Virus record (IMG/VR): IMGVR_UViG_3300046532_003672
Location: 1 to 22,681 of that record
Length of the DNA stretch: 22,681 nt
Source of the DNA: a virus
Direction: 5' to 3' (one strand)
Part shown: one piece after another, positions 1 through 22,681 of the stretch
Numbering within the stretch: position 1 is the stretch's first letter
Layout of the letters: each line of letters begins with the position of its first letter
Notes under the pieces: generated by a model
Seen by the model: the letters and a program-made list of their open reading frames with translations, nothing else
Told to the model about the DNA's origin: nothing
The model's database searches: none
Made by a program: the position numbers and the translations under genes

Positions 1-350
1 TGCATAGATATTATACAACCTGAGAGAAATTGCTGTGACTCTTCCCACCATTCAATTGGTCGTGATGCATTTGTTACAAAATGTTGTGTTACCCCTCTAT
101 TATATAATTCTTTTAATAAAATATCAATATAACGGTAATATATGGGCTCGCCTCCATATAATCGCATACTGTATGTTTTAGTATTATCATTTTCTATTAA
201 TTTATCGACATACCATAAAACATCATTATAATCTAATACATCTTTACCTGCGTGAGAAAAGGGAGGGCAATAAGAACATCTATAATTGCATTTATTGGTT
301 AGCTCAATTTCACATAAAAAAACATTTTCGTTTTTTGGTGCCAATCTCAT
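1..350 (-). CDS. Radical SAM domain protein, N-terminal part (runs off the left edge)
   Basis: I translated 116 residues from the ATG at 350-348; the frame is open to base 1, so the C-terminus lies outside the window. Residues 21-28 read CNYRCSYC, the CxxxCxxC cluster (C21, C25, C28) that holds the [4Fe-4S] centre of radical SAM enzymes, placed after the usual beta-strand ELTNKC. Residues 65-69 (YGGEP) match the GGEP motif that contacts the SAM methionine. The family makes a 5'-deoxyadenosyl radical; the substrate cannot be told from this fragment. A SPASM-type peptide-modifying or sulfatase-maturase-like enzyme is possible because of the GGEP form. It begins 2 bases after the nucleotidyltransferase stop, so the two are probably co-transcribed. 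The domain call is strong and the function is open. Confidence 0.85.
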   Translation of the reverse strand, partial: MRLAPKNENVFLCEIELTNKCNYRCSYCPPFSHAGKDVLDYNDVLWYVDKLIENDNTKTYSMRLYGGEPIYYRYIDILLKELYNRGVTQHFVTNASRPIEWWEESQQFLSGCIISM

Positions 351-352
351 AA

Positions 353-1318
353 CTATGTGGCTACCTGTGTCCTATATTGTGCTAAGTTGCTTTCGTTAGG
401 TATAAATTTTCCTGAGAGTCCTAATTCTTTTTGATGTGCTATCCAGTATTCTTGTAAATCATCTGGAATATCTGCTCTTGTACTGTCAAGTATCTTTAAA
501 TAAACTTTCATTACTTGATCATATAATTGATGTCCGCTAATAGCATCATGTAGTGTATGATAATTCGCGACTTGTTCTGGAGTTAGGTTCATGTTAAACA
601 GTTTATTAAGTAAGGCTAATGCTTCAGCTGGGTTGGTTGCCTCTATTTCACCTGTTGCTTTATTTGTTACACCTTTAACATGATTAAAGGAATACCCAGT
701 TGCTTGAAACATTGCTAATATTAATTGAGTTCTGTGTAACCCTTTAACATTTGACGTTTCACTATAGTCAGCAGATGCATAACTAAATTGTAACCATTCT
801 AAATGCCCGACCATCCAGTCTATTTGAACTCCTACATTTAACTTATTGCCTTGTTCATCGTACTGCGAAAACATACCATACGCATTTCCTGGTTGAACTT
901 TTTTAGGTTCCATGTGTATAGTAGGTGCATGTTCATTAACATATTCGCTAATTAAAACCAATGCGGTTTTCATAGCAACTTGCTCGTCTGTTGATGATCT
1001 TGCTCGTTTTTTAAATTGATCAAATCGTAGTACAAATTCGTCAGGCTTAAGATTCCATTGTTGCATTGATTTAGTAGTTATACCTGCAGGAAATAATGCA
1101 GTTGAATCAATTGCTAAATCAATATCACCGCTAGTACTTTTTTTACCGACTGAACCAACAGGATGAAAATTAGTAGGCTGGATGCCTGCTCGAGGGAATA
1201 CTTGCTGTAGTTCTGCAAAGTATCTATCTAATGTAGGTTGTATGTGTTCTCGATTAATACGACCAGTATTATCTCCAAATACATTCCCGCCTTCAATTAA
1301 AATTTCGCGGACAAGCAT
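353..1318 (-). CDS. Polymerase-beta-type nucleotidyltransferase-like protein
   Basis: A 321-aa protein. Residues 55-68 contain the nucleotidyltransferase signature: GS (55-56), eight residues, then D65-I-D67 (GSVGKKSTSGDIDL). A third candidate metal-binding aspartate lies at D167 in VQIDWMVG. Together these match the hG[GS]-x(7-13)-Dh[DE] plus later-Asp pattern of the Pol-beta superfamily, whose members transfer NMP to RNA, proteins or antibiotics. The long insert between the second and third Asp and the C-terminal region have no motif I recognise. The ATG at 1318 overlaps the TAA of the preceding gene (TAATG), implying translational coupling. The radical SAM gene follows after 2 bases. Catalytic residues look intact. 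The substrate is unknown; CCA/poly(A) addition, protein AMPylation or an anti-host role are all possible. Confidence 0.7.
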   Translation of the reverse strand: MLVREILIEGGNVFGDNTGRINREHIQPTLDRYFAELQQVFPRAGIQPTNFHPVGSVGKKSTSGDIDLAIDSTALFPAGITTKSMQQWNLKPDEFVLRFDQFKKRARSSTDEQVAMKTALVLISEYVNEHAPTIHMEPKKVQPGNAYGMFSQYDEQGNKLNVGVQIDWMVGHLEWLQFSYASADYSETSNVKGLHRTQLILAMFQATGYSFNHVKGVTNKATGEIEATNPAEALALLNKLFNMNLTPEQVANYHTLHDAISGHQLYDQVMKVYLKILDSTRADIPDDLQEYWIAHQKELGLSGKFIPNESNLAQYRTQVAT

Positions 1319-1764
1319 TACATAACTCCATATTCTTCTTTATTCTTTAATTTTGTTATACGTGCTTTATAGGCAGGGCTGTTCATTTGATTAGTAACAT
1401 CTGAGGCTGCCTGGAGAAAATGCTGAAACACTTCCATTCGTGCATTTAGTTGATCAAATTCTTTTTCTTCTATCATTCTTGTTATGTCAACGGATTTTCG
1501 TTTTAAGTTATCTTGTAGTTGGCTATATAACATCCTAGAAACTCCATGAACAAGTACTTCGGGATCAATTGCATCTTCATATGATTTTATATTTTTTGGT
1601 TCCCATACAGAACCTTTAACATCTGAAGCTTCGTCTAGAGGATCTGCTGTTAGTTTATCAATAACATCTTTTTGTGTGAAATCGTTTTGGATTCGGCGTA
1701 ATTGACGTGGTCCTCGCATGTTCCTTTTTTTGTTTCCAGTTATTTCAATCTCAGATATTTTCAT
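1318..1764 (-). CDS. Hypothetical protein, 148 aa
   Basis: I do not recognise this protein. The N-terminal 25 residues are strongly basic (KKRNMRGPRQLRR). The middle is acidic and mixed, and residues from about 70 to 148 look alpha-helical (ISRML/SQLQDNLKRK, IEEKEFDQLNARMEVFQHFLQAASD). No signal peptide or membrane segment is visible. The start ATG at 1764 overlaps the previous reading frame by 14 bases and the stop overlaps the nucleotidyltransferase start (TAATG), so it is the middle gene of a tightly coupled set driven from the late promoter at 2026-2033. A small late virion or assembly protein is a reasonable guess from the promoter alone. Confidence 0.6.
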   Translation of the reverse strand: MKISEIEITGNKKRNMRGPRQLRRIQNDFTQKDVIDKLTADPLDEASDVKGSVWEPKNIKSYEDAIDPEVLVHGVSRMLYSQLQDNLKRKSVDITRMIEEKEFDQLNARMEVFQHFLQAASDVTNQMNSPAYKARITKLKNKEEYGVM

Positions 1765-2005
1765 TACTCTTAGCCCGTTTCATTCCCGTTAAGAATTTTT
1801 TTGGATCTTGGTTTTTAATGCTAATTAAAAGTCGTCTATGTAAGTCTAGTGCTATCTCTTGATCGTACGTTTCATACAATAAACCTATTAGATTTATAAC
1901 TGTATGTATAACGTGTTGGCCGCGAGATTCAATAACAATTTGCTTGTTCTGCTTTGGAATTACTTCGTTAATTTCTTGTAATAGACTTTTTGTTTTACGT
2001 TGCAT
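1751..2005 (-). CDS. Hypothetical protein, 84 aa
   Basis: The reading frame is open further upstream, but the ATG at 2005-2003 is preferred: AGGA lies eight bases upstream (CAGGACGCACCAA then ATG), and a TATAAATA late promoter on this strand at 2033-2026 would start the transcript about 15 bases upstream. The upstream extension is Trp/Cys-rich nonsense read through the promoter and the opposite-strand gene. The 84-residue product starts MQRKTKSLLQEINEV, is mostly helical, and ends with a basic tail (LTGMKRAKSNENI). It resembles, from memory only, small conserved proteins of marine T4-like phages of unknown role. It is the first gene of the late unit 2005-1. Confidence 0.65.
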   Translation of the reverse strand: MQRKTKSLLQEINEVIPKQNKQIVIESRGQHVIHTVINLIGLLYETYDQEIALDLHRRLLISIKNQDPKKFLTGMKRAKSNENI

Positions 2006-2019
2006 TTGGTGCGTCCTGT

Positions 2020-2033
2020 TATAAATATTTATA
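2020..2033. promoter_or_regulatory. Palindromic bidirectional late promoter
   Basis: The 14-base sequence TATAAATATTTATA is a perfect palindrome containing two overlapping copies of the exact T4 late-promoter box TATAAATA, one per strand (plus 2020-2027, minus 2033-2026). Taking the T4 geometry (start about 6 bases after the box), the minus transcript starts near 2020 and the plus transcript near 2033. It serves the 84-aa gene on the minus strand and the 75-aa gene on the plus strand. The motif is read directly; use as a promoter is inferred from T4 late transcription (gp55/gp33/gp45). Confidence 0.75.
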
Positions 2034-2260
2034 TGAAATTGACACATATTATCGAACAACCAACACCACCAGAACCACCGCCAATTAACATGCAGTCCCT
2101 TGTTATAAAAGTTGACGAAGTTGTCGGTCAAGTATTTCAAAATCCGCAAGCGGCTGATGAATTAAAAGAGGCATTTAATGCACTCGGTGGAGGTCGGCAA
2201 ATGACCCGCGAACAAAGTCAAGCATTGTTACAATATCTTACTATACTATCAACTAATTAA
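2033..2260 (+). CDS. Small hypothetical protein, 75 aa, possibly leaderless mRNA
   Basis: The start ATG at 2033 is chosen because upstream in-frame codons lie inside the late promoter and the opposite gene. The product begins MKLTHIIEQ, followed by a proline-rich stretch (PTPPEPPPI), then a helical region with IKVDEVVGQVF and a GGGRQMTREQSQALLQYL end. I do not recognise it. The late promoter box ends at 2027, so the transcript would begin at or next to the A of the ATG, leaving no room for a Shine-Dalgarno. The next in-frame ATG (2090) also lacks one. Its stop overlaps the gp41 stop by 8 bases in convergent orientation with no terminator between. Existence is supported by promoter placement and sensible composition. 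Confidence 0.55.
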   Translation: MKLTHIIEQPTPPEPPPINMQSLVIKVDEVVGQVFQNPQAADELKEAFNALGGGRQMTREQSQALLQYLTILSTN

Positions 2261-3617
2261 TTTTTTTAATCATTGCTTTTAATCTATCAGTTTGATCTAT
2301 TGGAACCTGATCTTTTGGTGTATCGTCTCTCATGCTAGATGACAGTTTTAATCTATCATACAAGTTTTCTTGCGGAGTTTCGTCCATATCTTCAGATAAA
2401 TCAGATATTCTTAATGTGTCTATATTAAATTCCAACTCAACTTTCTGTCCTACTCCTGCTGAACTTCTTGTTTTCATAAACTGTACTTGTGTTCGTCCAC
2501 GCTCTCGCATTATTCTACTAGAAAAAATAGCTATAACATTATCTGCTGTTTGTATTTTACTAATACCTCCTGCAATATGACTATGATCAAATTCAATTTC
2601 ATCTACTGCGCCTCTGTTTAATTGCGATGCTGTAGCAAACAAATAGTTACCTTCAATTGCAAAGTTTCTAAGTTCTTCACTGACAAATTTATCTTTAATA
2701 AACAAATCACTTGGTGGTACTTTACGTTGAGCCGGCATCATTAAATCCAAATAATCTATTAGTACACATTGAGGTTCTATGCCTGTTTGTGTCATATACT
2801 CTTTAATATATACTTTAATATGATTTACGGTGCATCCATTTGGTAGTTGCACAATTTGTAATTGTCCTTTTTTCTTTGCCGCCATTTTAACTTTTAACTC
2901 AACATCGTCTAAATTTTTAAATATTTCCCTAGTTGAATATCCAGTTATCATGCTATCAAGACGCATTGATGTAAGTCCTTCACTTAATTCTAAACTAACA
3001 TATAAAACATTAAATCCAGCTTCGACCCAATTAAGTGCTAAGTTTTGCAGAAACAGACTCTTTCCTGCTCCGCTTCCGCCTGCGAATATTGAAAGCTCTC
3101 CTCTGTTAAACCCACCATATAATTTGTCATCAATTGTTTTCCATCCTGTGCTTGCACTACCATTATGATCTCTTAACAGTTTTAATCTTGACATTGGATC
3201 GTCCCAATAGTCTGTTCCTAAGTTTTTTGTTAATCCTATTTCAACTGCTGTTTTAATAATGCCTTCAACTGCACCATACTCTTGTGTTTCGAGCAAATCA
3301 GCAGATTCAATAATTGCTTTTTCTAATGCTTTATGTTTACAGAATTGTTCGAACTCTCCTAAAAACCAATCAATTTCATGCTTAGTAATTGTTACTTTTT
3401 CAAATTTCTTATTTGATTTTGCGTTTAATATATCAACTGACGGGACTGCTGAATGTTCATCTGCATAGTCTTGTAAGAATGCAACACTCTCTCTAAGTGT
3501 TGCATCAAAAAAATCCGAATCGCAAATGTTTCTACATCTTGCATATAATTCTGGATCTGTAATTAGAAACTCTATAAACAGTTTCTGTAAATCGTATGTG
3601 TAATCTACCTCAGCCAT
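2253..3617 (-). CDS. 41: Replicative DNA helicase, DnaB/gp41 family
   Basis: A 454-aa RecA-fold hexameric helicase of the DnaB family, close to T4 gp41 in length (475 aa). Residues 1-130 form the helical N-terminal domain. Walker A is GGSGAGKS (180-187), followed by a catalytic-glutamate region SLE (208-210). Walker B is VLIDYLDL (285-292), and motif SQLNRGAVDE plus an arginine-rich region SSRIMRERGR follow. It would unwind the lagging-strand template 5' to 3' at the fork and bind the gp61 primase. The ATG lies within the last codons of the primase gene (13-base overlap) with only weak Shine-Dalgarno sequence, so translation is probably coupled. The C-terminus is polar and probably disordered (DMDETPQENLYDRLK), as in T4 gp41. 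Confidence 0.93.
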   Translation of the reverse strand: MAEVDYTYDLQKLFIEFLITDPELYARCRNICDSDFFDATLRESVAFLQDYADEHSAVPSVDILNAKSNKKFEKVTITKHEIDWFLGEFEQFCKHKALEKAIIESADLLETQEYGAVEGIIKTAVEIGLTKNLGTDYWDDPMSRLKLLRDHNGSASTGWKTIDDKLYGGFNRGELSIFAGGSGAGKSLFLQNLALNWVEAGFNVLYVSLELSEGLTSMRLDSMITGYSTREIFKNLDDVELKVKMAAKKKGQLQIVQLPNGCTVNHIKVYIKEYMTQTGIEPQCVLIDYLDLMMPAQRKVPPSDLFIKDKFVSEELRNFAIEGNYLFATASQLNRGAVDEIEFDHSHIAGGISKIQTADNVIAIFSSRIMRERGRTQVQFMKTRSSAGVGQKVELEFNIDTLRISDLSEDMDETPQENLYDRLKLSSSMRDDTPKDQVPIDQTDRLKAMIKKIN

Positions 3618-4597
3618 TTTTTCTGCTTTATTTTAATTTTAATCTTATTATATTCCTTTGCATACAAAATTGTAAGCAAAGCCTCAAGTCGTCCATAATA
3701 TGCTACGGCATCGCATATATCTTTAACTTCGTTGGGCCACTCAGGTAAACTAATGTGCCATTTATTTTCTATAGCCACATCCATTAAATTAGAGTCTTTA
3801 CCGTCTTTATCTGGCACAACTATTTTCTTTGTTGGTAAATGATTTAATAAATCTATCTGTCTACTATTGCAATGATTACCACAGACTGCAACACCATTTA
3901 CCATTAATGCATCAAACGGTCCTTCGCATACAATCGTATATTTAACATTAGTTTGTTTATCATAGTTAAATAAAAAACTTTGTGGTGACTTTGTAATATA
4001 TTTTGGTATGCTATTTGACTTAGGGCGTTTAGTTAATCTTGCAGTATATCCAACAATTTTATTATTATATTCAAATGGTAAAATAACACGTTCATCTAAA
4101 TTAAATGCTTTGGTGTCAGTATAATACCAATTTCCAGCATCCATTAAACTACGTTTTTCAAGATACTTTAATGCTTTAGTAAACGCATCAGTTATTGTAC
4201 ATTTAAGTAATGGTTTAGAATTAATCGGAAGTGCTTCTTCCTTCCATTGTCCTGGTATTGCTAATGAATCAAATGTAACACGTTCGCTTGTAGACTGTAT
4301 TTGCATTGAAGCAAGTACAAGTTTTTTAATATCGTTATCAGTTGCACCAAGGCTAGTTAATAATATTCTAAACTTAGATGTAATTTTTCTACCAGGTAAC
4401 CATGATGTTTTGAAACCACAATTAAAACAATGATAAACAACTGAATCGCTATTTGGAAAATTGAATCCTCCACGTTTCCGTGTATCGGGCCGTGATTGTC
4501 CATTATGAATGCACACCGGACAATTCAAGGTATGCCATCCACTAGGACTAACTTTTATGTTTATCGGAAGTAATGTTTTAACGTAATCTAGTATCAC
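3605..4597 (-). CDS. 61: DNA primase, gp61 family
   Basis: A 330-aa protein (T4 gp61 is 342 aa). The N-terminal zinc-binding domain shows C26-PV-C29 and C57-FN-C60. The TOPRIM core carries CEGPFDAL (224-231, catalytic Glu225) and the later VPDKDGKDS with D263/D265, the metal-binding acidic pair. A basic lysine-rich tail follows (KIKIKIKQKKW). It synthesises the RNA primers for Okazaki fragments and works with the gp41 helicase encoded directly downstream. The start codon is GTG at 4597, in a GTGA overlap with the upstream stop, so translation is coupled to the 258-aa gene. No independent promoter is visible within the preceding few hundred bases. Confidence 0.92.
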   Translation of the reverse strand: MILDYVKTLLPINIKVSPSGWHTLNCPVCIHNGQSRPDTRKRGGFNFPNSDSVVYHCFNCGFKTSWLPGRKITSKFRILLTSLGATDNDIKKLVLASMQIQSTSERVTFDSLAIPGQWKEEALPINSKPLLKCTITDAFTKALKYLEKRSLMDAGNWYYTDTKAFNLDERVILPFEYNNKIVGYTARLTKRPKSNSIPKYITKSPQSFLFNYDKQTNVKYTIVCEGPFDALMVNGVAVCGNHCNSRQIDLLNHLPTKKIVVPDKDGKDSNLMDVAIENKWHISLPEWPNEVKDICDAVAYYGRLEALLTILYAKEYNKIKIKIKQKKWLR

Positions 4598-5370
4598 GCT
4601 CGTATTAAGATTTTAGTTATTGAACCTGTATTACTTACATTAGGTACATGCCTAAATTTTATATATTTTACGGCTAATGTCAAATTAAATGGATCTAATT
4701 TAGTTGTTGCTGATGTATAATCAACATAATCAGTAACAGCACCTAGTGGTACTGCAAACCAAGAACTACTCATAGTATATGTATCATCTAATGTTCCAAA
4801 TACTGACACTTGTCCAAAATAATTATCTAGGTAAGTTACAAAAGTAATTAGCCCATGCTTATCAGCCGCATCGTATACTCGTATTGGTTCTGAATCAAAT
4901 ATACCTGTACTAGTTCCAGTTTCAATAAAAGTCGAAGTTGAAATACTATCTACTGGAGATACTATAATGGAATCCTCAATTTCAACATTTAAATTACCAG
5001 TACCAGCTAAATTTGTAAACAATGGCTTTTTAGTTCCGACCGTATCTTGAGTATAAAAACTTAAACGATACATACCGGGATCGATATGTTCAAAATCACT
5101 AGCGGCAGTAACTAAATCAAAACTACCTTTAGTACTGATATGTTTAGTACATTGAACATTTTTTATTAGTGTTCCGCTATTACTCACAATATTAGCATAC
5201 ACAGATACGTTATCTATCTGAATCGGTTTTCTATCTTTATTTTTAACTTGAAAATTAACCGTATTTTCAACTGATTTAATTAGTTTAACATTTCCTGCTT
5301 GCATTGTCAAGGCACCTTTTCCTGGGGAATCTTCTAAGTAAAACGTGTTTGCTATTGTATAAATATTCAC
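4594..5370 (-). CDS. Hypothetical beta-rich protein, possible virion component
   Basis: A 258-aa product starting at GTG 5370-5368; a GGGG stretch lies about 11 bases upstream, and a CATAAATA late box is at 5401-5394. The sequence is rich in Thr, Ser, Val and Ile with alternating hydrophobics, few charged helices and no Cys pair (VKNKDRKPIQIDNVSVYANIV; GMYRLSFYTQDTVG; GLITFVTYLDNYFGQVSVFG). This is typical of beta-sandwich tail, baseplate or fibre proteins. I do not recognise a family. The late promoter supports a structural role, but its stop overlaps the primase start (GTGA), so it heads a unit that continues into gp61 and gp41, an odd pairing. No signal peptide or membrane segment is seen. 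Confidence 0.65.
   Translation of the reverse strand: MNIYTIANTFYLEDSPGKGALTMQAGNVKLIKSVENTVNFQVKNKDRKPIQIDNVSVYANIVSNSGTLIKNVQCTKHISTKGSFDLVTAASDFEHIDPGMYRLSFYTQDTVGTKKPLFTNLAGTGNLNVEIEDSIIVSPVDSISTSTFIETGTSTGIFDSEPIRVYDAADKHGLITFVTYLDNYFGQVSVFGTLDDTYTMSSSWFAVPLGAVTDYVDYTSATTKLDPFNLTLAVKYIKFRHVPNVSNTGSITKILIRA
5358..5365 (+). promoter_or_regulatory. Late promoter TATAAATA for the 122-aa plus-strand gene
   Basis: An exact TATAAATA lies 33 bases before the ATG at 5399. The predicted transcript start is about 5371, giving a leader of about 28 bases. The box lies inside the first codons of the opposite-strand 258-aa gene. Promoter function is inferred from the T4 late consensus. Confidence 0.65.
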
Positions 5371-5393
5371 AGTGATTTAACCCCATTATGTAA

Positions 5394-5401
5394 TATTTAT
5401 G
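5394..5401 (-). promoter_or_regulatory. Late promoter CATAAATA for the 258-aa gene and primase/helicase
   Basis: The minus strand reads CATAAATA here, one mismatch from TATAAATA. The predicted start is about 5388, 18 bases before the GTG at 5370. The box overlaps the ATG of the plus-strand gene at 5399, so the two promoters face each other. Confidence 0.6.
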
Positions 5402-5767
5402 GAATATGAACAAATTTTAAAACGCTTTCCTTTTTTGAGTATAATCAAATCTAATGATAAAGAACACGTCGGTATCATTCAACAAAACGATACGGCATTT
5501 ATTATGTTTTATGATTACAGTTTAATTAAAGATAAAAAGTTAAAAGAAGAATTTATTTCATTAGGTGAAACTTGGTGGTGGGAATCAAACAGACGTATTC
5601 CCATTACATTGTTTCTTCATAAACAAATGAAAAAATTTTATCCTTACTTAACAGTTTTAACAGCAAAAAATGTAATAATCGAAAAGGGACACGAAATAAA
5701 TTTGTTCAACTTTTCCGGAAAAAAAACTAAGCGAAGAACAATCGAACTAGTACAAAAATCTAGTTAA
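5399..5767 (+). CDS. Hypothetical protein, 122 aa
   Basis: The start is ATG 5399, the first in frame after the late box at 5358-5365. There is no convincing Shine-Dalgarno. The product is basic, soluble-looking and mixed alpha/beta, with a conspicuous WWWESNRRIPITLFL segment at about 58-72 and a C-terminal GKKTKRR cluster that could bind nucleic acid. I cannot name a family. It is a solitary plus-strand gene; its stop overlaps the end of the dioxygenase gene by 8 bases, tail to tail. Being driven by a late box suggests late expression. Confidence 0.65.
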   Translation: MEYEQILKRFPFLSIIKSNDKEHVGIIQQNDTAFIMFYDYSLIKDKKLKEEFISLGETWWWESNRRIPITLFLHKQMKKFYPYLTVLTAKNVIIEKGHEINLFNFSGKKTKRRTIELVQKSS

Positions 5768-6464
5768 TTGGATCAATTTTATCTAGTTGATCACATACTG
5801 AGTTACTTACTGCATTTATTAACAAAAGTCTTCTGTTATTATCTGTAGTATTTGGCATTGTGCTATGTAATAATCGACCATCCCATAGAATTAAAGTTCC
5901 TGGTGGTGCGATATGTTGTTTGTTATTATCTAAAAAGAAGTCCATATATTTTTCGTGATCTGTATTTTTTCCTAACTCATTTAAATCATATGTTATCACA
6001 TGTGACCCTGGTACAAATGCTGTGCCGCCATTTTTTTCTGTAAGCTCATCAATAGTGATAGCTATTTGCATTCCAATTAAATCTGTTCTATCTTTGAATT
6101 CCCAAAATCTATAAGGTGTATCTACATGTGGTCTATATATAAGTTCTTTTTGTCTGTTGGAATGAGAACAATTTACAATAAAATCAGTTGCACGAAAAGT
6201 AAATGGTCCTAATAAGTCAGTACAAATTGGTGATAATTTTTCTTTGATTAAATTAAGAATATCACTATCATGTATTTGTGCAGTATAATAAAACAACCAC
6301 GGTAGCTTCCACGGATCGGCAAGAGTCCAGCCAGCACTTACTGCGCCTCTACAAGGTGGTAAACTATCACATAATTCTTTTAATTTAGTAATAGTAGTGC
6401 TATCTACAAAATTAGGTATAACTGTATATCCTTGTTTTTTTACTTCGTTTATTGCTTTTTCCAT
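5760..6464 (-). CDS. 2-oxoglutarate/Fe(II) dioxygenase, phytanoyl-CoA dioxygenase (PhyH)-like
   Basis: A 234-aa protein with the double-stranded beta-helix metal site: H113-V-D115 (RPHVDTPYR), then H200 in WDGRLLHSTMPN, then R211/R212 in NNRRLLLINAV as the likely 2OG carboxylate ligand. The stretch NGGTAFVPGSHV is characteristic of the PhyH family. Such enzymes hydroxylate small molecules, lipids, bases or proteins using O2 and 2-oxoglutarate. They are frequent in marine T4-like phage genomes, with physiological substrates mostly unknown. The ATG at 6464 overlaps the previous gene's TAA (TAATG), so it is the last gene of the gp62-like/zinc-finger/mini-polymerase unit. The catalytic residues look intact. 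Confidence 0.88.
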   Translation of the reverse strand: MEKAINEVKKQGYTVIPNFVDSTTITKLKELCDSLPPCRGAVSAGWTLADPWKLPWLFYYTAQIHDSDILNLIKEKLSPICTDLLGPFTFRATDFIVNCSHSNRQKELIYRPHVDTPYRFWEFKDRTDLIGMQIAITIDELTEKNGGTAFVPGSHVITYDLNELGKNTDHEKYMDFFLDNNKQHIAPPGTLILWDGRLLHSTMPNTTDNNRRLLLINAVSNSVCDQLDKIDPIN

Positions 6465-7012
6465 TATAAGCTATTTAATTGCATTACAATTAGTATTGCA
6501 TAACTTATAGCATGAGATTTTTTAAAATAATATGTACCATCAGTTGGTTTAACCCACACTACTTCTAATATTTTGTTCCAATTATGATTTGACAAGTGTC
6601 GCTTTGCAGGTCTAATTATTGCTAGTACTGCCGCTAATTGTTCTACACTTCTTGGTCGTAACTTTTGAAGTATATCCAAATGATCATGTACATGAAATAA
6701 CTTACTAACTATTGTTGGATCAAGCAATAAATCCCAATTAGGATCTTCGAATATTAATTCATCTAACTTGTTTGAATCTATATTTTTGTATGCACTATTA
6801 TTAATTACATCTAGTTTAAAAAATCCAAGATCATCGGCTTGTTTATAATCAATAATACAAGTACCATTTAAATAATCAGCTGGTACATTATGAAAATAAA
6901 CGCCAGTTTTATGTTTCTTATTATCTGTTAGCTTTGCCGGAACATGCTTAAACAACTCTAATACTTTATCCCTGTCTGCTACATCTATATCAACATCAGT
7001 ATTAAACGCCAT
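6464..7012 (-). CDS. Miniature DNA polymerase III alpha-like protein (palm/fingers remnant)
   Basis: A 182-aa protein carrying, in the right order, several signature stretches of the bacterial DnaE/PolC replicative polymerase core. TDVDIDV (5-11) resembles the palm motif PDxDIDF. DLGFFKLDVINN (61-72) resembles GLVKFDFLGL, including the third palm Asp (D68). LFHVHDHLDIL (105-115) resembles LFQxES. RPRSVEQLAAVLAIIRP (119-135) resembles the fingers motif with ALxRPG. FKKSHAISYA (163-172) resembles FNKSHAxAYA. DnaE is about 1100 aa, so this is a severe compression to palm plus fingers with no PHP, beta-binding or OB domain. The putative catalytic Asp residues are present, but activity cannot be assumed. 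It overlaps the zinc-finger gene by 11 bases and is coupled to the dioxygenase (TAATG). The motif match is from memory and seems good; a role at the phage fork is inference. Confidence 0.65.
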   Translation of the reverse strand: MAFNTDVDIDVADRDKVLELFKHVPAKLTDNKKHKTGVYFHNVPADYLNGTCIIDYKQADDLGFFKLDVINNSAYKNIDSNKLDELIFEDPNWDLLLDPTIVSKLFHVHDHLDILQKLRPRSVEQLAAVLAIIRPAKRHLSNHNWNKILEVVWVKPTDGTYYFKKSHAISYAILIVMQLNSL

Positions 7013-7688
7013 TAAACTTCATTTCTTTTAGAACACTATTTGCCCAATTAATATCTTCTTGGTGTTTGCTAATTAAACGACTCCATTTGTTCAAGTCATC
7101 ACCAAGCCATTCATCTAAATGTTTAAGTTCACTATCTTCCATCTTAGATAGTAATTGCTTTCCAATATCAGTGCCAACTGCTATCCATAAACTTAATTTA
7201 CCATCACGTATAAGTTTTAATATTGTTGGCGAATTAGCCTTAATATAAAAATCCTGTATTGGTTTATTTTGTTCGTCTGCCCATTCTTGTATACATAATA
7301 CAAATTTTTCTAATGCTCGTTGACACGATTCTTTGAGTCCGTGTTGTTTAATAAATTTACCATATGTTGCTTCCTTTCGCCAATGATCAACTTTTACATT
7401 ATTGTCACATAACCATTCCATAAAGTCTTGATAACCTTTAATACGTGCTTCCAACACATACCTAGCGAACTTAATAAACTCCATATAATGTCGCGATTCT
7501 AAAAACTTTGTAATAGTAGCCTGCTTATATGTATTCCTTGCAAGAAACTTATTATAACACCATATGGCTACAATCATATACTTCTCATCCTTATCACCAT
7601 GGTATAATTTTTTTGGACAAGAATGCGATGCTAATGTTGTTTCTTTAACAAACGATCTATTACAAAAGATACATTTAAATTTTGCCAT
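7002..7688 (-). CDS. Zinc-finger protein of unknown function, 228 aa
   Basis: The N-terminus has a single CCHC-type finger: C6-IF-C9, twelve residues, H22-S-C24 (FKCIFCNRSFVKETTLASHSC). The rest is a helical, Trp- and Lys-rich region (YMEFIKFARYVLEARIKGYQ; FMEWLCDNNVKVDHWRKE; LDEWLGDDLNKWSRLI) with no motif I can name. A nucleic-acid or protein-docking role is likely from the finger. Its start overlaps the end of the gp62-like gene by 14 bases and its end overlaps the start of the mini-polymerase-III gene by 11 bases, so the three are translated as a tightly coupled set and may act together at the replisome. Confidence 0.75.
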   Translation of the reverse strand: MAKFKCIFCNRSFVKETTLASHSCPKKLYHGDKDEKYMIVAIWCYNKFLARNTYKQATITKFLESRHYMEFIKFARYVLEARIKGYQDFMEWLCDNNVKVDHWRKEATYGKFIKQHGLKESCQRALEKFVLCIQEWADEQNKPIQDFYIKANSPTILKLIRDGKLSLWIAVGTDIGKQLLSKMEDSELKHLDEWLGDDLNKWSRLISKHQEDINWANSVLKEMKFNGV

Positions 7689-8103
7689 CTATTTGGTCTA
7701 TCATATTTTGAACTGCTTTTTTATCACTTAACAATATATCTATTTCATCTTGGTTTAAACTTGGATATAATAAACTGAATCTCTCTATCAGTTTTTCTTT
7801 TTTAGTTTTTTTACTAACACCTATCCAAGGATGATACTGATTTTTTCCAATACCAATTATCGACGCTAACATCCAACATAACTCTTTATGTTTATATAAA
7901 ACAGAAAAATCTTTATTCAAAAATTCATTTGTCAACTCTAAATAATGCTCCTGCAATTGCTTACTACCCTTAATAGAACTTGTCCAACGCATTACCATGA
8001 ACGGACTAAACTCTTTCTTTTGTTCATCAGATAGCTGGCTGTAGAATTCTTTATTACGCCTATCTACTGCACCTAGCATAGACTTGAGATCAATCTTTTT
8101 CAT
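7675..8103 (-). CDS. Possible gp62-like clamp-loader small subunit, 142 aa
   Basis: The ATG at 8103-8101 (MKKIDLKSML) is chosen over a GTG at 8121, which would precede the predicted transcript start. I see two short stretches that line up with the T4 gp62 pattern: FSPFMVMRWTSS with gp62's FMV...S block, and ELCWMLASIIGIGKNQYHPW with its YLMAAVPRGKRYGKW block. That would make it the non-catalytic subunit that joins gp44 in loading the gp45 clamp. T4 gp62 is longer (187 aa). The match is from memory and weak; an unrelated conserved helical protein is the alternative. No Shine-Dalgarno is visible, and a sigma70-like promoter at 8113-8141 would leave a leader of only a few bases. It leads the operon with the zinc-finger, mini-polymerase and dioxygenase genes. 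Confidence 0.5.
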   Translation of the reverse strand: MKKIDLKSMLGAVDRRNKEFYSQLSDEQKKEFSPFMVMRWTSSIKGSKQLQEHYLELTNEFLNKDFSVLYKHKELCWMLASIIGIGKNQYHPWIGVSKKTKKEKLIERFSLLYPSLNQDEIDILLSDKKAVQNMIDQIDGKI

Positions 8104-8111
8104 AATAAATA
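8104..8111 (+). promoter_or_regulatory. Late promoter AATAAATA for the 132-aa plus-strand gene
   Basis: The plus strand reads AATAAATA, one mismatch from TATAAATA. The predicted start is about 8117, giving a leader of about 79 bases before the ATG at 8196. The box abuts the start codon of the opposite-strand gene and overlaps the spacer downstream of its -10 element. Confidence 0.55.
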
Positions 8112-8112
8112 T

Positions 8113-8141
8113 ATTATACACGAAACAAGGTTGTTTTGCAA
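8113..8141 (-). promoter_or_regulatory. Sigma70-like early promoter for the gp62-like operon
   Basis: The minus strand has TTGCAA (8141-8136), a 17-base spacer, then a perfect TATAAT (8118-8113). The expected start is near 8106, only about 3 bases before the ATG at 8103. This is a good fit to host sigma70 and suits early expression of replication genes. Confidence 0.55.
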
Positions 8142-8162
8142 CCTTTTATGGGGCACCACCCC
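8127..8162 (+). other. Two stem-loops in the 5' leader of the plus-strand structural gene
   Basis: AAGGTTG (8127-8133) pairs with CAACCTT (8139-8145) around a TTTTG loop. GGGG (8150-8153) pairs with CCCC (8159-8162) around CACCA. Both lie between the late promoter and the strong AGGAG at about 8183. They could stabilise the late mRNA or gate its translation. The first hairpin is followed by only TT then ATGGGG, so it is a poor terminator. The pairing is seen; the role is inferred. Confidence 0.5.
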
Positions 8163-8195
8163 GTAACGGTTAGAACCCGTAATAGGAGAAAACAA

Positions 8196-8594
8196 ATGGG
8201 AAGACCAATTAATAAACGACATTTAGGTTCACCAGATGCTGGTAACGAATTAAAATGTCGGTTTCATACCGGAGCCGCAGAAGTAAACGGCTGGATAGTG
8301 AAGCAAAAAGGCTCACGTAGATATAAATGTTATGATGGCTCAACTTATGCAACTTGCAAATTAGTTGACAAAGCACAAGGTGCTTTGGTTGCCGGTGAAA
8401 TGACTGTCACAGTAAAGGACGATGGCGGAACAATTCGCCAAGTCACTAAAATGACTGGTCATAGAGTACTTCTTGATTCAGGAAGTTCCTCTCGATGGAC
8501 ATTTACAACCTCGGCCTCAGATGATGCAGTGGAAATTGAAGAAGCTGGTACAGACGAAAGTTTTACCGCCGCTGACGATTTTGAAGCTGATTGA
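8196..8594 (+). CDS. Probable virion structural or decoration protein, 132 aa
   Basis: The start is ATG 8196, preceded by a strong Shine-Dalgarno (AGGAG, then AAAACAA, then ATG); the upstream in-frame ATG has none. The product begins MGRPINKRHLG, a start shared, as far as I recall, with virion-associated proteins of marine T4-like phages (MGRPLNKKYFG forms). The body is beta-rich and small-residue-rich (GWIVKQKGSRRYKCYDGS; GALVAGEMTVTVKDDGGTI; HRVLLDSGSSSRWTFTTS), and the last 25 residues are acidic (DDAVEIEEAGTDES, DDFEAD). The late promoter, structured leader and strong ribosome binding site suggest high late expression, which fits a capsid decoration or other abundant virion protein. The exact location in the particle is not known. 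Confidence 0.7.
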   Translation: MGRPINKRHLGSPDAGNELKCRFHTGAAEVNGWIVKQKGSRRYKCYDGSTYATCKLVDKAQGALVAGEMTVTVKDDGGTIRQVTKMTGHRVLLDSGSSSRWTFTTSASDDAVEIEEAGTDESFTAADDFEAD

Positions 8595-8600
8595 TAACCA

Positions 8601-8626
8601 TAAAGGGGGGCATTAGTTCCCCTTTA
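8601..8626. terminator. Convergent-gene hairpin, weak terminator candidate
   Basis: TAAAGGGG (8601-8608) pairs perfectly with CCCCTTTA (8619-8626) around a 10-base loop. It lies between the stops of the plus-strand 132-aa gene and the minus-strand 166-aa gene, overlapping the latter's stop codon. Neither strand has a real U-tract beyond the stem, so it may be a 3'-end stabiliser rather than a strong intrinsic terminator. The same stem sequence recurs at 13791-13814. Confidence 0.5.
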
Positions 8627-9124
8627 CATCCATAGCTTTTCAAAATCCAAAATCTCTGGTATTTTTTGTATATCCTTTGCAAAAAAAGCACAAATATTTG
8701 AGTCTGACGATAACGGAACCGCAAGTAAATGTCCTATTTTAAGTTTTGGTACATACCATTTCTTTTCATTATAAACATTTACAACATCCAATGTACCAAA
8801 GTCAGGCATTATCGAACCACTCATATCAAGACAAAATGCAGAAAATTGTCTACCTTGTGTATGTACTAATGATATCAATTCGCATTCACCTGTATACTTG
8901 TCAGCTATAATAATATACCAATCCAACGGCATTAAAAATTTAAATCCGCCAATATTAACGTCTAAACAAGGTGTACTAAAACTTTCAAGAAATACCAATG
9001 GACAATATATGTAATCTGGATTATTTGCATCACTATAATCTAAGACTGCATAACGAACATCATCTATTAATTCAGGTATACGATCGATATCATATATACC
9101 ATCTTCGAGTGTGTGTACTAACAT
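8624..9124 (-). CDS. Hypothetical protein, 166 aa, downstream of uvsW
   Basis: I do not recognise this protein. It is acidic and beta-rich with many aromatic and aliphatic residues (DDVRYAVLDYSDANNPDYIY; GFKFLMPLDWYIIIADKYTG; CELISLVHTQGRQFSAFCLD), a conserved-looking LKIGHLLAVPL segment at about 128-138, and a short helical end (IPEILDFEKLWM). The compact strands suggest a single small domain; no catalytic triad or zinc cluster is obvious, although four Cys are present. The ATG lies 1 base after the uvsW stop, with GGTAAG upstream, so it is co-translated with uvsW. The convergent hairpin at its 3' end marks the end of this unit. Confidence 0.65.
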   Translation of the reverse strand: MLVHTLEDGIYDIDRIPELIDDVRYAVLDYSDANNPDYIYCPLVFLESFSTPCLDVNIGGFKFLMPLDWYIIIADKYTGECELISLVHTQGRQFSAFCLDMSGSIMPDFGTLDVVNVYNEKKWYVPKLKIGHLLAVPLSSDSNICAFFAKDIQKIPEILDFEKLWM

Positions 9125-9125
9125 A

Positions 9126-10577
9126 TTACCATCTTACCTTTTCTATTGTGTATGGGTATCGAGCTTCATTATAAAATTTCTTACGTTCTGTAAGATGCCT
9201 TTTAGAAAACTTAGCAGAAGATGTTATATCCCAAACTTGGACAAAATCTTTATCTTTTGCTTTTCTAATGCCTCTTCCGATTGACTGTATGACACGGACA
9301 AAACTTTTGCCTGGCTCGATAAGGACTAAATTAAAAATCCTAGGCATATCGATGCCAACAGATGCAACACCGTAAGTAGCAATAATTACTTTGTTGTCAG
9401 CAGTTTGTACTTCGTCGTATTGTTCTCGTCGGTCTGCTGACTTGACCGCACCTGATATAAAAACACTTTCATCTCCGAGTTTTTCCTGCAACATCTTTCC
9501 TGCTTTAATACGACTAACAAGCACTAAAGTATTGCCTCCTTTAACAATATCTTTTAATAATTCTACAATATATTCTATGCGAGTTTCATTTGTAGTAAGA
9601 TATGATAATTCACTAGAATAGGTATTGTACTGTACTGTATCTTGTAATTGCACGACATTTACTTTACAGTTTGCAAGTACTCCTTGCTCTTGTAAATCAG
9701 ACGCTTTTAAACGATTTACAACACTACCTAAACTAACAACTAATGATACATATGCCCAATCTTCTTTTGGTATTGTACCTGTTAGTCCCCAACGAATAGG
9801 TATTTTTGCAAATGGTCCTGTAAGTAATCGTTTAAGTACATCTGCTTTTGCCATGTGTACTTCATCAACAATAATTGCACTAATACCATCTGTTAAATCG
9901 TGTAATCCTAAATCGCTTTCGCCGTCTTTAAAACGTTTATCTAATACATTGAGACTCTGCCAGGTGCATATCGTATGGGTTTTACCAATTTCCTTTCTAT
10001 CCCCAAAATATACCCCGGCATCGAGTCCTAAATTAATATAATCTTTTTCTGTTTGGGTAACCAAATCCTTATTTGGTACAATAATTAATGTACCTCCATA
10101 TTGTTCTACGCATTGACTTAGCGTGGCCGTAACAAGTGTTTTACCTGCACCCGTAGCAATTTCTTGTAAACTTTGTGGTTGTGATAAGAATTGATTTATA
10201 ATACTAACTTGGTAATCTCTTAATATAATTGGTTCACCTACATTTTGATGACCTTTCGGCCATTTTTTATTCTTATGTGTATCCTGTGTAACAGTTATAA
10301 AATTTAATTCTTGTCCTTCGCGAGCATCTTCGATGTTAATATGATAACCTTCATTAACAAGTTCAGGTATAATATCTTCGAGGAGATTAAGAAAGGTCAC
10401 ACCACCAGGACTAAAATAACTAACACAACCATCCCAGCGACCTAATTTATAGGCGGGAACATGAAAAGCATAAGGCATAAAATACTTAAACTTCTTTTCA
10501 AGTTTACGCCTTGTAACTAAATCTAAATTATGTACTTTTACATTTACTTCATCTTTAATTTCAATCAAACAGTCCAT
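9126..10577 (-). CDS. uvsW: UvsW DNA/RNA helicase (superfamily 2)
   Basis: The ATG at 10577 is chosen; an upstream in-frame TTG (10589) falls in the terminator U-tract region and has no better ribosome binding site. The 483-aa product (T4 UvsW about 500 aa) has an N-terminal substrate-recognition domain (1-115), Walker A ATGAGKT (141-147), the DEVH box (238-241), motif III-like GLTGT (264-268) and motif VI QSIGRGIRK (430-438). In T4, UvsW unwinds R-loops and branched DNA, drives fork regression and branch migration, and shuts off origin-dependent replication late. It lies right after the AAA+ gene terminator with no obvious promoter of its own, so expression would depend on read-through or an unseen promoter. 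The 166-aa gene follows after 1 base. Confidence 0.92.
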   Translation of the reverse strand: MDCLIEIKDEVNVKVHNLDLVTRRKLEKKFKYFMPYAFHVPAYKLGRWDGCVSYFSPGGVTFLNLLEDIIPELVNEGYHINIEDAREGQELNFITVTQDTHKNKKWPKGHQNVGEPIILRDYQVSIINQFLSQPQSLQEIATGAGKTLVTATLSQCVEQYGGTLIIVPNKDLVTQTEKDYINLGLDAGVYFGDRKEIGKTHTICTWQSLNVLDKRFKDGESDLGLHDLTDGISAIIVDEVHMAKADVLKRLLTGPFAKIPIRWGLTGTIPKEDWAYVSLVVSLGSVVNRLKASDLQEQGVLANCKVNVVQLQDTVQYNTYSSELSYLTTNETRIEYIVELLKDIVKGGNTLVLVSRIKAGKMLQEKLGDESVFISGAVKSADRREQYDEVQTADNKVIIATYGVASVGIDMPRIFNLVLIEPGKSFVRVIQSIGRGIRKAKDKDFVQVWDITSSAKFSKRHLTERKKFYNEARYPYTIEKVRW

Positions 10578-10587
10578 ATGTTTTGCC

Positions 10588-10614
10588 AAAAAAAAAGCCC
10601 CGAAGGGCTTTTTT
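10588..10614 (-). terminator. Intrinsic terminator/attenuator with UUCG loop between the AAA+ gene and uvsW
   Basis: On the minus strand GCCC (10608-10605), loop TTCG (10604-10601), GGGC (10600-10597) is followed by nine Ts (10596-10588) and preceded by six As that can extend the stem. The C(UUCG)G tetraloop is exceptionally stable. It starts one base after the AAA+ stop. On the plus strand the same element also has a six-T tail, but no plus-strand gene ends here. This is the best intrinsic terminator in the window. Confidence 0.85.
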
Positions 10615-10615
10615 A

Positions 10616-11665
10616 TTACTTCCTTCTAATGCAAGTATTTTCTGCAAGTACCTTCCAACGGTCCGGAGACATCTTCTTAAGGTCTGCTAACTTGGTTACC
10701 ATTCGCAAACTAACCTCACGTAACGTTTCAACATTGTCTTCTATAAAAGCTACTATTTCTTTTTGTCCTTCTGGGCCAAATCCAAATGGATCAAGCATTC
10801 CTTGACGTACAATTTGCTTTATTCTAAGCATCTTATCACGCATGGTGTCAAGTGTTAAGTCCAAGTAATGGCATCTTGAAAGGATTGCATTTAAGTGGTC
10901 TTTTAGTTTACCCTTCTTAACATTATCAAACTTTAAGTTTGTAATAAAAATTACAGATCCGCAAAATTCAAACTTCTCTGGAACACCTTCTCTGCGTAAT
11001 GCTGAACTCTCTGTGTTCCAACTAATCATCCGCTTGCTACTGGAATCAAGTGCCGCCTTCAACAAGTTCAAACTAACTTCGTCCCAAAGGATGCTATCAC
11101 AATCATCAAGTACTAAAACGCTTCCTGGATCAGCATACCTGTAAAGTAACTGGTACAATCCAATTGCACTTGCGGCTCCTTTTTCAGTTCCAAACTTAGT
11201 TGGCTTACCTGCAAGTTTGTCAAACATGTTATTCTTTTCTAGTATTTTTTCAACACCGTAACTTTTACCTACTCCTGGAGGTCCTGTTACAATCATTCCA
11301 CGTACAATGCCATCAATTGATGCTTGTGACATTTCATCTAAAATTTCAAAACGTTCAGCAATTTCTTTAATACGTTCTTCGTCTGTTTTTTCAGGCTTTA
11401 CTTCCTCTTTTTCTTTTAGTTTTACTACTGGTGGTAACAAGGTTTTTGCAATCACGCTGTCTCCTTTGCTAAGGTTAACATAAGGTTCTGGTAAATGCTT
11501 AGTAGTTTTAACTCGAAGATTTCCATCTTCGGTGCGGATAGTAATAAAACCATCCCATCCATCTTTAGGTGAATTAAATGCCTGGTAGGACTTAACTAGC
11601 GTACCAGTAGTTCCAACCATTCGGTTGCCTCTGTAATTACCGCTTGTTAGTTTAATCTGTGCCAT
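10616..11665 (-). CDS. AAA+ ATPase with N-terminal small beta domain
   Basis: A 349-aa protein. Residues 1-75 look like a small beta-barrel (GTTGTLVKSYQAF, DGFITIRTEDGNLRVKTTK), joined by a Lys/Glu-rich linker (80-105) to an AAA+ module. Walker A is GPPGVGKS (128-135), Walker B VLVLDDCD (183-190), sensor 1 VIFITN (238-243), and an arginine-finger candidate R264 lies in ILSRCHYLDL. The large helical tail resembles phage/plasmid AAA+ proteins of unknown function; it is not the gp44 clamp loader, which lacks this N-terminal domain. It has its own sigma70-like promoter, a 5' leader sharing elements with gp32, a strong AGGAGA ribosome binding site, and a dedicated terminator, so it behaves as a monocistronic early unit inside the recombination block. 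A role in remodelling recombination or replication complexes is a guess. Confidence 0.82.
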   Translation of the reverse strand: MAQIKLTSGNYRGNRMVGTTGTLVKSYQAFNSPKDGWDGFITIRTEDGNLRVKTTKHLPEPYVNLSKGDSVIAKTLLPPVVKLKEKEEVKPEKTDEERIKEIAERFEILDEMSQASIDGIVRGMIVTGPPGVGKSYGVEKILEKNNMFDKLAGKPTKFGTEKGAASAIGLYQLLYRYADPGSVLVLDDCDSILWDEVSLNLLKAALDSSSKRMISWNTESSALRREGVPEKFEFCGSVIFITNLKFDNVKKGKLKDHLNAILSRCHYLDLTLDTMRDKMLRIKQIVRQGMLDPFGFGPEGQKEIVAFIEDNVETLREVSLRMVTKLADLKKMSPDRWKVLAENTCIRRK

Positions 11666-11676
11666 TGTGTCTCCTA

Positions 11677-11694
11677 TGTTTGCCAGTGTTTGCC
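11677..11694 (-). promoter_or_regulatory. Leader repeat GGCAAACA x2 before the AAA+ ribosome binding site
   Basis: On the minus strand GGCAAACA occurs at 11694-11687 and again at 11684-11677, a 10-base period, the second running into TAGGAGA (the Shine-Dalgarno). A closely similar arrangement precedes gp32 (14829-14811). Sharing of an unusual element next to the ribosome binding sites of two early genes suggests a translational operator; the binding factor is not known. Confidence 0.45.
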
Positions 11695-11719
11695 TAATTA
11701 CTTACTTACTATACATACT

Positions 11720-11748
11720 ATTATACGGTCTTGAGACCAAAAGGTCAA
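11720..11748 (-). promoter_or_regulatory. Sigma70-like early promoter of the AAA+ gene with a central inverted repeat
   Basis: The minus strand reads TTGACC (11748-11743), a 17-base spacer, TATAAT (11725-11720), close to the ideal host promoter. The spacer holds GGTCT-CA-AGACC (11738-11727), an inverted repeat with 5-bp arms placed where a repressor or activator would overlap RNA polymerase. The predicted start is about 11713, giving a leader of about 48 bases. Confidence 0.75.
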
Positions 11749-11775
11749 CCTCTTTTACCTCTTTTACCTCTTTTT
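11749..11775 (-). repeat. Three tandem 9-bp repeats upstream of the AAA+ -35 box
   Basis: On the plus strand CCTCTTTTA occurs at 11749-11757 and 11758-11766, with a third copy (CCTCTTTTT) at 11767-11775. On the promoter strand this is an A-rich, 9-bp-phased stretch immediately upstream of the -35, where an UP element or activator site would lie. It could also be a slippage product. Confidence 0.7.
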
Positions 11776-11784
11776 TATATATTT

Positions 11785-11964
11785 TTAAAATTTTGGGCTA
11801 GGATCGATAAAAACGAGAGGATCTTTATCAGTATTTGCCCATTCTGGATACATTTCTAACTCAAATCCATCATAATGTTTTAAAACAACAACAGTTTCTG
11901 TGTAAAATTCAGCTACGATTTTAGCCTCTTGCTCTGCTTTTTTTCTGGTTTTAAATAAAGTCAT
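11785..11964 (-). CDS. Small hypothetical protein, 59 aa, coupled to uvsY
   Basis: I translated this by hand. The ATG at 11964-11962 overlaps the uvsY stop (ATGA), and the frame runs to a TAA at 11787-11785. The product begins MTLFKTRKKAEQEAKI, passes through AEFYTETVVVLKHYDGFELE and ends MYPEWANTDKDPLVFIDPSPKF-like: a basic helical start, then an acidic beta-rich part. The ATGA overlap, lack of a better alternative in the roughly 300-base space between uvsY and the AAA+ gene, and sensible composition support it. The function is unknown; co-translation with UvsY suggests a recombination-associated accessory protein. The predicted beta-strand pattern and its short length exclude any named T4 recombination factor I know. 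Confidence 0.65.
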   Translation of the reverse strand: MTLFKTRKKAEQEAKIVAEFYTETVVVLKHYDGFELEMYPEWANTDKDPLVFIDPSPKF

Positions 11965-12419
11965 AAGGTAACATCTTCTAATCCTGCTACTCGCAGTTTA
12001 ATTACATTGTTAATTTGAAATTGCTTTGCTTCAAGGCCCTTCATTAGACCATGATACTTGTTGCGGAGAAACGCAACCTCGTTTATTATACCTTGTAAAT
12101 CTAAAACGGATTGTTCACCATCAACATATTTTTCAACATCTCTACTAGTTAACGCTCTTTCGTAATGTTCTAAGTATTTTCTAAAAAGCCGGCCTCGTTC
12201 TTTTCGCATTAAAATATTGAAGTGTTCTAATATGCTTTCAAGCTCTTGCAACTGATTAAATCTATGTGCAACAATGCCTGGGATTTCTCTAGACGATTTC
12301 TCAACGTTACCTTTCATAGAAACTTCTAGACCAACATTTTTAAGCTCACCATTAAAATGATCAATGCAACTAGGAATTTTACTTATGTCCCGTTGTATAA
12401 TTGTGAACCAGTCAGACAT
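11961..12419 (-). CDS. uvsY: UvsY recombination mediator
   Basis: A 152-aa, mostly helical, Lys/Arg/Glu-rich protein (T4 UvsY is 137 aa). The stretch RKYLEHYERALTSRDVEKYVDGE-like at residues 81-103 is the best-recognised part of marine-phage UvsY. The heptad-like C-terminal region (NEVAFLRNKYHGLMKGLEAK) fits the oligomerisation helix. UvsY forms a hexamer, binds ssDNA and gp32, and loads UvsX onto gp32-coated ssDNA. It begins 2 bases after the 83-aa gene and its stop overlaps the start of the 59-aa gene (ATGA). The late promoter at 12701-12708 could express it late as well as early from the gp32/uvsX transcript. Confidence 0.85.
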   Translation of the reverse strand: MSDWFTIIQRDISKIPSCIDHFNGELKNVGLEVSMKGNVEKSSREIPGIVAHRFNQLQELESILEHFNILMRKERGRLFRKYLEHYERALTSRDVEKYVDGEQSVLDLQGIINEVAFLRNKYHGLMKGLEAKQFQINNVIKLRVAGLEDVTL

Positions 12420-12421
12420 TA

Positions 12422-12673
12422 CTAATTTGAATCAAATACATCTTCTTCAGTTTCTTCATCGTCAATATCATATTTTGCTTCTATACAATAGTCGATTGTT
12501 TTACTGTACCCTCTAAGTCCAAGTACACTTTCTTCCATGTCATATCCATGATCATCAAATAGATCTATCAATTGATCTGTTGCTTCTTCTAAGTCTGCTT
12601 GTTTGTCAACATACGTTTTTAGATTATCAAATAGTTCATGAAAAAACAAAATATCACTATCCCTCATCTGCAT
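12422..12673 (-). CDS. Small acidic protein, 83 aa, between uvsX and uvsY
   Basis: The ATG at 12673 (MQMRDSDILFF) is preferred: a strong GAGGAGGAG lies 7 bases upstream. An earlier in-frame start would put the ribosome binding site inside the gene, and the ATG at 12667 is 13 bases away. The protein is acidic and helical (FFHELFDNLKTYVDKQADLE, DQLIDLFDDHGYDMEESVLG) with an acidic C-terminal tail (DIDDEETEEDVFDSN). I do not recognise it. It overlaps the 3' end of uvsX by 17 bases and precedes uvsY by 2 bases, so it belongs to the recombination unit. The late promoter at 12701-12708 drives it directly with a leader of about 22 bases. Confidence 0.72.
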   Translation of the reverse strand: MQMRDSDILFFHELFDNLKTYVDKQADLEEATDQLIDLFDDHGYDMEESVLGLRGYSKTIDYCIEAKYDIDDEETEEDVFDSN

Positions 12674-13769
12674 TATCCGGCTCCTCCTCAATAGTTTTTT
12701 TATTTATAAGAACCTCGGCCATTTTAACAATGTTTTGAGCTTCGATATCTTTATTACCAACATCATTTATAACCCTTTGGAGTTTTTCACCGCTCCAATT
12801 TTTACGAAACTCTTTAATTTCGTCGCCCGTCTCAGGTGTGTATCTTAATTTATTTCCGTCTTTTACTAAAATGCCTGCTTTTTCAAACAAGTCAACACAA
12901 CCACTATACGGATCCATTCCTGTATCATATGGTATTTTAATTTGTACACTTTCAAACGGTTTTGCAAAACGTGTTTTCATTACTTTGCACGCCGATCGTA
13001 TTCCACGTATATCTGTTATTTTGTTGCCTGCTTCATCTTCTTTAAGTTTTAGTTTTCGCATTGCAACTACTATTGACGAGGCATATATAAATCCTTGTCC
13101 TCCACTAATTTTATCATCAGGGTCAAACATATCCTGCGAAGCATATGTATGATTACAAGCAACAATTCCTACTGGATTACCTGCAATTAAGTTAACGGAA
13201 TTTCGTACTAATGAAGTAAGTGCTTTGGGTTTACGACCCATGTCACCCTTCATATCTCCTTTTTCAAATTGGTCTTTATCGGTAGGTGTAAGTAACATAC
13301 CTAACGAGTCAACAACAAACAATACCTTTTGTCGATCTTCATAGGGCTCATCTGCAAATTGTTCTTTATACCCTTTCATAAATTCACTTATAAACTTAGC
13401 AACTTCGTCAACCATAGATACACCGAATCTCATAAGTTTATCTTCGGCGACATCTACTCCTAATGCTAATAGCCAGTCTGAATCAAGTGCATTTTCTGAG
13501 TCAAGTATAATAGGAAGGATACCTTGCTGTTGGGCGTGTCGTACTAAATTGCCACTAGCAATAAAACTTTTTCCGCTACCGCTTTCACCTGCAAAACAAG
13601 TAACACGACCTAACGGAATACCTCTATTAAAATCACCACTAATAAGATAATTTAATGCATAATTTCCTGTACTAATCCAATCTACTGGATCATGAAATCC
13701 AACAGCCATTCCTGGAACGGCTTTTGTAATACTAGTTCTAAATTTTGATATATCAAATGGTCTAGGCAT
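12657..13769 (-). CDS. uvsX: UvsX recombinase (RecA/Rad51-like)
   Basis: A 370-aa protein (T4 UvsX 391 aa). Walker A is GESGSGKS (61-68), Walker B VLFVVDS (149-155), with the RecA-type glutamate in SENALDSDWL (91-100) and a DNA-binding loop region GRKPKALTSLVRNSVNLI after it. The product forms a presynaptic filament on ssDNA and drives strand exchange and recombination-dependent replication; UvsY and gp32, its partners, are encoded on either side. A strong Shine-Dalgarno (AAGGA, four bases, ATG) starts it. The C-terminus is acidic (TIEEEPDNADEG). Transcription is probably read-through from the gp32 promoters past the hairpin at 13791-13814. The TATAAATA late box for the next gene lies within its 3' end. 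Confidence 0.95.
   Translation of the reverse strand: MPRPFDISKFRTSITKAVPGMAVGFHDPVDWISTGNYALNYLISGDFNRGIPLGRVTCFAGESGSGKSFIASGNLVRHAQQQGILPIILDSENALDSDWLLALGVDVAEDKLMRFGVSMVDEVAKFISEFMKGYKEQFADEPYEDRQKVLFVVDSLGMLLTPTDKDQFEKGDMKGDMGRKPKALTSLVRNSVNLIAGNPVGIVACNHTYASQDMFDPDDKISGGQGFIYASSIVVAMRKLKLKEDEAGNKITDIRGIRSACKVMKTRFAKPFESVQIKIPYDTGMDPYSGCVDLFEKAGILVKDGNKLRYTPETGDEIKEFRKNWSGEKLQRVINDVGNKDIEAQNIVKMAEVLINKKTIEEEPDNADEG
12701..12708 (-). promoter_or_regulatory. Late promoter TATAAATA inside the 3' end of uvsX
   Basis: The minus strand reads the exact consensus TATAAATA, about 45 bases before the uvsX stop. The predicted start at about 12695 gives a 22-base leader with GAGGAGGAG before the ATG at 12673. 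It would express the 83-aa gene, uvsY and the 59-aa gene late, independent of uvsX. Confidence 0.7.
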
Positions 13770-13790
13770 GAAATCCTTAATGATTAATAG

Positions 13791-13814
13791 TAAAGGGGCC
13801 TCACGACCCCTTTA
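13791..13814 (-). terminator. Intergenic hairpin between gp32 and uvsX (weak terminator or 3' stabiliser)
   Basis: On the minus strand TAAAGGGG (13814-13807) pairs perfectly with CCCCTTTA (13798-13791) around an 8-base loop. It begins just after the gp32 stop and ends about 20 bases before the uvsX ATG. No U-run follows, so partial termination or protection of the upstream gp32 mRNA from 3' exonucleases is likelier than full termination. The stem is identical to that at 8601-8626. Confidence 0.55.
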
Positions 13815-13819
13815 TATGG

Positions 13820-14797
13820 TTATGAATTGTTCTTACGCTCACGAATCATCGCAAGAATCTCATCCGCCGAAGGCTTAGTACTTTCAGTTTCAGATGTCGA
13901 CTGGTCTTGCGGAACTTGTTTTTCCTGCTCTTGTTTTACTTCAACAGGTTGTGTTACCGTTTCGCTTATTGGAGTCGTCGACTGAACTGTTTTTGTAGTA
14001 CCGTCGGTGGTTTTACTCATGCCAGCTGGTGTATAATAGCTCCCGAATTTTGCAGGATCATATAGCTCGCCGGCTACCGAAGCCTCAAACATATCAAAGA
14101 TGGCCTTGAGCTCATCATTGTTTGGTTGTTTCGGCATAAAATCATTAAGATTGTATAGCCCATTAGTTTCAATTGCAGTACGTTCAAACTCATTTAAAGC
14201 TCTTTCTTTACGAGCCCAGCCTGAAGTAGTATAATCTGCATACTGACCTTTTTGGGTTTTAGTTAATTTAAAGTCAGTTCCATTTTCGTAGTCAGTTGGA
14301 ATCTCTGTAAAGTCAGGATCCATTAACGCCGCCGAAATAATCTTGTATATAGACGGATTAATAATAAATCTACGAACTGGATTTTCAGGAGTTTCGTCCT
14401 CTTTCAGTGGGTTGTCCACAACAAATCCTTGGAATATATACGATCGTTTCTTCCAGTATTTACGTGCTTCGTTCTCTAAATTGGGGTCTTTGAACCAAGG
14501 ACGGATTTCTGCGTGGATAGGACATTCTTTGCCCCACATTTCTACACAAGGAACTTGGACTATAATATTACGTCCTTCATCAGCTCCTTTAATTCCAGGA
14601 AAAGGAATTTTAATCATCTGTCGTTCTTGCCAGAAGAAAGTATTCTCTGTATCTTTATCTGGTAAGAATCGCATTGTTGCGGTTGAGCCTTCTGGTATGT
14701 TCCAGAATGCATAGATTCCGTTATCTTGCGTGAAGTTACCGCCGGTCTTCTGTTCTTTTTCTATAAGTTTTGCTCGAATTTCTGCTAAGGTGGGCAT
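13820..14797 (-). CDS. 32: Single-stranded DNA-binding protein gp32
   Basis: A 325-aa protein (T4 gp32 301 aa). Residues 1-20 form a basic N-terminal helix (LAEIRAKLIEKEQK) comparable to the cooperativity arm. The OB core follows with TMRFLPDKD (41-49) and FFWQERQMIKIPFPG. A probable zinc site shows C84, C92 and H95 in VPCVEMWGKECPIH; the fourth ligand is not clear. Residues 255-305 are a Thr/Gln/Ser-rich linker, and the C-terminus (PSADEILAMIRERKNNS) is a short helix rather than the very acidic tail of T4. It coats ssDNA and coordinates replication, recombination and repair. It has both a sigma70-like and a late promoter and a structured leader. uvsX follows. Confidence 0.93.
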   Translation of the reverse strand: MPTLAEIRAKLIEKEQKTGGNFTQDNGIYAFWNIPEGSTATMRFLPDKDTENTFFWQERQMIKIPFPGIKGADEGRNIIVQVPCVEMWGKECPIHAEIRPWFKDPNLENEARKYWKKRSYIFQGFVVDNPLKEDETPENPVRRFIINPSIYKIISAALMDPDFTEIPTDYENGTDFKLTKTQKGQYADYTTSGWARKERALNEFERTAIETNGLYNLNDFMPKQPNNDELKAIFDMFEASVAGELYDPAKFGSYYTPAGMSKTTDGTTKTVQSTTPISETVTQPVEVKQEQEKQVPQDQSTSETESTKPSADEILAMIRERKNNS

Positions 14798-14810
14798 AGT
14801 GATTCTCCTT

Positions 14811-14829
14811 TGTTTGCCTGTTAATTGCC
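14811..14829 (-). promoter_or_regulatory. Leader repeat GGCAA...GGCAAACA before the gp32 ribosome binding site
   Basis: On the minus strand GGCAAT (14829-14824) and GGCAAACA (14818-14811) lie 11 bases apart, the second running into AAGGAGA. The AAA+ gene leader has the same layout at 11694-11677. In T4, gp32 represses its own translation by binding the leader, so an autoregulatory site is a plausible role; this is inference. Confidence 0.45.
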
Positions 14830-14834
14830 TGGAT

Positions 14835-14859
14835 CATAAAACGCTATCTGCATTTTATG
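14835..14859 (-). promoter_or_regulatory. 5'-terminal stem-loop of the gp32 mRNA
   Basis: On the minus strand CATAAAATGC (14859-14850), loop AGATA, GCGTTTTATG (14844-14835) forms a 10-bp stem with one G-T pair. The predicted start of the sigma70-like promoter falls at about 14859, so the hairpin would sit at the very 5' end of the early transcript, where it could protect the mRNA from 5'-end-dependent decay or serve as a gp32 regulatory structure. Confidence 0.6.
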
Positions 14860-14865
14860 AACTTT

Positions 14866-14895
14866 ATTATAACATGAAAGGCTAACCTAAGTCAA
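14866..14895 (-). promoter_or_regulatory. Sigma70-like promoter of gp32
   Basis: The minus strand reads TTGACT (14895-14890), an 18-base spacer, and TATAAT (14871-14866). AGGTTGAC around the -35 is shared with the AAA+ promoter. The predicted start at about 14859 gives a leader of about 62 bases. Confidence 0.7.
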
Positions 14896-14914
14896 CCTTT
14901 TTTTGTTACATTCT

Positions 14915-14922
14915 TATTTATC
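14915..14922 (-). promoter_or_regulatory. Late promoter GATAAATA upstream of gp32
   Basis: The minus strand reads GATAAATA and contains the TAA stop of the 313-aa gene. The predicted start near 14909 gives a 110-base leader that includes the early promoter. gp32 would therefore be made both early and late, as in T4. Confidence 0.6.
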
Positions 14923-15859
14923 TTCGATATTCCTTATTTCGTTCAATATACTCTTTAAGGGTTTCTGGCTTCTTTTTTACACTTTCAGTAACTACTTGTT
15001 TGTCTGTTTTTGCGCCATCTTCAGTAAGTACTTCTCGTTGTTTATCACCTTCTGTAACTATTTTTGATAATTTACGCATATCAGTATCTTCACTCATTTT
15101 TTTAACAGTACTTTTTATATTTTTATTATGAGTATGAGCTCGTTCTTTTAAAATGTTTAAATCAGTTACTGAAACCATTTCTTTAATACCATGATTCCTA
15201 AACCTAACATTATAATGAGAAACGTTACCATCATCTGTTAATGTATGTTGTTCACGAATACAATATCCTTTTCCAAATTCTTTATGTTCAACATGAACTG
15301 CACAATTATGTGGAACTTTTTCGGCTACTTCTTTTATTATATTAGCAAATTTACGCATTTTTGCACTTTCGCCATAATAACCATAATCTTCGTCTGTACC
15401 CATTCCAGCTGATGCCATAGCAGAATCATGGTCTCCGTCAACACGAGCATCCCCTGGACCACCACTAAACATTCCAGTTTCTTGTTCCCATTCATATCTC
15501 GCATCATCAATGATTGCTTCGTTACCATAATGGTTGATATCTTTATTCATATCGGCAATTTCATAATCAATATGATCTTGACTAGTACCCCATGCCGCCA
15601 TTTCATCATGCACACCACCCTCAAGTACGTTAAGAGTAATTACATCACCGTTTTCGTCTACATCTGCGGTATACTTTACATAACCAAAAAACGTTTCTCC
15701 GCCTTTGCCGACCCATTCGTAGTCGTCAATTTGGCCGTCAATTGTCATATTACCTGATTCAGTAACTATACGTTCTGCTTTGTCTAACGTATCAATTTCC
15801 TCAGCCTTTAAACCGGCAAGGTGTTTTAAATGATCTATAGTTTGAATATCTGGAATCAT
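14918..15859 (-). CDS. Hypothetical protein, 313 aa, with tag motifs and a Tudor/SH3-like segment
   Basis: The start is ATG 15859 in an ATGA overlap with the preceding gene; GGAG lies 7 bases upstream. The N-terminus holds HLKHLAGLKAEE (10-21). The middle is acidic and Gly/Tyr/Asp-rich. Residues 188-237 (VHVEHKEFGKGYCIREQ, then HYNVRFRNHGIKEMVSVTDL) look like a small beta-barrel resembling the C-terminal Tudor-like domain of UvrD helicases. MRKFANIIKEV (168-178) and MRKLSKIVTEG (261-271) are repeated helices. Four [IVL]xE sites (IVTE 31-34, IVTE 267-270, VLTE 277-280, VVTE 289-292) resemble T4 prohead-protease sites. A head-internal or assembly protein is a guess; the function is unknown. Confidence 0.65.
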   Translation of the reverse strand: MIPDIQTIDHLKHLAGLKAEEIDTLDKAERIVTESGNMTIDGQIDDYEWVGKGGETFFGYVKYTADVDENGDVITLNVLEGGVHDEMAAWGTSQDHIDYEIADMNKDINHYGNEAIIDDARYEWEQETGMFSGGPGDARVDGDHDSAMASAGMGTDEDYGYYGESAKMRKFANIIKEVAEKVPHNCAVHVEHKEFGKGYCIREQHTLTDDGNVSHYNVRFRNHGIKEMVSVTDLNILKERAHTHNKNIKSTVKKMSEDTDMRKLSKIVTEGDKQREVLTEDGAKTDKQVVTESVKKKPETLKEYIERNKEYRR

Positions 15860-17250
15860 TGTGCTACTCCTGCTAACTTTGTCATTCTTGCTATTGATGG
15901 GCTAATAATTGCCGGTTCAATAGCATCTTGCTTTTTAGGCATTTCTTGTTTTTTAACTACTTCTTCTTTTATAGCATCAAAAAAGATATCATTACCTGAA
16001 AGTTTGCTTAATTTTTGATTAAGGGTTTCTTCAATAACCTCAAGAGCATCTAGTTTCTTTTCGCTTTCAAAAGTAATATTTGTTTTTACCATACGAAGAA
16101 CTTTATTTCTATCATCAACATCCATGTCTGAAAATCCAGTAGCAACTTCGTTCAATAATGTTTTAAGTTTTTCATTGATTGCTTTTTCACCAATGTATTC
16201 CAACCATTGTTGATTCTTAACTGTAACATCACTAAATTCGAAGTTACTTGGGTTGTTTATGTCGTCATCCTCAAACAAACCAAGTTCTATCTTATTTTCA
16301 AGAAGAGCAAGTTCTAGCCGTTCCATTACTGTACCTTCTGAAACTAGTTTAGAAAGGTAAGGAAGAACCCCTGCCAACCGTTCATCAAATGTGTGTTGTG
16401 TTAAGACTTCTTGCAATTCGTTTTCGACATTTTCGTCACTTTTACTCTCGTTATTAAGAGTTTCGATCGCTTCAGTATATGTACGAGAACTTTTAATATG
16501 TGTTAATGTTTCCTTAATAGTACCTATACGCAAAGTTGCTAATTCATGAAGTCCGCTTACGCTATCATTTTCATGAAAATTATGACGTGTAAACTTAGTA
16601 AAATTCTTAAGTTCACTCATTTCTTCGTCAAGTGCAACAATACCTTGTCCACCAGTATCAAACGGTGTCCCTTCGTTTGCTATGTGTCGTGCCATTGCCC
16701 TAGCGGGGAGTAAATTTTTGCTAGGAAATTTAAAACGTTCTCCTTGGGAGTTCTCAATATAAATTGATTTTATATTGCGAGCTCTACTACCACGTGATTC
16801 TTCATTAACAGGTTTTGCATGACGTACAACCAATCTAGTACCGCCTACATCCTGATAGGATGACTTTGAAGAACCATATGACTTTGAAAAAGAACTTTCG
16901 GTAATATCTGTCATATCTGCTTCCTTATTTAAATCGAAAATATAATCTTTAGGTTCTAATCTATGCCCAAACTTTTTAATATTAAAATCTATCATGTATT
17001 TTTTAGCTAAATGTTTTATTGTATTAATAGTATCTTTAAAATCGCTAAACTCTACTTCTTTACCTAGATGAATTTTAATTTCCTCGGAAGACGAATGTAC
17101 TATGATATTATTATCAGTTACAAAAAACCGAGTAGCTTTGCCGGGGTTTATAACTTTTGATCCGTCTTCATCATACATGCGAATAGTATATCCAAATCCT
17201 TTTAATATATTGAATATATTTTCGCCAATTGTGTTTAGATCAACCGCCAT
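15856..17250 (-). CDS. Conserved-looking hypothetical protein, 464 aa
   Basis: It starts at ATG 17250 with AAGGG nine bases upstream, after a GATAAATA late promoter. The N-terminal 100 residues are mixed alpha/beta (FGYTIRMYDEDGSKV, ATRFFVTDNNIIVHSS). Then comes a Ser/Tyr-rich region (SFSKSYGSSKSSYQ), a block with GTRLVVRHAKPVNEE and RARNIKSIYIENSQGERFKF, and ARAMARHIANEGTPFD, which I associate from memory with conserved unknown proteins of marine T4-like phages. The last 200 residues are helical and acidic. The C-terminus is SIARMTKLAGVAQ, the same xLAG tag seen at the N-termini of two neighbours. It lies between terL and the 313-aa gene and is coupled to the latter. A structural or assembly role is inferred from the late promoter only. 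Confidence 0.65.
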   Translation of the reverse strand: MAVDLNTIGENIFNILKGFGYTIRMYDEDGSKVINPGKATRFFVTDNNIIVHSSSEEIKIHLGKEVEFSDFKDTINTIKHLAKKYMIDFNIKKFGHRLEPKDYIFDLNKEADMTDITESSFSKSYGSSKSSYQDVGGTRLVVRHAKPVNEESRGSRARNIKSIYIENSQGERFKFPSKNLLPARAMARHIANEGTPFDTGGQGIVALDEEMSELKNFTKFTRHNFHENDSVSGLHELATLRIGTIKETLTHIKSSRTYTEAIETLNNESKSDENVENELQEVLTQHTFDERLAGVLPYLSKLVSEGTVMERLELALLENKIELGLFEDDDINNPSNFEFSDVTVKNQQWLEYIGEKAINEKLKTLLNEVATGFSDMDVDDRNKVLRMVKTNITFESEKKLDALEVIEETLNQKLSKLSGNDIFFDAIKEEVVKKQEMPKKQDAIEPAIISPSIARMTKLAGVAQ

Positions 17251-17272
17251 AAATCATAACCCTTCTTTATGA

Positions 17273-17280
17273 TATTTATC
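17273..17280 (-). promoter_or_regulatory. Late promoter GATAAATA for the 464-aa gene
   Basis: The minus strand reads GATAAATA; the TGA stop of terL overlaps its first bases. The predicted start near 17267 gives a leader of 17 bases to the ATG at 17250 with an AAGGG ribosome binding site. Confidence 0.65.
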
Positions 17281-18835
17281 AAATAAACCCAATCGGCATG
17301 GGTAAGTCGGACGGGTCTGTCCCAAGCGGATCTATTAATTCCTCATAAGCACCTTCGTCATGTTTCGTTAATGTTTGAACAATTCGTACACATAACACGG
17401 CTGCCATTACTAAATCATCATGTTCTCCGTCTTTGGCGGCAAAACTTCTACCTCTAGCAACAAATACTTTGAGTTGTTTTATTAAATTTCTGCTATAAAT
17501 TTTTATTTTTTGATTCTCAACAAAATATTTTAATCTAGCACATGCTTCTAATTTATTATTAAGCGTTGTTACCATACCTTTATAAAATTTTTGTCCTCGT
17601 AATTTAGGCTCATTAACTAACACTCCATAAAAATTTTGAAGACCTAACTCTTCTAGAACTTGAATTGATGCTTTGCCTATACCATTATTTTCTATACTAT
17701 AATAAATGTTATTTTCATCTTCTTGTACTTTGTGTATTTCATCTAATATTTCTTGTAATACAAGAATTTGCTTACGTACATCAGTTTTATTATGTTGCCA
17801 TTCTGCAACTTGCTGAAGTCCTGGTAAACTAAAAACTTCTATAGCAGAGAAATCGCTTCCTGTACCGATACACGGATCTAATCCAATTATATAGGTTGAG
17901 GTAGATTTTAATTGCCCAAACCAACGTATTTCTCCTGTTTTACGTACAGCATCTTTTGCTTCCATTAATACTAATTTTAATGGTGAAATTAATGTTTCAT
18001 CTGCTGTTATAAATTCACATTCGTGTTCTCTTCTAAAACGTTCTTCACCTATTTTACCTCGTTCTTCTGCGGCCCATGCATCATTGCGATCAGGATGTTC
18101 ATTCCAATATGACCTAAATGGTTTAAATCCATTTTTACCTAATTCCTGTTCGTTACCATAATCATCAATATTATCTACTGCTGATTTCCATATTTGTGCA
18201 AATTGATCATTATCTTGGTTTGGTGTACTAGTAATAATACATTTACCGCCCGTTGATAGTGTTGGTGAGATTGATGTCCAAAATTCTTGTGCTATTCGTG
18301 GTGGCACAAATGCAAACTCGTCTAAGTAAATTAATGTTAAACTCATACCTCTACCAGTATTTTCAGTTGTTGCTTGCGATACTATTCTACTGGCATTATC
18401 AAACTCTATACTTCCTCGATTATAACTTGTGCAACCGGCTTTAATCCAATCTGGCAACATTTCATAAATGAAGCGAACACGTTGCATTATTTCCTGAGCG
18501 CCAGCATATTTGTGAGCGGCAATTAATACTGTACTATCAGGTTTAAACATACAATACCATAGCAAGTATGCCGCGGCCGCAGTAGACTTTCCTGTTTGCC
18601 GGGGTAGCATTGCAATAGCATATCGATAATCGTTATATGTGTTTATTAATTTTTCTTGATACTCAAATAAATCAAACTTAACTTTCCCTTTTATAGGGTG
18701 TTGTATATAACAATAATGCTTAACAAAATGAATTGGATCATCGATACAAATAGTAAATTCATCTATTTGTTCTGGAGTCCATTGCTGAGCTTGATATGGT
18801 TTTTTAATTAAAGAAGTGCTTGCTTGATTTAGCAT
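17279..18835 (-). CDS. 17: Terminase large subunit (gp17)
   Basis: A 518-aa packaging motor. ATPase domain: adenine/Walker A LPRQTGKST (77-85), Walker B LIYLDEFAF (168-176) with catalytic E173, and coupling motif ITSTPN (201-206). Nuclease domain (RNase H fold): D320 in IIGLDPCIGTGSD, E382 in SIENNG, and D473/D474 in HDDLVMA, the expected metal triad. It translocates DNA into the prohead and cuts at headful ends. It is shorter than T4 gp17 (610 aa) but all motor and nuclease motifs are present. It starts 10 bases after the 265-aa gene with only a weak GAGAT ribosome binding site, unlike T4, where gp16 is the direct neighbour. Confidence 0.95.
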   Translation of the reverse strand: MLNQASTSLIKKPYQAQQWTPEQIDEFTICIDDPIHFVKHYCYIQHPIKGKVKFDLFEYQEKLINTYNDYRYAIAMLPRQTGKSTAAAAYLLWYCMFKPDSTVLIAAHKYAGAQEIMQRVRFIYEMLPDWIKAGCTSYNRGSIEFDNASRIVSQATTENTGRGMSLTLIYLDEFAFVPPRIAQEFWTSISPTLSTGGKCIITSTPNQDNDQFAQIWKSAVDNIDDYGNEQELGKNGFKPFRSYWNEHPDRNDAWAAEERGKIGEERFRREHECEFITADETLISPLKLVLMEAKDAVRKTGEIRWFGQLKSTSTYIIGLDPCIGTGSDFSAIEVFSLPGLQQVAEWQHNKTDVRKQILVLQEILDEIHKVQEDENNIYYSIENNGIGKASIQVLEELGLQNFYGVLVNEPKLRGQKFYKGMVTTLNNKLEACARLKYFVENQKIKIYSRNLIKQLKVFVARGRSFAAKDGEHDDLVMAAVLCVRIVQTLTKHDEGAYEELIDPLGTDPSDLPMPIGFI

Positions 18836-18845
18836 CTATCTCGTA

Positions 18846-19643
18846 TTATTGATTTCGTGATGCCGCTTCTTGACGTCTTCGGAGGGCACTTTTATATCCT
18901 GGCTGTCCAGGTTTAAGCGAAGTATTATACCCTGTATTTGATGTATTTGATTGTGTGCCCCGACGTTGGCCTGAAGGCCAATGCGTTTTACTATTTTTAC
19001 TTACAGCTTTTGGTGCGGGTTTGTTTTTTTGTTTTTTTCCACTCCATTGAGATAGATCATCTGTGCCTACACTTAAATCAAGCGGGCCTAGTTTGTGTCC
19101 AAGTCGACCACCCAATTTAGCGTTGCCATCTTTATCAAACGCCATCTTGAGTCCACCTAGAAAACTACCAAGTTTAATGCCACCTAAGCCAATATCCCAA
19201 CCAGCTTCTTCAACTGGGGTTGTCAGCTCTTTTTTTTTGAAGGATTGCCATTCAGCCATTAGCTGAACTTCGTTAAGGGGATTGTCGCCGTTTTCTGTGC
19301 CACTGTCAGCTTCTTTGCCACGAGTTTTACCAAATCCTCTAAAGGACATATCATCAATGTCACCAAGTTCCATAGGTGAACCACTAAATTCAGGTGATGC
19401 ATTTTCAAAATCATCGGACTCGTGTTCGTATACTTCTTCTTCAACAGGACCTTCTTCAGGACCTTCTTGGGGAGATAATATTTGGATTGTGTCACGCATA
19501 TCTTGAGTTGGGTGCATTCCACATCCGCCACCAACAGGTGCACCATCATCTGATGGAATTTCGGGTTCAGCCGGAGGTGCTGGAGCTTCATGTTGCACTC
19601 CTGCTAGTCTAACTAAATCTTCTAATTCTATGGACACCTTCAT
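18846..19643 (-). CDS. Hypothetical protein, 265 aa, low-complexity, between gp16 and gp17
   Basis: It starts at ATG 19643 with AAGGA 7 bases upstream. The N-terminus holds LEDLVRLAGVQHE (7-19), then a Pro/Glu/Gly-rich acidic region (APAPPAEPEIPSDDG; EGPEEGPVEEEVYEHESD). A glycine-rich repeated segment follows at about 150-195 (WDIGLGGIKLGSFLGGLK; KLGGRLGHKLGPLDL), and a basic, Ser/Asn/Gln-rich disordered tail (NKPAPKAVSKNSK, KSALRRRQEAASRN). I do not recognise it. The glycine-rich stretch could be membrane-interacting or beta-helical, but is not a clear transmembrane segment. It is translated immediately before the terminase large subunit. Confidence 0.6.
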   Translation of the reverse strand: MKVSIELEDLVRLAGVQHEAPAPPAEPEIPSDDGAPVGGGCGMHPTQDMRDTIQILSPQEGPEEGPVEEEVYEHESDDFENASPEFSGSPMELGDIDDMSFRGFGKTRGKEADSGTENGDNPLNEVQLMAEWQSFKKKELTTPVEEAGWDIGLGGIKLGSFLGGLKMAFDKDGNAKLGGRLGHKLGPLDLSVGTDDLSQWSGKKQKNKPAPKAVSKNSKTHWPSGQRRGTQSNTSNTGYNTSLKPGQPGYKSALRRRQEAASRNQ

Positions 19644-19644
19644 A

Positions 19645-20265
19645 TTATTTCCTTGCTGTTTTTAATTTTAAATCTTTTCCTGGATTTGGTATTGTGTTCT
19701 GGCCGCTTAACGGACTTGTTTTATCACCTTCGGGTATTTCTGTTGCAGTCTCTGAGCTTTCGCTTGCAAAGTCAAACTTTCTGCTCTCTAAACCCTTAAG
19801 AAAATCTACATTATATTCACCGCCATAATATCTACCATCACTTTTAACTTCGTCACCTGAATATTCAGTTCCCATAATAGCTTCTTTAGGACCTTCGTCA
19901 GGAACTCCTTCTTCTTCAAGTTCATTAAGTGGATCAGCTAGGTTTCGAACTTTTAACTTATATTCTGGTAAGTTAAGATATTCGACTAGTTGTTGTTGTA
20001 ATATATGAGGTGCAACTGGTAAATTTAATTTTGCATCTACAATATAAACATCTATTGCACTACCTTGACTAGCAAATTCTAGTGGCTTGGTTTGCGTCAT
20101 TAATTTTCTAGCAGAAGAAATAGAATCAGGATTATATCGTTTAAAGAATACATCCATTTTATCATCAATGTCAGGATCTACTTTTTCTCCCAACGGAACT
20201 GCCATTTTAACACGCAAATCATATTGCTTTTTTGATTCGGTTAAATATTCATTTAACGATTTCAT
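19645..20265 (-). CDS. Protein with N-terminal capsid-targeting-like peptide, 206 aa
   Basis: The start is ATG 20265 with AAGGA upstream. The N-terminus MKSLNEYLTESKKQ closely resembles T4 internal-protein targeting peptides (MKTYQEFIAEA style), with an LTE/S site like those cut by the gp21 prohead protease. The next segment (YDLRVKMAVPLG, then DPDIDDKMDVFFKRYNPDSI) is a small alpha/beta domain I associate from memory with widespread marine-phage proteins of unknown role. The second half is Gly/Tyr and acid-rich (GDEVKSDGRYYGGEYNVDF) and looks disordered. It lies 2 bases upstream of the 265-aa gene and 3 bases after the acidic gene. A head-internal protein is suggested, not shown. Confidence 0.6.
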   Translation of the reverse strand: MKSLNEYLTESKKQYDLRVKMAVPLGEKVDPDIDDKMDVFFKRYNPDSISSARKLMTQTKPLEFASQGSAIDVYIVDAKLNLPVAPHILQQQLVEYLNLPEYKLKVRNLADPLNELEEEGVPDEGPKEAIMGTEYSGDEVKSDGRYYGGEYNVDFLKGLESRKFDFASESSETATEIPEGDKTSPLSGQNTIPNPGKDLKLKTARK

Positions 20266-20268
20266 ATT

Positions 20269-20712
20269 TTATTCCTTGTCGTCGTCTTTTTCTTCTCTGA
20301 CTTCGTCTTCTTTTTCTTTACTTGCCTCAGAAACCATATCAGAATATTTTCTTAATAGTGTTTGGGCTGACTGATCCGGACTTGGCTGCCATTGACCTTC
20401 TTTAGATTCATCAACTTCATCTTTAGATTCGTCATCTTCTTTTGCTTCATCGACAACTTCTTCGTCTTTAGATTCATCAACTTCATCTTTAGATTCGTCT
20501 TCGTCATTAGACTCGTCAACTTCTTTACCTTTTTTAGCATCAATATGTGCTTGTAATGCCGGAGGCAAGGTGCCTTCTTCGACTTGTTCTTCGGATTCGT
20601 CGACTTCTTTGGCTTCGTCAACTTCTACTTCTTCTGCTTCTTGCACGGTATTTTGTGCATCAAGCATATCAGCATATTTGCGAAGTACAGTAACTGAATT
20701 GCTATAATCCAT
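20269..20712 (-). CDS. Very acidic repeat protein, possible prohead core (gp67/68-like) component
   Basis: A 147-aa protein. It begins with a helical tag VTVLRKYADMLDAQ (8-21), then a long Glu/Asp-rich region of repeated DESKDEVDESKD units (about 23-105), then a second tag TLLRKYSDMVSEAS near 118-131, and an acidic end. T4 prohead-core protein gp67 is similarly small and acidic, and MVSE/A is a plausible prohead-protease site, but this is resemblance of composition, not homology. It follows the GATAAATA late promoter at 20750-20757 and heads the block between gp16 and gp17. The coding repeats are nearly identical at the DNA level. Confidence 0.6.
   Translation of the reverse strand: MDYSNSVTVLRKYADMLDAQNTVQEAEEVEVDEAKEVDESEEQVEEGTLPPALQAHIDAKKGKEVDESNDEDESKDEVDESKDEEVVDEAKEDDESKDEVDESKEGQWQPSPDQSAQTLLRKYSDMVSEASKEKEDEVREEKDDDKE
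20399..20433. repeat. 35-bp direct repeat, copy 1, in the acidic gene
   Basis: The 35 bases at 20399-20433 recur exactly at 20465-20499, 66 bases apart, in the same frame (DESKDEVDESKD). Such DNA-level identity suggests recent duplication or slippage, giving length variation among relatives. Confidence 0.85.
20465..20499. repeat. 35-bp direct repeat, copy 2, in the acidic gene
   Basis: This is the exact second copy of the unit at 20399-20433. The spacing is a multiple of three, so loss or gain of a unit would keep the reading frame. Confidence 0.85.
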
Positions 20713-20748
20713 AGTATTTGTCCTATTTACTTTATGAGTGTGTTTTAT

Positions 20749-21333
20749 TTATTTATCATTATTTTGTGATAAGGCACTTAACATTGAGTTCCTATCAGAA
20801 ACAATAAAATCACTTGATTCTATTACTTTTGGTTCCTTGTGTGTATTTTGATCAAGGCGCATTTTTTTAAGTTGTAATTCAATAGATTTCAATTTTCTAT
20901 CTGCTTTAGCATTTTTAGCATCTATAGCATTTTTTAACATATCTTTTGCCGCGGAAAAAACATGTCCTGCATTCCTATCTTCTACATTAAAACCTAAATC
21001 CATTAAGTCTTCAAACGCTTTTTCTGCTTTATCGGCATACCTATCCATATCTGGATCGGTGGTTTGTGTATCATGTACCAACGGCAATGCAGTATTAATG
21101 CGATCGCCCATATCAACTGCTGTACTAATGCTAGTTGTTGCTACAGGTATATCTTCCTTAGGTAACTTAGACGAATCAATTATTGGAGCTGACATTGGCA
21201 TTTTAGTTGCTACTGGTATCTCTTTTTCGGGTTCTAGAGTAGGTTTATCTTCTTTTAGTTTTCTTGTCTTATAGAACTTTTCTGCTTCTACAGGATCAGC
21301 TAAATCAAACAAATCTTCTAATTTTTTAGTCAT
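20749..21333 (-). CDS. 16: Terminase small subunit (gp16)
   Basis: A 194-aa protein (T4 gp16 164 aa). The N-terminus is a helical arm (MTKKLEDLFDLADPVEAEKF), then a Pro/Lys-rich linker. The core (about 103-165) carries DKAEKAFEDLMDLGFNVED, HVFSAAKDMLKNAIDAKNAK and KLKSIELQLKKMRLDQ, the coiled helices that form the gp16 ring and the best-recognised part of the family. gp16 recognises phage DNA for packaging and stimulates the gp17 ATPase. The ATG overlaps the gp4 stop (ATGA). Its own stop lies inside a late promoter (20750-20757). Unlike T4, three genes separate it from gp17. Confidence 0.9.
   Translation of the reverse strand: MTKKLEDLFDLADPVEAEKFYKTRKLKEDKPTLEPEKEIPVATKMPMSAPIIDSSKLPKEDIPVATTSISTAVDMGDRINTALPLVHDTQTTDPDMDRYADKAEKAFEDLMDLGFNVEDRNAGHVFSAAKDMLKNAIDAKNAKADRKLKSIELQLKKMRLDQNTHKEPKVIESSDFIVSDRNSMLSALSQNNDK
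20750..20757 (-). promoter_or_regulatory. Late promoter GATAAATA for the acidic gene and packaging block
   Basis: The minus strand reads GATAAATA, containing the TAA stop of gp16. The predicted start near 20744 gives a leader of about 32 bases before the ATG at 20712, with AGGACAAATACT just before it. Confidence 0.65.
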
Positions 21334-21776
21334 CTCTTTCGCTTCCCATAGTTATTAAATATTTCTTTTTCAGTTACAACACGAAACGTAATTCCTTTAC
21401 GTTTACACCATTCATTAGCGGCTGTCCACTTAGCGGCATTTAATGCAACCGATGCTTGATCTTTCTTTGATTTTGCTTCAGTAATACTAGATTGAGTGCT
21501 TGGCTTTATTTCTACCATTTCCATTTTCTTTTGGCCTTTTTTATTTTGATATACAATAAGAAAATCAGGTACATAATTTGTGTGTTTGCCTGTAAATGGA
21601 TTTCTATACGGAATAGAATGTCCTTCACTTGCCCATCCAATTACACCAGGATGATCGTCACACATTCGCATAAAAACAAGTTCCCAGCTACTTCGGTATC
21701 TTGGAGTATGTTTACCAAAATACTTTCCTGGATTTTTACATGTAAACGATCCTTGGTGGTATCTTGTGCTTCGCAT
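21330..21776 (-). CDS. 4: Head completion protein gp4
   Basis: The ATG at 21776 is preferred to an upstream in-frame TTG (21779). The 148-aa product starts MRSTRYHQGSFTCKNPGKY, with TPRYRSSWELVFMRMCDDHP, GWASEGHSIPYRNP and VPDFLIVYQNKKGQKKMEMVEIKPS, a TnsA/PD-(D/E)xK-like nuclease core (E in SSWE, D in VPDF, E-I-K in VEIKP). This is the known shape of marine T4-like gp4, required to complete filled heads before tail joining. It follows the gp19-like gene after 3 bases and is coupled to gp16 through an ATGA overlap. Confidence 0.9.
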   Translation of the reverse strand: MRSTRYHQGSFTCKNPGKYFGKHTPRYRSSWELVFMRMCDDHPGVIGWASEGHSIPYRNPFTGKHTNYVPDFLIVYQNKKGQKKMEMVEIKPSTQSSITEAKSKKDQASVALNAAKWTAANEWCKRKGITFRVVTEKEIFNNYGKRKR

Positions 21777-21779
21777 CAA

Positions 21780-22469
21780 TTACAATCCAAATATATCAGT
21801 GAATACGTTTATGCCATCATCTGGACCACCGTCGTCGTTGTCTCTTGTTTTGTACATTACATTTTCAAAGACTACACTCATTGTCCAAGTAACTGGTTGT
21901 GATTCTGTGTATGTCAAAGTATCATGCATGATACTGTTTATTACAGGATTATATAAAATAATAGGATCTAGCGGTTCGTTATTCATATTATCATCCCATC
22001 CTCTATAAACTATAATTTGCTTAAAAAAGTTTTTATCTTGTGAGGCTTCCGGAGGACTATAACCAAAATGACCTTGTTGGTCGTCCAAGTGAGTATCATT
22101 AGTTAATAATGTCGAATCGGCATTAGTTCTATCATTGTAATAATAGAAAAAGTATTTTTGATAAAATGTTTGAAAACTTTTATCAACTGTATCATAAAAT
22201 ATTAAATTTATCGGCGCATAATTAAAGCCAGTTTGTACTACTCGTTTTCTATTATATTGATTTACTATTTGGGTTTCAAAATCAACACGAGGTAGTTCTA
22301 CTGATACTGCTAATGGGAATGACCCCATACTTAATTCCGAGCCTGAACCTGACGAATTAGCAATAAACTTAACGAAGAATTTGAACTTTTGTCTGGGCAC
22401 CGCGTCTAGAGCGTCGCTAGGTGAACCCATAGTTCTAAAAAATTTTTCAGCTCGGTTATATAAGGCCAT
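21780..22469 (-). CDS. Second tail tube (gp19)-family protein
   Basis: A 229-aa product. It begins MALYNRAEKFFRTMGSPSDA and carries the phage tube-protein pattern PRVDFETQIVNQYNRKRVVQ, then FNYAPINLIFYDTVDKSF and YQKYFFYYYNDR. These match the beta-hairpin and helix of the T4 gp19 / Hcp-like tube fold. T4 has one gp19 (163 aa); this longer paralogue has an insert (about 110-160) and an acidic tail (DNDDGGPDDGINVF). It lies 2 bases after the gp19 stop in the same operon. It could form a specialised ring at the tube end or replace a tail-terminator protein. The fold call is from memory and fairly strong; the position in the tail is inference. Confidence 0.75.
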   Translation of the reverse strand: MALYNRAEKFFRTMGSPSDALDAVPRQKFKFFVKFIANSSGSGSELSMGSFPLAVSVELPRVDFETQIVNQYNRKRVVQTGFNYAPINLIFYDTVDKSFQTFYQKYFFYYYNDRTNADSTLLTNDTHLDDQQGHFGYSPPEASQDKNFFKQIIVYRGWDDNMNNEPLDPIILYNPVINSIMHDTLTYTESQPVTWTMSVVFENVMYKTRDNDDGGPDDGINVFTDIFGL

Positions 22470-22471
22470 AA

Positions 22472-22681
22472 TTAATTACTGGTTGTAGCACCAATATTAA
22501 GTCTAGATGGCGCTCTACTTAATAGTGCAACACCGTTCGCACCTGTTTGTTCAGCATTATCATATCTGATTGACAGAGTTACTGTCTGTACTTCCGTACC
22601 ACTTGCGTAATTACTTTCGCTATATTGAACTTGTTGCAAGAAACATCCACTCATATTCCATGAATCTAAAATGCTATCTTC
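22472..22681 (-). CDS. 19: Tail tube protein gp19, C-terminal part (cut by right edge)
   Basis: The frame is open to the window edge. The visible 69 residues include EDSILDSWNMSGCFLQQVQY, followed by VTLSIRYDNAEQTG, the characteristic last strands of T4-family tube proteins (W-x-L/M-x-G-C-F-L, then T-L-x-I-R-x-D-N). The start lies outside. An internal Met at 22654 is not the start because the homologous segment continues upstream of it. The next gene follows after 2 bases, so it is co-transcribed. Confidence 0.85.
   Translation of the reverse strand, partial: EDSILDSWNMSGCFLQQVQYSESNYASGTEVQTVTLSIRYDNAEQTGANGVALLSRAPSRLNIGATTSN

Follow-up and report, generated by a model that had tools for sequence, protein, structure and literature searches.

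The window analysed here, a stretch of 22,681 nucleotides of viral DNA taken at its full length, contains an open reading frame for a 182-aa protein with motifs of bacterial DNA polymerase III (Pol III) alpha, and the question raised by this locus is what part of a polymerase, if any, such a small protein represents. The original prediction regarded it as the whole core of the replicative enzyme compressed to 182 residues. The open reading frame is real and has the predicted coordinates, but it lies on the minus strand (Table 1), and its product corresponds to the C-terminal half of the core only; the half of the palm that contains GRGS is the product of a separate gene. The two proteins are referred to below as the C-half and the N-half, respectively.

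Table 1. Positions of the C-half gene, its conserved motifs and neighbouring genes on the window; counts for motifs are rows of the C-half alignment.
Feature	Position	Strand	Remarks
C-half of split minimal C-family (Pol III alpha-like) polymerase, PHROG_11778	6464..7012	-	182 aa
Metal-binding strand TDVDIDV, residues T5-V11	6980..7000	-	all three Asp in 113/113 sequences
HKTG, residues H34-G37, counterpart of HAGG in DnaE KHAGGVV	6902..6913	-	H34 and G37 113/113
K66-D68; D68, third catalytic Asp	6809..6817	-	both 113/113
RPAKRHL, residues R134-L140, replaces DnaE RPGP	6593..6613	-	R134, P135 and K137 in 112/112 ungapped rows
FKKSH, residues F163-H167; H167, proposed steric-gate His	6512..6526	-	H167 in 112/112 ungapped rows
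C2HC-type zinc-finger protein, PHROG_11058	7002..7688	-	end overlaps C-half start by 11 bases
142-aa PHROG_11758 protein, possibly gp62-like clamp-loader small subunit	7675..8103	-	
UvsW helicase	9126..10589	-	
PhyH-type 2OG-Fe(II) dioxygenase, inserted after C-half	5760..6464	-	PF05721, E 1.7e-16
Conserved convergent gene downstream of C-half	5399..5767	+	tblastn match 18/18 loci, weak in L070
gp61-like primase	3605..4597	-	homologue of annotated RaK2 primase, 32% identity, E 1e-43
gp41-like DnaB helicase	2253..3617	-	PF03796, E 1.5e-17

The C-half matched PHROG_11778, labelled DNA polymerase, at E 6e-62 over residues 4-182. A pattern-free tblastn search (E ≤ 1e-3) found homologues in 63 of 50,697 phage records, with at least 80% of the query covered in every match. 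The carriers include RaK2, 121Q, PBECO4, GAP32, PA5oct/Paride, Atu_ph07, Phosso, SCTP-2, XacN1, Vibrio 2.275.O, and CM1 and its relatives, and the phage proteins are annotated as "hypothetical protein" in many cases and as DNA polymerase in others. A scan of IMG/VR confirmed at least 595 relatives, a number that may include intact polymerases. With dN/dS values of 0.16-0.20 against three close relatives, the C-half is evidently under purifying selection. The motifs named in the original prediction are present in DnaE order, and the family match, the phage homologues and the dN/dS values show the resemblance to exceed chance. Outside its own family, the statistical support for the C-half is weak. 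The match to the Pfam Pol III finger domain, the kind of HMM match named in the original prediction, stayed below its cut-off (E 0.057). No match was found by phmmer in the PDB, the nine matches of a PDB profile search were all to Pol III alpha but only at E 0.33-1.5, and hhalign against E. coli DnaE alone gave a probability of 8%.

The AlphaFold model of the window C-half, built with 58 relatives, had a pLDDT of 90.2. In Foldseek, 13 Pol III/PolC-type chains ranked first, the best of them at E 1.2e-3, with nothing at E ≤ 0.001. In VIA-align, the top 16 entries were all C-family-type (Z 6.5-9.9, 170-181 residues aligned), some of them titled simply "DNA polymerase" but with residue numbers of the PolC type, and the unrelated fold that would have spoken against the original prediction did not appear; 15 of the 16 aligned 177-181 of the 182 residues, and 2hqa aligned 170. 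The model was placed on E. coli DnaE 397-775 (179/182 residues, Z 9.3), Taq DnaE 458-832 (180/182, Z 9.9), M. tuberculosis DnaE 416-802 (180/182, Z 9.8), and PolC 968-1290 (178/182, Z 9.6), and the best unrelated structure was a glyoxalase at Z 3.7. As judged from the model, the C-half adopts the C-family fold, with a Pol-beta-like palm and fingers, and the 182-aa open reading frame is genuinely homologous to the Pol III alpha core. The model begins at E. coli DnaE 397, just ahead of the metal-binding strand, and the C-half therefore does not contain the first palm half with the GRGS loop. The PGRGS triphosphate-binding motif is indeed absent from the chain and is carried by the separate N-half protein. 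As only E. coli 397-775 is covered, the PHP domain, thumb, full fingers and HhH are also absent from the C-half.

The register of the active site was set by E. coli numbering, taken from its dnaE gene (D401-x-D403-x-D405, K553-x-D555, GRGS at 361-364, and H760), together with the starts of the structure alignments (model residue 1 at Taq 458 and PolC 968). In this register, D6, D8, D10, K66, D68, and H167 are equivalent to E. coli D401, D403, D405, K553, D555, and H760, respectively, and the catalytic trio is therefore D6/D8/D68. The original prediction was right that the catalytic Asp residues are retained and can be aligned with the palm triad, D6/D8/D68 matching E. coli D401/D403/D555, but its choice of D8, D10 and D68 was one Asp late. 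D401, D403 and D555 are described as invariant throughout the C family; D405 is said to be conserved in DnaE but not in PolC, where Asn is found, so that D10 follows DnaE rather than PolC (PMC3919608). H760 is the proposed steric gate of DnaE (PMC8485763).

Conservation was examined in 113 distinct C-halves, for which 80 of the at least 595 IMG/VR relatives were kept. D6, D8, D10, H34, G37, K66, and D68 were invariant (113/113). FKK[SA]H and IRP[AG]K are among the patterns used to fetch the IMG/VR sequences, so the conservation of H167 and R134-K137 in this set is partly due to selection, whereas D6, D8, D10, K66, and D68 lie outside those patterns; the exact peptide MAFNTDVD, used in one search, spans D6 and D8. 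H167, R134, P135, and K137 were also found in 37/37 sequences of a smaller set that holds 10 phage records, all retrieved by tblastn with the window protein. K137 of RPxK is thus a conserved residue within the split family.

Compared with DnaE, the C-half is shortened in two places. There are 23 residues between D10 and H34 against 105 in E. coli DnaE (D405 to H511), and 29 residues between P135 and K165 against 117 (P640 to K758), a loss of roughly 80 residues from the thumb region and 90 from the fingers. In the alignment with E. coli DnaE, neither ILYQEQV nor GADMLRRAMGKK, which we take to touch the triphosphate in DnaE, had a counterpart in the C-half. As these two segments and the thumb region have no counterpart, templated polymerisation is not assured. 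The thumb helix-loop-helix, described as Taq 513-552 (PMC3919608), falls within the shrunken region. A reading of the QLNLL-like C-terminal end as a clamp motif was rejected, because this end falls on a helix of DnaE in the alignment and lacks a conserved Q. The idea that the lost fingers come from a third gene was likewise rejected, as PF17657 (E ≤ 1, 12 genomes) found only the C-half (7/12, including G017) or nothing (5/12); in G017 it matched an intact polymerase of about 560-570 aa besides the C-half.

A candidate for the missing first half of the palm was obtained by searching with PF07733, which matched a second small open reading frame, over no more than profile positions ~18-98, in 6/6 records of 287 kb or longer and in 0/6 shorter contigs. 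Counted from their likely starts, the six proteins have 169-184 aa; the open frames of window-like N-halves are shorter, with 148 (G027) and 146 (G037) residues. The N-halves end in the style ...GVGRGSSVASYVLFLIGIHKVDSIKYxLDxxEFLK-stop, corresponding to DnaE up to FERFLN. They belong to PHROG_11127, labelled DNA polymerase (E 1e-48 and 3e-85 for two N-halves, near full length); the matches to PHROG_11778 and PHROG_11127 are direct, and both labels were transferred by homology and are not tested functions. An AlphaFold model of the N-half L143 had a pLDDT of 90.3, and its top 16 structures were all C-family-type (Z 7.7-12.6), with the next entry at Z 2.8. Residues 78-179 aligned on E. coli 279-395, Taq 303-457, M. 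tuberculosis 306-415, and PolC 825-967, while the first ~77 residues matched nothing in any structure found. In a PDB profile search, 9/10 matches of the N-half were to Pol III alpha, the best at E 0.005. Since the N-half ends and the C-half starts meet in the E. coli, Taq, M. tuberculosis and PolC alignments, the modelled halves adjoin each other in all four, to within a residue or two.

At least 597 N-half relatives were confirmed in IMG/VR, again possibly including intact polymerases, of which 80 were kept. Among these, L095 had no start, and L160 (wrong frame, and the only row without GRGS) was excluded before counting. GRGS was present in 79/79 open reading frames, which says little, as the rows were fetched and filtered by patterns including GRGS. 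A split intein was rejected as the cause of the division: no intein-sized extra sequence was found, the N-halves stopping after the FERFLN counterpart and the C-halves starting just before DxDxD. Fused versions were found neither among 80 C-half open reading frames (longest open frame 238) nor among the 79 N-half ones (longest 248); two N-like matches in ~570-aa frames are intact single-chain polymerases, neither fusions nor counted as N-halves.

The N-half is encoded separately in all large genomes examined, and the two halves occur together. The RaK2 N-half as query found 63 records at E ≤ 0.01. Among the 60 of 63 records listed on each side, 59/60 C-half records were also N-half records. 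The sole exception was PP728206, a 109.5-kb record marked UNVERIFIED from the genus of RaK2 (345.8 kb), which is apparently incomplete; it was also the single miss in a profile search of eight phage records, in which the N-half was found in 7/8. Starting from the N-half, the C-half was present in 9/14 of the longest contigs among 80 loci, including 6/6 of those of at least 250 kb, the longest of the five contigs without it being 203 kb. Starting from C-half contigs chosen from 141 loci, the N-half was found in 1/10 contigs of 61-343 kb (longest without it, 221 kb) and in 2/12 of 32-66 kb. The many contigs with one half fit, though do not prove, genes lying tens of kb apart on fragmented assemblies. 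The N-half lies ~33-44 kb downstream of the C-half on the same strand in RaK2 (33 kb), Paride, and the 49-kb contig G027, whose C-half is 82% identical to that of the window and whose N-half is 44 kb downstream; no N-half was found within the 22.7-kb window. The MAG assembly FRAM18, with a C-half 84% identical to that of the window, contains the N-half, as do 3/3 other MAG assemblies searched. The circular, 141.6-kb, non-jumbo genome of Slickus01 carries both halves ~11 kb apart.

A replication neighbourhood was borne out for the C-half, with uvsW, gp61 and gp41 nearby in related phages too. The conserved order is uvsW, PHROG_11279, PHROG_11758, the zinc-finger gene, the C-half, the convergent gene, a structural protein gene (sequence match in 11/18 loci), gp61, and gp41; extra genes interrupt it in several phages, and XacN1 differs. 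The gp61-like primase of the window had no Pfam match at E ≤ 0.01. The zinc-finger neighbour named in the original prediction is genuine, with tblastn matches in 16/18 loci compared; inspection of the homologues by eye showed a C2HC-type pattern at their start, the L069 homologue being visible in part only and the H-C spacing being longer in that of Slickus01. The next protein is a plausible but weakly supported candidate for the gp62-like subunit of the original prediction. PHROG_11758 was matched by 13/13 members scanned, including that of the window, and a single one of them (Slickus01) matched the 160-position PHROG_225 "clamp loader" at E 3e-4; the Slickus01 relative lies directly downstream of gp44, and no clamp loader was among the 10 PDB profile matches at E ≤ 10. 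For CBB, a relative, the genome paper reports a homologue of neither gp45 nor gp62 (PMC5259590).

The N-half lies upstream of the clamp loader gp44, which bears that annotation in RaK2, Paride and SCTP-2 but is called an AAA-ATPase in Phosso; between the two genes, RaK2 encodes a head-morphogenesis protein and Phosso a GroES protein. Each half thus sits among replication genes, the C-half with uvsW/gp61/gp41 and the N-half with gp44. A T4-type family B polymerase (gp43-type) coexists with the split pair in the large relatives, as the original prediction had assumed: PF00136 was found in 6/6 records of 287 kb or longer and 0/6 shorter ones, and PF03104 in 12/12 genomes of 259 kb or longer. A DnaQ exonuclease was rejected as an obligate partner, being over the cut-off in only 4/12 genomes.

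A split minimal Pol III alpha was described in silico by Iyer et al. in 2021 from group 2.2 jumbo phages, as a phage-specific form (PMC7824862). As in the relatives of the window C-half, it consists of two proteins encoded by distant genes beside a family B polymerase; its N-terminal part was assigned NTP binding and its C-terminal part Mg and template binding (PMC7824862), and the C-half fits the latter, being stand-alone with Mg-binding residues and shortened fingers. Those authors proposed a reconstituted enzyme, perhaps cooperating with the family B polymerase in the synthesis of one strand or in repair, and their text describes split-polymerase phages as being without other Pol III domains (PMC7824862). 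Our data differ from that statement in that the contigs G017, G023 and G031 carry, besides the C-half, a gene for an intact C-family polymerase of ~570 aa without a PHP domain. Intact enzymes of this type (G017, G023, G031, and LR756508) have the C-family core on one chain, and those of G017, G023 and G031 retain the fingers (RRAFAKK present). The window phage also differs from the phages of Iyer et al. in that its closest matches are environmental contigs.

The window protein is therefore a new marine member of the family predicted in 2021, to which the present analysis adds the join point, the active-site register, the steric gate, the missing thumb and finger pieces, and the co-occurrence counts, as well as neighbours identified as gp44 and putatively as gp62, a non-jumbo carrier of 141.6 kb, and the contigs in which an intact polymerase is encoded too. 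Genome papers had noted a truncated 172-aa Pol III alpha in CBB (PMC5259590) and a piece of polymerase, gp316, in Atu_ph07 (PMC6102473), and in the Callisto paper ORF111 is annotated as a DNA polymerase III, although it is not among the replisome genes tagged there (PMC11079468). The original prediction knew of no experimental description, and none of the N-half/C-half pair was found in the full-text literature, a corpus that excludes most subscription journals and preprints, although the family itself was on record in silico (PMC7824862). Like bacterial DnaE and PolC, the pair has a palm NT-fold and equivalents of D401/D403/D405/D555, K553, and H760; unlike them, it lacks the PHP, HhH, OB and tau-binding parts, the clamp motif, the thumb region and most of the fingers, and its palm is divided between two genes.

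The homology, complementarity, conservation and co-occurrence of the two halves were established by computation, and the C-half is probably one of two subunits, the C-terminal one, of a minimal C-family DNA polymerase that would work beside gp43, with its activity predicted. As to association, catalysis and role, we infer that the N-half and C-half would associate without covalent joining, the N-half contributing the GRGS loop for the triphosphate, and the C-half two Mg ions (D6, D8, D68), K66, and the H167 gate that would select deoxynucleotides. Such a pair would add dNTPs to short primer ends alongside the family B polymerase. Being without a thumb, it should be distributive or weakly processive, and for that reason its likeliest job would be gap filling or extension of Okazaki ends or recombination primers; help from the phage clamp and clamp loader is a guess from the gene neighbours. 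A bolder version is doubtful: the halves would be the smallest natural templated C-family polymerase, thumb-less and sharing one replisome with a family B enzyme, and the T4-type clamp loader would hand primer ends between the B-family leading enzyme and the bacterial-type accessory enzyme. The hand-over is suggested by the gene neighbours, gp44 for the N-half and the gp62-like subunit for the C-half.

The pair could instead be an active nucleotidyltransferase other than a templated polymerase, performing untemplated 3'-end extension, priming, or nucleotidylation of a protein or small molecule, a reading we regard as unlikely. The two deep deletions (23 residues against 105 and 29 against 117 in DnaE), K137 in RPxK, conserved within the family, and the intact active-site residues would all suit such an enzyme, but the steric-gate His and the O-helix end that select dNTPs are retained, the genes are grouped with those for a helicase, primase and clamp loader, and PolC and Thermotogae DnaE3 are described as having a reduced thumb as well (PMC3919608). 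A catalytically dead decoy or regulator binding the clamp, template or host polymerase, the role first suggested for this protein, is improbable. Truncation of the C-half and its coexistence with gp43 in the large relatives would agree with it; nothing would lead a non-catalytic protein to keep D6/D8/D68 and K66, which are invariant in all 113 distinct sequences, distant phages included, or a GRGS-bearing complement, kept in 59/60 listed records (of 63). The chance that the 182-aa protein alone is a complete miniature polymerase is slim indeed: all three Asp and the steric gate lie in it, but the GRGS strand and first palm half are encoded separately, both in the large genomes and in 59/60 listed records. 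Chance motif resemblance or a decayed gene fragment, to which only the weak single-sequence Pfam and PDB results would lend colour, is ruled out for practical purposes by the model fold, the relatives numbering at least 595, the dN/dS of 0.16-0.20, and the conserved gene order.

If the two-subunit polymerase is active, it would be a thumb-less enzyme whose active site is shared between two gene products, would offer a direct test of what a minimal C-family polymerase needs, and would place bacterial-type and T4-type replicases at one fork. With the residue map, the join point and the matched pairs, the 2021 prediction can be tested directly.

The relationship between split and intact enzymes was examined in a tree built with FastTree only (24 rows, 275 columns), in which the 15 split pairs all fell on one side of a very long branch (length 1.8, support 1.0), opposite the intact bacterial, long phage and short phage enzymes. 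Because the 15 pairs form one clade, the split appears to have arisen once. The split form may be reduced or, as suggested by Iyer et al. (PMC7824862), ancestral, the tree showing one split clade and not its origin.

Two genes downstream of the C-half differ in their distribution. The convergent gene, which had no Pfam match at E ≤ 0.01, is part of the conserved order at the loci compared, whereas the PhyH gene was found at 1/18 of these loci (L271) and, in the near-identical L001 and L002, within the part that was aligned.

The C-half, i.e. the C-terminal half of the split minimal C-family polymerase, is encoded alongside an intact PHP-less C-family polymerase on three contigs, G023, G017 and G031. 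The PHP-less enzymes are single chains of approximately 560–575 aa in which both palm and fingers are intact, and one relative, with 38.6% identity, was found in the 484-kb uncultured phage LR756508. At four loci encoding the N-half (L087, L088, L089 and L090), either gp44, the clamp loader, or a substitute AAA-ATPase is encoded a few genes downstream of the N-half; the intervening genes include one for a GroES or head-morphogenesis protein in phages Phosso and RaK2.

Coordinates of intact polymerases and of genes downstream of the C-half
Feature	Location	Strand	Remarks
Single-chain PHP-less C-family polymerase	L261:1357-3081		contig G023
Single-chain PHP-less C-family polymerase	L265:730-2403	minus	contig G017
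Single-chain PHP-less C-family polymerase	L270, 567-aa open frame	minus	contig G031
Convergent opposite-strand gene downstream of C-half	window 5399-5767	+	present in 18/18 loci compared
PhyH-type 2OG-Fe(II) dioxygenase	window 5760-6464	-	inserted between C-half and convergent gene

The dioxygenase insertion was shared by one of the 18 relatives compared, in addition to the near-identical loci L001 and L002. Approximately 6.3 kb of L271, a contig of MAG assembly FRAM18, was ~100% identical to the window except for two patches: ~400 bases within 6300–6800, spanning the 3′ half of the C-half gene and running into the 5′ end of the PhyH gene (58–97% identity per 100-base block), and a second near 9.8–10 kb. 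This patchy divergence reflects either allele swapping or chimeric assembly. Ten phage-type C-half loci (L271–L280) are catalogued under MAGs assigned to bacteria or archaea, Methylophilaceae, Pelagibacter and Pacearchaeota among them; these contigs most likely stem from co-binned phages and not from the hosts' own genomes.

Follow-up and report, generated by a model that had tools for sequence, protein, structure and literature searches.

A short helix on the ends of unrelated phage proteins and of the scaffold suggests an address into the head of giant T4-like phages

Five neighbouring genes in a viral DNA fragment encode proteins with recurrent short helices, and the locus raises the question of whether these helices are tags that direct proteins into the phage head. 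The window, by which we mean the whole stretch that was analysed (22,681 nucleotides, IMG/VR record IMGVR_UViG_3300046532_003672), is a 22.7-kb fragment; the scaffold gene of this virus lies outside it, and the scaffold data given below are those of relatives, which were collected using the large terminase gp17 as the anchor.

Two classes of tag

A first-pass annotation of the window had named a series of tag strings, and all of them were confirmed: they are encoded on the minus strand and in frame, within open reading frames of 313, 464, 265, 206 and 147 amino acids (aa). They belong to two distinct classes, which that annotation had lumped as one set. Class 1 has the form MK[ST][LF]xxY[LI][AT]E[SA], with the variant [ML]RKYxDIIxE[SA] (RK), and resembles the capsid targeting sequence (CTS) of T4. 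Class 2, hereafter LAG, has the form [IL]xxLx[KR]LAG[ILV] and is found at the N- or C-terminal ends of proteins. The genes and tags are as follows.

14918..15859, minus strand: 313-aa protein with an N-terminal LAG tag, two internal RK/CTS-like tags and a tudor/SH3-like domain
15809..15838, minus strand: LAG tag IDHLKHLAGL, residues 8-17 of the 313-aa protein
15326..15358, minus strand: RK/CTS-like tag MRKFANIIKEV, residues 168-178 of the 313-aa protein
15047..15079, minus strand: RK/CTS-like tag MRKLSKIVTEG, residues 261-271 of the 313-aa protein, with an L/I/V-x-E|G site
15856..17250, minus strand: 464-aa protein (phrog_13484, virion structural protein) with a C-terminal LAG tag
15865..15894, minus strand: LAG tag IARMTKLAGV, residues 453-462 of the 464-aa protein
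17279..18835, minus strand: large terminase gp17, untagged, situated among the tagged genes
18846..19643, minus strand: 265-aa low-complexity protein with an N-terminal LAG tag
19596..19625, minus strand: LAG tag LEDLVRLAGV, residues 7-16 of the 265-aa protein
19645..20265, minus strand: 206-aa protein (phrog_14802) with a CTS-like N-terminus, a ferredoxin-like domain and a C-terminal SPLSG motif
20233..20265, minus strand: CTS-like tag MKSLNEYLTES, residues 1-11 of the 206-aa protein, with the site LTE|S
19702..19716, minus strand: SPLSG motif, residues 184-188 of the 206-aa protein, common to the portal and gp68-slot proteins of relatives
20269..20712, minus strand: 147-aa acidic protein with an RK tag at each end
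20662..20685, minus strand: RK tag LRKYADML, residues 10-17 of the 147-aa protein
20323..20355, minus strand: RK tag LRKYSDMVSEA, residues 120-130 of the 147-aa protein, with the site VSE|A

Both classes are more frequent than expected by chance. Three terminal LAG tags were observed in the window versus approximately 0.15 expected from shuffles, and the pattern [MLI]RK[YFLMI]xx[..][ILVM] occurs four times versus approximately 0.05. The tags are also retained in relatives despite diverged flanks, so that their absence from homologues, which the first-pass annotation had named as evidence against its proposal, was not found. The LAG tag of the 313-aa protein is conserved as DLRKLAG[LI] in four relatives (L007, L008, L012, L013), and the counterparts of its MRKFANIIKEV are MREYADIISES (L006) and MRKYADIISES (L014). 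The Phosso orthologue of the 464-aa protein has IARLRKLAGI at the same position as the tag in the window, whereas the PA5oct homologue, gp278, is without it. PA5oct gp281, which occupies the same slot as the 265-aa protein, has the N-terminal sequence MFNINDILRLAGV. According to the structural model of the 464-aa protein, a helix is predicted at residues 451-459, preceded by a disordered linker (419-450); this model gave no significant fold match, that of the 206-aa protein is ferredoxin-like with nothing specific matched, and a sequence search for solved-structure relatives found none.

The LAG pattern is defined by only seven residues, and loose versions of it arise by chance, as do single N-terminal matches. 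Indeed, when families with any single terminal match were counted, LAG was poorly separated from permuted hydrophobic versions, and for this reason the test was repeated on conserved families, using those with at least four members that had been built with the ends cut off. The terminal motif was kept in 7 of the 148 gene families; 199 permuted motifs were kept in 0.20 families on average and in 2 at most. Residues outside the search pattern agreed as well: position -3 is hydrophobic in 58 of 65 tags versus 49 of 110 internal matches (p = 1e-9), and position +2 is K or R in 43 of 65 versus 25 of 110 (p = 2e-8). In addition, one genome of 318 kb has the tag at six C-termini, versus 0.08 expected. 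It is therefore barely credible that the likeness of the tags is due to chance, or to common ancestry of the proteins that bear them.

The LAG tag at the scaffold C-terminus

In giant T4-like phages, LAG is the exact C-terminus of the protein in the gp22 (scaffolding protein) slot, in 69 of 70 homologues and in all 42 of those sampled. The gene flanked by those of the gp21 protease (PF03420) and the major capsid protein (gp23) encodes a product ending in LAG in each of seven complete or long relatives (PA5oct, G001, G002, G003, Phosso, Vibrio 2.275 and GAP32). This tail spans the range from PA5oct to RaK2, 121Q and Phosso, and is more or less degenerate in RaK2, 121Q, Hallingskeid, SCTP-2, RAS14, XacN1 and Atu_ph07. 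The assignment to gp22 is based on gene order and on the annotation in 121Q (a 'T4 gp22-like' scaffold), Munch and MIJ3; phmmer with PA5oct gp330 as the query detected no homology to T4 gp22, and nothing in T4 or S-RIM12. PA5oct gp330, in the scaffold slot, has no ESI-MS/MS flag whereas its neighbours gp331-gp334 and gp329 do, as might be expected of a scaffold that is removed before maturity.

Besides the scaffold, six other unrelated families have LAG as a conserved terminal tag. That one short helix is found both on the scaffold and at the ends of unrelated proteins suggests a copied docking tag, by which the phage would direct proteins into the head. The tag is missing from the scaffolds, and from the proteomes, of T4 and cyanophage S-RIM12. 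A mirrored arrangement in these two phages was also considered, and the C-termini of their scaffolds, YAKVASRF and YVDAIARWSK, occur on no other proteins. In GAP32 and Vibrio 2.275, LAG is carried almost solely by the scaffold, and LAG is therefore no universal cargo code.

Three of the tagged genes adjoin gp17 in the window and in near relatives, and the tags could accordingly be adaptors to the packaging motor or the portal. This is quite improbable, because the tag's strongest carrier, the scaffold, is encoded at a distance from the terminase gene and, by the precedent of T4, is lost before packaging; moreover, the G001 genes with C-terminal tags are dispersed across the genome.

CTS-like tags, protease sites and virion proteins

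Class 1 matches the targeting sequence of the T4 internal proteins IPIII, IPII and IPI position by position, including the site cut by gp21 (L/I-x-E), and a search with the class 1 pattern also retrieves these T4 proteins. The 206-aa family (18 distinct sequences) retains the ten-residue N-terminal register of the T4 CTS, for which the positions were taken from PMC9026906: a hydrophobic residue at position 4, an aromatic one at 7, I/L at 8 and E at position 10. Positions 4 and 7 are hydrophobic or aromatic throughout the family. The window protein has both cleavage-site residues, at 8 and 10 (LTE|S), but the PA5oct (YDA) and Phosso (LSS) homologues and some other members have lost this site. 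The model of the 206-aa protein predicts a helix at residues 4-10 of the tag. The family also has a C-terminal SP[ILV]xG motif, in common with portal and gp68-slot proteins. Different from the T4 CTS, the RK form is also found internally and C-terminally, in acidic proteins with two copies. In one relative, an Acb1-like protein begins with a CTS-like sequence.

Co-occurrence with gp21 had been put forward as a check, and this protease was found in all seven of the complete or long relatives examined, the window itself being a fragment. The statement that several tags are followed by [ILV]xE holds for the MK and RK tags, and a cleavage site is present in the scaffold tail in 68 of 70 cases. It does not hold for N-terminal LAG tags, most of which have no adjacent L/I/V-x-E site (10% versus a background of 16.5%). 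C-terminal LAG tags on cargo have an upstream [ILV]xE site in 51% versus 18%; since these tails are acidic, this excess was not taken as evidence of cleavage. As a sequence pattern, therefore, the proposed prohead-protease processing is plausible for class 1 tags and the scaffold tail, with N-terminal LAG tags excepted.

Presence of such proteins in virions was considered using the ESI-MS/MS list of PA5oct. It includes the homologues of the 206-aa and 464-aa (gp278) proteins, as well as LAG-tagged gp281, whose slot lies immediately upstream of that of the terminase, and its neighbour gp279. Thymidylate synthase and similar enzymes are also on this list, so that being listed is weak proof of location in the head. 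Host proteases can recognise short hydrophobic C-terminal peptides, and the tags might thus be degradation or chaperone signals instead of head addresses. This is very improbable, as they are also found at N-termini, are conserved across phages of very different hosts and occur on homologues of proteins listed in the virion.

Proposed docking and known systems

The tags are probably sorting peptides into the prohead, class 1 being CTS-like and cleavable, and LAG being the docking contact of the scaffold, by which cargo is co-assembled and enclosed. An MK or RK helix, N-terminal or tethered, would dock on the assembling core in the manner of the T4 CTS, and a gp21-type protease could remove it by cutting after L/I/V-x-E. 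A protein with LAG at either end would bind where the scaffold itself docks; the likeliest site is the inner surface of the coat protein, the alternative being a site within the core. LAG-tagged cargo would therefore co-assemble with the scaffold and be enclosed. The best reading of LAG is an address to the head interior, where the cargo either mimics the docking tail of the scaffold or joins the core by the same contact; we infer this docking and its partner, as well as packaging and cleavage, whereas the tags, their conservation and identity with the scaffold tail, the predicted helices and the listing of homologues by mass spectrometry are what was observed. Because LAG is the scaffold's own C-terminus, the earlier term 'scaffold-docking peptide' was near the mark for this class, and the resemblance to capsid-targeting peptides stands for class 1.

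LAG is an amphipathic helix with conserved hydrophobic spacing at -3/0/+3, and it stands at both termini of some proteins (L021, L022, L024, L028), as would suit a cross-linker. Both features would agree with a homotypic or core-binding element, by which the scaffold and the tagged proteins would adhere to one another, or to another core protein (gp67/gp68 slot), and not to the coat. We consider this unlikely, though worth keeping in view, since in other tailed phages the C-terminus of the scaffold serves the coat protein: in P22, its C-terminal helices bind coat protein, and the final 11 residues are required (PMC9965877).

Foreign cargo fused to the C-terminal region of the P22 scaffold is packaged (PMC9962691). 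With LAG as a head address, a short helical scaffold tail is shared with P22 gp8, and LAG cargo would be the natural counterpart of these fusions. The P22 element is, however, a helix-turn-helix of approximately 30 residues on artificial fusions, whereas here it is one short helix on native proteins at either end. LAG also differs from the T4 CTS in sequence, in the use of either end and in lacking its register, and N-terminal LAG tags adjoin an L/I-x-E site no more often than background. In phage P1, an N-terminal signal of DarB suffices to carry a reporter into the head (PMC9024508), which is similar in that a terminal peptide acts as the head signal; that study, however, found no consensus among the P1 Dar proteins, while one LAG tag recurs on many proteins and the scaffold. 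Encapsulin cargo-loading peptides are likewise short terminal peptides that address proteins into the interior of an HK97-fold shell, as LAG may do; the difference is that LAG is also carried by an internal scaffold. LAG on cargo and scaffold is best filed as a new form of capsid targeting. Our literature search found no published description of it, which does not prove its absence from the literature.

More tentatively, LAG may be a natural address code like that of encapsulins, in which many unrelated proteins have acquired, at their ends, a copy of the scaffold's coat-docking helix. A gain of about ten residues would then suffice for a protein to be enclosed and to reach the next host, and the tagged set would turn over fast between lineages. 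The head cargo of giant phages is largely unknown without mass spectrometry, and if this is true, the tag common to cargo and scaffold would make it predictable from sequence. If the tags are head addresses, they would also supply ready peptides with which very large capsids could be loaded with proteins, and the correspondence of scaffold tails and cargo tags is a direct and testable link within the HK97-fold lineage. Predictable cargo might include injected anti-defence factors, a hint of which is the Acb1-like protein described above.

Tagged proteins of the window

The window, a virus record of 22,681 bases, encodes gp17, tail tube, gp4, gp32, UvsX-like and helicase-like proteins, nearly all on the minus strand. 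Its terminase shares 51% identity with the Pseudomonas phage PA5oct (Arenbergviridae) enzyme and 47% with the one from Sinorhizobium phage Phosso, which marks the window as part of a giant phage of the T4 superfamily. An identical terminase recurs, with the same genes, on another contig. By eye, a 234-aa ORF at 5760-6464 is a candidate phytanoyl-CoA (2-oxoglutarate) dioxygenase.

All the strings named in the first-pass annotation were found in window proteins, and are listed below as the LAG tag, [IL]xxLx[KR]LAG[ILV], or as the MK tag and its RK variant, which resemble the T4 capsid targeting sequence (CTS).

Tags in five minus-strand proteins encoded around gp17
313-aa protein: LAG tag IDHLKHLAGL close to the N-terminus; two internal RK tags
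464-aa protein: LAG tag IARMTKLAGV, 2 residues short of the C-terminus
265-aa protein: LAG tag LEDLVRLAGV at residues 7-16
206-aa protein: MKSLNEYLTES at the very start; SP[ILV]xG motif at 19702-19716
147-aa protein: one RK tag at each end

Three terminal LAG tags were observed against approximately 0.15 in shuffled proteins, and four RK tags against approximately 0.05. AlphaFold2 models, of low to moderate confidence at the terminal residues, placed short helices at residues 4-10 in the 206-aa protein, ahead of a ferredoxin-like domain, and at residues 451-459 in the 464-aa protein, there on a disordered tether (419-450).

Residues 176-248 of the 313-aa protein (15116-15334) form a tudor/SH3-like domain. 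It also occurs in phrog_22379, phrog_11470 and phrog_764 (cytidyltransferase), and so seems to move between proteins of phages. The low-complexity 265-aa protein (18846-19643) and its relatives have two further recurrent motifs, [DE]MR..[IL] and GDNPLxE...[LM]...[YW]..F, and both persist in relatives that have otherwise diverged.

The LAG tag at the scaffold C-terminus

When the LAG tag was searched for in whole genomes, it was found at the C-terminus of a coiled-coil-like protein of approximately 366 aa, whose gene comes after the portal and the gp67/gp68 slots and is flanked by those for the gp21 protease and the major capsid protein. This protein occupies the gp22 scaffold position, as read from the gene order in PA5oct, three complete or long relatives (G001, G002 and G003), Phosso, Vibrio 2.275 and GAP32, and the annotations of 121Q ('T4 gp22-like'), Munch and MIJ3 call it a scaffold. 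Homology to T4 gp22 was not detected by phmmer, and the assignment therefore relies on gene order and annotation. The C-termini of gp22 of T4 and cyanophage S-RIM12 differ from LAG, and C-terminal LAG tags were found in neither proteome. Judged by sequence, the LAG tag is the C-terminus of the scaffold, and this identity is the unexpected element.

The final residues are typically [AE][DE]I[IV]xL[RK]KLAGI, and the LAG end was kept in all 42 sampled homologues and in 69 of 70 family members. Degenerate tails are as follows.

Degenerate scaffold tails
RaK2: LSGIIKK
121Q: LSGINKK
Hallingskeid: LAGMTKK
SCTP-2: NAGIKKN
RAS14: LAGIDF
XacN1: LAGIKG
Atu_ph07: LAGIKK

The tail may be removed by gp21 cleavage, since an [LIV]xE[SAGTN] site lies approximately 30-40 residues upstream of the LAG end in 68/70 tails; in the tails printed out, it directly precedes TG[DN][KR].

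On the simplest account, proteins with a LAG tag would dock through the scaffold's own contact, and their partner could be the coat protein, the scaffold or a different protein of the core. In P22, two C-terminal scaffold helices bind coat protein, and binding is lost when 11 C-terminal residues are removed (PMC9965877); cargo fused to the scaffold C-terminal region is packaged in vivo (PMC9962691).

Conservation and virion evidence

We sampled 80 terminase loci, 80 scaffold loci and complete or long relatives. With genes assigned by a simple longest-ORF rule, the set comprised 4,594 distinct proteins. Families were clustered after the protein ends had been removed, so that the tags could not drive the clustering. 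Among the 148 families of four or more proteins, 7 kept a terminal LAG tag, and 199 permuted motifs gave a mean of 0.20 terminally conserved families and a maximum of 2. Positions outside the search pattern were also concordant, with a hydrophobic residue at -3, K/R at +2 and an acidic or polar residue at -4 (p 1e-8 to 1e-10). The tag shifts between neighbouring proteins from clade to clade; in one clade the 464-aa orthologues are without it, and proteins upstream of the terminase are tagged at both ends.

PA5oct has the same gene order as the window, and its gp282 (206-aa homologue), gp278 (464-aa homologue), gp279 and LAG-tagged gp281, in the slot of the 265-aa protein, are listed by ESI-MS/MS. 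Nucleotide-metabolism enzymes are listed too, so the listing could reflect contamination or loose association. The PA5oct scaffold has no mass spectrometry flag, whereas its neighbours do. The GAP32 homologue of the 464-aa protein is annotated as a virion structural protein.

The tags are real and conserved, and are very likely head-interior addresses. We class them as a variant of capsid targeting, with binding and packaging predicted. The first-pass observation is correct, and the proposal of capsid-targeting peptides with processing sites is supported in part. Cleavage at the N-terminal LAG tags gained no support from adjacent sites; cleavage would be expected, from sequence, for the MK and RK tags and the scaffold tail.

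MK and RK tags

The 206-aa family begins with MK[ST][LF]xxY[LI][AT]E[SA]xK, in the same register as the CTS of T4 IPIII, in which residues 4 and 7 control targeting and residues 8 and 10 control processing (PMC9026906). The glutamate at 10 is absent from some members (PA5oct, Phosso). The search pattern for this class also recovers T4's own internal proteins. Independently of the N-terminal tag, the family is tied to the head by a third shared motif, SP[ILV]xG, common to the portal and the gp68-slot protein. Near the C-terminus this motif marks exactly three conserved families (135, 137 and 181 in relatives): it is present in 40/50 portal sequences, 25/60 sequences of the gp68-slot core protein and 22/43 sequences of the 206-aa family.

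The RK form, [ML]R[KE][YF][AS][DN][IM][ILV]xE[SA], is present in the 313- and 147-aa families, at the N-termini of other proteins in G003 and two relative loci (L058, L067), and in a Phosso ORF close to its N-terminus. A 726-aa member of the 464-aa family (locus L010, 2223-4403) has the 313-family RK tag MRKYADIISESNKII at its C-terminal end, and is apparently a fusion of neighbouring 464-family and 313-family genes.

Other proteins have similar N-termini. An Acb1-like anti-CBASS protein of G001 (88255-88767, L109:8255-8767; PF23474, E=1e-11) begins with MEIFMKTFKEYLKEQE, close to the T4-type CTS, and may be packaged and injected. CTS-like N-termini are also found in a DUF6267 protein (G001 158004-159107; MKKYDFILTERV) and a nucleotidyltransferase-like protein of S-RIM12 (145574-146731; MKKFSAFLTEAEK). 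A G001 protein with DUF6745 and MORN-like repeats (309709-311058) combines the CTS-like N-terminus TLLEYINYNKEKF with a C-terminal LSG tag, and clusters with the MS-listed PA5oct gp279.
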